DNA from: Clostridia bacterium
GTDB lineage: Bacteria; Bacillota; Clostridia; Christensenellales; Aristaeellaceae
Assembly (NCBI GenBank): GCA_017396845.1
Contig: JAFQKQ010000121.1
Location: 1 to 47,766, forward strand
Direction of reading: 5' to 3'
Length of the DNA stretch: 47,766 nucleotides
The position numbers were made by a program, and so were the translations under genes. This document shows, piece by piece, positions 1 to 47,766 of this stretch. Below the pieces are notes generated by a model. That model was not told where the DNA came from, ran no database searches, and saw only the letters and a list, made by a program, of their open reading frames with translations. Positions within the stretch are counted from its first letter, which is position 1. Every line of letters begins with the position of its first letter.

Positions 1-1
1 G

Positions 2-583
2 GCCTTCTATTCCAAGGCGACCACCGACTTTGAATACCTGTTCCCCTTCGGCTGGGGCGAACTGTGGGGCATTGCCGACCGCACCGATTACGATCTTAAG
101 CAGCATCAGAATCATTCCGGCAAATCCATGGAGTACATGGATCCTACGACCAATGAGAAGTTCATCCCATACTGCGTTGAGCCCTCCGTCGGCGTAGAGC
201 GCCTGGTTCTTGCCTTCCTGTGCAATTCCTACGAGGAAGAGGAGCTTGAGGGCGGCGACATACGCACGGTTCTCCATCTGCATCCGGCGCTCGCACCCAT
301 CAAGTGCGCGGTTCTGCCGCTTCAGAAGAACAAGCTGGGCGACAAGGCGAAGGAAGTATATGCGAAGCTGTCCAAGAAGTTCATGTGCGAATACGACGAG
401 ACCGGTTCCATCGGCAAGCGCTATCGCCGCGCGGACGAAGCGGGCACGCCCTTCTGCGTGACCGTCGACTTCGATACCGAGACCACGAACAAGGTCACCG
501 TGCGCGACCGCGATACCATGGAGCAGACGCTTGTGGACATCGATGAGCTGACGAGCTGGCTCGAAAAGAAAATGGAGTTCTGA
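2..583 (+). CDS. glyS: Glycyl-tRNA synthetase, C-terminal part (partial)
   Basis: This is the last 193 residues of a class II glycyl-tRNA synthetase of the single-chain (GlyQS, eukaryote-like) type, which charges tRNA-Gly in the cytoplasm. The reading frame is open from base 2, so the gene enters from the left edge. The motif 3 segment [14 protein letters not shown], which holds the conserved arginine for ATP, lies near visible residue 60. It is followed by an anticodon-binding domain ([16 protein letters not shown] onward) that runs to the stop. The alternative two-subunit GlyQ/GlyS enzyme does not have this arrangement. glyA follows after 24 bases, so synthesis of glycine and its use in charging sit side by side. 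Identification is firm; the missing N-terminus cannot be judged. Confidence 0.93.
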
Positions 584-607
584 TAAACATAAACCGGAGG
601 ATACAAC

Positions 608-1843
608 ATGAATTTTGACCAGATCCGCGCATTTGATCCCGAACTTGCAGTGTCGTTTGACTGGGAGCTTCAGCGTCAGAGAGAGAATATTGAGCTGATT
701 GCTTCGGAAAACTATGTAAGCGAGAATGTATTGGCTGCTATGGGCAGCGTGCTCACCAATAAATACGCCGAAGGTTATCCCGGAAAGCGTTATTACGGTG
801 GCTGCTACGCAGTAGACATTGCAGAGGAAATCGCGAAGAAGCGCGCATGCGAGCTGTTCGGAGCGGAATATGCAAACGTTCAGCCGCACTCCGGCGCTCA
901 GGCGAATATTGCCGTATATTTCGCGCTTTTGAAGCCCGGCGACACCGTTATGGGTATGGCGCTTGATAATGGCGGACATCTTACGCACGGAAGTCATGCA
1001 AATCTTTCCGGCTCGTATTTCAATTTTGTGCCCTATGGCGTTGACGACAATACCGGAAAAATCGATTACGACGTTCTTATGAATATGGCGCTTGCCAATA
1101 AGCCCAAGCTGATCGTAGCCGGTGCAAGCGCATACGCGCGCGCCATTGATTTTCAGCGCTTTCGCGAAATTGCAGACGCAGTCGGCGCATATCTGATGGT
1201 GGACATGGCGCATATCGCCGGTCTCGTAGCGGCGGGCGAGCATATGAATCCCGTACCGTATGCCGATGTTGTCACCACTACCACTCATAAAACGCTCAGA
1301 GGCCCGCGCGGCGGCATGATTCTCTGCCGTGAAAAGTATGCCAAAGCAATCGATAAGGCGATCTTCCCCGGAACGCAGGGCGGTCCGCTGATGCACATCA
1401 TCGCGGCGAAGGCTGTGTGCTTCAAAGAGGCGCTGACGGACGAGTTCAAGGCCTATCAGAAGCAGATTGTGAAAAATGCCGCCGTGATGGCGAACCGCTT
1501 CATCGAGCGCGGTATGTCGCTGGTTTCCGGCGGCACCGACAACCATTTAATGCTTCTGGATTTTTCTTCCCGCGATGTTACCGGAAAGGCGCTTGAAAAG
1601 ATGCTGGACGAGGCGCATATCACTGTCAATAAAAACACCGTTCCCGGTGAAAAGCGTTCGCCCTTCATTACCTCAGGCATCCGCATCGGTACGCCCGCCG
1701 TTACCACGCGCGGCATGAAGGAAAATGAAATGATCGAAATCGCCGATATGATTTCCGATATCGTGGAAGGCGGAGAAGAAGCGATTCCTGCCGTATCGAA
1801 CCGGGCGCTTGCGCTTACGTCGAGATTCCCGCTGTACGAATAA
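608..1843 (+). CDS. glyA: Serine hydroxymethyltransferase
   Basis: This PLP enzyme interconverts serine and glycine and loads one-carbon units on tetrahydrofolate. The protein has 411 residues, normal for the family. The PLP lysine is K228 in [14 protein letters not shown], with the cofactor-contacting D199 and H202 in VDMAHIAGL. The N-terminal folate/serine site is seen in IELIASENY near residue 28. A ribosome site (CCGGAGG) lies 7-8 bases before the ATG. The gene is 24 bases after glyS, likely on one transcript, and ends at a shared terminator facing the NAD operon. No oddities were seen. Confidence 0.97.
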
Positions 1844-1870
1844 GAAAAACGCATACAAAAAACGCATACA

Positions 1871-1906
1871 AAAAAACACGGCCGCCCTTTTGCAGCCGTG
1901 TTTTTG
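1871..1906. terminator. Bidirectional Rho-independent terminator between glyA and nadE
   Basis: A 7-bp stem ACACGGC/GCCGTGT with a 12-base loop is flanked by an A-run on the left and a T-run on the right. It can stop both glyA (plus) and the NAD operon (minus). Just before it, a 13-base unit (AAAAACGCATAC type) is tandemly duplicated. Confidence 0.85.
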
Positions 1907-1930
1907 TATGTTTTTGGTGGATGACCGGGT

Positions 1931-2674
1931 TTACGCCTTGCACGGAATTCCGGGATTAAAGGAGGGCATCAGCCGGAGCTTGAACAGGTTCTTTTTGTGC
2001 ATGAAATCGATCAGCTTTTTCTTTTTGGGATCGTCGATTCTGCCTTCGCGGATATAGATATCCAGTTCTGCGTAGGTGAAGCCCAGATTCTCCTCGTCCG
2101 TCTTTCCGCAGAGGCCGTCGATGGGCGTTTTGTCTACGAGTATGGCGGGAAGGCCGAGAAGATAGCCGAGCTGCTTGATTTCCGTTACGGTCAGATTCGA
2201 CATCGGCGAGAAGTCGCCTACCGAATCGCCGTAGCGCGTGGAGTAGCCCACCCAGTCTTCGGAGAGGTTGCAGGTATTGGCCACGCGGCCGTTTACCGAC
2301 TGCGACACGGCGTAGAGCGTTGACATTCTGATTCGCGCGGGCAGATTCTGGCGCGACTGATCGGTAATTATGAGATCCTTCGGCATATTGTTCAGCACGC
2401 CGTCCACTGCGTCTTTGATGTTGACCGTATAGTGACGAATGCCGAGATGATTCACAAGCAGCAGCGACATATCGATATCTTGCTGAACGCCTTCTGGCAT
2501 CAGTACGCCTACAACGCGGTCCTTTCCGAGCGCTTCTACGCACAGCGCGGCGGCGATGGAGGAATCTTTTCCGCCGGATATGCCGATCACGGCGTTCGCG
2601 CCTTTTCCGTTTTCCTCAAAGAAATCGCGAATCCATTGTATGCAGTCGTTTTTAATCTTCAGAATATCGATCAT
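1931..2674 (-). CDS. nadE: NAD+ synthetase (ammonia-dependent)
   Basis: This enzyme catalyses the last step of NAD synthesis: nicotinate adenine dinucleotide plus ATP and ammonia gives NAD. The protein has 247 residues, the size of the glutaminase-free bacterial NadE. The ATP pyrophosphatase P-loop SGGKDSS spans residues 33-39. The SEDWVGYSTRYGDSVGDFSP block and the KTPIDGLCGKTDE segment are typical of NadE. It is the last gene of a six-gene minus-strand operon. Its ATG overlaps the TGA of the upstream phosphoribosyltransferase by one base (TGATG), which suggests translational coupling. Because NadE needs the deamidated (nicotinate) route, it is evidence on which substrate the upstream transferase uses. 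Confidence 0.96.
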   Translation of the reverse strand: MIDILKIKNDCIQWIRDFFEENGKGANAVIGISGGKDSSIAAALCVEALGKDRVVGVLMPEGVQQDIDMSLLLVNHLGIRHYTVNIKDAVDGVLNNMPKDLIITDQSRQNLPARIRMSTLYAVSQSVNGRVANTCNLSEDWVGYSTRYGDSVGDFSPMSNLTVTEIKQLGYLLGLPAILVDKTPIDGLCGKTDEENLGFTYAELDIYIREGRIDDPKKKKLIDFMHKKNLFKLRLMPSFNPGIPCKA

Positions 2675-4143
2675 CAGAATTCACCGCCGTTCAATCTCTG
2701 CCTGATTTCATCAAGCGTATATTCCCTGAGCATCTTGCCGTCGCGGAACACCGGCTTAAGAAGGTTTCCTTCCGGGATGGTTTCAGATGTGTATTCGTCC
2801 TTGTATTTCAGCTCGCCGTCTTCCTCATATACAAAGCACAGTCCCTTCTGGCTCTTTTTAAAGCCGCCGTCCTTCGGGTTTTTGAATATGGGATAGCATT
2901 TTCCGTCCACCTCGGCGTAGCAAGCCTTGATGCAGGAGCTGAAGGTGTCGCGGGTAAAGGGCTTAAGCATGTCATCCTCTTCGATGCAGTGCATGGAGAA
3001 GGAGCCGACGCCGAGCGCCACATTGGAGCAGGCAAAGCCGTTGTTTTTCAGGATTTCGTAGATTTCTTCGCATCTCTGAACGGTGATGCTGTCTCCGTAA
3101 ATGGCTTTGACGTGCGGGTTAAGCACTTTATAGCCCTTCTTGTTGATCGTTCCGCCAAACTGCTCCCAGAGCTTGAACACGGTCCCGGTGACTACCTCTA
3201 CGCAGTCGCCCGAATCGCCGCGCATCAGCATGCAGCCGTTGTGGGCGAGGATTTCGTTTTTCAGCTGGGGGAGAATGTTGTCGATTACGTTCCAGTAATC
3301 GTAGCTGTCCAGTACGCAGGAAAAACTGGTGTTGGGATAGAGCTCGGTAAGCATCTTCCGAAGGAAGGTAATCTCGTCGCCGTCCACGGCGTAATTGGAG
3401 CACATTACGAAATGCTCCGTGGACACTGCGCCGTATGCCACGTTGTCCTTCGTGCAGTCGCAGTTGAACATGCTTTCAAGATAGGGGATTACGGGAACCG
3501 TGGCTGTGTTTACAAACGACAGGCACCAGCCCGCGCCGGCTTTCAGCGCTGCATCTACGCACATATCGCCTCTGAAATCAAATGCGCCGAGCGCGCGGCT
3601 TCTTGGAACATCGTCGTCGACCGTCTCTTCGTAGTACTTGTTTACGATATCGCGGTAGGTTTTGCCGACCGTCGCGGTGATCTGCGGATACCACATCTCC
3701 GCCGATATCAAGCTCTCCAGCGCCTGCGACAGCCATGCGAAGTCATCGTGGGTGTTGGTGATACCGAACATCGGAATGTGAACGGGTACCATTGTGCCCT
3801 CCGGCAGGGCGATCACTTCGATCGGAAGATAGCCGAGGCGGTGAAGCTTCCGGATTTTTTCGGAAGAGTATACGCCTTTTCCGAGAGATGCATCCAGCAC
3901 GCGCTCGTATTCCGCTACTACCTCTTCTTCCGGTCTGGAGAAGAAGTGATCGTTGAAGTAATCGATCATCCAGGTTTTACAGAACATCTGAACGCCGAAC
4001 ATGACCACCTTGTCCCAGCGCTTTACGCGGCTCATGCGGGGCGTGTAGTAGGACATGGCCTTGGTCATTTTGGGGTGAATCATATCGCTGTGAACGGTTT
4101 TATAAAAATCGCACAGAAGCATGGGATTGATGACATTTGGCAT
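2674..4143 (-). CDS. Nicotinate/nicotinamide phosphoribosyltransferase (NAMPT family)
   Basis: The enzyme joins PRPP to a pyridine base to make a mononucleotide for NAD salvage. The protein has 489 residues, close to animal NAMPT. Visible family blocks are the N-terminal CDFYKTVH (residues 11-18), catalytic H244 in STEHF, the VLDSYDYWNV block, R308-GDSGD (NAMPT has RPDSG), INKKGYKVLNPHVKAIYGDS, and the C-terminal FKNPKDGGFKKSQKG. At the place of human NAMPT D219, which contacts the nicotinamide amide, the sequence FVNTATV has alanine (A214 by eye alignment). With the nearby nicotinamidase-like gene and NadE, this favours nicotinate as substrate. I chose the ATG at 4143 because AAAGGAG lies 7 bases upstream; a longer frame to 4251 would run into the preceding gene. 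Substrate is unproven. Confidence 0.88.
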   Translation of the reverse strand: MPNVINPMLLCDFYKTVHSDMIHPKMTKAMSYYTPRMSRVKRWDKVVMFGVQMFCKTWMIDYFNDHFFSRPEEEVVAEYERVLDASLGKGVYSSEKIRKLHRLGYLPIEVIALPEGTMVPVHIPMFGITNTHDDFAWLSQALESLISAEMWYPQITATVGKTYRDIVNKYYEETVDDDVPRSRALGAFDFRGDMCVDAALKAGAGWCLSFVNTATVPVIPYLESMFNCDCTKDNVAYGAVSTEHFVMCSNYAVDGDEITFLRKMLTELYPNTSFSCVLDSYDYWNVIDNILPQLKNEILAHNGCMLMRGDSGDCVEVVTGTVFKLWEQFGGTINKKGYKVLNPHVKAIYGDSITVQRCEEIYEILKNNGFACSNVALGVGSFSMHCIEEDDMLKPFTRDTFSSCIKACYAEVDGKCYPIFKNPKDGGFKKSQKGLCFVYEEDGELKYKDEYTSETIPEGNLLKPVFRDGKMLREYTLDEIRQRLNGGEF

Positions 4144-4156
4144 ATATTTCGCTCCT

Positions 4157-4954
4157 TTACAGATGGATGATTTCAATTTTGTCGTGCGGCTTTGTCTGGA
4201 GGCTTTCGGTGGTGAACACCTTTTTGATGAGTCCGCAGGTGAGCACTTCACCTTCGAATATGGTGTTTTCGCAGTGGGTTACATAGAGATAAATGTTTTT
4301 TGCGCCGAGCTCGTGAAGCTTCCTGGCGCTGTGGAAGAAGGTTCCGCCGCGCGAGCAGATATCGTCTATGATCAAAACATTTTTACCGTTTATCGCGTCC
4401 GTATCGCCGGATGCGTCCAGTCCCAGAATCTGACCGGTTTTCCAGTCGCGCTTTTTGATGCCGAATGCGTATGGCAGGGGAATCTGTCCGCTGTAGCGCT
4501 TGGATGCGCCCTCATCGGGGTAGAACGCGGAGGGCTTTTCGCCTTCCGCCTGCTCGATTGCCAAAAGCGCATATTCGATATAGGGGGCGGGTCTCAGAAT
4601 CTCAATCCGGTCGATCAGCGCCTCGCTGACGGAGGAGTGCGGATCGAGTACTGTAACCTTATGAAAGGGGAGGGAATTGATAAGGCCGGCAAAGTATTTG
4701 AGCGTGAATACGTCTTCCTTTGTCTTTACGCGATCCTGACGGGCGTTGGGGATGTATGGCATGAAAAGATCAATCGTTTCCACGCCGTTTGCCTTCAGAT
4801 GGTTTGCAAGGTAGATAAGCGCGAGGGTCTCGCGGTCGCATTCATAGTACCATTCGATTTTTGCATATCCGTCTTCTGGCGGATTCTGTTTGATCAGCAT
4901 CGTCCCGTCGGGAAAGCTCGAAATGGTGATGATTTCGCCGTTCAGCTTCAGCAT
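4157..4954 (-). CDS. Ribose-phosphate pyrophosphokinase-like protein
   Basis: Likely makes PRPP from ribose 5-phosphate and ATP, supplying the phosphoribosyltransferase 13 bases downstream. The protein has 265 residues, shorter than housekeeping Prs (about 310-320). The PRPP loop VLIIDDICSRGGT spans residues 193-205, and MPYIPNARQDR near residue 65 matches the Prs PYxxYARQDR block. The N-terminal flexible-loop histidine region is reduced. Its place between a nicotinamidase-like gene (3 bases away) and the transferase argues for a dedicated NAD-salvage PRPP source rather than the general enzyme. An alternative is a phosphoribosyltransferase-like protein without kinase activity. Confidence 0.82.
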   Translation of the reverse strand: MLKLNGEIITISSFPDGTMLIKQNPPEDGYAKIEWYYECDRETLALIYLANHLKANGVETIDLFMPYIPNARQDRVKTKEDVFTLKYFAGLINSLPFHKVTVLDPHSSVSEALIDRIEILRPAPYIEYALLAIEQAEGEKPSAFYPDEGASKRYSGQIPLPYAFGIKKRDWKTGQILGLDASGDTDAINGKNVLIIDDICSRGGTFFHSARKLHELGAKNIYLYVTHCENTIFEGEVLTCGLIKKVFTTESLQTKPHDKIEIIHL

Positions 4955-4957
4955 CGG

Positions 4958-5488
4958 TTATTCCCCCTTTACGATGATTTGGCACATTTTCATGGTTTTG
5001 AGCGCGGCGTTATGGGTTTGGGGCGTAACGCCTGCGCAACATGCGGCGTCTACCGATATCTCTGCGCTCAGGAAATGGGCTTTCAGCAGAAGCGCGTTTG
5101 ATACCACGCAGATATCCGTGCAAAGACCGATTAACTCAATTTCTGCGTTTCCGTCCGGCGCGATGGCCTTCACGCATTCGGGAAGCTCGGTCGATCCGAA
5201 TGTGGGCTTTTCGATGAAGAGGGCGTTCTTTCCGGCAAGTGCGTTTTGCACCTTTTCGTTCAGCTGCCAGCCGCTTGTTCCCTTGATGCAGTGTTTGACG
5301 GGCAGGAACTTGCCCTCCTGGGTATTCATATAGTCGTCGTGGTGGGTGTCGTAGGTAACAATGATATCGCCTTGAAAGGAATTGATTTTCCCGCACACAT
5401 TGCCTACAATGGCTTCGGCTTCCTTGGTTCCGAGTGCGCCGTCAACAAAATCGTTCTGCATATCCACAACAATCAGTATCTTTTTCAT
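4958..5488 (-). CDS. Isochorismatase-family cysteine hydrolase, probable nicotinamidase
   Basis: Probably hydrolyses nicotinamide to nicotinate and ammonia. The protein has 176 residues. The Asp-Lys-Cys triad of the family is visible as D9 (VVDMQNDF), K94 (FIEKPTFGS) and C127 (GLCTDICVVSNA). Metal ligands of PncA-type enzymes fit D47, H49 and the H66-C67 region (KHCIKGTSGW). It lies 2 bases after the methyltransferase and 3 bases before the PRPP-synthetase-like gene. The isochorismatase family also holds other amidohydrolases, but this operon context makes nicotinamide the natural substrate. A nicotinamidase next to a NAMPT-family enzyme implies the latter works on nicotinate. Confidence 0.85.
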   Translation of the reverse strand: MKKILIVVDMQNDFVDGALGTKEAEAIVGNVCGKINSFQGDIIVTYDTHHDDYMNTQEGKFLPVKHCIKGTSGWQLNEKVQNALAGKNALFIEKPTFGSTELPECVKAIAPDGNAEIELIGLCTDICVVSNALLLKAHFLSAEISVDAACCAGVTPQTHNAALKTMKMCQIIVKGE

Positions 5489-5490
5489 TT

Positions 5491-6264
5491 TCAGCCTCTC
5501 CTTTTCAAAAGAATCTTGAAATGCGTTGCGTCCTTCAGGTCTATGCCGGAATCCTTTCGGATTTTTTGTTTGTTGAAGGGGAGTACGTAGTGCTCGCTGT
5601 ATACGATTTCGTAATCATCCGGAATTTTGCCAAGCAGCGTTTCCACCGTAATCGGCAGATAATTTTCGCGGACCTCGCGGTCCCAGTTTTCCGTGTAGGA
5701 GTATTTCAGCAGATAGTGGATCAGGTTAAAACGGATGTCGATCGGCCCCCATACGCTTTCGTACATCTTAAGCCTGTCGGGATACAGATTCCTTGCCCGC
5801 CTTACGTCCTGCGGATCCGACATCAGGCGGATATTGTCTGAGAGCATCATGTCGCGGATGGCGATGTAGCGGAAGCCCGAATGGAATACGCGGTTCCAGA
5901 ATTCGTTTACGGATTCCTCTGTTCCGTAGGAATACACCTCGTGAAGTGTGCTGGAAATGTTAATCAGCGTATCCTCCGCCTTCATGGGGATGTCCGACCA
6001 GCGGTCGTAGAATTCTGCGTTTTCAACCAGCGCCTTCGCTTTTGCAATCATGTCTTCGCTGATGTCGTAGCCGATATAGCGGTATTCCGGGAACAGGAAT
6101 TTCATTGCGCGTATCAGTACGCCGTTTGCGCATCCGAAATCCAGTATGGTTTTCACGGGCTCAAATACCTTGTCCATAAAGAACATTTTGTCAAGGAAGG
6201 ATTTTTGCATGCGGGAAACGTAAATATCGAGGTTGCTGATGGAATCCATATGAATCTCCGTCAT
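5491..6264 (-). CDS. Class I SAM-dependent methyltransferase of unknown substrate
   Basis: The protein has 257 residues and a Rossmann-type SAM site: motif I ILDFGCANG at residues 40-48, and the acidic post-motif YIGYDIS near residue 67. The rest (RDMMLSDNIRLMSDP and a basic C-terminus) gives no substrate clue that I recognise. It begins 7 bases after the radical SAM-NrtR gene and ends 2 bases before the nicotinamidase-like gene, so it belongs to the NAD operon. Its role there is open: methylation of a pyridine base, of a small product of the radical SAM enzyme, or of an RNA or cap are all possible. Family call is good; function is unknown. Confidence 0.85.
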   Translation of the reverse strand: MTEIHMDSISNLDIYVSRMQKSFLDKMFFMDKVFEPVKTILDFGCANGVLIRAMKFLFPEYRYIGYDISEDMIAKAKALVENAEFYDRWSDIPMKAEDTLINISSTLHEVYSYGTEESVNEFWNRVFHSGFRYIAIRDMMLSDNIRLMSDPQDVRRARNLYPDRLKMYESVWGPIDIRFNLIHYLLKYSYTENWDREVRENYLPITVETLLGKIPDDYEIVYSEHYVLPFNKQKIRKDSGIDLKDATHFKILLKRRG

Positions 6265-6271
6265 TTCTCAT

Positions 6272-8434
6272 TCACTTCCTTCTGAAAAGCTGGGCGGGCC
6301 GATGACCTGCGCCCTCTACGTATTCGTCGGTTTCTTCTACAAAGCTTTGGATTTTCCGTCTGAAATTTGCGGGCAGCAGCTGTACGCCGGTCAGGGTTTC
6401 CTGTACTCTTTGTAGCGATGAAAGCGTGAATTTCTCGGGAAGGAATTCAAAAGCCAGATTGGTAAGCGCCGCTTCCTCGCGGATCGTCGACAGCGCGCTT
6501 TGGATGATGACGGCGTGGTCGAATGCGAAGCCGCTGTTTTCAATAATTTCAAAATCATATTTCTTTCCGCTTGTTCGTTTTTTTGAGAGCAGTGCGGTGA
6601 GCAGGATGTTTTCGTTTGTAAGCGTAAGGCGAATGTTTCCGCTTTCCTCCGTTTGGAAATCCACCTCGAACCACTTTGCGTCGATGGCGTCGTCACCGCC
6701 CAGCGGGCGAACATTTTCTTCGCTTAGCACCGATGCATATGCGTAGGATATGATTCTGCCCCGCGGGTCGCGGCCCGGGGTGCTGAATATGCCGACGGGA
6801 AGCATGAAGTAGGGAGATACGCCCGTTTCTTCCGTTACTTCGCGGTGCGCGCATTGCTCGATGGTTTCGTTTGCCCTTACGAATCCGCCGGGAAGCGCCC
6901 AGCGATTCATGAACGGATGCTCGCCTCTTCGAATGAGCAGAAGGCTTAGGTGCTGCTTCGGATTTTTGCGGTAGCATTCGCTTTCGCCGGTCTGCAGTGA
7001 GAATACGCAGATATCAGAAGCGACGGAGGGACGGTCGTAATCGTTTATGTTGTAGGCGGAGAGGAACAGCTTTTCATCTGCTTCCTCGGAGCGGCTTTTT
7101 CTGAGAAAGGCCGTTTTCAGCTCCTCCTTGGATCTTTCGGAGTAGAAAAGCGGTATTATGCCGTTAATGAAGTCGCTTCCGCGCTCAGTTAAGTAAAGCC
7201 GGCTGCCTTTTTGCTCCATCAGCCCATTTTCAAGCACAAACTCCGTTTCTTTGGCAAAATACTTGAAAAAGTCTACGCCAAAGCGCTTTTTAAAGGCGGT
7301 GAGATCGACAAATGCGAAGTAGAATGCGACGGAGACCATCTTGGCAATGGATTCATCCAACGGCAGGCGGTAGATATCCTGAAAGGGCAGGCGGCCCTCC
7401 AATACAGCTGTTTTGTATTTTTCCATCCGCTTGTCAGCTGCGCCTAGATTGTAGGATAAGTAGTTCATGCCGAAGGACTGCGCGCCCAGCCCCATGCCCA
7501 CATAGGGCGTGCCGTTGATTACGCGCTTTGTGAGATAGTCGCTGGTGCCGTAATCGCCTTCTACGCGGCTGAATGTGTTTTTCCCTACGTTTGCGCTGTA
7601 ACCGTTTTCGGTAAGCGTGCGGTGGGCGATGCGGTATTGGTACATGGCTTTGTAAATGGATACGCCGCCCGCTTCCGACTCGATTTTTGTGCCCTTGTAT
7701 CTGTTTCGGTAGAGCGTGATGTATTCTGGGTTCAGGCCGACTGCGTATTTCAGCGTGTTGTCGAAATCCGCCTCGGACTGATGCAGAAAGCCGTACATGA
7801 GATCGATGTTAAAGCGCTCAAAGCCCGCTGAGCGGATGTTTTTTACCGCTTTTTCGTATATGCTCATGGAACCGTCGCGGCCGAGCTCACTTAACAGCTT
7901 CTCGGATACCGTCTGTACGCCCATGCTGATTCTCTTGTAGCCCATATCGTATATGGCCTTGATTTTTTCAGGCTCATTGGCGGCGATCAGAGGCGTGGTC
8001 TCGATGCTGAACACGGTGCCGGGCGAAATGTTGAATTTCTCGTTTACGGCGTTTGTGATCTTCAAAAGATTTTGGCAGGACAGCTTTGCGGGCGTTCCGC
8101 CGCCCAGATCATAGCCCACGATGCGCTTATCCTTGAGGATTTTTGCGTACATGTCCATTTCTTTGAGAAGCAGATCCGTATATTCATCCTCCGCATTCTC
8201 GCCTGCGCCCTCTACGACCACGTATTCGCAAAACTTGCAGCGGGTTTTGCAGAAGGGGATGTGAATATACAGTGACAGCTCCTCCGCCTCTGCCCATTCG
8301 CTTTTGACAAAGGAGAGAATTTCGTCCTCATCCCTCAATTTGTATTTCATAAACGATGCGGGTGTGAGCGGATAGGCTGTATTGGCGTAGTGATGAAACA
8401 GCAAACCGTTTTCGTAGCATTCGCGTGAATCCAT
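6272..8434 (-). CDS. Fusion of HemN/HemW-like radical SAM domain with NrtR-like NUDIX plus winged-helix regulator
   Basis: This 720-residue chimera is the first gene of the NAD operon. Residues 50-430 are a HemN/HemW-type radical SAM enzyme: YIHIPFC with the 4Fe-4S cysteines C62, C66 and C69, then GGGTP near 112, DLMYGF near 211, GMGLGAQS near 313, and a HemN_C-like tail (GSRLYLTERG). Residues 466-600 are a NUDIX domain with a complete box (G517 to V539, including R531-E532 and E535-E536) and the PGRDPRGR block typical of ADP-ribose NUDIX and NrtR proteins. Residues 636-720 match the NrtR winged helix (FAFDHA, FEFLPEKFTLSSLQ, ANFRRK, GAGHRPAQLF). NrtR represses NAD genes and senses ADP-ribose-type ligands. 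AAAGGAGG lies 8 bases before the ATG. Domain calls are firm; the combined function is inference. Confidence 0.9.
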   Translation of the reverse strand: MDSRECYENGLLFHHYANTAYPLTPASFMKYKLRDEDEILSFVKSEWAEAEELSLYIHIPFCKTRCKFCEYVVVEGAGENAEDEYTDLLLKEMDMYAKILKDKRIVGYDLGGGTPAKLSCQNLLKITNAVNEKFNISPGTVFSIETTPLIAANEPEKIKAIYDMGYKRISMGVQTVSEKLLSELGRDGSMSIYEKAVKNIRSAGFERFNIDLMYGFLHQSEADFDNTLKYAVGLNPEYITLYRNRYKGTKIESEAGGVSIYKAMYQYRIAHRTLTENGYSANVGKNTFSRVEGDYGTSDYLTKRVINGTPYVGMGLGAQSFGMNYLSYNLGAADKRMEKYKTAVLEGRLPFQDIYRLPLDESIAKMVSVAFYFAFVDLTAFKKRFGVDFFKYFAKETEFVLENGLMEQKGSRLYLTERGSDFINGIIPLFYSERSKEELKTAFLRKSRSEEADEKLFLSAYNINDYDRPSVASDICVFSLQTGESECYRKNPKQHLSLLLIRRGEHPFMNRWALPGGFVRANETIEQCAHREVTEETGVSPYFMLPVGIFSTPGRDPRGRIISYAYASVLSEENVRPLGGDDAIDAKWFEVDFQTEESGNIRLTLTNENILLTALLSKKRTSGKKYDFEIIENSGFAFDHAVIIQSALSTIREEAALTNLAFEFLPEKFTLSSLQRVQETLTGVQLLPANFRRKIQSFVEETDEYVEGAGHRPAQLFRRK

Positions 8435-8463
8435 TACCGGCGCCTCCTTTCTTCTGTTCGATT

Positions 8464-8502
8464 AGATAATATCATAAAGATAATAACATGTCAATACTAT
8501 CT
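8464..8502 (-). promoter_or_regulatory. Promoter and candidate NrtR operator of the NAD operon
   Basis: On the minus strand, -35 TTGACA (8489-8494) and -10 TATTAT (8466-8471) are separated by exactly 17 bases. A 25-bp imperfect inverted repeat, AGATAGTA...TAtTATCT, spans 8478-8502 and covers the -35 box with 7 of 8 outer pairs matching. A third half-site AGATAATA (8464-8471) overlaps the -10. A repressor here would block polymerase, which fits the NrtR module encoded by the first gene. Confidence 0.7.
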
Positions 8503-8512
8503 CGATTTTTTT

Positions 8513-8553
8513 TCAAAAAAAATATGCGCCCGCCTTATCGGACAGACGCATAT
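8513..8553 (-). terminator. Rho-independent terminator of the ABC operon
   Basis: On the minus strand a 13-bp stem with some G-U pairs begins ATATGCG and closes CGCATAT, followed by a run of eight T. It lies 17 bases past the stop of the ABC permease gene. Confidence 0.85.
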
Positions 8554-8569
8554 GAAGAGAAACACTTTT

Positions 8570-9295
8570 TCAGAATCTTTTGCCTTCCAGCGTCAGCGCG
8601 CCTGCGGACAGGAAAAGAATAGCCGGGGCGGCGACGGCTGCAATGCGCAGAAGGAGATCGAAGGCGTTCAGTCCGCCGTGAAGCATGCTGTGCCAGGGAA
8701 TGTAGCTTGTAAAGAGCATGGGGGATATGCCGAAAAATGATCCGAGCACCTTTAATAAGATATATGATACGATCAAAAGGAGCATGGAAAACGCGGGGCT
8801 GTGCGTGAGAAGGGAAATCAGACAGGCAAACACGATCAGTGTAAACAGGGGAATGGCGTCAAAAAGCACGTATGCAAACGGAAGCAGTGAAATTCCGCCG
8901 TCTGTAATAAAATACAAAACGACGTTTCCGGCCGCGATGATCAGTGCCTGAACGACGGTAAAAAGCAGTATGGAAAAGCATTTGGCGGTATATATACAGG
9001 TTCTTGATACGGGACTGACGAGGGAAGAAATAATGGTTTTTTCCTTGATTTCGCTTGCAATCAGATCGTTTGCCGCCATAAATACGATCAGCGGAAGGTA
9101 GATGGAGAACATATGATCAATATAGCCGGCTGCGCTGAATAAGTTTATGGCAGGCTCGGAAGACAGCGCGGGCAGTGTATTAAGAATTCCCGTAAGAACG
9201 CCCAGTCCCATGGCGATCAAAAGAAAAATGAAGTATTTTTTCCGCTTTCGAAGCTTTCTCGTTTCCGCTTTCAGTACGGACAGAAAACCGTTCAT
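8570..9295 (-). CDS. ABC transporter permease
   Basis: A 241-residue integral membrane protein. After a basic N-terminus (ETRKLRKRKK) there are about six hydrophobic stretches, near residues 20-38, 58-76, 105-128, 140-160, 166-185 and 212-232. The layout resembles the ABC-2 type permeases that pair with a single separate ATPase. It overlaps the ATPase gene by four bases (ATGA) and is the last gene of a three-gene operon. The substrate cannot be read from the sequence. Export of a peptide, lipid or drug is common for such pairs in Firmicutes. Confidence 0.82.
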   Translation of the reverse strand: MNGFLSVLKAETRKLRKRKKYFIFLLIAMGLGVLTGILNTLPALSSEPAINLFSAAGYIDHMFSIYLPLIVFMAANDLIASEIKEKTIISSLVSPVSRTCIYTAKCFSILLFTVVQALIIAAGNVVLYFITDGGISLLPFAYVLFDAIPLFTLIVFACLISLLTHSPAFSMLLLIVSYILLKVLGSFFGISPMLFTSYIPWHSMLHGGLNAFDLLLRIAAVAAPAILFLSAGALTLEGKRF

Positions 9296-10014
9296 GCGCT
9301 TTCCTCCTTTACGGCGCTCATATAGAAATCTTCGAGCGTTTGCTTTTCTGACAGCGCATTTTCAATCGGCGTGTCCTTGACGGTGCGTCCGTCCTTTAGA
9401 ATTCTTACTCGCGTTGCGATTCGTTCAAGATCTGCGGAAAGATGGCTGGATATGATGGCTGCGGCGCCCGTTTCATGGCATGCCTGCCTGATGGCGTTTT
9501 TCACGATGACTGCGTTTTCGATGTCCAGCCCGTTTGTGGGTTCGTCAAGAAGCAGAAGCTTCTTATTCCCGAGAAATTGAATGGCGACTGCCAGGCGCTG
9601 CTTCATGCCAAGGGAGAATTTTTTCACGGCTTCACGCCTGAAATCCGTAAGGGAGAAAAGCTCCATCATGCGCTCGGCATTTTTCTTGGCGCTGATCTGA
9701 TGGTACATGCATGCGATTTTCAGGTTTTCTTCGCACGACAGATGAAGATACAATGCGGGCGTTTCGATAATCGCGCCCACGCGTCTGAGCGCCCTCGCGG
9801 GATTTGCGTACGGATCCGCGCCTGCAATGGATATACTGCCCGCGTCCGGGCGCATGAGTCCGGATGCGATCTTTAAAAGCGTGGTCTTTCCACTTCCGTT
9901 CGCGCCCAAAAGTCCCAATATTTCGCCCTTTCCGAGGGTGAGATCCATGGTTTGAAGCCCGCGCCCGTTTCTGTATATGCGGGAAACGTTTTTCATTTCA
10001 AGTATGGCGCTCAC
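9292..10014 (-). CDS. ABC transporter ATP-binding protein
   Basis: The 240-residue nucleotide-binding subunit shows Walker A GANGSGKTT (residues 37-45), an ABC signature of the form FSLGMKQRL, Walker B KLLLLDEPTNGLD and the switch histidine in IISSHLSADLE. It is of the CcmA/BcrA class that pairs with an ABC-2 permease. Both ends overlap neighbours by four bases, so the three genes of the operon are translationally coupled. It energises the permease at the membrane; substrate unknown. Confidence 0.93.
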   Translation of the reverse strand: MSAILEMKNVSRIYRNGRGLQTMDLTLGKGEILGLLGANGSGKTTLLKIASGLMRPDAGSISIAGADPYANPARALRRVGAIIETPALYLHLSCEENLKIACMYHQISAKKNAERMMELFSLTDFRREAVKKFSLGMKQRLAVAIQFLGNKKLLLLDEPTNGLDIENAVIVKNAIRQACHETGAAAIISSHLSADLERIATRVRILKDGRTVKDTPIENALSEKQTLEDFYMSAVKEESA

Positions 10015-11222
10015 CGGGAAGCCTCCTCCGTATATGTGATTTCATAGGTTTTTCCGTCAAATTCGATGGTCTTTATAAAGTCATTTTCCTGAAGAATGAA
10101 GCCATTGATCTGTTTATATCCCGCTAAATTGGGTTTCCGCACCGCCGTGCTTCCGTAATTTGTGAAGCGGATGCTCCCTTCGAATATAAGCGGTCGCGTA
10201 TTTCCGCTGTAATCGGCTGCTTCAAATTCAGCAAAGTAGGTAATGCTTTTGAATTCGCCCGATTCATGGATTTCGATCTCGGCTGTCGCCGATTGATAGG
10301 AAAGCGTCTTTAAAAACGTCGTAAGTCCGTATTTGGCGATGGTTTCTTCGGTGAACGGAATAGAAGCCAGCCATGCCGCCTTGTTTTCATAGGTCTTCAT
10401 GCTTCCGTCCTTTGACACATATATAAACGTGTGCTCGCCCAGCGGTTCGGCCTTCTGCTCGTATTCGTCGATCATTTCGTCGTGCATCTTCCAGTAGGCG
10501 TTTATGACGTTCGGATTCTGGGAATAAATATCGAAGAAATCGCTGTCGAGCTCCTTTCCGGTCTTTTCCTGATAGAAAAGTCTGAAAGCCGCTTCTTTAT
10601 CTTCAAACTCCATTCTGCCGGGATATGAATTCGTTTCGGAAGCCTCCAGATTGAATATGTCGATAAATATTGAAGCGAACTCCGGAAGCTGCTCTTTTGA
10701 TACCGTCACGGTATAATGGTCCCCGCCTTCAATCCGGGTATGCGAGAACTGGTTTTTAATGTCGCCTGATAAGAAATCGGCGAAGAGCTTCAAAAGCCGC
10801 ATGGCCAGCCTTTCCTCTTCCTCCTCTTTCGCGGCGTCTGCTTCATAAGAGGAGGAGCCTGTTTTGCTTGAATACACGTGATAGGTTTTTTTCTCGTGAT
10901 CAAAGGAGTGATAATAATCGCCGTTGATCATATAGCTTTCGGTAAGCGTTTCCGTTCCGTTTTCATATTCCCAGGTTCTCTTATAACTGTCGCTGCCATC
11001 TGTTTCTTCGATGGTGCGCGTGGAGTTTGCCGGCTTTTGCCCGATGGTTGTAGTGATTTCGGTTTCGACGGTTACGTTTTTCGTTTCGAAAAGATACTTT
11101 TCGAGCGCTTCAAACATTCTTTCATATCCGTTTCCGGCGCCTGCCAGCATTGCCGCCGCCAGGGCGAACAGCACAAGAGATGCCAAAACGGCAATCAGCG
11201 CGATTTTCATTCGTTTGTTCAC
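10011..11222 (-). CDS. Membrane-anchored extracytoplasmic protein of unknown function, ABC operon
   Basis: A 403-residue protein with a basic start (NKRMK) and one hydrophobic segment at about residues 7-27, then a hydrophilic region with many charged and Thr-rich beta-like stretches. It is probably anchored by its N-terminus and faces outward. There is no lipobox cysteine. I do not recognise a domain. The frame extends upstream to 11249, but a GTG at 11222 is preceded at good distance by AGAGGTGAT, so I chose it. It is the first gene of the operon with the ABC ATPase and permease and overlaps the ATPase by four bases, so it may be a substrate-capture or sensor partner. Confidence 0.7.
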   Translation of the reverse strand: MNKRMKIALIAVLASLVLFALAAAMLAGAGNGYERMFEALEKYLFETKNVTVETEITTTIGQKPANSTRTIEETDGSDSYKRTWEYENGTETLTESYMINGDYYHSFDHEKKTYHVYSSKTGSSSYEADAAKEEEEERLAMRLLKLFADFLSGDIKNQFSHTRIEGGDHYTVTVSKEQLPEFASIFIDIFNLEASETNSYPGRMEFEDKEAAFRLFYQEKTGKELDSDFFDIYSQNPNVINAYWKMHDEMIDEYEQKAEPLGEHTFIYVSKDGSMKTYENKAAWLASIPFTEETIAKYGLTTFLKTLSYQSATAEIEIHESGEFKSITYFAEFEAADYSGNTRPLIFEGSIRFTNYGSTAVRKPNLAGYKQINGFILQENDFIKTIEFDGKTYEITYTEEASR

Positions 11223-11320
11223 AAGTATCACCTCTGATATATATGTCAATATTTGGACGAAAATAAAGGCTGTTTCGTTCCGAATCCGGGCGCATTTTAT
11301 CGGATCCTTTGATATTCGTT

Positions 11321-11412
11321 AATTTCCTGCAATTTAGTCGGAATTCCTTGACGCGGCGGGCTTGAGTGTATATAATGTTCATGGTGAATCCATTATAAAT
11401 TAGTCGGGATTC
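11321..11412 (+). promoter_or_regulatory. iscR promoter with flanking Rrf2-type operator repeats
   Basis: -35 TTGACG (11348-11353) and -10 TATAAT (11371-11376) have a 17-base spacer. The sequence TTAGTCGG(A/G)ATTC occurs twice, at 11334-11346 (just upstream of the -35) and 11400-11412 (about 20 bases past the start point). Each lies in an imperfect palindrome (11321-11345 and 11386-11412). This is the layout expected for autorepression by the IscR-like protein that follows. Confidence 0.72.
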
Positions 11413-11430
11413 AAACCGGAGGTCAGCAAG

Positions 11431-11868
11431 ATGAAATTATCTACACGCGCGCGGTACGGCATCCACGCCATGTATGATTTAGCGCTGTCGGGCAGCGATA
11501 AGCCCCAGCCGCTCAAGTCCATTGCCGAAAGACAGAATATTCCGGAAGCATATCTTGAACAGCTGATGGCGGCTTTGAGGAAGGAAGGGCTGGTAATCTC
11601 CTCGCGCGGCGCGCAGGGCGGATATACGCTTTCCGATCTTCCCGAAAATATCACAATCGGCGGGATTATGCGGGCGCTTGAAGGCGAAATCTGCGTGACG
11701 GACTGCCTGAAATTTGAAGACGCGTGCAAAATGGCGGGCGCATGCCCCACAAGACTGGTAGTACAAAAGGTTTCCAATGGCGTGAACGCCATTGTGGACG
11801 GCATAACGCTTCAGGATATGATAGACGATTACGAAATGAGAAGCGGAAAAGGAGAAACAAATCAATGA
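11431..11868 (+). CDS. iscR: Rrf2-family Fe-S cluster regulator (IscR-like)
   Basis: A 145-residue DNA-binding protein. The winged helix begins [10 protein letters not shown] and the recognition region [13 protein letters not shown] is typical of Rrf2. Cysteines C88, C92, C99 and C105 lie in the loop where IscR binds its cluster. It probably senses Fe-S status and represses its own operon through the repeats around its promoter. Its TGA overlaps the ATG of iscS (ATGA), so the operon iscR-iscS-iscU is coupled. The CymR-type cysteine regulator is an alternative, but CymR lacks this cysteine set. Confidence 0.9.
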
Positions 11869-13025
11869 TGCGCATCTATATGGACAACGCGGCTACCACC
11901 CGCGTAACCGAACCGGTTTTTGAGGCGATGAAGCCCTATTATATGGATATATTCGGAAATCCTTCCTCCGTGCATTCCTTCGGCCGCGAGGCGAGAAAAG
12001 CGGTGGAAGAGGCAAGACGGCAGGTAGCAAGGGCGCTTGGCTGCGAAAGCCGCGAAATCTACTTTACCGGCTGCGGCACCGAATCCGATAACTGGGCGAT
12101 CAGAGGCGCCGTGCTGAATAACAAAAACGGCAGAAAGAAGATTGTCACCACGACCATCGAGCATCACGCGGTGCTTCATACCGTTGAACAGCTTGAAAAG
12201 GAAGGCTATACGGCGGTTTACGTAAATGTAGACGAGGACGGCATCGTAAAGATGGACGAAATGAAAAAGGCCATCGATGAGAATACCGCGCTTGTCACCG
12301 TAATGGCGGCCAACAACGAAATCGGCACCATTCAGCCGATTGAGGAAATCGCACGCCTCGCGCATGAGGCCGGCGCGCTTTTCCACACCGACGCCGTGCA
12401 GGCGATCGGAAGCGTAAAGATCGATGTGAAGGCGATGGAGATAGACATGCTGTCCCTCTCCGGACACAAGTTCCACGCGCCCAAGGGCGTCGGCGCATTG
12501 TACATTCGAAACGGCCTTCGCATTCAGCCCTTCGTTCGCGGCGGCGCGCAGGAGCGGGCGCAGCGCGCGGGCACGGAAAACTTAGCCTCCATCGTGGGTC
12601 TTGGAAAGGCTATCGAGCTTGCAAACGCCGATATCGACGGACACAATAAAAAGCTTACCGAAATGCGGGATCACATGATTTCCGAAATCCTTGCCCGCAT
12701 TCCTGAAACGAGACTGAACGGACATCCGGAAAAGCGCCTTCCCGGAAACGTAAATGTTTCCATTCGCTATATCGAAGGCGAATCGCTGCTTCTGAGCTTG
12801 GATCTTAAGGGTATCGCCGCTTCCTCCGGCTCCGCATGCACCTCCGGTTCTCTGGATCCGTCGCATGTGCTTCTGGCGATCGGCCTTCCGCACGAAATCG
12901 CGCACGGCTCTTTGAGGCTGTCGCTCAGCGAAGAAAACACCATGGACGAGGTAGATCACGTAATAGGCGAGCTGGTCGCCATCGTTGAAAGACTTCGCGC
13001 CATGTCGCCTCTTTACAACGGTTAA
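11865..13025 (+). CDS. iscS: Cysteine desulfurase IscS/NifS
   Basis: A PLP enzyme that takes sulfur from cysteine for cluster assembly on IscU. The 386-residue protein shows YMDNAATT at the start, TIEHHAVL near 97-104, the PLP lysine K202 in [12 protein letters not shown], and the sulfur-carrying C325 in [11 protein letters not shown] chose the ATG at 11865, 10 bases after AAAGGAG; an ATG three bases on is also possible. A longer open frame reaching back to 11724 runs over iscR and is not real. It overlaps iscR and is followed by iscU after 46 bases. Confidence 0.96.
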
Positions 13026-13071
13026 TGTACATTCTCAGATACGGTTTATGGAAGGAAGGAATCAATCAATC

Positions 13072-13452
13072 ATGTATACGGAACAGGTAATGGATCACTT
13101 CATGAATCCGAGAAACGTAGGCGAAATTGAAGACGCGAGCGGCGTAGGAACGGTTGGAAACGCCAAGTGCGGCGATATCATGAAGATCTTCATCAAGGTG
13201 GAAGACAACGTAATCGTGGACGTGAAATTCAAAACCTTCGGCTGCGGCGCCGCAATCGCCACCTCCAGCCGCGCAACCGAAATGGTGATGGGCAAAACCA
13301 TCGACGAGGCGCTTCAGATTACCAATAAAATGGTGACCGAGTCTCTGGGCGGACTGCCCGCCGTGAAGCTGCACTGCTCCGTGCTGGCGGAAGAAGCGCT
13401 GCATGCGGCAATTGCCGATTACAAGGCGAAGCAGGAAGCGGGAGAGGTCTGA
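13072..13452 (+). CDS. iscU: Fe-S cluster scaffold IscU/NifU-like
   Basis: This 126-residue scaffold assembles clusters with IscS. It opens with YTEQVMDHFMNPRN, the classic NifU_N start. The three cluster ligands are C33 (AKCGD), C58 (FGCGAA) and C102 (LHCSVLAEEA), with D35 next to the first. The ATG at 13072 follows GAAGGAAGGA. A longer frame from 12985 overlaps iscS and is unlikely. No hscA, hscB or fdx follows, as is usual in Firmicutes. Confidence 0.96.
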   Translation: MYTEQVMDHFMNPRNVGEIEDASGVGTVGNAKCGDIMKIFIKVEDNVIVDVKFKTFGCGAAIATSSRATEMVMGKTIDEALQITNKMVTESLGGLPAVKLHCSVLAEEALHAAIADYKAKQEAGEV

Positions 13453-13454
13453 AA

Positions 13455-13976
13455 ATGACCGAATGCATTCGCGATGTGCGTGTGTCTGATGCATGCCGCA
13501 TATCCGAAATCTATCGTCCGTATGTAGAAAATACGACCATCACCTTTGAAACGGAAGCGCCGGATGAAAAGGAAATGGAAAGAAGGATTCTTTCGCACAG
13601 CGAATATCCCTATATCGTTATGGAAGCGGACGGACGCGTAATTGGATACGCCTATGCGGGGCCGTTTAAAGAGCGCCGCGCATACCGGCCGACCACTGAA
13701 ATCAGCGTGTATCTGGAAGAAGGATATACCGGACAGGGCCGAGGCGAAAGGCTGACGAGGGAGATTCTTTCGCAGCTTACAAAGGACGATCGTTATTTTG
13801 TCTGTCTTGCATGCATCACGAGCCCAAATCCCAGAAGCGAAAAGCTGTTTGAGAGGCTGGGCTTTGAATGCGTAGGAATATATGAAAATGTAGGCTATAA
13901 AATGGGTGCATGGCTCGGGGTAAAGGACTATGTTCTGCCCCTTAAGCCGTTTGACAGAGCGCCAGTAATGAAATGA
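13455..13976 (+). CDS. GNAT N-acetyltransferase, phosphinothricin acetyltransferase-like
   Basis: A 173-residue GNAT protein that transfers acetyl from acetyl-CoA to a small amine. It starts right after iscU (2-base gap). The acetyl-CoA loop is QGRGERL near residue 95, preceded by EISVYLEEGYTG. The C-terminal NPRSEKLFERLGFECVGIYENVGYK is typical of the Pat/YwnH group, which acts on phosphinothricin, methionine sulfoximine or related compounds. Its placement in the isc operon does not reveal the substrate. Confidence 0.88.
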   Translation: MTECIRDVRVSDACRISEIYRPYVENTTITFETEAPDEKEMERRILSHSEYPYIVMEADGRVIGYAYAGPFKERRAYRPTTEISVYLEEGYTGQGRGERLTREILSQLTKDDRYFVCLACITSPNPRSEKLFERLGFECVGIYENVGYKMGAWLGVKDYVLPLKPFDRAPVMK

Positions 13977-13986
13977 GGGGATAGAA

Positions 13987-14913
13987 ATGAATAATTTATC
14001 CAGATATCTGCGCGTATCCGAAGAAGTACAGAAGGCGATTCAGGAGAACAAACCCGTAGTAGCGCTTGAAAGCACCATCATCTCCCACGGCATGCCCTAT
14101 CCCAAGAATGTGGAAACCGCGCTTATGGTGGAAGAAACCGTTCGCGAAAACGGCGCAATTCCCGCGACCATCTGCATTATTGGCGGCAAGATCGTAGTCG
14201 GCGCGAGCCACGAGGATATTGAATACCTGGGCAAGGCCGGTCTTTCCGTTCACAAGGCCAGCCGCCGCGACCTGCCCGTACTGCTTTCCAAGGGCATGGA
14301 CGGCGCGACCACCGTCGCAACCACCATGATCGGCGCTGCTCTTGCCGGCATCAAAGTATTTGCCACCGGCGGCGTGGGCGGCGTACACAGAGGCGCGGAA
14401 ACCACCATGGATATCTCCGCTGATCTGGAAGAGCTTTCCGATACCAACGTGATGGTCGTATGCGCGGGCTGCAAGTCGATACTGGACTTGAACCTTACGC
14501 TTGAATATCTGGAGACCAAGGGCGTCCCCGTCATCGGCTACAAAACCGGAGAGCTTCCGGCGTTCTATACCGATAAGAGCGGCCTGAAGGTAGATTACCG
14601 CCTCGATACGCCAGAGGAAATTGCGTCTGCGTTCAAGGCGAAGATCGATCTTGAAATGAAGGGCGGCATGCTGGTTGCCAACCCCATTCCCGCCGAATAT
14701 GCTATGGATCCCGATGAGATCAATTCTACCATCGAGCAGGCAGTGAAGGATGCAAACGAACTCGGCATTAAGGGAAAGGACACTACGCCGTATCTCCTCG
14801 ATCGCATTCAGAAGCTGACCGGCGGAAGAAGCCTGGATTCCAACATCCAGCTCGTACTCAATAACGCTCGCCTCGCTTCGAAGATCGCCGTAGCGCTCAG
14901 CGAGAATCAGTAA
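13987..14913 (+). CDS. psuG: Pseudouridine-5'-phosphate glycosidase
   Basis: This enzyme splits pseudouridine 5'-phosphate to uracil and ribose 5-phosphate during RNA-modification salvage. The 308-residue protein has the family start VALESTIISHGMPYPKN at residues 25-41, the glycine-rich FATGGVGGVHRGAE, and the C-terminal VANPIP and NNARLASKIA blocks. The ATG has AGGGGATAG just upstream. The usual partner psuK (pseudouridine kinase) is not adjacent, so the kinase may be elsewhere. The gene is ten bases after the acetyltransferase gene. Confidence 0.95.
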   Translation: MNNLSRYLRVSEEVQKAIQENKPVVALESTIISHGMPYPKNVETALMVEETVRENGAIPATICIIGGKIVVGASHEDIEYLGKAGLSVHKASRRDLPVLLSKGMDGATTVATTMIGAALAGIKVFATGGVGGVHRGAETTMDISADLEELSDTNVMVVCAGCKSILDLNLTLEYLETKGVPVIGYKTGELPAFYTDKSGLKVDYRLDTPEEIASAFKAKIDLEMKGGMLVANPIPAEYAMDPDEINSTIEQAVKDANELGIKGKDTTPYLLDRIQKLTGGRSLDSNIQLVLNNARLASKIAVALSENQ

Positions 14914-14938
14914 TTTACATTTAAGCGCTTGACGGGAA

Positions 14939-14967
14939 ATTCAATTTTTACTACAATCGAGTAAAGG
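14939..14967 (+). promoter_or_regulatory. cysS promoter
   Basis: -35 TTGACG (14939-14944), 17-base spacer, -10 TACAAT (14962-14967). It puts the start of the T-box leader near 14974. Confidence 0.75.
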
Positions 14968-14973
14968 CTTGGA

Positions 14974-15196
14974 ACGGGAAAAGTACGCATGGGAAGCTGC
15001 ATAAGAGAATGGCGGTCACGGCTGAAAGCCGCCTTGCAGAGCCTTTGCCGAATGTGCGCCCGGGAGCTTCGCGGGGGAATACAGTATCCCGCGGCGGATA
15101 CGCGCCGTTATTGCGATCAAAGATAAAGGCAGAAACTGCCTTTAAGCAGAGTGGAACCGCGGCCACGCCTCTGTAGGGGGGCGCGGCCTCTTTTTA
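14974..15196 (+). ncRNA. T-box leader (cysteine) upstream of cysS
   Basis: The leader has the T-box core AGAGTGGAACCGCGG near 15148-15162, followed by a GC-rich terminator (CGCC/GGCG core, then GGCC and TTTTT at 15190-15194). The specifier region reads GAATGTGC (15050-15057); TGT and the overlapping TGC are both cysteine codons, which fits the downstream gene. Uncharged tRNA-Cys should stabilise the antiterminator and switch cysS on. The exact specifier register needs a structure model. Confidence 0.88.
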
Positions 15197-15226
15197 TGAA
15201 TATTAATTCCGGAGGGATTATACACA

Positions 15227-16684
15227 ATGAAGCTTTACAACACCGCCAGCCGTGTGAAGGAAGAATTTGTTCCCAACCATCCCGATATCGTGAAAATGTA
15301 TACCTGCGGACCCACGGTATACCATTTCGCGCACATCGGAAATCTTAGAAGCTATCTGATGGAGGATGTGCTTGAGAAATATCTGCGCTTTTCGGGCTAC
15401 AATGTAAAGCGCGTTATGAATATTACGGACGTAGGTCATCTGACCAGCGATGCGGATGAGGGCGAGGACAAAATGCTCAAGGGGGCAAAGCGCGAAAATA
15501 AGTCCGTTATGCAGATCGCGCAGTTCTATACCGATGCGTTCTTTGAGGACTGCAGAAAGCTCAATATCAAGCGTCCGGACGTGGTTGAGCCCGCGACCAA
15601 TATGATCGATGAATACATCAAGATCATTACCCGCCTCATGGAGACGGAATACGCCTATTTTGCGGGCGGAAACGTATATTTTGATACCTCGAAGCTCGAA
15701 AAATACTACGTTTTCAACGATTTCAACGAGGATGATCTGGCCGTAGGCGTTCGCGAGGGCGTTGAGGAGGATCAGAACAAGCGCAATAAGAATGACTTCG
15801 TTCTGTGGTTTACCAAATCCAAGTTCGAAGATCAGGCGCTCAAATGGGATTCTCCGTGGGGCGTGGGCTATCCCGGCTGGCACATCGAGTGCTCCGGCAT
15901 ATCGATGAAGCATCTGGGCGAGGATCTGGATATCCATTGCGGCGGCGTTGACAATGCCTTCCCGCACCATACCAACGAAATCGCGCAGTCCGAGGCGTAT
16001 CTGGGACATAAGTGGTGCAATTACTGGATGCATGTACACCACTTGAACAGCGCACAGGGCAAGATGTCGAAGTCGAAGGGCGAGTTCCTGACCGTGTCGC
16101 TTTTGGAGGAAAAGGGCTATGATCCCCTGGCATACCGCCTTTTCTGCCTGCAGAGCCATTACAGGAAGAACCTCGTGTTCTCCTTTGAAAACCTCGCCAA
16201 TGCGCAGGGCGCATATCAGAAGCTGATCAATAAGATCGCCTCCCTTAAGGACAATGACGGCGGGATCGACGAAGAGGCGATGAATGCGCTTAAGGATAAA
16301 TTCATGCAGGCGCTTGATAATGACCTGAACACCTCTCTCGCCGTAACCAGCCTGTACGATGTGCTTAAGTATAAGACCAATGACGTTACCAAGCTCCGCG
16401 CGATCGAATCCTTTGATACGGTGCTGGGCCTTGATCTTATCAAGAAGGCTGCCGGTAAGCGCGAGGAGCTGAAGAAGCAGGCGGAAAACGCCGCAAAGGC
16501 CGTTGTGGCTGTTGTATTTGAAGGCTGCGACGCCGACCCCGAAATCGAAAAGCTGGCGCTTGACAGAATCGCCGCCAAGAAAGCCAAGAACTTTGCCGAA
16601 GCCGACGCCCTCCGCGCGCAGATCGCCGAAAAGGGATACGCAGTAGAGGATACCCCCGCAGGACCGAAGGTCAAGAGGGTGTAA
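15227..16684 (+). CDS. cysS: Cysteinyl-tRNA synthetase
   Basis: A class I aminoacyl-tRNA synthetase of 485 residues that charges tRNA-Cys. Zinc and cysteine-binding residues are seen as C27 (YTCGPTVY), C222 (HIECSG) and the H247-H248 pair with E251. The HIGH motif is HIGN (36-39) and the KMSKS motif is K279-S283. GGAGG lies about 9 bases before the ATG. It is controlled by the Cys T-box leader directly upstream. A long open frame on the opposite strand is only a shadow. Confidence 0.97.
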   Translation: MKLYNTASRVKEEFVPNHPDIVKMYTCGPTVYHFAHIGNLRSYLMEDVLEKYLRFSGYNVKRVMNITDVGHLTSDADEGEDKMLKGAKRENKSVMQIAQFYTDAFFEDCRKLNIKRPDVVEPATNMIDEYIKIITRLMETEYAYFAGGNVYFDTSKLEKYYVFNDFNEDDLAVGVREGVEEDQNKRNKNDFVLWFTKSKFEDQALKWDSPWGVGYPGWHIECSGISMKHLGEDLDIHCGGVDNAFPHHTNEIAQSEAYLGHKWCNYWMHVHHLNSAQGKMSKSKGEFLTVSLLEEKGYDPLAYRLFCLQSHYRKNLVFSFENLANAQGAYQKLINKIASLKDNDGGIDEEAMNALKDKFMQALDNDLNTSLAVTSLYDVLKYKTNDVTKLRAIESFDTVLGLDLIKKAAGKREELKKQAENAAKAVVAVVFEGCDADPEIEKLALDRIAAKKAKNFAEADALRAQIAEKGYAVEDTPAGPKVKRV

Positions 16685-16727
16685 GATCAAGGGCTTTTAA
16701 AGCGCTGTGAGCAAACGAAAATTATAA

Positions 16728-16758
16728 AGCAGAGTCTGCCGAAGGGCGGGCTCTGTAT
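16728..16758 (+). terminator. Hairpin after cysS, probable terminator
   Basis: CAGAG-T-CTGCC, loop GAAG, GGCGG-G-CTCTG forms a 10-bp stem with one internal mismatch. The tail is only moderately T-rich (TATTCAATAT). Confidence 0.55.
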
Positions 16759-16891
16759 TCAATATACGGCGAAATTATTATAATGCAAAAGCGGCATATA
16801 AAAGAAAAAGAGTTCAAAAACTTGTAAGAGCAGGTTGAACTTCTCAACGAATCAGGCGCCGAACCGGTTCCGATACGCGGCGAATTGGCGG

Positions 16892-16920
16892 TTGATATTC
16901 CGGAGAATAGATTGTATAAT
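16892..16920 (+). promoter_or_regulatory. Promoter of the secreted repeat protein gene
   Basis: -35 TTGATA (16892-16897), 17-base spacer, -10 TATAAT (16915-16920). The 344 bases between cysS and the next gene otherwise hold the cysS hairpin and a short open stretch (about 16829-16950) whose product reads protein-like but has no start. I cannot assign it. Confidence 0.65.
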
Positions 16921-17034
16921 ATTATTAATCATAGCGTGGAATTTGCAGCATGGTTTTGTTTTTTTACGGTGTATCGGCAAAGAACCGTTGTTTAATGATT
17001 GGGATCAGAAGACAATTGAAAAGGAAGTATGGAG

Positions 17035-19119
17035 ATGCTGAAGATAAGCGGATGGAAGAAGTGGACGGCGGTTCTGGCGCTTTGTATGCTTATGATATCG
17101 TTAATTTGCATTCAGGCGTATGGCGAAGAGTCTTGCGAAGATGAGGCGGAGCCGACAGGCGAAGAAGCGGAGTACTATGAATATATACCTGAGGATCTTC
17201 CGGACAGCGAAGAGCTGTTTGATGGCTTTGCTATGCGGCTCTTATACGGACGCAGCGACCAGGCAACCTACGGCGTTCTCGCCCGAGAGCGCTTATCGGA
17301 GAAGAGCAAGAAGATTTATGATGTGATCAAGGAAGGCGTGATAGATCTCGCCCGAGGAGAACGCAGCTCTGCCGTACTGATTGTCAATGCCGCAGAGAGC
17401 GGATGCGGAACCTTCTCTGATTATAGCTATGAAGAGCTATGGCTTGTACTTGACGCGCTGCAGCACGATTGTCCGTATGAGATGTATATGTACAGGGGAT
17501 GCCGGGCAAGGATCTCTTCTCAAAGGATATCAGTAAGTATAATGATTGCTGCGATATATCGCCCCAGTAATTATGATGATGATAGCCCTACGATAGATAC
17601 GTCCAAAGCGCGCGCGACCGTGAACGCAGCCAACAATGCGCAGGCAATTGTCAACATGTACGCATCCTATTCGGACTATAATAAGCTGGCCGCTTATAAG
17701 GATAAAATCTGCAGTCTGGTTGAATATGATCATTATGCAGCGGATAATGATTTGTATGATACGGACATTCGTGCATGGACGCTGATCAATGCCTTTGACG
17801 GCGATCCCTCCACGAACATTGTTTGCAAGGGATATGCCGTTGCCTTTCAGTATCTTTGCGATTTATCCGATTTCACAGGAAACGTGGAATGCTACAGCGC
17901 ATTGGGCGACGTTTATTTCTATGACGGTTCTGACGGGTATCATCAGTGGAATATCGTCAGAATCAACGGAATCAGCTATTTTGCTGATATTACGGCTTGT
18001 GACAGCTATGGATCGGGCAGAGACAGAGAGGTGTTTATGTCCGGTGGATCCGGAAGTGCGGGTACAAACTATAGGATTAGCACATCGACATATATCTATG
18101 ACGATGGTACAAAGTCGATGTGGGGTACGGGGCCTGACAGTGTTCTGACTTTGTCCGCAACGGCGTACAATCCCTCTTCTCCGCCTACCCCTACGCCTAC
18201 GCCCATATATGAGATTTCTGTTGGCTCCTACAACGTTTCCATTTCGGCGGGCAGTTCAATCAAACTGTCGTTTTCAGCGCCTGCAAGCGGTGAATACCGC
18301 TTCTATTCCACGGGTGATTATGATACCCGCTGTTATCTCTATGACGAGAATATGGAGCAGCTGGCCTATAATGATGACAGCGGAGAAGGGAATAATTTCA
18401 ATATCTATCACAGATTGACTGCGGGACAGAAGGTGTATATTGTCTTAAACTTCTTTAATTCAGATACATCAGGAAGCTTTACGCTAACAGTAGAAGCACC
18501 GGCGGCACCCACCCCGACCCCTACGCCTACGCCCACCCCAACGCCTACTCCTACGCCTACCCCGACGCCTGCGCCCATATATGATATTACCGTAGGCTCC
18601 TACGACGTCTCTATTTCGGCGGGCAGTTCAATCAAACTGTTGTTTTCAGCGCCTGCAAGCGGTGAATACCGCTTCTATTCCACGGGTGATTATGATACCC
18701 GCTGTTACCTCTATGACGAGAATATGGAGCAGCTGGCCTATAATGATGATGATGGAGATGGATACAATTTCAGCATTTCTTATAGCTTAAGCGCGGGGCA
18801 GAAGGTATATCTGATTCTGAGTTTTTATAATTCAAATACATCGGGAACCTTTGGACTGATTGCAGAAGCGCCGACGACGCCTACGCCTACCCCAACGCCT
18901 GAGCCCATATATGATATTGCCGTAGGCTCCTACGACGTCTCTATTTCGGCGGGCAGTTCAATCAAACTGTCGTTTTCACGCCTGCAAGCGGTGAATACCG
19001 CTTTTATTCCACGGGTGATTATGATACCCGCTGTTACCTCTATGACGAGAATATGGAGCAGTTGGCCTATAATGATGACAGCGGAGAAGGAAATAATTTC
19101 AATATCTATTACGGATTGA
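17035..19119 (+). CDS. Secreted transglutaminase-like repeat protein, N-terminal part, frameshifted
   Basis: A signal peptide (LKISGWKK, then a hydrophobic core) is followed by a transglutaminase-like domain. Its likely triad is Cys264 in IVCKGYAVAFQYLC, His303 in GYHQWN and Asp318 in YFADITA (numbered from the ATG at 17035). Next come Pro-Thr linkers and near-identical ~95-residue beta domains resembling bacterial pre-peptidase C-terminal (PPC) modules: 18211-18508, 18583-18874 and 18913 onward. I prefer 17035 because AAGGAAG sits too close to the ATG at 17029. In the third module one G is missing after base 18978 compared with the first two copies. The frame then runs to a false stop at 19119; the true frame continues to 20468. 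It is a broken or phase-variable gene, or a sequencing error. Confidence 0.82.
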   Translation: MLKISGWKKWTAVLALCMLMISLICIQAYGEESCEDEAEPTGEEAEYYEYIPEDLPDSEELFDGFAMRLLYGRSDQATYGVLARERLSEKSKKIYDVIKEGVIDLARGERSSAVLIVNAAESGCGTFSDYSYEELWLVLDALQHDCPYEMYMYRGCRARISSQRISVSIMIAAIYRPSNYDDDSPTIDTSKARATVNAANNAQAIVNMYASYSDYNKLAAYKDKICSLVEYDHYAADNDLYDTDIRAWTLINAFDGDPSTNIVCKGYAVAFQYLCDLSDFTGNVECYSALGDVYFYDGSDGYHQWNIVRINGISYFADITACDSYGSGRDREVFMSGGSGSAGTNYRISTSTYIYDDGTKSMWGTGPDSVLTLSATAYNPSSPPTPTPTPIYEISVGSYNVSISAGSSIKLSFSAPASGEYRFYSTGDYDTRCYLYDENMEQLAYNDDSGEGNNFNIYHRLTAGQKVYIVLNFFNSDTSGSFTLTVEAPAAPTPTPTPTPTPTPTPTPTPTPAPIYDITVGSYDVSISAGSSIKLLFSAPASGEYRFYSTGDYDTRCYLYDENMEQLAYNDDDGDGYNFSISYSLSAGQKVYLILSFYNSNTSGTFGLIAEAPTTPTPTPTPEPIYDIAVGSYDVSISAGSSIKLSFSRLQAVNTAFIPRVIMIPAVTSMTRIWSSWPIMMTAEKEIISISITD

Positions 19120-20468
19120 CTGCGGGACAGAAGGTGTATATTGTCTTAGACTTCTATGATTCAGATGCATCAGGAAGCTTTACACTAACGGTAGAAGCGC
19201 CGGCGGAGCCCACCCCGACGCCCGCTGCAACGCCAATACCGGTTCTTGCTGTCGGCGTTAACAGCGTATACGTTCCGGCGGATCAAATGGTCAGAATGTC
19301 GTTTGTTGCACCGTTCAGCGGCGAATACGCTTTCTATACCACAGGCGATCAGGATACCGAGGGTTATTTGTATGATGCCGATATGAATTTGCTGGCCTCT
19401 GACGACGATGGGGGAGATTTGTATAATTTCAGTATCTCGTACAATCTGAATGCAGGACAAAAGGTGTATGCCAGCGTATGCTTCTATTTGCTGAGCGAAT
19501 CGGGAACGGTTTCACTGGTCGTGGAAGCGCCGACGCCGGGACCTGATACAGTGATCGCTTCCGGCTATTACTATGACGGAAACGCCGGCAAAACGGATAT
19601 CACATGGACGATCAAGGGAGACGGAAGCCTCACATTGTCGGGCAATGGAGAAGTGGAGTATGAGGGTGAGCTTAAAGGCCTTGACGACTACAGATCCATG
19701 GTAACATCGGTAGAAGCGGGCACAGGCATTACGGTGGCTGCCGGTTTTGATCATATGGTCAATCTCCAAACCGTAAATCTGCCGAATGTTATAATGATTG
19801 ATATGCGCGCATTCCAGGGCTGTACGAGTCTTGAAAGCGTGAATGCGCCGAATGCTAAACGGATATCGGAAGAAGCCTTTGAGGATTGTACAGGTCTTTC
19901 CAATTTAAACATAGATAAGATTGAGGAAATTGGAGAGGAGGCATTTAAAAACTGCATCTCGCTTACCAATATGTATTTGCTGGATACAATCTCTATATAT
20001 AGGGAGGCGTTTTCGGGATGCAATCTGTCGCTTCTGCAGATTTCTGCCTCCTTGGAGACGATTGGGGCGTATAATTTTGACACGCATAGCAATCTGCTGA
20101 CGATCTACGGCGGCACGCCGGAACAGTGGGCAAGCGTAACGGTGCATGAAGGCAACAGCAAATTGGAGCATGACTTCTTCTTCCTTGGGCCGAAATTTAT
20201 ACTGCCCGCAGGTCTTAAGGAGATCAGCGAGGAAGCGTTTGCAAATGCTTCTATGACGTTTGTCGTGTGTCCGAACGAAATGGAAAGAATTGGCAGCCGC
20301 GCCTTCATGAACAATCGGCAGCCGCTGGCAATTGAGATTCCTGCGACAGTATTTGAGATTGCGGATGATGCATTTGAAGGCTGTGAGGATTTGATGATCG
20401 TTACAGGTTTCGATACATATGCGTGTCGTTGGGCAAAGGATCGCGGAATCTGGGTCGTTGGGTATTGA
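19053..20468 (+). CDS. Secreted repeat protein, C-terminal part with BspA-like leucine-rich repeats (same gene, after frameshift)
   Basis: This is the continuation of the preceding gene in the corrected frame. It holds the end of the third PPC-like module, a Pro-Thr linker, a fourth divergent module (about 19240-19530), and from 19760 a run of about 23-residue repeats of BspA/LRR_5 type (FQGCTSLESV, FEDCTGLSNL, FKNCISLTNM). LRR_5 proteins of gut bacteria are usually surface adhesins. The in-frame ATG at 19053 lies inside a repeat without a ribosome site, so separate translation is unlikely. Restoring one base near 18978 would give one protein of about 1,140 residues. Confidence 0.8.
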   Translation: MEQLAYNDDSGEGNNFNIYYGLTAGQKVYIVLDFYDSDASGSFTLTVEAPAEPTPTPAATPIPVLAVGVNSVYVPADQMVRMSFVAPFSGEYAFYTTGDQDTEGYLYDADMNLLASDDDGGDLYNFSISYNLNAGQKVYASVCFYLLSESGTVSLVVEAPTPGPDTVIASGYYYDGNAGKTDITWTIKGDGSLTLSGNGEVEYEGELKGLDDYRSMVTSVEAGTGITVAAGFDHMVNLQTVNLPNVIMIDMRAFQGCTSLESVNAPNAKRISEEAFEDCTGLSNLNIDKIEEIGEEAFKNCISLTNMYLLDTISIYREAFSGCNLSLLQISASLETIGAYNFDTHSNLLTIYGGTPEQWASVTVHEGNSKLEHDFFFLGPKFILPAGLKEISEEAFANASMTFVVCPNEMERIGSRAFMNNRQPLAIEIPATVFEIADDAFEGCEDLMIVTGFDTYACRWAKDRGIWVVGY

Positions 20469-20582
20469 TGTATACGGAATGAGAGAGGCCGCTGCGCAGC
20501 CGCCCCGAAAAAAACAGGGCAATCTTTCATGCTCGCTTTATGTCGAATTGTCGGGGTGCTTCGGTCTGAGCCGTTTGATTAG

Positions 20583-20617
20583 AGGCTGTTGCAGAAGAGA
20601 AAAATCTGCAGCAGCCT
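20583..20617 (+). terminator. Strong hairpin after the repeat protein gene
   Basis: AGGCTGTTGCAGA pairs with TCTGCAGCAGCCT (13 bp with one G-U). The tail CCCTGCTATTTTA is only weakly T-rich. Confidence 0.65.
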
Positions 20618-20676
20618 CCCTGCTATTTTATCCGCGTTTTTATTTTCATAAAGGTATACCGCGAGGACGGGAATTG

Positions 20677-20685
20677 TGATATACT
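20677..20685 (+). promoter_or_regulatory. Extended -10 promoter of the GH105 gene
   Basis: TGA-TATACT forms an extended -10 element. No good -35 is seen. It lies 34 bases before the ATG. Confidence 0.45.
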
Positions 20686-20719
20686 GAATGCATAAGCAAA
20701 TCGGGAAGGGGAATGAATC

Positions 20720-21796
20720 ATGAGACCCGTTCAGTATGCTGTTCAGGCTGTTGAAACCATGATGAGAAAGTTTGACAGTCCGTCTCTTCCGCCGAAGGGA
20801 AGGTTTCACTATCATCAGGGCGTATTTCTCTCCGGCGTATACCAGACGTATCTTCTGACCGGAAAAGAGGCGTACTATGAGTATGTAAAGCGCTGGGTCG
20901 ATTCCATTGTTGATGAAAACGGCGTGGTCACGAATTTTGATAAGGGTCAATTGGACGATATTCAGCCTGGTATCCTTTTGTTCCGGCTGTATGAAAAAAC
21001 GGGGGATGAAAGGTATAAAAAGGCGCTTGATACCTTGTGCCCGATCATATACAATTTCCCGCGGAACGCCGAAGGCGGCTTCTGGCACAAGGAACGCTAT
21101 CCCGAGCAGATGTGGCTGGACGGTTTATATATGGGCGGCCCGATTATCGCGGAATATGCGAAGGCGTTTAACCATCCCGAGTATTTCGACCTTGTGTGCC
21201 AACAGGCGCTTTTGATGCAGGAAAAAACGAGAGATGAAAAGACGGGGCTTCTGTATCACGCGTGGGACGCCGTTATAGAAAGAGAATGGGCAGACCCGGT
21301 TACGGGGCGTTCGCCGGAATTCTGGGGGCGCTCGATCGGCTGGGCAGCGGTCGGTGTTCTGGACGATCTGGAGTTTTTGCCCGGGGATCATCCGATGAGA
21401 AGGGACATGGAGAAGCTGGTAAGGGATCTTCTCACAGCGCTGATTAGTTTCCAGTCCGAGGAAGGGCGCTGGTATCAGGTGGTTGACAAGGTTCATGAAG
21501 AAGGCAACTGGCCTGAGAATTCCTGCAGCTGTCTGTTCACCGCCGCCATCTGCCGCGCGGTCAGAAGAAATATCGTTTCCGAAGATATGCTTGAATATGC
21601 CAAAAAGGGATTTAAGGGCGTGATTGATAGCCTGACCTGGATCGGCGATGATATCCAGATTGGAAATGTGTGCATCGGAACGGGCGTTGGAGATTATACG
21701 CATTACATAAACCGACCGACATCGGTAAATGATCTGCACGGTGTGGGCGCGTTCCTTCTGATGTGCGCGGAAGCGGAAAAAGCAGGATTAGAATAA
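20720..21796 (+). CDS. Glycoside hydrolase family 88/105 protein (unsaturated rhamnogalacturonyl hydrolase type)
   Basis: A 358-residue alpha/alpha-barrel enzyme without a signal peptide, so it acts in the cytoplasm. It probably removes unsaturated uronic acid from the ends of oligosaccharides made by pectin or glycosaminoglycan lyases. Key acidic residues fit D79/D80 (QLDDIQPG) and D134 (MWLDGLYMGGP), corresponding to the paired aspartates of YteR. WGRSIGWAAVG and CSCLFTAAICRAV are also family blocks. No polysaccharide lyase or sugar transporter is adjacent. GGAAGGGG precedes the ATG. surE follows after 16 bases. Confidence 0.88.
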   Translation: MRPVQYAVQAVETMMRKFDSPSLPPKGRFHYHQGVFLSGVYQTYLLTGKEAYYEYVKRWVDSIVDENGVVTNFDKGQLDDIQPGILLFRLYEKTGDERYKKALDTLCPIIYNFPRNAEGGFWHKERYPEQMWLDGLYMGGPIIAEYAKAFNHPEYFDLVCQQALLMQEKTRDEKTGLLYHAWDAVIEREWADPVTGRSPEFWGRSIGWAAVGVLDDLEFLPGDHPMRRDMEKLVRDLLTALISFQSEEGRWYQVVDKVHEEGNWPENSCSCLFTAAICRAVRRNIVSEDMLEYAKKGFKGVIDSLTWIGDDIQIGNVCIGTGVGDYTHYINRPTSVNDLHGVGAFLLMCAEAEKAGLE

Positions 21797-21812
21797 ATAT
21801 GGGAGAGTTTGT

Positions 21813-22568
21813 ATGCATATACTGATTGCCAATGACGACGGAATCCGCGCGGAAGGTCTGATCCAATTGACCCGCGCGGCGATGAAGGCCGGACACCGCG
21901 TGACTGTTTGCGCGCCGGACAGGGAGAGGAGCGCTTTCAGCCATTCGATCAATATCACTGTCCCTCTTCGCGTAAAGGAAATGACGGTGGAGGGCGCGAG
22001 GGGCTTTGCCGTAGACGGAACGCCTGCGGATTGCGCGCGCTTGGGCGTGTTTCTCTTAAGAGACGATCGCCCGGATATCGTTATCTCCGGAATCAACAAG
22101 GGGCCGAACCTCGGCGGCGCCTGTATTTATTCGGGAACGGTGGGCGCTGCAATGGAGGCTTCGATGGCGGGAATCCCCGCGCTTGCGTCGAGCCTCAGAT
22201 CCTTTACGTCAAACGATTATTCGGCGGCTGCCGATCTTACTTGTAAGCTTGCCGAGTGGGCGCTTTCTCATCCGCTTCCGAGGGGCGCGATCTATAATCT
22301 GAACGTGCCTGCGCTTCCGCGCGAAAAAATCCTCGGAATCAGGAAAACGCAGGTGCTTGCGCCGGTGTTCCTTACGGAAGCGAGGTATGAATCGTTTGTC
22401 AGCGAATACAACAACACCTATTATTTCCTGACCGACGGAGAGGACAGAATGTTCTATCCCGAGGACTCGGACGAGATTCTCAACAGAAACGGCTGGGCGA
22501 CGGTTTCCGCGCTTACGTGGGATCTTGCGCTTAAAGAGGGAATGGACGATGTGGATTTGGATTTTTAA
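21813..22568 (+). CDS. surE: 5'/3'-nucleotidase SurE
   Basis: A metal-dependent phosphatase acting on nucleoside monophosphates, tied to stationary-phase survival. The 251-residue protein opens with MHILIANDDG; D8 and D9 bind the metal, with the serine in RSAFSHS and the asparagine in SGINKGPNLG completing the site. The SGTVGAAMEA block is typical. GGGAGAG precedes the ATG. The stop overlaps the convergent SPOR-domain gene by four bases. No pcm or mutS partner is nearby. Confidence 0.96.
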   Translation: MHILIANDDGIRAEGLIQLTRAAMKAGHRVTVCAPDRERSAFSHSINITVPLRVKEMTVEGARGFAVDGTPADCARLGVFLLRDDRPDIVISGINKGPNLGGACIYSGTVGAAMEASMAGIPALASSLRSFTSNDYSAAADLTCKLAEWALSHPLPRGAIYNLNVPALPREKILGIRKTQVLAPVFLTEARYESFVSEYNNTYYFLTDGEDRMFYPEDSDEILNRNGWATVSALTWDLALKEGMDDVDLDF

Positions 22569-23362
22569 TTCCCCTGACGGATGCCGTTTAGACAGTTAAG
22601 CCGCATAAGCCTTAAATCTATGGCCGTATGGCGAATGGACGCGGCCAGATACATCTCGCTGAGCTTCGATTTTGATAGTTTTCGCATTTCCGAATGCGCC
22701 GTCCGGCAGAGTTCGCTGATCTGTAAGCATATAGCGTCGCTGCTTCCCGAGACGGCGCTTTCCATATCCTCTTTCAAGGGCGTAAATTCATATGCGGCGA
22801 TGGCGATTTGCGTAAGCGCGTTTGATGCGCTGAGTCCCGCATCAAGTCTTTGAGCGATTAAGAAGAGCTCGTCTTCAAGCGTTTGATAAGCGCTGTATGC
22901 GCTTTTAAACGCTTCGATCTGGCTTTCGGCAGCCGTTATGCGCAAAACCGCATCTTCGCTTTTTATATGTATCACGCCTGCACCGATATTTTGAAGGCGG
23001 ATTCTTTCCGCCGCTTCGTTTGCTTCGGATTTGTTTGAATAGGCGTTTCCGGCGGCGTAAATGCGGTCTGATTTATACAGATAGCCCGCCGCGCCCATCT
23101 GCATATACCTTGCTGCCAATATCCGCGCCTCTTCTTCCGTATCGCATGCGCCCAGATGCACAATATAAAAATCACCGCCGATCAGACAGACCTCCTCGGT
23201 GATTCGCTTTTGCTGATTCACCGGATCCGATGAAGCGTATTTTTCGATTGTGTCCGTTTTTGCGGCGAGCGTAAGCAGGTAGATGACGAAACAAATGATC
23301 AAAACAGCCAGCGCCAGAGAAAGTCCGGACGCATGGCTTCTTTTTATTTTCACTTTCTGCAT
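22565..23362 (-). CDS. SPOR-domain membrane protein
   Basis: A 265-residue protein with a basic start (QKVKIKRSH), one transmembrane segment (about residues 12-33) and an outer region with a SPOR-like fold (FYIVHLGACDTEEEARILAARY through AGVIHIKSEDAVLRITA, about residues 62-145). The C-terminal half is helical with many Ala and Glu. SPOR domains bind denuded peptidoglycan at septa. The layout is like SpoIIB-type or cell-division proteins, and sigK in this window makes a sporulation role plausible but unproven. I chose the ATG at 23362 because GGGAGGCGG lies 5 bases upstream; a longer frame to 23461 has no such site. It is convergent with surE. Confidence 0.75.
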   Translation of the reverse strand: MQKVKIKRSHASGLSLALAVLIICFVIYLLTLAAKTDTIEKYASSDPVNQQKRITEEVCLIGGDFYIVHLGACDTEEEARILAARYMQMGAAGYLYKSDRIYAAGNAYSNKSEANEAAERIRLQNIGAGVIHIKSEDAVLRITAAESQIEAFKSAYSAYQTLEDELFLIAQRLDAGLSASNALTQIAIAAYEFTPLKEDMESAVSGSSDAICLQISELCRTAHSEMRKLSKSKLSEMYLAASIRHTAIDLRLMRLNCLNGIRQGN

Positions 23363-23421
23363 CTGTCCGCCTCCCGATTTGCGTTTATCCTGAAAAAATT
23401 TCCCGATACATTCTTCTGACG

Positions 23422-23450
23422 TTGCGCATGCTTCTAAAATGCGGTATAAT
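23422..23450 (+). promoter_or_regulatory. Promoter of the isomerase-tadA pair
   Basis: -35 TTGCGC (23422-23427), 17-base spacer, -10 TATAAT (23445-23450), 33 bases before the ATG. Confidence 0.6.
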
Positions 23451-23483
23451 GCTTCTAACAATATATGCGGAGGGGTTGGAAAA

Positions 23484-24269
23484 ATGAAGGATTTTGTTGT
23501 CGGCGCTCAGATTTATTCCGTTCGTACGCTCGCACAGTCTGCGCAGGGGCTTAAGGATACGCTGATCAAGCTCAAGGCGATGGGATACAATACCTGCCAG
23601 CTCTCCGGCCAGAGCCGTGAGATCCCGGATGAGGTGGTAAGAGATATCCTCCAGGAGACGGGAATGAAATGCGTGGTTACACACAACTCCATTGATGATT
23701 TCGACAACGCGCTTGACGAACTGATCAAGCGGCACAAGACCTGGGACTGCGCATATGCAGGCCTTGGCGCAATGCCGGCGCAGTACCGCGAGAGTCTTGA
23801 TACCTTCAAGGAATTCGCGCTTCACGCCAATGAAATCGCGGAAAAGCTGTATGATAACGGCATCAACTTTGTATACCACAACCATGCCTTTGAATTTCAG
23901 AAGATTAACGGCGTAACCGGTATGGACGTGCTGTTTGATAACTTCGGCCCCCATACGCAGTTTGAGCTGGATTCCTTCTGGGTACAGGCCGGCGGCGCGA
24001 ATCCCGTGGAATGGTTCTACAAGGTAAACGGACGCATGGAGGTTGCGCACTTTAAGGATATGATGGGCGCGAAGGACGGAGGCGTTCCCTGCACGATGGT
24101 TCCGATTGGCAGCGGAAATCTGGATTGGCCTGCCCTTAAACGCGCATGCGAAGAGACGGGCGTGAAGTATGCCGAAATCGAGCAGGACAACGCGGTGGAG
24201 AAGGAGCATCCTCTCGGAGAGCTTTGTTCTTCGATCAATTATCTCAAGTCGATCGGCTGTATATTTTAA
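23484..24269 (+). CDS. Sugar phosphate isomerase/epimerase (xylose isomerase-like TIM barrel)
   Basis: A 261-residue AP-endonuclease-2-type TIM barrel. Family marks are VVGAQIYSVR at the start, GYNTCQLSG, YHNHAFEF near residue 132, the metal-binding FELDSFWVQAGG, and HFKDM near 189. Such enzymes epimerise or isomerise sugars, inositols or keto-acids; the substrate cannot be read here. The ATG at 23484 follows GGAGGGG. Its TAA overlaps the tadA ATG by one base, a coupling that is likely positional rather than functional. Confidence 0.85.
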   Translation: MKDFVVGAQIYSVRTLAQSAQGLKDTLIKLKAMGYNTCQLSGQSREIPDEVVRDILQETGMKCVVTHNSIDDFDNALDELIKRHKTWDCAYAGLGAMPAQYRESLDTFKEFALHANEIAEKLYDNGINFVYHNHAFEFQKINGVTGMDVLFDNFGPHTQFELDSFWVQAGGANPVEWFYKVNGRMEVAHFKDMMGAKDGGVPCTMVPIGSGNLDWPALKRACEETGVKYAEIEQDNAVEKEHPLGELCSSINYLKSIGCIF

Positions 24270-24736
24270 TGTTTACGGAAACAGATGAAAAAATGATGCG
24301 GTTCGCGCTTGAGGAAGCGCGAATCGCTCTTCATGAGGGCGAAATTCCCGTGGGCGCTGTGATTGCAAATGGGGATATATTGCTTGCGCGCGCGCATAAT
24401 ACCCGCGAAAGGGATAAAGATCCCATTGGTCACGCCGAGATCAATGTCATCCGCGAGGCGGCAAAGAAGATGGGGCGGTGGAGGCTTAATAATCTTACGA
24501 TGTATGTGACGCTGGAGCCCTGTCCCATGTGCGCAGGCGCCATCCAGATGAGCGGCATGAAAAGGCTGGTTTACGGCGCGAGAGACGAACGATACGGCTG
24601 TGCCGGAAGCGTGTACAGGATTACCGAGGATCCGGCGTTTCAGAACTACTGTCCTGCCGACGGCGGATTGTATGAAGACGAGGCGGCTCAGCTGCTGTCG
24701 GAATTTTTTAAAAGCCTCCGCTTACGCGGGGAATAA
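24269..24736 (+). CDS. tadA: tRNA-specific adenosine deaminase TadA
   Basis: Converts A34 of tRNA-Arg(ACG) to inosine. The 155-residue zinc deaminase has the HAE motif at H55-E57 and PCPMC at 84-88, with the C-terminal helix typical of TadA rather than cytidine or guanine deaminases. The ATG overlaps the stop of the isomerase gene. In many Firmicutes the small SRP RNA gene follows tadA; I do not see it in the 415 bases after this gene. Confidence 0.95.
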   Translation: MFTETDEKMMRFALEEARIALHEGEIPVGAVIANGDILLARAHNTRERDKDPIGHAEINVIREAAKKMGRWRLNNLTMYVTLEPCPMCAGAIQMSGMKRLVYGARDERYGCAGSVYRITEDPAFQNYCPADGGLYEDEAAQLLSEFFKSLRLRGE

Positions 24737-24822
24737 CGGAAAGATAAGCGGTAATGACGTTTTTGATGATTAAAAAGACATGCAATCCGGCGCTTGCCTG
24801 CATTTGCAGCAGCCTGAGAGGG

Positions 24823-24905
24823 ACGAATCCTTCAGGCGCTCACGCGCGAGCGCCCCTTTTGCGATTAGGGCGCAAAAAGGCTTATAAGCCGGCCGTTTCT
24901 TGTTT
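24823..24905 (+). repeat. Dispersed palindromic repeat, copy A
   Basis: Begins ACGAATCCTTCAG, contains a GCGCCC/GGGCGC hairpin, and ends ATAAGCCGGC plus a T-rich tail. It resembles copy B at 38332-38415 and a repeat style common in gut Clostridia (GAATCCCTCAG followed by a hairpin). Here it may also end tadA transcription. The rest of the 415-base gap before RNase J shows only the RNase J promoter and leader. Confidence 0.55.
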
Positions 24906-25025
24906 TATGCGTCTTTTGTTATCGCCATATCCCGGATACCGTTAGGTTCCGCTGCGGGATTGACCGCATCGCTTGCGTTCGTATGGCTGAAAACTGAAAA
25001 ATTTATGTTGGATATTGAGGCGCGG

Positions 25026-25054
25026 TTGTGGAATCGCGCCTTTAGTGATATACT
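25026..25054 (+). promoter_or_regulatory. RNase J gene promoter
   Basis: -35 TTGTGG (25026-25031), 17-base spacer, extended -10 TGA-TATACT (25046-25054). A GGCGCG/CGCGCC hairpin (about 25019-25040) overlaps the -35. The transcript has a ~90-base leader with a 7-bp hairpin CGTGCGG/CCGCACG at 25087-25108. Confidence 0.6.
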
Positions 25055-25151
25055 AAAAGGAGAGCTGTGCATTTTCTGCATTCGATCGTGCGGGCGCTGC
25101 GCCGCACGTTCAAAATAAACAAATTTATTTTCTATATATGGGAGGGATTGT

Positions 25152-26855
25152 ATGGCAAGAAAAGCCTCGGTGCAGGCGGAAGTAAAAAGCAGACGGAAAA
25201 AGGCGGATATGAATGCGCTTCGCATTATCCCGCTGGGGGGACTGGGCGAGATCGGCAAGAATATGACGGCCTTTGAGTTTGGAGACGATATCATTGTTGT
25301 GGATGTAGGCTCCATATTTCCCAGAGAAGATATGCCGGGCGTGGATCTTGTGATACCGGATACCGCCTATCTGCAGATGAACCGCAGCCGCGTGCGCGGA
25401 TATGTGATTACGCACGGACATGAGGATCATATCGGCGCCGCGCCGTATGTGTTCAGGGAGATTCCTGCGCCTGTGTATGCTACGCGCTTGACAGCCGCGC
25501 TGATTGAAAGCAAGCTCAAGGAGCATAAGCTTCTGGGAAGCGTGGATGTAAATGTAATTTCGCCCAGAGATACCGTACAGCTGGGCGCGTTTCAGGTGGA
25601 GTTTATAAAGGTCAGCCATTCAATCGCCGGTGCTTGCGCGCTTGCGATTCATACGCCTGTAGGCGTGATCGTGCATACGGGCGATTTTAAGGTAGACTTT
25701 ACGCCCATTGACGGACAGCTGATGGATCTGGGCAGATTTGCGCAGCTTGGAAACGAGGGCGTGCTTGCGCTGATGGCCGACTCGACCAACGTAGAGCGCC
25801 CGGGGTATACCATGAGCGAGCGTAAGGTGGGAGAGACGTTCAACAATCTGTTTGACCGTGCGCCGGGACGCATCATCATCGCCATGTTTGCCAGCAACGT
25901 TCACCGCATTCAGATGGTTGTAGATGCGGCGGTGAGCCGGAAAAGGCGTGTTTGCTTAATCGGACGCAGCATGGTAAACGTAGCAAGAATGAGCATGCAG
26001 CTGGGCGAACTGAAAGCGCCGGACGGCTATCTGATCAATGCGGATGAGCTTGACCGCTTTAAGGATGAAGAGCTGGTGATCATTACGACCGGAAGCCAGG
26101 GCGAACCGATGAGCGGACTGAGCCGCATGGCGTTTGCCGAGCACAGAAAGCTTGAAATACGCACCACCGACATGGTGATCGTATCGGCAACACCCATCCC
26201 CGGAAACGAGAAGAGCGTTTCCCGCGTGCTTAATCAGCTGGTGAGAACCGGCGCGGACGTGATTTACGAGGCGCTGGCGGAGGTGCATGTTTCCGGACAC
26301 GCAAGGCAGGAGGAGCTGAAGCTCGTTCACGCGCTCACCAAGCCGAAGTTCTTTATTCCCGTGCACGGAGAATACCGCCATCTGCATCACCACGCCAATC
26401 TTGCGATTTCAATGGGCATGCAAAGCGAAAACGTGCTGATTCCCGAAAATGGCATGGTGATCGAAATGACGGAAAACAGCATGCGCGCGACGGACGAAGT
26501 GCCCAGCGGCGCAGTTTTGATTGACGGACTTGGAATCGGCGACGTAGGCGAAGCGGTGCTTCGCGACCGCAAGCATCTGTCCGAAGACGGCTTGATCATC
26601 GTGGTCGTGGGTCTTGATCACGAGGACGGCTCTCTCGTCAGCGGGCCCGATATCGTAAGCCGCGGCTTTGTGTATGTGAAGGAAAATGAGGATATTATGG
26701 AAGGTGCGCGCGCGACGGTCCGGCGCGTACTGGACGCAAGGCTTGATACCGGCATATCCACAGGCGGGCTCAAGGACGCCATCCGCGAAGCGCTCTCGCG
26801 CTATATTTACGATACCATCAAGCGCAACCCCATGATTCTCACAATTATCGTATGA
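25152..26855 (+). CDS. rnj: Ribonuclease J
   Basis: A 567-residue metallo-beta-lactamase/beta-CASP nuclease with 5'-3' exonuclease and endonuclease activity in mRNA decay and rRNA processing. The basic N-terminus (RRKK) precedes LRIIPLGGLGEIGKN. Zinc ligands lie in THGHEDH (87-93), with VSHSI, HTGDFK and PVHGEYRH further on. The C-terminal domain VLDARLDTG is typical. GGGAGG lies 8 bases before the ATG. Downstream comes a YlbF-family gene, and YlbF proteins are known to work with RNA-decay factors in Bacillus. Confidence 0.96.
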   Translation: MARKASVQAEVKSRRKKADMNALRIIPLGGLGEIGKNMTAFEFGDDIIVVDVGSIFPREDMPGVDLVIPDTAYLQMNRSRVRGYVITHGHEDHIGAAPYVFREIPAPVYATRLTAALIESKLKEHKLLGSVDVNVISPRDTVQLGAFQVEFIKVSHSIAGACALAIHTPVGVIVHTGDFKVDFTPIDGQLMDLGRFAQLGNEGVLALMADSTNVERPGYTMSERKVGETFNNLFDRAPGRIIIAMFASNVHRIQMVVDAAVSRKRRVCLIGRSMVNVARMSMQLGELKAPDGYLINADELDRFKDEELVIITTGSQGEPMSGLSRMAFAEHRKLEIRTTDMVIVSATPIPGNEKSVSRVLNQLVRTGADVIYEALAEVHVSGHARQEELKLVHALTKPKFFIPVHGEYRHLHHHANLAISMGMQSENVLIPENGMVIEMTENSMRATDEVPSGAVLIDGLGIGDVGEAVLRDRKHLSEDGLIIVVVGLDHEDGSLVSGPDIVSRGFVYVKENEDIMEGARATVRRVLDARLDTGISTGGLKDAIREALSRYIYDTIKRNPMILTIIV

Positions 26856-26903
26856 TATTGAAACCGATGGGGTACGGCTTTCGTCAAAGGAAGGAGACAC
26901 TCA

Positions 26904-27257
26904 ATGAACATCTATGATCAGGCGCATCAGCTGGCGCGCGATCTGAAACAAACAGAGGAATACCGCGAATTTATAAGGCTCAAACAGCTTGCATACGAGG
27001 ATTCCACCAACAAAGCGCTTTTGGATGAATACAAGCGACTTCAGTTCAGAATGCAGGCAAAGGTTGCTTCCGGCGAAAGAATGTCGGATGACGATATGCA
27101 GAAAATTCAGCGAATCGCCGCGCTTTTGCAGCTCAACGAGGATGCGAGGGGCTATATGTTCGCAGAATTCCGTTTTCAGAAGCTGCTTGCTGATATCTAC
27201 AAAATCCTGGGCGACGTTGCAGGCATCGACATTGACGCTTTGACGCAGTCCAGTTAA
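26904..27257 (+). CDS. YlbF/YmcA family protein
   Basis: A small, all-helical 117-residue protein of the Com_YlbF family. Conserved marks are the start IYDQAHQLARDLKQTEEY, the QFRMQAKVASGE stretch and the end FQKLLADIYKILGD. In Bacillus, YlbF, YmcA and YaaT form a complex that steers RNase Y and affects sporulation, competence and biofilms. Here it is 48 bases after RNase J and 14 before mltG. AAGGAAGGAG precedes the ATG. The exact partner in this species is unknown. Confidence 0.88.
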   Translation: MNIYDQAHQLARDLKQTEEYREFIRLKQLAYEDSTNKALLDEYKRLQFRMQAKVASGERMSDDDMQKIQRIAALLQLNEDARGYMFAEFRFQKLLADIYKILGDVAGIDIDALTQSS

Positions 27258-27271
27258 TACCGGAGGAGAAA

Positions 27272-28549
27272 ATGGCAAAACGCAGGAAGAATATCAGAAA
27301 AGAGGCGGACAGGCTGTTTAAGCCGCGCCGGTACACCAGAGAAACCGTATACAAGGATCGTGAATACGGTGTGTTCTGGTATGCATGGCTTTGGCAGGCG
27401 CTGCGCCCGTTTTTGATATTCATGTGTGCGCTTTTGATTGTCATCGGCCTTGTGAGCAGCGCATGGGATATGGTGTATACCGGCTATATCGCTGCGCCCG
27501 ATGATTCGGATGCGTCGATTCAGTCCTTTACGATTGCATCCGGCGAATCCATTTCTACCATCGGTACGCATCTGGAAGAGCAGGGCTTTATCCGCTCGCC
27601 CTCCGTTTTTAAGTATTACATTCAGTTCTACGGGCTCACCAACGATATTCAGTCCGGTGTGTACTCGATTTCAAAGGACATGAATGTGTTTGACGTGGTG
27701 GAAGCCATTTCATCCGGCAACGCTGTAAACGAGAGAACGATCAGAATTATCCCGGGCTGGACGTGCGAGGATATCGCGGATTATCTCGTTTCAGCCGGCG
27801 CGATTGGCACTCGCGATGATTTTCTCAATGCCTGCCGCGATTATGAGAAGTATCTCGGAAGCTCGCTGGCGCTGATCAACGCAAACGAAGAAGCTGAGCT
27901 TCAGAAGCGCACATATCCGCTGGAGGGCTATCTTGCGCCGGATACCTACCGCGTATATTTGTCCGCCGATTCCGATTCCATCATCAAAACGCTGCTTACC
28001 CAGAACGATAAGGTATACACTTCTCTTTTCCCGGATGAAACCGCGTATGATGAGTACGGAAATATCGTTGAAAGCGATCCGGACGAGGTTTCGGGCGGTT
28101 ACAGCCTTACCAACAGCGAAGTATACACGCTTGCGTCGATTATCGAGAAGGAAGCCTCGTCTGCCGAGGATATGGCCCGCGTGAGCGCCGTATTCCACAA
28201 TCGTCTCAAGGCGGGTATGCGCCTGGAGAGCGATCCCACGGCTACGTATCTTACGGATACCGTGCGTCTGGCGCTGACCGATGCGGATACATCCGTTAAC
28301 ACGGCCTACAATACCTACCGCATTTCCGGTCTTCCGGTCGGACCGATCTGTAATCCCTCCAAGAATGCGTTGAACGCCGCTATGAATCCGGATGAAACGT
28401 ATCTCAATGAAAACTATCTTTTCTTCTGTGCCGCAGAGCCCGGAACGGGTAAGCTCGTGTTTGCAAAGACGAATGAGGAGCATGAGAAGAACGTTGCCAA
28501 GTACAGACCGCTTTGGATTGAGTATGATATCAAAAACAGCGCGAAATAA
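27272..28549 (+). CDS. mltG: Endolytic murein transglycosylase MltG
   Basis: Cuts nascent glycan strands and so sets their length. The 425-residue protein has a basic cytoplasmic tail (about 1-42), one membrane segment (45-65), a LysM-like region (85-150) and the YceG catalytic domain. The catalytic Glu is E292 in LASIIEKEA; PLEGYLAPDTY (216-226) and SGLPVGPICNPS are signature blocks. GGAGG precedes the ATG. In many Firmicutes mltG lies near RNA-decay or ruvX genes; here it follows ylbF, and a strong terminator follows. Confidence 0.95.
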   Translation: MAKRRKNIRKEADRLFKPRRYTRETVYKDREYGVFWYAWLWQALRPFLIFMCALLIVIGLVSSAWDMVYTGYIAAPDDSDASIQSFTIASGESISTIGTHLEEQGFIRSPSVFKYYIQFYGLTNDIQSGVYSISKDMNVFDVVEAISSGNAVNERTIRIIPGWTCEDIADYLVSAGAIGTRDDFLNACRDYEKYLGSSLALINANEEAELQKRTYPLEGYLAPDTYRVYLSADSDSIIKTLLTQNDKVYTSLFPDETAYDEYGNIVESDPDEVSGGYSLTNSEVYTLASIIEKEASSAEDMARVSAVFHNRLKAGMRLESDPTATYLTDTVRLALTDADTSVNTAYNTYRISGLPVGPICNPSKNALNAAMNPDETYLNENYLFFCAAEPGTGKLVFAKTNEEHEKNVAKYRPLWIEYDIKNSAK

Positions 28550-28571
28550 GTCATAGGCAGATGCGCACATC

Positions 28572-28613
28572 AAAGGGTGCTTCGGAACGATTCGTTTCCG
28601 AAGCGCCCTTTTT
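28572..28613 (+). terminator. Rho-independent terminator after mltG
   Basis: GGGTGCTTCGGAA pairs with TTCCGAAGCGCCC (13 bp, one T-G), followed by five T. Confidence 0.92.
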
Positions 28614-28692
28614 CCGTTGATTCTCCGCTTTTCGGGACAGGCAGAATGCGCGCAGGCGGCGCATAATATCGGAGAGAAGAGGGGGAATATGC

Positions 28693-29397
28693 ATGTGGAT
28701 ATTGGATGCGGTTTTATGGCTGATGGACAGCGCGTATTTTTTGCTCGGGCATCTGGGCGCAAGATCCTCGTTTCCAAAGCCGCTGCCGCCGGATGAAGAA
28801 AAGCGACAGATTGAACTGGCGGCTAAGGGTGATCCGGAAGCAAAGCGGATATTGGTGGAACACAATCTGAGGCTGGCTGCGCATATCGCCAAAAAATACG
28901 CGGGCAGCGGAATCGAAAACGACGATCTTGTATCCATCGGAACCATCGGGCTGATCAAGGCCGTGACCACATTCCGCCCGGAGGCGGGCAGGCTTACTAC
29001 CTACGCGTCAAGGTGTATTGAAAATGAAATCCTGATGCAGCTTCGCGCGGGTAAAAAGCGCAAAGGGGATATATCGCTTTCCGATCCCATAGGCTCCGAT
29101 AAGGAGGGCAACAGCATCATGGTGAGCGATCTGCTCGGAACGGATGAAAATGCGCTGAGCGACGAGGCGGAGATTAAAATCGAATCCGACCGCGCCAAGA
29201 AGCTGATACCGCTTTTGCTTACAAGCCGCGAACAGAAGATCATCGCCCTTCGCTACGGCTTAATCGATTCGGCGCCCCGTCCTCAGCACGAAGTGGCAAA
29301 GGCGCTTAATATTTCAAGAAGCTATGTATCCCGCATTGAGAAGAAAGCGCTTAATAAGCTTCGCAAAGCGCTATCAAATGGCGGGGATGGATTGTAA
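28693..29397 (+). CDS. sigK: Sporulation sigma factor SigK
   Basis: A 234-residue sigma-70 family protein, intact and not split by a skin element. A hydrophobic pro-sequence-like N-terminus (residues 1-25) is followed by FPKPLPPDEE, region 2 (LVEHNLRLAAHIAKKY, DDLVSIGTIGLIKAV, TYASRCIENEILM), and region 4 (RPQHEVAKALNISRSYVSRIEKKAL). The IENEILMQLR and SLSDPIGSDKEGN blocks match SigK better than SigE. It controls late mother-cell genes. Precursor cleavage by SpoIVFB is expected from the family. It implies that the host forms spores or descends from spore formers. Confidence 0.9.
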   Translation: MWILDAVLWLMDSAYFLLGHLGARSSFPKPLPPDEEKRQIELAAKGDPEAKRILVEHNLRLAAHIAKKYAGSGIENDDLVSIGTIGLIKAVTTFRPEAGRLTTYASRCIENEILMQLRAGKKRKGDISLSDPIGSDKEGNSIMVSDLLGTDENALSDEAEIKIESDRAKKLIPLLLTSREQKIIALRYGLIDSAPRPQHEVAKALNISRSYVSRIEKKALNKLRKALSNGGDGL

Positions 29398-29414
29398 GAA
29401 AGTGAAAATTGTGG

Positions 29415-29420
29415 TATAAT
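29415..29420 (+). promoter_or_regulatory. Extended -10 promoter of the epimerase gene
   Basis: TGG-TATAAT is an extended -10 element 38 bases before the ATG. No convincing -35 is seen. Confidence 0.45.
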
Positions 29421-29457
29421 GGCTTCACGCTGATATTTTTCACGGAGGGAATACATT

Positions 29458-30552
29458 ATGAAAATAACGGATATACGCCTTGCGCGATTTACGGCGCCTC
29501 TGCGCGTGCCGTTTAAGACGGCGCTTCGCACGGTGGAAAATGTTTCCGACATTATCGTTGAAGTGCATACGGACGACGGACGCGTGGGCTACGGCGAAGC
29601 GCCGCCCACGGGCGTAATTACGGGCGACACCACCGGCGGTATCATCGGCGCTTTAAAGGATCATATCATTCCCACGATGCTCGGAAAGGACGTCGAGTAT
29701 CTGGAAGAGCTTTTCACGCTTCTGGACGGAAGCTGCGTTCATAATACCAGCGCAAAAGCTGCGATGGATATGGCGCTTTACGACCTGTACGGTCAGAAAT
29801 ATCAGATTCCGGTATATAAAATGCTGGGCGGCGCAAGAAAGCAGATTGAAACGGACATTACCATCTCCGTAAACCCGCCCGAGGAGATGGCGGAGGACAC
29901 GCTGAACGCGATTTCTCGCGGATATGACTGCCTGAAAATCAAGGTGGGCAAGGATGCGGAAACGGATATCGAAAGATTGAAGGCGGTTCGCCGTGCGGCG
30001 GGCAAGAACGCCAAAATCCGTATCGACGCCAATCAGGGCTGGTCGCCCAGAGAAGCCGTGAGAACGCTTGAAAAAATGCAGGCGGCGGGGCTTGATATCG
30101 AGCTCGTCGAGCAGCCCGTAAAGGCGCATGATATCGAAGGGCTTCGATTTGTAACCCAGTATTCGCCCGTGCCGGTAATGGCGGACGAAAGCGTGTTTTC
30201 GCCCAGAGACGCGCTTGAAATCCTGCGCACGAACGCGGCGGATCTGATCAATATCAAGCTCATGAAGTGCGGCGGTCTGCATAACGCGCTGAAAATCGTG
30301 TCCGCCTGCGAAATCTACGGCGTTGAGTGCATGATCGGCTGCATGCTGGAGGCCAAGGTGAGCGTAAACGCCGCCGTTCACCTCGCCTGCGCCAAGCGCC
30401 AGATCACCCGCGTAGATCTGGACGGTCCTGTCCTCTTGCGGGAAGATCCCATTCTGGGCGGCGCGGTATTCAAGGAAAAGGATATCACCGTTTCAGATGC
30501 GCCGGGTCTTGGTATTGAAGGCTTCGAAGCGGGAAGACTTACGTATCTGTAA
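29458..30552 (+). CDS. Dipeptide epimerase (L-Ala-D/L-Glu epimerase type)
   Basis: A 364-residue enolase-superfamily enzyme that epimerises dipeptides, chiefly L-Ala-D-Glu from cell-wall peptide recycling. Catalytic lysines are K160 and K162 (KIKVGKD) and K267 (INIKLMK). Metal ligands are D190 (RIDANQGW), E218 (ELVEQPV) and D243 (MADESVF). The FKTALRTVENVSD start fits the dipeptide epimerase group rather than muconate cycloisomerase. GGAGGG lies 7 bases before the ATG. Its TAA overlaps an upstream in-frame ATG of the RpiB-like gene. Confidence 0.9.
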   Translation: MKITDIRLARFTAPLRVPFKTALRTVENVSDIIVEVHTDDGRVGYGEAPPTGVITGDTTGGIIGALKDHIIPTMLGKDVEYLEELFTLLDGSCVHNTSAKAAMDMALYDLYGQKYQIPVYKMLGGARKQIETDITISVNPPEEMAEDTLNAISRGYDCLKIKVGKDAETDIERLKAVRRAAGKNAKIRIDANQGWSPREAVRTLEKMQAAGLDIELVEQPVKAHDIEGLRFVTQYSPVPVMADESVFSPRDALEILRTNAADLINIKLMKCGGLHNALKIVSACEIYGVECMIGCMLEAKVSVNAAVHLACAKRQITRVDLDGPVLLREDPILGGAVFKEKDITVSDAPGLGIEGFEAGRLTYL

Positions 30553-30584
30553 TGCGGAAAAAGAATATACGGGAGGAATCGGAA

Positions 30585-31160
30585 ATGAAGAGCGTAAAAA
30601 ACAAGCAGCTGGTTGTGGGCGCGGATTTTGCGGGCTTTCCGCTGAAGGAAGCGGTAGTAAAGCATCTTAAGGACAAGGGATGGGAGATTACGGATCTCGG
30701 CGTAACCGCACCGGATCAGGATCAGGAAAACACCGATCTTATGTTCCACAGAGTCGGCCTTCGCGTAGGCGCGGCGATTTCCGAGGGTGAGTTTGACAGA
30801 GCGCTTCTGTTCTGCGGAACGGGCATGGGCATTCATATTGCGGCCAGCAAGTGCCCGCATGTGCATGCAGGCGTTGTGGAATCCGTACAGGCTGCGCTCC
30901 GCGCGATTACCGGAAACGGCGTAAACGTGCTGGCAATGGGCGCTTTCTATGTAGCGCCGCAGATGGGCTGCGACATCGCGGACGCATACCTGAACGCGGA
31001 TCTCGGCACGGGCTATGAGTGGTGGCACAATTTCTATGAATTCCATAAGCTTGCCATCGACGAACTGGAAGCCTTCGACTATGAAAAATACAAGGCAAAC
31101 GGCTTTAAGGTAGAGCATCTGGGCGATTTTGATTTGAAGCTTGAAACCAAGCCCGAATAA
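30585..31160 (+). CDS. RpiB/LacA/LacB family sugar-phosphate isomerase
   Basis: A 191-residue protein, longer than ribose-5-phosphate isomerase B (about 145-150) by a C-terminal extension rich in aromatic residues (GYEWWHNFYEFHKLA). The family cores VVGADFAGFPLKEAVVKHL and FCGTGMGIHIAASKCPHVHAGV are present, including the active-site cysteine. Such longer members act on sugars other than ribose phosphate, e.g. tetrose or hexose phosphates, so I do not name it rpiB. The ATG at 30585 follows GGGAGG; a frame from 30552 lacks a site. It lies 32 bases after the dipeptide epimerase. Confidence 0.85.
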   Translation: MKSVKNKQLVVGADFAGFPLKEAVVKHLKDKGWEITDLGVTAPDQDQENTDLMFHRVGLRVGAAISEGEFDRALLFCGTGMGIHIAASKCPHVHAGVVESVQAALRAITGNGVNVLAMGAFYVAPQMGCDIADAYLNADLGTGYEWWHNFYEFHKLAIDELEAFDYEKYKANGFKVEHLGDFDLKLETKPE

Positions 31161-31184
31161 AGAACACGGTTTATACTTCTTAAG

Positions 31185-31229
31185 CCGCGTCCGTCTGTCC
31201 CGAGGGGATGGATGGGCGCGGTTTTAATT
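31185..31229 (+). terminator. Rho-independent terminator after the RpiB-like gene
   Basis: A long stem of about 17 pairs with several G-U begins CCGCGTCC and ends GGGCGCGG, with tail TTTTAATTT. Confidence 0.85.
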
Positions 31230-31276
31230 TAAGGATTCCTAAGAATTTTTATGGGTGGATTTTAAGCTTTTTCGCG

Positions 31277-31282
31277 TATAAT
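31277..31282 (+). promoter_or_regulatory. -10 element of the HtrA gene
   Basis: TATAAT lies 74 bases before the ATG. The -35 position holds no clear consensus, so an activator or an alternative sigma factor is possible. Confidence 0.4.
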
Positions 31283-31355
31283 TCGTATTGTTGAAAAACA
31301 AGGATCCCGATCGGGATTCGAAAAAAACGAAACATACGGTATCAAGGAGGAAATT

Positions 31356-32600
31356 ATGAAAAACAAGAACGGAAGAAGATTATCCCTTGCGCTGATTGCG
31401 CTGGTGCTGGCGATTGCAGTTGCGCTGCCGCTGACGAGCGCGGAAAACACCGGGCAAATTGATGCGAAGAGCATCGTAAACACGACCACGGACGCGTCTC
31501 TTATTGAAACGCCGTTTACGAGCGTGATCGGAGAAGTGCAAAAAAGCGTTGTGGGCGTAAACAATTATCAGAACTACACATATTCCGCAGGGCATTCGTT
31601 CTCGCCGCGCAGGGAGAGAAAGACGACGGAGCAGCTTGCGGCAACCGGTTCGGGCGTTGCGATTTACGATGAATACGTAATTACAAATTACCACGTGGTT
31701 GAGAATGCATCCCGCTTAAGTGTATCGGTAATCGGAAGCGATGAGGAAATCGAGGCAAAGGTTGCCGGCTACGACGAAGTGATCGATATCGCGATTCTCT
31801 ATGTGCCGTCCCTGGATATTCCCTACGTTCCGCTGGGCGACAGCAATCAGCTTCAGGTGGGCGAATGGGCGATTGCCATCGGAAATCCGCTGGCGGAAGA
31901 ACTCAGGGGAACCGTAACGGTGGGCATTATTTCGGCGCTTGACCGGGAGATTGAAAGCACGACCACAACCGATAAATACGGCCTCAAAACCAATGTAACC
32001 AACCGCATGATTCAGACGGACGCTGCGATCAATTCCGGAAATTCCGGCGGCGGACTTTTCAATGTGCTGGGTCAGCTGATGGGCATTCCCACCATGAAAT
32101 ACTCCGGCAACCGCTACTCCGGCGCGACGGTCGAGGGCATCGGCCTTGCGGTACCGATCAACAGCGCTAAGCCTCTGATTGAAGAGGTGCTTACAAAGGG
32201 ACTTACAGGGGATAACGAAAGCGCTGTCGTAAAGGGCGATGGTCAGGATTCGTCCGTCAACGATACTCCGCGCCTTGGCGTAACCGTTACCACCGTAAAC
32301 CGCACGAACAATGAAGCGGTGTATGCGGGACTTCTTCCAAACGGCGTAATGATTCTTGAAGTGGAAGAGGGAAGCCCTGCCGAAAAGGCCGGTATTCAGG
32401 TAAACGACGTGATTGTGGAAGCGGACGGAATCATTATTGCCAATCAGACGGAGCTTTCCGCAATGATTGGAGACAAAAATATGGGCGATGAAATGCAGAT
32501 CAAGCTCTACAGAGCCAAAGGCCTTGCGGAGGCAAATACGCTTGACGATATCAAGGGCGGAGAGTATATTGATGTAGCGGCGGTATTTGAACCCTTCTGA
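31356..32600 (+). CDS. HtrA/DegP-like serine protease with PDZ domain
   Basis: An extracytoplasmic quality-control protease of 414 residues. An N-terminal signal or anchor (residues 8-30) precedes a trypsin-like domain with the triad H113 (NYHVVE), D144 (DIAIL) and S230 (GNSGGG). One PDZ domain (about 285-400) holds GVMILEVEEGSPAEKAGIQVNDVI. AAGGAGG lies 7 bases before the ATG. The only odd point is that the N-terminus lacks the long cytoplasmic tail of Bacillus HtrA, so it may be released rather than anchored. Confidence 0.93.
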   Translation: MKNKNGRRLSLALIALVLAIAVALPLTSAENTGQIDAKSIVNTTTDASLIETPFTSVIGEVQKSVVGVNNYQNYTYSAGHSFSPRRERKTTEQLAATGSGVAIYDEYVITNYHVVENASRLSVSVIGSDEEIEAKVAGYDEVIDIAILYVPSLDIPYVPLGDSNQLQVGEWAIAIGNPLAEELRGTVTVGIISALDREIESTTTTDKYGLKTNVTNRMIQTDAAINSGNSGGGLFNVLGQLMGIPTMKYSGNRYSGATVEGIGLAVPINSAKPLIEEVLTKGLTGDNESAVVKGDGQDSSVNDTPRLGVTVTTVNRTNNEAVYAGLLPNGVMILEVEEGSPAEKAGIQVNDVIVEADGIIIANQTELSAMIGDKNMGDEMQIKLYRAKGLAEANTLDDIKGGEYIDVAAVFEPF

Positions 32601-32612
32601 CCTTGTGATATA

Positions 32613-32671
32613 GATTTGGCGCTGCCTCAGACCGTATATGGAATGAGGCAGCGCCAAATCCGGGAATTTTT
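32613..32671 (+). terminator. Perfect 17-bp inverted repeat after HtrA, terminator
   Basis: Arms 32613-32629 and 32644-32660 are perfect complements (GATTTGGCGCTGCCTCA type), loop 14 bases, followed by CGGGAA and five T. Confidence 0.8.
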
Positions 32672-32679
32672 GCTGTCTG

Positions 32680-32936
32680 CCGTTTCGGTATGGCTCGAAG
32701 ACACGGCTGCGGCGTACGGACTTGCGGCGAATATGAGTATGACGATTGGGGTTGCATATCTGCCGAAAGCGACGGTTCCGGCGGCGATTGGCGGCATACC
32801 GACGGCGCTTGAACTACCCTTGGGAAATATTGTTTTGGCGGTTGGCGTACTTTCGATATTGTTAACGGCGTCTTTGGGTGCAATCGGTATGGCTATGCGC
32901 CATAAAAAGCGGTTGTCTCATGAAACGAAGTAAAAG
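32680..32936 (+). pseudogene. Remnant of a cation:proton antiporter (C-terminal end)
   Basis: An open frame gives about 80 residues that read like the last two membrane segments of an NhaP/CPA-type antiporter: GVAYLPKATVPAAIGGIP is the recognisable block (family: YIPKATVQAAIG), then a hydrophobic helix LGNIVLAVGVLSILLTA and a basic tail. No upstream part is present; the HtrA terminator abuts it. It has no plausible own start, so it is likely a deletion remnant. Confidence 0.55.
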
Positions 32937-33016
32937 AACGTGTATCCCTAAACGGCTGTTTGCAGGTATTGTTTCATGGCGAAAGAAAAACGCTGAATGA
33001 AGCTTATGTATAAACT

Positions 33017-33048
33017 AAGGCTGTGCGCCCGATTGGGTGCACAGCCTT
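33017..33048 (-). terminator. Terminator after the MFS transporter gene
   Basis: AAGGCTGTGC/GCACAGCCTT with an inner GCCC/GGGT makes a 14-bp stem; on the minus strand the tail TTAGTTTATA follows. The gap between the antiporter remnant and the MFS stop holds nothing else that I see. Confidence 0.6.
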
Positions 33049-33085
33049 GAATAATACCGAGAAAACGGCAGGATGTTCGATGATT

Positions 33086-34612
33086 TTACGCCGTCAGCTT
33101 GTCCATATACTTTCTTCCGAGGGTGAGAACTGCGATTCCGATTAAGAACAAGAGCATGATTCCCAGTACGCCGTAGCTGGAGCGGCCGGTTATGCTGGCG
33201 ACGAAGGCGTAAAGGGCAGGGCCGATTACGGCGGCGAACTTTCCGAAGATATCGAAGAAGCCGAAGAATTCGTTGGACTGGTTTTTCGGAATGAGCTTTC
33301 CGAAGTAGGAGCGGGATACGGCCTGAATACCGCCCTGAACGGTGCCTACCATGAATGCCATCATCCAGAACAGCGTTGTGGAAAAGGCGATATCGCTGTT
33401 GTATGCATCGAATACTTCCTTATGATCGTTCGCTGCGAGCAGGAGATCTGCGCGGATGGCGGCTTCCGCATCGCTGTACGCCGCTTTTTGCTCGTCATCC
33501 TTGAAGAAGGAAAGGGATTCGATTTCTTCCTGCGCGTTTTCTGCGCGGAGTATGGCGATTGCGTCGTTTTTGTAGGTTTCCATGTCTTCGTCGCTGATTT
33601 CGGGAAGCTGGGCAATGTGCATATTCACGGTATCCTGAACGACCTGCTTGCTGCTTTCTTGCGTGGGTTCCATGGATGCGCCCATATAGAAGCCTACAAG
33701 GCAGATGGTGATGTAAATGGCAACGGCCATGGAGAGGGATTTGCGCGCGCCGATTTTTTCGGAAAGCCTTGCAAACAGTATCGAGCAGGGGAAAGCTACG
33801 ATCTGAGTAACCAGAAGCGCGAGAATCATTCCGGTGGAGCCTAAGCCCAGGGTGGAGCCGTAGGCGGTGGAGATGCTGATGATGGTGTTTACGCCGTCGA
33901 TGTAGAAGAAGTAGGCGACCATGAAGATGAAAAGGCCGCGGCGGGAGATGATGGCTTTGAAGGTGTTTACTACGTTTTTCAGTATGTCCGCCGGATGGAA
34001 TGCGCGGCTGTTTTCGATAAAGTGCTCTTGCTTTACGTTTTTCAGGAACGGAATCGTAAATACCGCCCACCATGCGCTTACGATCAGTACGGAGAATACC
34101 TGCGCAAAGGTATTATAATCGAATATGAGCAGTATGGCGATAGAGATTACGAAGGGAATCGTAGATCCGCCGATGTAGCCCATGGCATAGCCCCAAGAGG
34201 ACACACGGTCCATTCTTTCGTCCGTGGTTACGTCGGTCAGGAACGAATCGTAGAACAGGTTCGAACCGGCAAAGCCGATATGGGAGATGACATAGCCGAT
34301 CAGACACAATTTCAGATTGCCGAAGGCTGCCATGAGCGGCGTGAACACAACGCCCAGCAGCACGAATGCGGTGAACAGCTTTTTCTTCATGCCCTTGTGG
34401 TCTGCAATGCTTCCGAGGAAGGGCGCGAGAATGGCGATGACGAAGGTGGCGATGGAAGAGGCGTAGCCCCAGCGGATATCCCCGCCCGGGAAGGTGGATG
34501 CGAAGATGGTGGGGTAAATGGCAGCCATGATGTTGGTGGCATAGATGGAGTTGGCCCAGTCGTACATGATCCAGCTCCATTCCTTCTTGGAAAAGCGCTC
34601 CTTAAGCTTCAT
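33086..34612 (-). CDS. MFS transporter, UMF1/Atg22-like
   Basis: A 508-residue membrane protein of the major facilitator superfamily. It opens KKEWSWIMYDWANSIYATNIM, the typical UMF1 start, with DHKGMKKKL as the loop 2-3 motif and GTVQGGIQAVSRSYFGKLIP late in the protein. There are about 12 membrane segments. An insert of about 85 mostly charged residues (about 308-395) lies between two membrane segments of the second half and probably faces outward. Substrate unknown; relatives include amino-acid exporters. GGAGGAG precedes the ATG. It follows the SecB-like gene by 13 bases, so the two are probably one operon. Confidence 0.88.
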   Translation of the reverse strand: MKLKERFSKKEWSWIMYDWANSIYATNIMAAIYPTIFASTFPGGDIRWGYASSIATFVIAILAPFLGSIADHKGMKKKLFTAFVLLGVVFTPLMAAFGNLKLCLIGYVISHIGFAGSNLFYDSFLTDVTTDERMDRVSSWGYAMGYIGGSTIPFVISIAILLIFDYNTFAQVFSVLIVSAWWAVFTIPFLKNVKQEHFIENSRAFHPADILKNVVNTFKAIISRRGLFIFMVAYFFYIDGVNTIISISTAYGSTLGLGSTGMILALLVTQIVAFPCSILFARLSEKIGARKSLSMAVAIYITICLVGFYMGASMEPTQESSKQVVQDTVNMHIAQLPEISDEDMETYKNDAIAILRAENAQEEIESLSFFKDDEQKAAYSDAEAAIRADLLLAANDHKEVFDAYNSDIAFSTTLFWMMAFMVGTVQGGIQAVSRSYFGKLIPKNQSNEFFGFFDIFGKFAAVIGPALYAFVASITGRSSYGVLGIMLLFLIGIAVLTLGRKYMDKLTA

Positions 34613-34625
34613 GTCTACTCCTCCT

Positions 34626-35036
34626 TCAATTGTTCTTTTGTACGTTCAAGTTGTCCGGATTGATCGGAGGCAGGCTGATGGGGTTCATGCCGCCCATCTG
34701 CGTTGCGCCTGCAATCAGCGTGCGCGCATGGTTGAACAGCTGCACAAACGCCTGCTTGTGGAATTCCTTGGGATCAATCGTCGCATCCTCGCCGGGCTTG
34801 GCGACGGCCAGGAAAATGCCGCGCATGCGAAGCTTGATATACAGCGGAGAATTATCGTCCATATTGCCGATTTCGATGCTCATTTCCGATGAAATCGGCT
34901 GCTTTTCCTTTTGCGGGAACACCTGAAATCGGATTTCCGGCTTCATTTGAAACTGGTGGTTGGGCTTATCGATCATTTCGTTGTGAAGCTCGAATTCCTG
35001 CAGAATATGCTTGTGAAGAACGGCGATGGCAGCCAT
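34626..35036 (-). CDS. SecB-like chaperone-family protein
   Basis: A 136-residue protein whose C-terminus LFNHARTLIAGATQMGGMNPISLPPINPDNL matches the SecB pattern of an aromatic/arginine helix followed by a Gly-Pro-rich strand (LFPYARELI...GG..PL.LPPIN). The preceding beta region (SSEMSIEIGNMDDNSPLYIKLRMRGIFLAV) fits the SecB four-strand sheet. SecB itself is a proteobacterial export chaperone and is unusual in Firmicutes; SecB-like proteins also occur in toxin-antitoxin-chaperone systems, but no toxin pair is seen here. The ATG at 35036 follows GAGGAGGTAA. Related phage proteins also carry this fold, so function is open. Confidence 0.72.
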   Translation of the reverse strand: MAAIAVLHKHILQEFELHNEMIDKPNHQFQMKPEIRFQVFPQKEKQPISSEMSIEIGNMDDNSPLYIKLRMRGIFLAVAKPGEDATIDPKEFHKQAFVQLFNHARTLIAGATQMGGMNPISLPPINPDNLNVQKNN

Positions 35037-35102
35037 AAGTATTACCTCCTCGTAAACGCATTTTCTTTTCAGGAAAGGCGAAAATGCAACCGTATATGTA
35101 AA

Positions 35103-35131
35103 TTTATAATATTGTAATGGATGAGCGTAAA
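35103..35131 (-). promoter_or_regulatory. Promoter of the SecB-like/MFS pair
   Basis: On the minus strand, -35 TTTACG (35126-35131), 17-base spacer, -10 TATAAA (35103-35108). Confidence 0.5.
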
Positions 35132-35398
35132 ATATATGTGAAAAAAACAGATGAATCACATTGGGACGCAAGTTAAATTCTGCTGATTACGGTTAACGGT
35201 GGAAATTTCCGATGCATGCCCGCCGCAGGGGAACAGGCGGCGTAGGGTTTTCAGAAAATCAAGCTGCGGGACTTTTCAAATTCTTCCGGTGATGATATAC
35301 TGAAGATGCTGCCCTTTGGAAGCGGCCTGCATATGCGCTTTATACGGCGGCGGAATGCAGGCAAAGAGATAGATGAATATATGCGCGGGAAATCACCG

Positions 35399-35792
35399 AT
35401 GATTCAGGGCGCCGGAGCTTCTGCCGGAAAGAGTGTGCTTTGCGCTGCGCGTATAGAAGGACTTCGTTAAGGAAGCTCCGTTTCAGGCGCAGAATACGGC
35501 GCTCAATTCGTTTGTCACGAAGGACGGGCTTGAAATGGGACGCGCGCAGGTTACGCAGGCACGGGCCGCCCTGCTTAGATCAATCTGCGGCGAGGCGATA
35601 TCAATCTGGGCGCATATTCGCGATAGGGATGGCGTTTCTTCTGAAGACGCTGAGGCGGTAAGCATTGATGAATTCCGTGATAGGGAGTTTGACCGAATTT
35701 TGGATATTGTGCGGGCAAGCCTGGATACGGACGGGGTTTACCGCATTATGAGAGGGGGGCATAACGCGTGCAGGATGCGATTTTCGCGCTGA
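35399..35792 (+). pseudogene. cobQ: Decayed cobyric acid synthase (cobQ/cbiP) remnant
   Basis: The P-loop start MIQGAGASAGKSVLCAA (35399 on) is broken by a stop at 35468-35470 and a frameshift. In another frame the CobQ block [18 protein letters not shown], then [14 protein letters not shown], follows. After a junction near 35575 it jumps to a CobQ-like C-terminus, [15 protein letters not shown] then [12 protein letters not shown]. CobQ is about 500 residues, so roughly 370 are missing. The remnant ends over the start of cbiB. It shows that the host once made cobalamin and has lost this amidation step, unless a second copy exists. The 360 bases upstream hold the SecB-like promoter and a weak TATACT element (35296-35301). 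Confidence 0.8.
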
Positions 35793-36727
35793 TTATCGGC
35801 TATATACTGGATCTTCTGTTTGGGGATCCGGCGTGGCTGTATCATCCCGTGTGCATCATCGGAAAATACATATCCTTTGCGGAAAAGAAGCTCAGAAAGC
35901 GTGGCGGGAACCTTCGGAAAAGCGCAGTGCTGCTTACGCTTTCCACCGTTTTGATCGCTATGCTTGTGACTGCGCTCATTTTATGGGGCGTCAGCTTCCT
36001 TGGAAGAATACCGCTGATCATCGCTATGGCGCTGATCAACTGGATGGGAATCGCTTCTACCTGCCTTGCCGGAGAGGCAAAGGGCGTTATGAAGGCGCTT
36101 GACAGGAGCGTAGAGGACGGACGGATGCAGGTGGCGCGGATTGTAGGGCGCGACACAAAGAGCCTGAATGAAGAGGAGATTATCAAGGCGACGGTTGAAA
36201 CCGTGGCGGAAAACACGACGGACGGCGTGATATCCCCGCTGTTTTATGCATTTCTCGGCGGTCCCGTGCTTTTGTGGGGTTTTAAGGCGGCGAGCACGCT
36301 GGATTCCATGGTCGGCTATATGGATGAAAAATACCGCGATATCGGCTGGTCGAGCGCGAAGCTGGACGATATCCTGAACTTCATTCCCGCGCGGATTACT
36401 TCTATGCTGATGGTGATTGCTTCGTATATCCTGAGATTCGATGGAAAAAATGCTTTTCGCATCGTCCGGCGCGACCACGCCAATCACAAAAGCCCGAACT
36501 GCGCTTGGAGCGAAGCGGCTGCTGCCGGCGCGCTTCATATACAGCTGGGCGGCACGCATGATTATTTCGGAAAGCCCGTAGAGAAACCCACAATTGGCGA
36601 TAACGACCGGGCAGCGGAGAAGGGCGACATCATAAAAACGAATAAGCTGATGTATTTGTCGGGGATGATAATGCTTGTTTTGATTGCGGTTGCGGCAGGA
36701 TTTGCCTGCGGGTGGACGATGGGCTGA
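35768..36727 (+). CDS. cbiB: Adenosylcobinamide-phosphate synthase CbiB/CobD
   Basis: Joins aminopropanol (or its phosphate) to adenosylcobyric acid to give cobinamide. The 319-residue membrane protein has the family start [14 protein letters not shown] and the blocks [23 protein letters not shown] and [17 protein letters not shown], with about four or five hydrophobic segments. It uses a GTG start preceded by GAGGGGGG. It overlaps the cobQ remnant. With cobQ lost, it could serve salvage of cobyric acid, or be on the way out. Confidence 0.93.
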
Positions 36728-36864
36728 ATCGAGCGGATTTTCTAAAATGTGTTCGGGACGGATTGTTTTTGATAGGCGGTGCGGTGGGTACAAACCCGAT
36801 AAAAGCGGCAATGCCGGGAGCGTTCCGTTCGGAAATATGGGCGCTTTAGAATCAAAAATACCGG

Positions 36865-36893
36865 TTGACGGAAGCGTGAAAAAGACGTATAAT
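36865..36893 (+). promoter_or_regulatory. Promoter of the cobalamin riboswitch-btu transcript
   Basis: -35 TTGACG (36865-36870), 17-base spacer, -10 TATAAT (36888-36893). Transcription would start near 36900, just before the riboswitch. Confidence 0.75.
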
Positions 36894-36904
36894 ATGTTTT
36901 GACA

Positions 36905-37085
36905 AATGAATAGCCGGTGTATCTGCGCAGCGATGCGCGGCGCTCTTTCGGGAGCGTCAGAGAATTCGGATGAGAGTTCCGGGCTATCCCAGTAACCGTG
37001 AAGCCGACGAACGCGTGATGAAGCCACTGCCGATTGGGCGGGAAGGCGCGCAAGTAGAATGAAGCCAAGCCGGGAGAACTGTTTA
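36905..37085 (+). ncRNA. Cobalamin riboswitch
   Basis: The B12-box elements are in order: GGTG near 36916, GAATTCGG, GGCTATCCCAGTAACCGTGA, then GAAGCCACTG (37020-37029), GGGAAGG near 37039, AATGAAGCCAAGCCGGGAG ending near 37077. This is the class I/II cobalamin aptamer. It precedes the btuF-btuC-btuD importer. Excess adenosylcobalamin should reduce import. Confidence 0.88.
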
Positions 37086-37225
37086 CACCGTGAATCAAAT
37101 CATTCCCCTGGGGTTGGGCGTGCTATTGAGCGGATGGCTCGTGCTTTTGCGATACGGAAGACTTGTTTTCCTAAGCTGCGGAGGCAGTATTTTCGTGTGA
37201 TACGAATGGAGCCGCCGGTTCGATT

Positions 37226-37257
37226 AGTGTTCCTCAGGGAGGAACGCTGTTTTTTTA
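37226..37257 (+). terminator. Riboswitch expression-platform terminator
   Basis: AGTGTTCCTC pairs with GAGGAACGCT (10 bp, one G-T), then a run of seven T. It lies 140 bases after the aptamer and 57 before btuF, so the switch probably acts on transcription. Confidence 0.8.
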
Positions 37258-37313
37258 TCAAAAAACGGGTTTCTCTTGCTAATTCATTTGATCAATATTG
37301 AGGAGGGACTGTT

Positions 37314-38237
37314 ATGTCCAAAAAGCTCGTTTCCCTGTTTCTGGCCATGCTAATGATCATCGGCATGGCGTCCTTTGCAATGGCCGAGGATACCTCCGTC
37401 ACCATTACCGACATGCACGGACGCGTTGTTACGCTCACGGAGCCTGCAAAGCGTATTGTTGCGCTTACCCCGGCGGACTGTGAGATTCTGTGCGCCATCG
37501 GCTGTGAAGAAATGCTGGTCGGCCGCGGAGAATACTGCGATTATCCGGAAACCATTCTGTCTCTGCCCGAACTGGCGACTGGCGAAAATTTGAACATTGA
37601 AGAGATTCTTGCGCTCGATGCTCAGGTGCTTCTGATGAGCGACATGGATCAGACCAACGAACAGGTGAAGCTTCTGGAAGAAAACGGCGTGAGGGTGGTT
37701 GTCAGCAAGACCACGGATATCGAGGGCGTATACACCGCCATCCGCATGATCGGCCGCTTGATGGGCAAAAATCAGGAGGCCGAGAGCGTAATCAGCGATA
37801 TGCAGCGCACCTTCGATTACCTTTCCTCCGCATCCGCTGAAAGCGATAAGACCGTCTATTTTGAGGTTATGCCGCTGGAGTGGGGCCTCTGGAGTGCCGG
37901 CACCAACACCTTCATGCATGAGATTGCCGAAATCTGCGGCATAAAGAACGCGTTCGGCGATATTGAAGGCTGGCAGGCAATCAGCGAGGAGCAGGTGATT
38001 TCCCGCGATCCCGATTACATCGTGCTGGTTACCGGCATGGGCGAAACCGCTGTAGACGAAGTGCTCGGCCGCGCAGGCTGGGGCGATATGAAGGCGATTC
38101 AGAATAAAACGGTTTACAATGCGGATTCCTACGCCATGACCCGTCCCTCGCCGCGTCTCAAGGACGCCGCAATTGATCTTTTTGAGTTCCTGTACGGAGT
38201 AGAAATCGATGAAAGTGCGATTCGGGCAGCGGAATAA
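37314..38237 (+). CDS. btuF: Cobalamin ABC transporter substrate-binding protein (BtuF-like)
   Basis: A 307-residue class III binding protein: signal peptide (KKLVSLFLAMLMIIGMASFAMA), then PAKRIVALTPADCEILCAIG, GEYCDYP and a long backbone helix, then FYGVEI near the end. Such proteins bind B12, heme or siderophores; the riboswitch upstream points to cobinamide or cobalamin. The signal peptide ends AMA-E without a lipobox cysteine, odd for a monoderm Firmicute, where binding proteins are normally lipid-anchored. GAGGAGG precedes the ATG. A 271-base spacer with repeats separates it from btuC. Confidence 0.87.
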   Translation: MSKKLVSLFLAMLMIIGMASFAMAEDTSVTITDMHGRVVTLTEPAKRIVALTPADCEILCAIGCEEMLVGRGEYCDYPETILSLPELATGENLNIEEILALDAQVLLMSDMDQTNEQVKLLEENGVRVVVSKTTDIEGVYTAIRMIGRLMGKNQEAESVISDMQRTFDYLSSASAESDKTVYFEVMPLEWGLWSAGTNTFMHEIAEICGIKNAFGDIEGWQAISEEQVISRDPDYIVLVTGMGETAVDEVLGRAGWGDMKAIQNKTVYNADSYAMTRPSPRLKDAAIDLFEFLYGVEIDESAIRAAE

Positions 38238-38242
38238 GGAAT

Positions 38243-38339
38243 GAGAACGATTGAACGATACGGGAACGATTGAACAAAACGGGAACGTTTGAATGAAACG
38301 GGAATGATTGAGAACGAATGATAACGTTTGAACGAATCC
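38243..38339 (+). repeat. Five tandem 19-bp repeats between btuF and btuC
   Basis: Units of the type GGGAACGATTGAACGAAAC start at 38243, 38262, 38281, 38300 (21 bases) and 38321. They differ by a few bases. There are no spacers, so this is not a CRISPR array. Confidence 0.75.
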
Positions 38340-38415
38340 CTCAGCCGCTCATGCGCCGGCGTCCCTTCACAGAAGGGACGCCAAGAGGCATGTAAGCCGG
38401 CGAATTCTTTTTGTT
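38332..38415 (+). repeat. Dispersed palindromic repeat, copy B
   Basis: Begins ACGAATCCCTCAG, has a perfect 11-bp hairpin GGCGTCCCTTC/GAAGGGACGCC (38358-38382) and ends GTAAGCCGGC plus TTCTTTTTG. Related to copy A at 24823-24905. It joins directly to the last 19-bp tandem unit. Confidence 0.6.
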
Positions 38416-38508
38416 TGCACTTATCGTATTCTGCAGCAGCTCCCTGTAATCTTGCCTACGCTTCTTTTATGCATTTTTCCTTATCACAACAGCCGCATGC
38501 GAGGTATT

Positions 38509-39540
38509 ATGAAAACATTATCCGAACGCTTTTCATGGAGCACCTATGTTTTGTTTGTTTTTGCGCTTTTTGCTTCGATGCTCCTTTGCGTATGCATTGG
38601 CAGCGTGAATATACCGATAAAAAACACGCTGACCGCTATGTGGAATACGCTTTGGGGGCTTGAAATGCCCGAAGGGGTATCCAAAAACATCATCGTAAAC
38701 ATCCGCCTTCCGCGTGTAATCAATGTGGCGCTTGTGGGGGCGCAGCTGTCTCTGTGCGGCGCAGCCATGCAGGGGCTTTTGAGAAACCCGCTGGCGGACG
38801 GATCGACGCTCGGCGTAAGCTCCGGCGCGTCGTTGGGCGCTGTGATTTCTCTGGCGTTCGGCGTAAGTATTCCGGGCTTTGAATATGCAGGCACGATGAT
38901 CATGGCGATCGGCTTTGCGTTTTTATCGCTCCTTCTGATACTCTCTCTTGCCTATGTTCTGGACAGATCCATGTCCACCAATTCCATCATATTAATCGGC
39001 GTGATATTTTCCATGTTCACCTCCAGCGCCATGAATCTGATCATCACCTTTGCCAGCGACCATGCGCGTTCCATTGCCTTCTGGACGATGGGTTCGCTGT
39101 CCGGAACGAATTACGGACAGTCCGGCATACTGCTTCTTTCCTTTGTGCTTGGCGGGGGCGTGATCCTGCGCTATGCATGCGAACTCAACGCATTCGCCGT
39201 CGGCGAAGACAATGCCCGCCATATCGGCGTAAACGTAAGAAGGGTAAAGCTTGTGATACTGATCGCTGTTTCCGTAATGATCGGCGTATGCGTGTCCATC
39301 AGCGGAACCATAGCCTTTGTGGGGCTTGTCATGCCGCATATGACCCGCATGATTGCGGGCCCGAATCACAAGCGGCTGCTCACATCGTCCATGTTCTCGG
39401 GCGCAGTTTTCCTGCTGCTTGCGGATCTCATCGCCCGAACGATCATCAGCCCCGTTGAATTGTCCATAGGCGTGGTTACGTCGCTGGTGGGCGCGGCGGC
39501 GTTTATCGTTATATTCTACCGCACGAGAAAGGGCAGGTGA
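38509..39540 (+). CDS. btuC: Cobalamin ABC transporter permease (FecCD/BtuC family)
   Basis: A 343-residue permease with about ten membrane segments. Family blocks are RLPRVINVALVGAQLSLCGAAMQGLLRNPLADGSTLGVSSGAS near residues 60-100 and GTIAFVGLVMPHMTRM near 265, which is the coupling loop to the ATPase. I chose the ATG at 38509, preceded by GCGAGG; frames from 38452 or 38497 lack a site. Its TGA overlaps the GTG start of btuD. FecCD permeases also serve siderophores and heme; the upstream B12 riboswitch favours cobalamin. Confidence 0.9.
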   Translation: MKTLSERFSWSTYVLFVFALFASMLLCVCIGSVNIPIKNTLTAMWNTLWGLEMPEGVSKNIIVNIRLPRVINVALVGAQLSLCGAAMQGLLRNPLADGSTLGVSSGASLGAVISLAFGVSIPGFEYAGTMIMAIGFAFLSLLLILSLAYVLDRSMSTNSIILIGVIFSMFTSSAMNLIITFASDHARSIAFWTMGSLSGTNYGQSGILLLSFVLGGGVILRYACELNAFAVGEDNARHIGVNVRRVKLVILIAVSVMIGVCVSISGTIAFVGLVMPHMTRMIAGPNHKRLLTSSMFSGAVFLLLADLIARTIISPVELSIGVVTSLVGAAAFIVIFYRTRKGR

Positions 39541-40310
39541 CGAAGGTGCTTGAGGTTCGGAATGTAACCGTGCGCTACGGCGAGCATACCGTGTTGGACC
39601 GCTTGTCCTTCTCTCTTCAGGAGGGTCAGTGGCTGATGCTGGCGGGACCGAACGGAGCCGGAAAATCCACCATGATCGAAACGATTTTTGAGGGCACTCC
39701 TTATACGGGCGAAATCTTTCTGGAAGGAAAGAACGTTCGAAAATATAAGCCGCACCTGCTGGCGCAGAAAATCGGCGTGATGGCGCAGAAGAATTCCGTG
39801 GGATATGGATATACCGTAGAGGAAGTGGTGGGGCTCGGAAGATACGCCCATTCCTCGGGATTCCTTGTAAACCGCGACGACGAGGGGAAAAAGCTGGTGG
39901 ACGAAGCGCTTGAAAAAACAGGGCTCATGCACCTTAGAAAAGCAAGCGTGCTCACGCTCTCCGGCGGCGAGCTTCAGCGAACGTTCCTCGCCCAGGTGTT
40001 TGCCCAGAATCCGCAGATTCTGATTCTGGATGAGCCTGCCAATCATCTGGATCTGGTATATCAGAAGCATATCTTCTCGCTGATTCAGGAATGGCTCGCG
40101 TTTCCCGGGCGCGCCGTGCTGAGCGTGGTTCACGATCTGAGCCTCGCGAAAAAATACGGCACGCATACCATCCTCGTTAATGGCGGCCAAGCAGCGGCAT
40201 ACGGGAAAACCGAAGAGGTTTTAACGAGGGAGAACCTGAAAAAGGTCTACGATATGGACGTGTACGCCTGGATGCGGGGAATGCTGGAACAGTGGACGGA
40301 AGAGAATTAA
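39537..40310 (+). CDS. btuD: Cobalamin ABC transporter ATP-binding protein (BtuD/FepC family)
   Basis: A 257-residue ATPase starting at a GTG that overlaps the btuC stop. Walker A GPNGAGKST lies at residues 37-45, signature LTLSGGELQR near 140, Walker B ILILDEPANHLD near 160, and the switch His in VVHDLSLA. It completes the BtuFCD importer and is the last gene before a strong terminator. Confidence 0.93.
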   Translation: MTKVLEVRNVTVRYGEHTVLDRLSFSLQEGQWLMLAGPNGAGKSTMIETIFEGTPYTGEIFLEGKNVRKYKPHLLAQKIGVMAQKNSVGYGYTVEEVVGLGRYAHSSGFLVNRDDEGKKLVDEALEKTGLMHLRKASVLTLSGGELQRTFLAQVFAQNPQILILDEPANHLDLVYQKHIFSLIQEWLAFPGRAVLSVVHDLSLAKKYGTHTILVNGGQAAAYGKTEEVLTRENLKKVYDMDVYAWMRGMLEQWTEEN

Positions 40311-40329
40311 GTACATTATATGTAAGCAT

Positions 40330-40375
40330 AAAGCGCTTTTGTGAAGACTTTTTCTATCAAAAGCGCTTTTTTATT
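40330..40375 (+). terminator. Rho-independent terminator after btuD
   Basis: A perfect 12-bp stem AAAGCGCTTTTG/CAAAAGCGCTTT is followed by a T-run. Confidence 0.93.
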
Positions 40376-40453
40376 TAGGCCTTTTCCGTAGAAAATGTAT
40401 TTTATGTCTTTCGTACACTCCTTCATGAGTTATACTAACATTCTTAATTTCCC

Positions 40454-40477
40454 GGTGATATACTTTATGATATCACC
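40454..40477 (+). promoter_or_regulatory. Inverted repeat upstream of the SLC13-like gene, candidate operator
   Basis: GGTGATAT, 8 bases, ATATCACC: a perfect 8-bp inverted repeat 21 bases before the ATG. A TATACT (-10-like) lies just upstream at about 40431. Confidence 0.45.
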
Positions 40478-40497
40478 TATGAAAATGAGGCGCATGT

Positions 40498-41607
40498 ATG
40501 CTTACGTATCTTAAGAAGGAAAAGGTATTGACCATTTCGCTTGTGCTGGCGGTTGCTTCGATGTTTTTGGTGAAGCCGGACGCGGGGTATAAGGAGTATA
40601 TCGACTGGCGCGTGCTGGCGCTTTTGTTTGGGCTCATGCTGATTGTGAAGGGCTTTCAGGGGATCGGTCTTTTTGATCTTTTGATCAGAAAGGCGTTTAG
40701 CGGCGTAAAAAATGTGAGAAGGCTTGCGCAGCTTTTGACAGCGGTATGCTTTTTCAGCAGTATGCTCATCACAAACGACGTCGCGCTGATCACGTTTGTT
40801 CCCTTCGGGCTCATTGCGCTGTCGCTTTGCGGGCAGGAAAAACGGGCGATTCCCATCGTGGTTTTGGAAACAATCGCGGCTAATCTCGGAAGCATGGCAA
40901 CGCCCGTTGGAAATCCGCAGAATCTGTATCTGTTTTCCGCGTCCGGAATGCCGCTTGCCGGGTTTTTTGCTTCGGTTTTGCCTGTGGCGTTTATATCGTT
41001 TGTGCTTTTGATGCTTGCCTCGCTTCTCATTCCCGCAGAACCCATTCAGATGAAGCTGGAAGAAAAAAAGGACGCGCTTAATAAGCTTGAAATGGGCGTA
41101 TATTCGGTGCTTTTCATAGTAAATCTGCTGGTGGTATTCCGCGTGATCCATTTTCTGCCCGCATTGCTTTTGACGATTGCGGGCGTGCTTGCCGTAAGAA
41201 AGCCGCGTCTCCTTCTTCAGGCGGATTACGCGCTGCTTCTTACGTTCGTGGGCTTTTTCGTTTTCGTAGGAAATCTCGGAAGGGTGGAACTGATCAGAGA
41301 ATGGATTTCGTCCGTGCTCTTGGGCAGGGAAATACTCGTCTCCGCGCTTTTCAGCCAGGTGATCAGCAATGTGCCCGCTGCGATTCTCCTTAGCGGCTTT
41401 ACGGATAACTTCTCCGGCCTCTTAATCGGCGCAAACATCGGAGGCCTTGGCACGATCATCGCCTCCATGGCCAGCCTCATCTCCTATAAGCTCTACGCCG
41501 CTCAGCCCGGCGCAGACAAAACGAAATACATGCTGGTATTCACGCTGTATAACGCAATCGGTCTTGTGCTTCTTCTTGGGCTTTGCGTGCTTGCGAAGAT
41601 GGGGTGA
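40498..41607 (+). CDS. ArsB/NhaD/SLC13-type anion or cation transporter
   Basis: A 369-residue integral membrane protein with about ten hydrophobic segments. Family blocks are MLITNDVALITFVPF near residue 90 and NLGSMATPVGNPQNLYLF near 130, with the mirrored second-half motifs SQVISNVPAAILLSGF and GANIGGLGTIIASMASLISY near 290-325. This inverted-topology repeat is typical of the ion transporter superfamily (arsenite, citrate or dicarboxylate, Na+/H+). The substrate is not set. It is shorter than usual (about 420-430). No ars genes lie nearby. Confidence 0.85.
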   Translation: MLTYLKKEKVLTISLVLAVASMFLVKPDAGYKEYIDWRVLALLFGLMLIVKGFQGIGLFDLLIRKAFSGVKNVRRLAQLLTAVCFFSSMLITNDVALITFVPFGLIALSLCGQEKRAIPIVVLETIAANLGSMATPVGNPQNLYLFSASGMPLAGFFASVLPVAFISFVLLMLASLLIPAEPIQMKLEEKKDALNKLEMGVYSVLFIVNLLVVFRVIHFLPALLLTIAGVLAVRKPRLLLQADYALLLTFVGFFVFVGNLGRVELIREWISSVLLGREILVSALFSQVISNVPAAILLSGFTDNFSGLLIGANIGGLGTIIASMASLISYKLYAAQPGADKTKYMLVFTLYNAIGLVLLLGLCVLAKMG

Positions 41608-41709
41608 GGAAGCAATTTTGAGGTTGCCTGAGCGGCAGTTATTGACTCATACAAAAGAAAAATACATTTGAGAGCGTCAATGAGTATGCTTTTGACGACG
41701 CTTGGCATA

Positions 41710-41738
41710 TTGCTGTAAGCCTGAATGCGTGTTATAAT
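41710..41738 (+). promoter_or_regulatory. Promoter of the Gfo/Idh oxidoreductase gene
   Basis: -35 TTGCTG (41710-41715), 17-base spacer, -10 TATAAT (41733-41738), 28 bases before the ATG. Confidence 0.65.
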
Positions 41739-41766
41739 AATATAAAAAATAGAAAGGGATGTCGGC

Positions 41767-42726
41767 ATGCGGGAAATCAGGTTTGCGGTAATGGGCGCGG
41801 CGAAAATCGCCCGGAAATTTGTTGAGGCGGCTTCCTTTGTGGAAGGCGTGAAGGTGGTTGCCGTCGCCAGCAAGGATATTGAAAGGGCGAAGGCTTTTGC
41901 AATAGAGAATGGAATCGAAAGATACGCCTTGTATCAGGATATATTGGATATGGCGGATGTGGACGCGGTGTACATTGCAACCACGCAGAATTTCCACAAG
42001 GAAAACGTGAGAATGTGCCTTGAAAGCGGAAAGCATGTGCTGTGCGAAAAGGCGATGTTTTTGACCGTTTCGGACGCGGAGGAAATGTTCGCGCTTGCTA
42101 AGGAGAAGGGGCTTTTCATGATGGAAGCCATGTGGACGCGCTTCCTGCCCCAGATTCAGGCCGCGAAGAAATGGATCGAGGACGGAAAAATCGGAGAAAT
42201 CCAGTCTGTCAGCACCGTTATCGGCTTCGTAGCGCCCGGCGATCACACGCACAGACTTGTAAATCCCGCGCTTGGCGGCGGCGCTATGTACGATATCGGC
42301 GTATACGCGATCGAGGGAATGACGTACCTTGTAAATCAGAAGATTACGGACGTAAAGGCCGTATGGAGAAAGCACCCGACCGCCGGAACCGATCACAGAG
42401 TGGCGTTCATACTGAACTTTGAAAACGTTGACGCATGCGTGCAGCTGATGTTTACGTCAAACGCCAGAGAATTCATGTTCATAAACGGCACCGAAGGCTA
42501 TATCGAATTCCCCAATTACCACATGGGCGACGAAAGCATACTCTTTGATACCGACGGCAAAATCGTCGAGCGCGTGAAGGCTGACTTCCCGAACGGAAAC
42601 GGCTTTGTATACGAGATCGAAGAAGTAGCAAAGTGTATTCGCGAAGGCAAAACGGAATCCGATGTCATGCCCTGGAGCGCAACCATTGAGGCTGCATGGG
42701 TGTACGATAGGGTGTTTGAAAGGTAA
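41767..42726 (+). CDS. Gfo/Idh/MocA family oxidoreductase
   Basis: A 319-residue NAD(P)-dependent oxidoreductase. The dinucleotide fold begins FAVMGAAKIARKFVEAA, the middle VDAVYIATTQNFHKENV and the catalytic lysine block GKHVLCEKAM follow, and the C-terminal domain contains GGGAMYDIGVYAIEGM. It resembles dihydrodiol dehydrogenase and scyllo-inositol or glucose-fructose oxidoreductases; the substrate is likely a sugar or cyclitol. GAAAGGGA precedes the ATG. It stands alone between its own promoter and terminator. Confidence 0.9.
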   Translation: MREIRFAVMGAAKIARKFVEAASFVEGVKVVAVASKDIERAKAFAIENGIERYALYQDILDMADVDAVYIATTQNFHKENVRMCLESGKHVLCEKAMFLTVSDAEEMFALAKEKGLFMMEAMWTRFLPQIQAAKKWIEDGKIGEIQSVSTVIGFVAPGDHTHRLVNPALGGGAMYDIGVYAIEGMTYLVNQKITDVKAVWRKHPTAGTDHRVAFILNFENVDACVQLMFTSNAREFMFINGTEGYIEFPNYHMGDESILFDTDGKIVERVKADFPNGNGFVYEIEEVAKCIREGKTESDVMPWSATIEAAWVYDRVFER

Positions 42727-42732
42727 CCCCTC

Positions 42733-42776
42733 AGAAAGCACGATTCCTTGCAATGAGGGAGGTGCTTTCTTTTTTG
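42733..42776 (+). terminator. Rho-independent terminator after the oxidoreductase gene
   Basis: AGAAAGCAC pairs with GTGCTTTCT (9 bp) across a 20-base loop, followed by T6. In the remaining 325 bases before the next gene I see only a weak promoter-like pair (TTGTAT, 17 bases, TAATAT near 43026). Confidence 0.85.
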
Positions 42777-43101
42777 TATTTCCGAAGAGGCAGCGATAAG
42801 TAATAACAAATAACTCTTTTCAATGAAACAGATAAGGCTAATAAGATTGATAAGAATGCAGCGTTTCATTCAACTTGCTTGCTCCGCGGGAAGCGGGATC
42901 AAACCCGAAAATGCGGGAAATAGGGAATGCACTGCTTATCTACTGCTATATATTTTGACAGGGGCTGCCTTATATTATGAAGCGTGATGGTCGGGCGATC
43001 CTTGTATTGTTTGGCATTATGTGATAATATTTAGATAACCGGATGGAGCGGTGCAAGTTTAGGTTGGATGCTTACTGATTGGGCGGGGAGATGTGCAATA
43101 T

Positions 43102-43623
43102 ATGGCGGAGCAGTTTTTGACACTGATGGCGGATTTGGATGAAGAATCGCAGGTGATCATGCGCGGATGGAGCGATCAGCTGAAAAAGGCGGGGTTTACC
43201 GGCACGCAGACGCCGGGGCTTGCGTTTCATATCAGTCTTGCGGGTTTTTCGCTTGATAAAGAGCAGGAAGTGATCTGCGAAATGAAGCGGCTTCAAAAAG
43301 AATTTTCTGTCATGCCGGTTCACATCAGCCATATCGGCGTATTTGCGGGAGGAAAGGTTTTATTTGGCGCGCCCGACATGAATACGCCTGAAATCTTATC
43401 GCTTCGAAAAGCAATCCGCGTGGAAACCAGTGAAAACTACCCCTGGACGCCGCATGCCACGATACTGATTGATGAAAAGGAAACAATAGTCAGGGCGCTT
43501 CCCGTTTTATTGGAATCCTTCCGCCCGTTTGTGGGCAGAATCACGAAGCTGCATTTGGGCGCATTTTGGCCGATCCGGGAAATACTGACGATTGATCTTT
43601 GCGAAGAAGCAGAGAATCATTAA
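43102..43623 (+). CDS. 2'-5' RNA ligase/cyclic phosphodiesterase family protein (LigT-like)
   Basis: A 173-residue two-histidine (2H) phosphoesterase. Both catalytic HxS/T motifs are visible: FHISLAG near residue 43 and PHATILID near 116. Such enzymes open 2',3'-cyclic phosphates or act on tRNA-splicing products and cyclic nucleotides. The frame opens at a GTG (43093), but GGGGAG is too close to it; the ATG at 43102 has good spacing. It is convergent with the regulator gene to the right; the shared terminator lies between. Confidence 0.85.
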   Translation: MAEQFLTLMADLDEESQVIMRGWSDQLKKAGFTGTQTPGLAFHISLAGFSLDKEQEVICEMKRLQKEFSVMPVHISHIGVFAGGKVLFGAPDMNTPEILSLRKAIRVETSENYPWTPHATILIDEKETIVRALPVLLESFRPFVGRITKLHLGAFWPIREILTIDLCEEAENH

Positions 43624-43643
43624 ATCCTTACGCGTGATATCAT

Positions 43644-43683
43644 AAAATCCGACCTGCGGCTGTGCTCACGGGTCGGATTTTAG
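43644..43683. terminator. Bidirectional terminator between LigT-like and XRE-GyrI genes
   Basis: AAAATCCGACC pairs with GGTCGGATTTT (11 bp) with A and T ends on both sides. Confidence 0.85.
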
Positions 43684-43687
43684 CACC

Positions 43688-44356
43688 TTATTCGCAGGCG
43701 ATATATACGTCCATGCTGTCTCCGTCCGTTTCAAAACAGGGGATCACACCGTTTCCCGCGTGCGTAAGGCCGTTAAGGCGCATGTATTCATTGAGGGTTC
43801 CATATGCGCCGGGGATCGTGCTGAACGGATTGACAAAAGGCTTATCGATATGGATGGCGGCATATTTGTGGGGCGCCTGTTCATAAACCGGCTCGTTTTC
43901 CGGCGAAACCCCTTCCGGCAGGATCCATGCCGCTTCGTAGCCGTGCATGTGATGCACGTTGATCTGCTCCTGCGAAAGGCAGGGGAAATCCCAGCCGATG
44001 ATTTTCGGATTGTTAATGCCCAATGATTTTGCCGCCGCGCGCATTTTGCCGATGGCGTCGCTTTCGGGATCTCGGCTGATGACCGCGTACTTGATATATC
44101 GGAAGGACGGTACTGTCTCCGTTCTCAGGCTGCTGTATTCCGAATCTCGGATATCCAGTTCCTCGCGGAACAGATTGTCAAGCGTGCAGCCGAACACTTT
44201 GCAAAGCTCGATGGCTTTGTCCATCTCGGGCAGTGCATTGTCCATTTCCCATTTTGATATGGTTTGACGGCTTACATTCAGCTGCTCGGCCAGCTTCTCC
44301 TGTGTCATGCCGCTGCTAAGCCGCCTCAGATATTGCAGATTTTTGCCAAAGCTCAT
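43688..44356 (-). CDS. XRE-family regulator with GyrI-like effector domain
   Basis: A 222-residue transcription factor. Residues 1-65 are an XRE helix-turn-helix (MTQEKLAEQLNVSRQTISKWE). Residues 80-222 fit the GyrI/AraC effector-binding fold (VPSFRYIKYAVISRD, EAAWILPEG, HKYAAIHIDKPF and the closing DVYIACE). Fusion of these two is common in Clostridia regulators that bind drugs or other small ligands. GAGGG lies 8 bases before the ATG. An 18-bp near-perfect palindrome (44385-44402) just upstream is its likely operator. No adjacent transporter is divergently placed. Confidence 0.86.
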   Translation of the reverse strand: MSFGKNLQYLRRLSSGMTQEKLAEQLNVSRQTISKWEMDNALPEMDKAIELCKVFGCTLDNLFREELDIRDSEYSSLRTETVPSFRYIKYAVISRDPESDAIGKMRAAAKSLGINNPKIIGWDFPCLSQEQINVHHMHGYEAAWILPEGVSPENEPVYEQAPHKYAAIHIDKPFVNPFSTIPGAYGTLNEYMRLNGLTHAGNGVIPCFETDGDSMDVYIACE

Positions 44357-44380
44357 GTTTCATACCCTCGTTCATTCTTT

Positions 44381-44406
44381 TTTCGATGCATCGCGATGTA
44401 TCAAAA
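44381..44406 (-). promoter_or_regulatory. Palindrome upstream of the XRE-GyrI gene, candidate autoregulatory operator
   Basis: GATGCATCG-CGATGTATC has one mismatched pair, and flanking TTT/AAA extend the symmetry to 26 bases. It ends 25 bases before the start codon. Confidence 0.6.
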
Positions 44407-44571
44407 GAATATCATATTTTGGTTTCAAAATCCACCAACCTGCGTTTGCTTCTTTTGCAAGGCGCGCAACTTATGGTAGCGCTCGGGCGGCGTTCGTCCG
44501 GAGGACTGCCGTAAAATTCTCGATCAATACAAAGATGCCCCTCGCGGGTAAATTGAAGCCGTCTATAAAAA

Positions 44572-44598
44572 ACGCAGCCGATTGGCAATGGGCTGCGT
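44572..44598 (-). terminator. Orphan hairpin with T-run on the minus strand
   Basis: ACGCAGCC/GGCTGCGT with a T-run on the minus strand. No intact gene lies upstream of it on that strand, so it may be left from a lost gene. The 800 bases from 44357 to 45154 hold otherwise only the palindrome above, a possible gene scrap at 44771-44931 and the esterase terminator. Confidence 0.5.
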
Positions 44599-44770
44599 GC
44601 TGTAAAGTGCATGGTATGCCGTAAACAGGGGTATGCCTGTTTGGGTATGCGTTTGGATTTAGATTGGGAGAATGTTTTCGGCGATGGGAGATTGATAGAT
44701 CGGAACGAAGAAGCGTGTTTTATATATGAAAGAAAAACGGCGTTCATTTTGCTGTAGTGTTCCGGAGATG

Positions 44771-44931
44771 AGATGCCGTCTTTTCCGGATATTATACGCT
44801 TTACCGGTATGACCGGCTATATTATAGGAGCCGGTGATTTGATTTTTTCAAGGGGTGAAATCGGGTGGACAGCTGCTGTAATCCGATGCATTGCCGTGCC
44901 GATCGGGGCGTTTTTCCGGTCTTCTGTATGA
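44771..44931 (+). pseudogene. Possible scrap of an AEC-type (auxin efflux carrier) transporter
   Basis: A ~50-residue open stretch reads EMPSFPDIIRFTGMTGYIIG, then AGDLIF and WTAAVIRCIAVPIGAFF. This recalls the AEC carrier pattern of a proline before a helix, MxIIG, and a basic residue before an IP-containing helix. It ends at a stop and has no start site. The likeness is only moderate. Confidence 0.25.
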
Positions 44932-45073
44932 TCCGGATTAGCCGAGATGATCAAAAATCCGAGAAAGCAAAATGATCGTGAACGGAGAATCGGCGAAAAA
45001 GAGCATAAAAGGTTTTGATGAATAATCCTTGTGCGCATTATTGCAAAAGGGCATAATTCGAGGTTTCATCCCC

Positions 45074-45111
45074 CAAAAAACCAAAGCCGCACGGCAGCCC
45101 GCGCGGCTTTG
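45074..45111 (-). terminator. Terminator of the secreted esterase gene
   Basis: CAAAGCCGC/GCGGCTTTG (9 bp), followed on the minus strand by a T6 run, 44 bases after the stop. Confidence 0.85.
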
Positions 45112-45154
45112 ATTATGCTGCGGATTTATAGACGGCTGCGCTATTCTAAGCCGA

Positions 45155-46012
45155 TTATTCAAAGATGCGCTTGGCAAAATTGTATAATCCGTTTTTCCAC
45201 GTGAAGAAATCGTGGCTGCCGATGCATTTGTAGAAAAGGGCTTCCGTGCCGTTTTCGGTGAGGGTATTAAAGTAGATTTCCGGCCATTCGCCGACAGTTT
45301 TGTCGGTGAGACCGGTGTTGATGAGAATCAGCTGCGGATATTCTTTGCTGCCCTTGAAATCCTTATCTGCAAACAGCGCTTCGCCCACGGCGTTTCCGAT
45401 TACGCCCGGCGCGGGGGAAAACGCGCCGACATAGCCAAATTTTTCGGGCATGGAAATGCCCAGATGCAGCGCAACGCGTCCGCCCATAGAAAGACCGGCG
45501 ACGGCGGTGTTTTCGCGTCCCTTTTTAACGGAATAAACGGACTCGATAAACGGCATCAGGTCGACCGTCATTTCGTTTATAAAGTTGTCGAAGCCGGCGA
45601 TCACATCCGCGGAATACGAGCCGCCGGCCGGCGCCGCGTTTGCATGAATGGCCTTACAGTTGGGGGTGACGATGATCATTTCGGGTGCTTCGCCTGCGTG
45701 AACGAGATTGCCGATAATCACCTCGGGCTTTCCGCTCTTCCACTCCGCATGGTTGCCGCCGATGCCGTGGAACAGATACAAAACGGGATAGGTTTTGTCG
45801 GTCGTGTAATTTGCAGGCAGATACACCATGCATTTTCTGTCCTTTTCGCACGTGGTGGAGTAATAAGTTTTTTCCTCCATCGTGGGATAGAATACGCCGG
45901 ACATGCGAACATCAAACTGGCTCGCAGTCTTAAAGGAGTCATCTTCGGAAAAGGCGAAGGACGCAAGCGATAATAGAATCAGGATTAGCGAAAGAATGCG
46001 CGTAAGCTTCAT
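45155..46012 (-). CDS. Secreted alpha/beta-hydrolase esterase (esterase D/feruloyl esterase family)
   Basis: A 285-residue protein with a signal peptide (KLTRILSLILILLSLASFAFS). The nucleophile is S175 in AGLSMGGRVAL, with the oxyanion block FHGIGGNHAEW near residue 81, an acidic residue in NTGLTDKTVG, and His in GSHDFFTW near the end. This is the PF00756 group, which includes feruloyl and acetyl xylan esterases and S-formylglutathione hydrolase. The secreted form and lack of carbohydrate-binding modules point to a small polysaccharide esterase. AGGAGGAA precedes the ATG. It stands alone with its own promoter and terminator. Confidence 0.9.
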   Translation of the reverse strand: MKLTRILSLILILLSLASFAFSEDDSFKTASQFDVRMSGVFYPTMEEKTYYSTTCEKDRKCMVYLPANYTTDKTYPVLYLFHGIGGNHAEWKSGKPEVIIGNLVHAGEAPEMIIVTPNCKAIHANAAPAGGSYSADVIAGFDNFINEMTVDLMPFIESVYSVKKGRENTAVAGLSMGGRVALHLGISMPEKFGYVGAFSPAPGVIGNAVGEALFADKDFKGSKEYPQLILINTGLTDKTVGEWPEIYFNTLTENGTEALFYKCIGSHDFFTWKNGLYNFAKRIFE

Positions 46013-46041
46013 AAAAATTCCTCCTGAGCGCGTTTTTTACC

Positions 46042-46070
46042 AGTATACCCCATAATCCTGGGATTTGCAA
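46042..46070 (-). promoter_or_regulatory. Promoter of the esterase gene
   Basis: On the minus strand, -35 TTGCAA (46065-46070), 17-base spacer, -10 TATACT (46042-46047). Confidence 0.65.
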
Positions 46071-46155
46071 TGAAAAAGAAGCGGGAAGCGCGGCGGAACC
46101 GATTAAATCAAGCAGACAGATGAAAAAATACAATGGTACATCGGGATATACCTTG

Positions 46156-46733
46156 ATATAAGGCTTCGGTCTTTTTATGGCTCAGACAATAAAATGCCTC
46201 CGGTCTGCACATTTTCCTTCCTGCTTTATAATCTTTCCTCTCATTTCAATGACTAATTTATCTATGTCATGTGACTTAGATCTTCCGGTTTTATCCTTAT
46301 TCAGACGACTAATAAGCTTGATAACTGATTTCACATAAATTTCCATCATTTGATTAACTGCGTGTATTATCGGAAAAATGAGGGCATCTGCTTGATGCAT
46401 TTGATTGTTCCGGAGAACAGATTCAACTAAGATATTTGCTGCCGGAAAGTAAGCTTAAGCCATTGCACTCATGTTTTTTTCATCATCAAAAGAATCCATT
46501 CTCCAATTCAGATAAGCAGTTTTGTATATGTCAGCATTCTGTGAAAATATTCTTTTTTCTTTTATAGACATATTATTCTCCGGTACAGCTTCGAAAAACG
46601 CTCTAAACATTTAAACTATAGTTTTTCATCAAGAATTAGCCGTATGCTTAACCTTTGTATTATCTTTGATATAAGAGGAATGGAAACTTCTGCACTGAGA
46701 GAGGGCTCTATATAAGGCTTCTCCACTTTTATG
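46156..46733. repeat. Pair of direct repeats flanking the HEPN-like pseudogene
   Basis: ATATAAGGCTTC-N5-TTTTATG occurs at 46156-46179 and 46710-46733 with the same internal spacing. Each lies at the 3' end of a broken gene (the HEPN-like gene and hipA). They could be duplication or insertion scars. Confidence 0.5.
46182..46571 (-). pseudogene. HEPN-like small protein gene interrupted by an in-frame stop
   Basis: A frame of 130 codons starts at an ATG after CGGAGAA and reads MSIKEKRIFSQNADIYKTAY, then is broken by TAA at codon 39 (46455-46457). It continues AYFPAANILVESVLRNN, DALIFPIIHAVNQMMEIYVKS, then KSHDIDKLVIEM. The pattern of a priming helix, xLIYPI-like helix, and a late HD-x-x-L recalls HEPN-type proteins of defence and toxin systems. 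The similarity is by eye only. The region is AT-richer than its neighbours, as expected for acquired DNA. The stop could be a sequencing error or real decay. Confidence 0.5.
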
Positions 46734-47222
46734 ACCGCATATCCCGATACTTTTTCTCAAGCATCGCTGTCTTCTCCCAAATTTCCTCCGCAACCGCCTT
46801 ACACGTTTTTACCGAAATTCCGGCAACTTTACCGACAGCAACCAGTTCATTCATCCCCGGATTTCTGCCGTTTCCGTCAACGGTTGTCGTGTGTTCACCA
46901 AAATGGGTTGTGCTCCATGTCAGATCGTAAGCCGGAGACGGATGCCATGCATTCTGACGCGCATCATAAATCCAACTGAAGTTCTTCGCGTGATCATCGC
47001 GGTTGTGGGCAAAGACATTGAAGCACATACGCCTGTACATCTGAAGCATGTCGGCCTCATTTCCATAGGATAGAATGTGCGTAAGCTTCATTAGCGTGTG
47101 ATAGTCCGGCGCAGTCGTCCACCAATCCGTTTCAAGAATCGCCGCTGCCGTCAGCATATGTCTGCGTACAGCGCCTTTGCGGTCAAAGCGCCGGACGGAA
47201 AAATATCCGCTGTACAGCTTGG
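46729..47222 (-). pseudogene. hipA: Truncated HipA-like kinase gene
   Basis: About 160 residues of the HipA C-terminal half are left. GYFSVRRFDRKGAVRRHMLTA lies upstream of the ATG at 47157, then NRDDHAKNFSW with the catalytic Asp-Asp-His, and PSPAYDLTWS with the metal-binding Asp of the kinase fold. Intact HipA proteins are 300-440 residues, so the N-terminal half (ATP loop and start) is gone. A stop codon lies just upstream of the surviving part at about 47225. No HipB partner is seen. HipA is a serine kinase toxin; this copy cannot act alone. Confidence 0.78.
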
Positions 47223-47262
47223 CTTAATTACAATACGTTCAACATTTTCAGCCTTCCACACA

Positions 47263-47451
47263 TCAATGGCGCTTGTAATGCATGGGCGTTAAGTCGGAAA
47301 GGCGTTCGACCTGTTCGTTGTCTGAAAGCCAGAGGAGCATAGCCCGAAGCAGCTTTTTGTAGCCTTCGATGGTCTTGGGAGCGAGCTTTCTGATCTCGCA
47401 TTCGGTGAGATAGGCGTCCATGAGGTCCATGAGCATTGTGCTGTCTACCAT
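47263..47451 (-). pseudogene. Truncated tyrosine recombinase/integrase (N-terminal domain only)
   Basis: Sixty-two residues form the SAM-like core-binding domain of a phage-type integrase: LMDAYLTECEIRKLAPKTIEGYKK, then LLWLSDNEQVERLSDLTPMHYKRH, ending at a stop. The catalytic Arg-His-Tyr domain (about 200 residues) is missing. A good ribosome site (GGAGG, 9 bases before the ATG) is kept. Only about 40 bases separate it from the hipA fragment, so a deletion probably joined the two. Confidence 0.7.
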
Positions 47452-47459
47452 AGCAAAAT

Positions 47460-47497
47460 ACCTCCGATCTTACACGCACATGTGCAAAATCGGAGGT
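47460..47497 (-). promoter_or_regulatory. Hairpin covering the integrase ribosome site
   Basis: ACCTCCGAT (47460-47468) and ATCGGAGGT (47489-47497) form a perfect 9-bp inverted repeat with a loop containing the 10-bp palindrome GCACATGTGC (47476-47485). On the minus strand the left arm is the GGAGG used by the integrase start, so folding would hide it. Confidence 0.5.
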
Positions 47498-47508
47498 AAC
47501 TTGTTTAT

Positions 47509-47530
47509 CCAAGTACGAACTTGGATTTTT
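47509..47530 (+). terminator. Small hairpin with T-run, plus strand
   Basis: CCAAGT-ACGA-ACTTGG followed by ATTTTTG on the plus strand. No plus-strand gene precedes it, so it may be a leftover; it does not suit the minus-strand gap gene, which has only weaker repeats between 47530 and 47595. Confidence 0.45.
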
Positions 47531-47594
47531 GTTTATCTACCGAAGTTTAAGATTCAAAATCTTCAAAACCCGGCTTTCAAACGGCTTTTAAAGC

Positions 47595-47766
<172 letters not shown>

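Follow-up and report, generated by a model that had tools for sequence, protein, structure and literature searches.

A radical SAM protein fused to an NrtR-type regulator in some gut and rumen bacteria: a candidate autorepressed enzyme of ADP-ribose and NAD metabolism

NrtR-type regulators combine a NUDIX domain with an NrtR winged helix, carry an operator at their own promoter and are followed by NAD genes. Published work describes ADP-ribose as the NrtR ligand, repression by NrtR of its own gene (PMC6800001, PMC4666351), and an arginine which contacts the ligand in BtAraR and SoNrtR (PMC6800001/PMC4666351). The radical SAM proteins of the HemN/HemW/HutW/HemZ/STM4012 family share a common fold, the CX3CX2C cluster motif, a GGGTP motif and the HemN_C domain. 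Within this family a fourth cysteine, in a CxC arrangement, marks HemN. HNxxYW is given as the heme-binding motif of HemW in PMC11834973. Two further systems are of relevance here. NARP1 consists of the enzymes Adps and Namat, of which the latter hydrogen-bonds nicotinamide through Asp215, and its description leaves the role of bacterial NARP1 as a question (PMC12774641). ADP-ribosylglycohydrolase systems with a NUDIX-HTH regulator have also been described (PMC9503650).

The analysed DNA, a 47,766-nucleotide stretch of a Clostridia bacterium contig (hereafter the window), encodes a 720-amino acid protein, here termed RSN, in which a radical SAM/HemN-like half and an NrtR half are fused. RSN resembles NrtR in its NUDIX and NrtR_WHD domains, the operator at its own promoter and the NAD genes downstream, but differs in bearing an N-terminal 440-residue radical SAM enzyme and in falling short of the NCBIfam cut-off for the regulator family. 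The features of the locus are as follows:

6272..8434, minus strand: RSN fusion protein, 720 amino acids, comprising the radical SAM/HemN-like half (residues 1-440), a linker, the NUDIX domain (491-592) and the NrtR winged helix (661-718)
7115..8434, minus strand: radical SAM half, residues 1-440, with CX3CX2CEY (62-71), GGGTP (111-115), GKNTFS (284-289) and GLGAQSF (315-321)
6275..7081, minus strand: NrtR half, residues 452-720, NUDIX domain with an intact box and NrtR_WHD
8465..8485, minus strand: predicted operator of the NrtR type, TATTATCTTTATGATATTATC, which overlaps the -10 element; the sole match with at most two mismatches in its own assembly (73% complete)
8466..8494, minus strand: promoter-like TTGACA-17-TATTAT, its second hexamer preceded by TG (11/12 matches)
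8522..8553, minus strand: stem-loop resembling a terminator, situated between the ABC-transporter genes upstream and the promoter of RSN
5491..6264, minus strand: class I SAM methyltransferase, 257 amino acids, found among the RSN loci in the operon of this genome only
4958..5488, minus strand: PncA-like nicotinamidase of the isochorismatase family, 176 amino acids
4157..4954, minus strand: Adps-like kinase, 265 amino acids, a relative of ribose-phosphate pyrophosphokinase
2674..4143, minus strand: Namat/NAMPT-like transferase, alanine replacing the amide-reading aspartate; likely start ATG at 4143, longer frame from GTG at 4251
1931..2674, minus strand: NadE-like NAD synthetase, 247 amino acids, synthetase domain only

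The initial annotation had proposed a single frame without naming its strand, and the reading frame is indeed open from the ATG at 8434 to the TGA at 6272 on the minus strand, while the plus-strand reading of the same stretch contains stops; a ribosome-binding site, AAAGGAGG, lies 5′ of the ATG. All four Pfam domains exceed their gathering scores, namely Radical_SAM (residues 56-230; e-value: 4.8e-19) and HemN_C (376-421; 2.2e-7) in the N-terminal half, and NUDIX (PF00293; 491-592; 4.2e-19) and NrtR_WHD (PF21906; 661-718; 7.5e-18) in the C-terminal half, which agrees with the earlier description of a regulator with an enzyme built into its own chain. The annotated cluster cysteines (C62, C66 and C69), the NUDIX box GFVRANETIEQCAHREVTEETGV starting at residue 517 and the winged-helix stretches EKFTLSSLQ and GHRPAQLF are likewise all present, as is a GGGTP motif starting at residue 111. 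A structure model of RSN (mean pLDDT: 68.4; pTM: 0.52) is suited to fold naming only, and in Foldseek comparisons one of its halves resembled HemN and the other NrtR/AraR-type proteins.

Full-length RSN (residues 1-720) is encoded at nine further loci (L001-L009; 66-71% amino acid identity), so that the fusion is complete in ten loci including the window, and these nine loci rule out an assembly join, a frameshift or chance as its origin. An additional relative, L010, shares 78% identity over residues 1-443 and ends at the contig end. The relatives stem from one short-pattern scan of genome contigs and represent a lower bound; their records name Oscillospiraceae, Lachnospiraceae, Ruminococcus, Clostridia metagenome-assembled genomes (MAGs), an unplaced goat-rumen bacterium and Falcatimonas sp. 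MSJ-15, with a gut or rumen source given for five of the nine full-length copies. In the nearest-relatives sample, a search of 59 genomes besides its own gave no second full-length fusion, and RSN occurs in one of 307 other genomes of the family (G278, without the winged helix) and one of 390 other genomes of the class (G659, with a decayed winged helix). The distribution of RSN is rare and patchy. A phage- or plasmid-borne RSN was considered and rejected, as none was found in viral contigs and 80% query coverage was reached in 0/104 phage and 0/751 plasmid matching records. PADLOC returned weak partial matches only.

The two halves differ in their conservation, with a mean pairwise identity among the ten complete sequences of 78.9% for the radical SAM half versus 59.2% for the NrtR half (residues 452-720). 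The dN/dS values, of which the L004/L005 pair alone among four pairs tried gave values for both halves, are 0.039 and 0.093, respectively. The low identity of the NrtR half is mainly due to residues 593-660 (40.2%), the NUDIX domain and the winged helix sharing 64.4% and 71.1%, respectively. The CX3CX2C motif is intact in all thirteen RSN loci, GGGTP is conserved, and invariant residues are scattered across the whole radical SAM half, as in a catalyst. Given its intact cluster motif and high conservation, we consider with good confidence that this half is an active enzyme.

The earlier term "HemN/HemW-like" holds at the superfamily level only. The radical SAM half remains below the NCBIfam cut-offs for STM4012 (187.2 bits; cut-off: 380), HemN (173.7; 324.95), HutW (132.6; 400) and HemW (129.1; 205.4). 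RSN lacks HNxxYW, and has CEY where Escherichia coli HemN has CGC in the alignment with 1olt. The best structural match of this half is HemN (Foldseek e-value: 9.1e-21). RSN thus shares the fold, CX3CX2C, GGGTP and HemN_C with the HemN/HemW/HutW/HemZ/STM4012 family, but forms its own, separate clade, distinguished by CEY, GKNTFS and GAQS. At an e-value of 1e-60 or below, no unfused close relative was present in the other genomes of the family (307) or of the class (390). Matches at 1e-36 or below occur in 33/398 phylum and 7/396 order genomes, the own genome excluded; the 21 of these 40 that were examined (L174-L194) have CDF rather than CEY in 21/21 cases and HNxxYW in 19/21, and look like HemW. 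A scan of viral contigs gave a single distant match (25% identity).

Among 751 plasmid records, the best match to the radical SAM half, and the closest unfused relative found, is WP_237827892.1 of a Prevotella plasmid, which shares 33% identity over the whole half and forms a clade with RSN (support 100/100) on long branches. At this one locus, the gene lies 3.6 kb from that of a separate NUDIX-NrtR_WHD protein and 4.4 kb from an ADP-ribosylglycohydrolase gene, all on the same strand. The Prevotella locus hence pairs an ADP-ribosylglycohydrolase with a NUDIX-HTH gene, as do the systems of PMC9503650; the words "radical SAM" and "HemN" are absent from the main text of that paper, whereas the regulator in RSN is fused to such an enzyme. 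At this locus (L171:2782-9230; Prevotella sp. E2-28 plasmid), a second, MoaA-like radical SAM gene is located directly upstream of the unfused relative. A DUF1810 link to ADP-ribose was also sought, and no relevant literature was found.

The NrtR half, with both a NUDIX domain and an NrtR winged helix above the gathering scores (PF00293 and PF21906), qualifies as NrtR by domain content, and shares 37-58% identity with 20 relatives of the stand-alone kind. It scores 107.6 bits against the NCBIfam equivalog model NF050029 (NtrR; cut-off: 400), which appears narrow, given that the stand-alone protein of genome G445 (112.7 bits) also falls below it. Residue R503 is invariant in 10/10 sequences and aligns, by an inferred residue offset, with the ligand-contacting arginine of BtAraR and SoNrtR. 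By analogy with the family, ADP-ribose is a likely ligand of RSN.

The palindrome noted earlier upstream of the gene corresponds to a predicted NrtR-type operator over RSN's own promoter. Promoter-like sites in the region number 6 (shuffle mean: 6.6) and terminators 13 (9.4), and as these numbers are not clearly above the shuffles, the RSN promoter was chosen by place, score and conservation. The operator pattern TATTATC-N4-TGATATNATC, which was derived from the same RSN sequences and compared with shuffles preserving base composition only, is present with at most two mismatches upstream of ten of the thirteen RSN loci (window, L001-L004, L007-L010 and L046). L005 and L006 have four mismatches, and the operator is absent (six mismatches) in L045, a copy ending cleanly before the winged helix. 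A second palindrome, TATTATCA-N3-TGATAATA, derived from a single distant NrtR gene that stands alone (L030, the same gene as L050), occurs with at most two mismatches upstream of 15/19 other stand-alone NrtR genes examined; it is missing at L017, L018 and L038, and a stretch of only 56 bases is available at L042.

The window's own assembly (73% complete) contains one operator site and none for the reversed-pattern control. In the genomes with a solo RSN, its own operator is exact in G727 and has one mismatch in G726, where it is the best site. G727 has three more one-mismatch sites, none beside recognisable NAD genes as judged from the neighbouring frames; the RSN operator of G725 (L002) has two mismatches, as do six other sites in that genome; and in G659 and G728 two-mismatch sites and reversed-pattern controls occur at similar frequencies. 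The predicted operator overlaps the RSN promoter, and no other such site occurs in its own assembly (73% complete), which makes autorepression through this site likely. Since NAD genes are missing at five RSN loci, RSN itself would be its own most constant predicted target.

The association with NAD genes that the initial annotation expected of an NrtR is evident in the window, where RSN heads an operon with PncA, an Adps-like kinase, a Namat-like transferase and NadE. The genes from RSN through the methyltransferase, PncA and kinase to the transferase are separated by 7, 2, 3 and 13 bases, respectively, and transferase and NadE overlap by one base. The methyltransferase was rejected as a conserved radical SAM partner, with no PDB match at an e-value of 0.01 or below and none at 1e-15 or below in the 390 other class genomes. 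NAD genes adjoin RSN at seven of the thirteen loci: all four (PncA, Adps-like, Namat-like and NadE) at the window, L001, L003, L004 and L009, and PncA and NadE only at L005 and L006. A 48-residue transferase remnant in L005 suggests that the transferase gene was deleted there. At five loci (L002, L007, L008, L045 and L046) the examined flanks hold no NAD gene of the operon, and L010 is undecidable. No Namat homologue was found in seven of the nine RSN genomes searched, several of which are incomplete MAGs. The lack of these genes at five loci and in seven genomes indicates that the RSN enzyme is independent of this NAD route.

The downstream kinase and transferase are nearer to the Adps and Namat of SPbetaL1 than to PRPP synthetase and Nampt. 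The transferase scores 381 bits with 9w5x/9w5w, the former of which is, from its printed sequence, the SPbetaL1 protein, versus 157 bits with the Nampt-type chain 7yqo and at most 144 with human-type Nampt. The kinase shares 40.7% identity (159 bits) with SPbetaL1 Adps, the best PRPP synthetase in the PDB reaching 67 bits. By sequence it qualifies as an Adps-type kinase, scoring 266 bits against an HMM built from the kinases (n = 23) of Asp-type loci and 92.4 bits for PRPP synthetase, below the cut-off of 113. The operon differs from NARP1 (PMC12774641) in having alanine for Asp215, cysteine for Tyr396, a nine-residue insertion before TRD, and PncA and NadE alongside; PncA, NadE, nicotinic acid and NrtR are not named in the main text of that paper. 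In place of the uninterrupted, TRD-terminated Namat motif and of Asp215, the transferase has GSFSMHCIEEDDMLKPFTRD and the alanine. The amide is contacted by Asp219 of human NAMPT, a position at which human nicotinate phosphoribosyltransferase has Ser214 (PMC4442680).

The Asp215 position was compared in the 80 best-matching viral relatives out of 361, of which 22 have aspartate, 50 alanine and 8 serine. With flanks of up to 4 kb, some of them ended by contig ends, the Asp-type loci among these 80 hold PncA in 0/22 and NadE in 0/22 cases. The Ala/Ser-type loci of the same set hold PncA in 49/58, NadE in 51/58, both in 45/58, at least one in 55/58 and neither in 3/58. This link is essentially one deep tree split (100/99), so the 58 loci are not independent events; L054, on a very long branch, may be a second one. 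The Ala/Ser residue and the company of PncA and NadE in the viral relatives suggest a route in which PncA would convert nicotinamide to nicotinic acid, Adps would convert ADP-ribose to its pyrophosphate, the transferase would form nicotinic acid adenine dinucleotide (NaAD) and NadE would yield NAD+. The alternative, that the transferase uses PRPP as donor and makes NaMN, is consistent with the altered adenine clamp (Tyr396 to Cys, the insertion before TRD and, in the window, Ser190 to Asp), which counts against the NaAD route, and with a score above the NCBIfam nicotinate phosphoribosyltransferase cut-off (418 versus 405 bits). Such a nicotinic-acid route was not found in the literature among the matches listed, as far as their text was available; PMC12846349 concerns plain NARP1, with no mention of nicotinic acid or nicotinamidase, and PncA, NadE and nicotinic acid do not occur in the text of PMC13232231.

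The transferases of the window, L001, L003, L009 and L047 nest within viral ones in the tree, and for this reason the bacterial genes of the transferase route probably came from phages, although the IMG/VR contigs could include proviruses. Many contigs of phages, as well as some Clostridia of the gut, carry the apparent nicotinic-acid NARP1 set (window 1931-4954, minus strand; L054, L055 and L091-L148). One viral contig carries an NrtR-like NUDIX-HTH gene (L125:448-1194) near its PncA/Adps/transferase/NadE set.

The history of the two halves was traced in a tree of the NrtR halves of 12 fusions and of 21 stand-alone rows, from which L010, cut by its contig end, was left out. With one exception, the fusions group together with support (99/99) against the other stand-alone proteins: nested among them, as the sister of L009 (100/83), is the stand-alone NrtR of G445 (L027), for which loss of the radical SAM half is the simplest explanation. 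The G445 operon encodes, in order, NrtR, PnuC, a NadR-type adenylyltransferase, PncA, an Adps-like kinase, a Namat-like transferase and NadE, and its operator has one mismatch. A 292-amino acid radical SAM gene follows nadE there (L047:15419-16294), and has no BLAST match to the radical SAM genes of the Prevotella locus. The G278 copy of RSN stops behind its NUDIX domain, whose box has an altered spacing, and lacks the operator. The operator is kept in G659, where the RSN frame is shortened and, by our reading, winged-helix-like short stretches follow in other frames; tblastn matched residues only before the winged helix. The two halves are, judging from these losses, separable: one is missing from G445, and the winged helix of the other is gone or decayed in G278 and G659.

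Taken together, we lean towards RSN being an autorepressed, ADP-ribose-induced radical SAM enzyme of ADP-ribose/NAD metabolism. The NUDIX domain and winged helix would bind the operator between -35 and -10 and block the operon, as operator conservation suggests; ADP-ribose released by NAD+ glycohydrolysis would, as in the NrtR family, bind the NUDIX domain and free the DNA; and the radical SAM half would then perform a SAM-dependent radical step in ADP-ribose/NAD metabolism. This last step is the weakest, the substrate being a guess from gene company. The NUDIX domain may also hold or hydrolyse the ADP-ribose substrate, and so end the signal. The NAD genes at seven of thirteen loci and the Prevotella relative near NrtR and an ADP-ribosylglycohydrolase favour the ADP-ribose/NAD role, for which we see roughly an even chance. 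Counting against the overall reading are the five loci lacking NAD genes, the G445 operon lacking the radical SAM half, the 71.1% conservation of the winged helix itself, and the altered NUDIX box spacing of G278. A tentative, rather doubtful extension is that the radical SAM and NUDIX domains form one catalytic unit which edits an ADP-ribose- or NAD-derived molecule, such as a damaged dinucleotide or a NADase-defence signal, with the same NUDIX domain reading the substrate and acting through the winged helix to turn on the gene for the enzyme; some bacteria would thereby also induce a route of four enzymes, derived from phages, which rebuilds NAD+ via nicotinic acid adenine dinucleotide.

We favour this ADP-ribose-induced enzyme over sensing by the radical SAM half, in which loss of the oxygen-labile 4Fe-4S cluster or SAM charge would alter DNA binding by the NrtR half and tie NAD salvage to redox state. 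The initial annotation had raised both redox/SAM sensing and an enzyme acting on the NAD pool; the latter fits better, sensing being less well supported in view of G445, G278 and G659. Physical fusion, the CX3CX2C motif intact in 13/13 loci and host names that suggest anaerobes are in keeping with a sensor, but operator and operon persist in G445 without the radical SAM half, G278 and G659 keep that half without a working winged helix, and its invariant residues extend over its whole length as in a catalyst, making a sensor quite improbable. It is somewhat less improbable, though still unlikely, that the fusion is one of convenience, in which two unrelated proteins under a common promoter became linked, the enzyme being unconnected with NAD or ADP-ribose. 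RSN without NAD genes at 5/13 loci and the separable domains are what such a joining would predict; yet the searches within the phylum revealed no unfused member of the clade (none at 1e-60 or below in the family and class genomes, and the 21/40 weaker matches examined look HemW-like), copies without the winged helix still retain the NUDIX domain, and the Prevotella relative also lies by NrtR and an ADP-ribosylglycohydrolase. A variant heme protein (HemN, a HemW chaperone or HutW-like) linking heme and NAD could explain why HemN is the best structural match, but is very improbable for a protein in a separate clade, below every NCBIfam cut-off of the family, devoid of HNxxYW and with CEY in place of the CGC of E. 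coli HemN.

The absence of a described example, already remarked upon in the initial annotation, still stands: no paper combining NrtR, radical SAM and Nudix was found in open-access full texts, a scope that takes in few subscription papers, nor did such a fusion appear in the available text of the matches listed for NrtR, ADP-ribose and NAD. RSN, found in some gut and rumen bacteria, seems to control its own gene, often with NAD-rebuilding genes; a repressor which carries an enzyme and controls that enzyme's gene would be a compact feedback unit. A radical step on ADP-ribose or NAD derivatives would, if true, be a type of reaction which we do not know from this metabolism. The locus also bears on the role of bacterial NARP1, which becomes directly testable since NARP1-like genes are placed here under an NrtR-family repressor whose family ligand, ADP-ribose, is the NARP1 substrate.

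Other genes were observed around the RSN loci and the Prevotella relative. Just upstream of RSN, the window encodes an ABC transporter permease and ATPase and a 412-amino acid protein without a Pfam match (8570-11249, minus strand). Repeat proteins occur at several of these loci, namely a BspA-type leucine-rich repeat protein in the window (19053-20468), repeat-like proteins, by our reading, upstream of the solo RSN in L002 (L002:287-7885), and annotated repeat proteins by the Prevotella relative (L171:711-1835 and L171:9936-11660).
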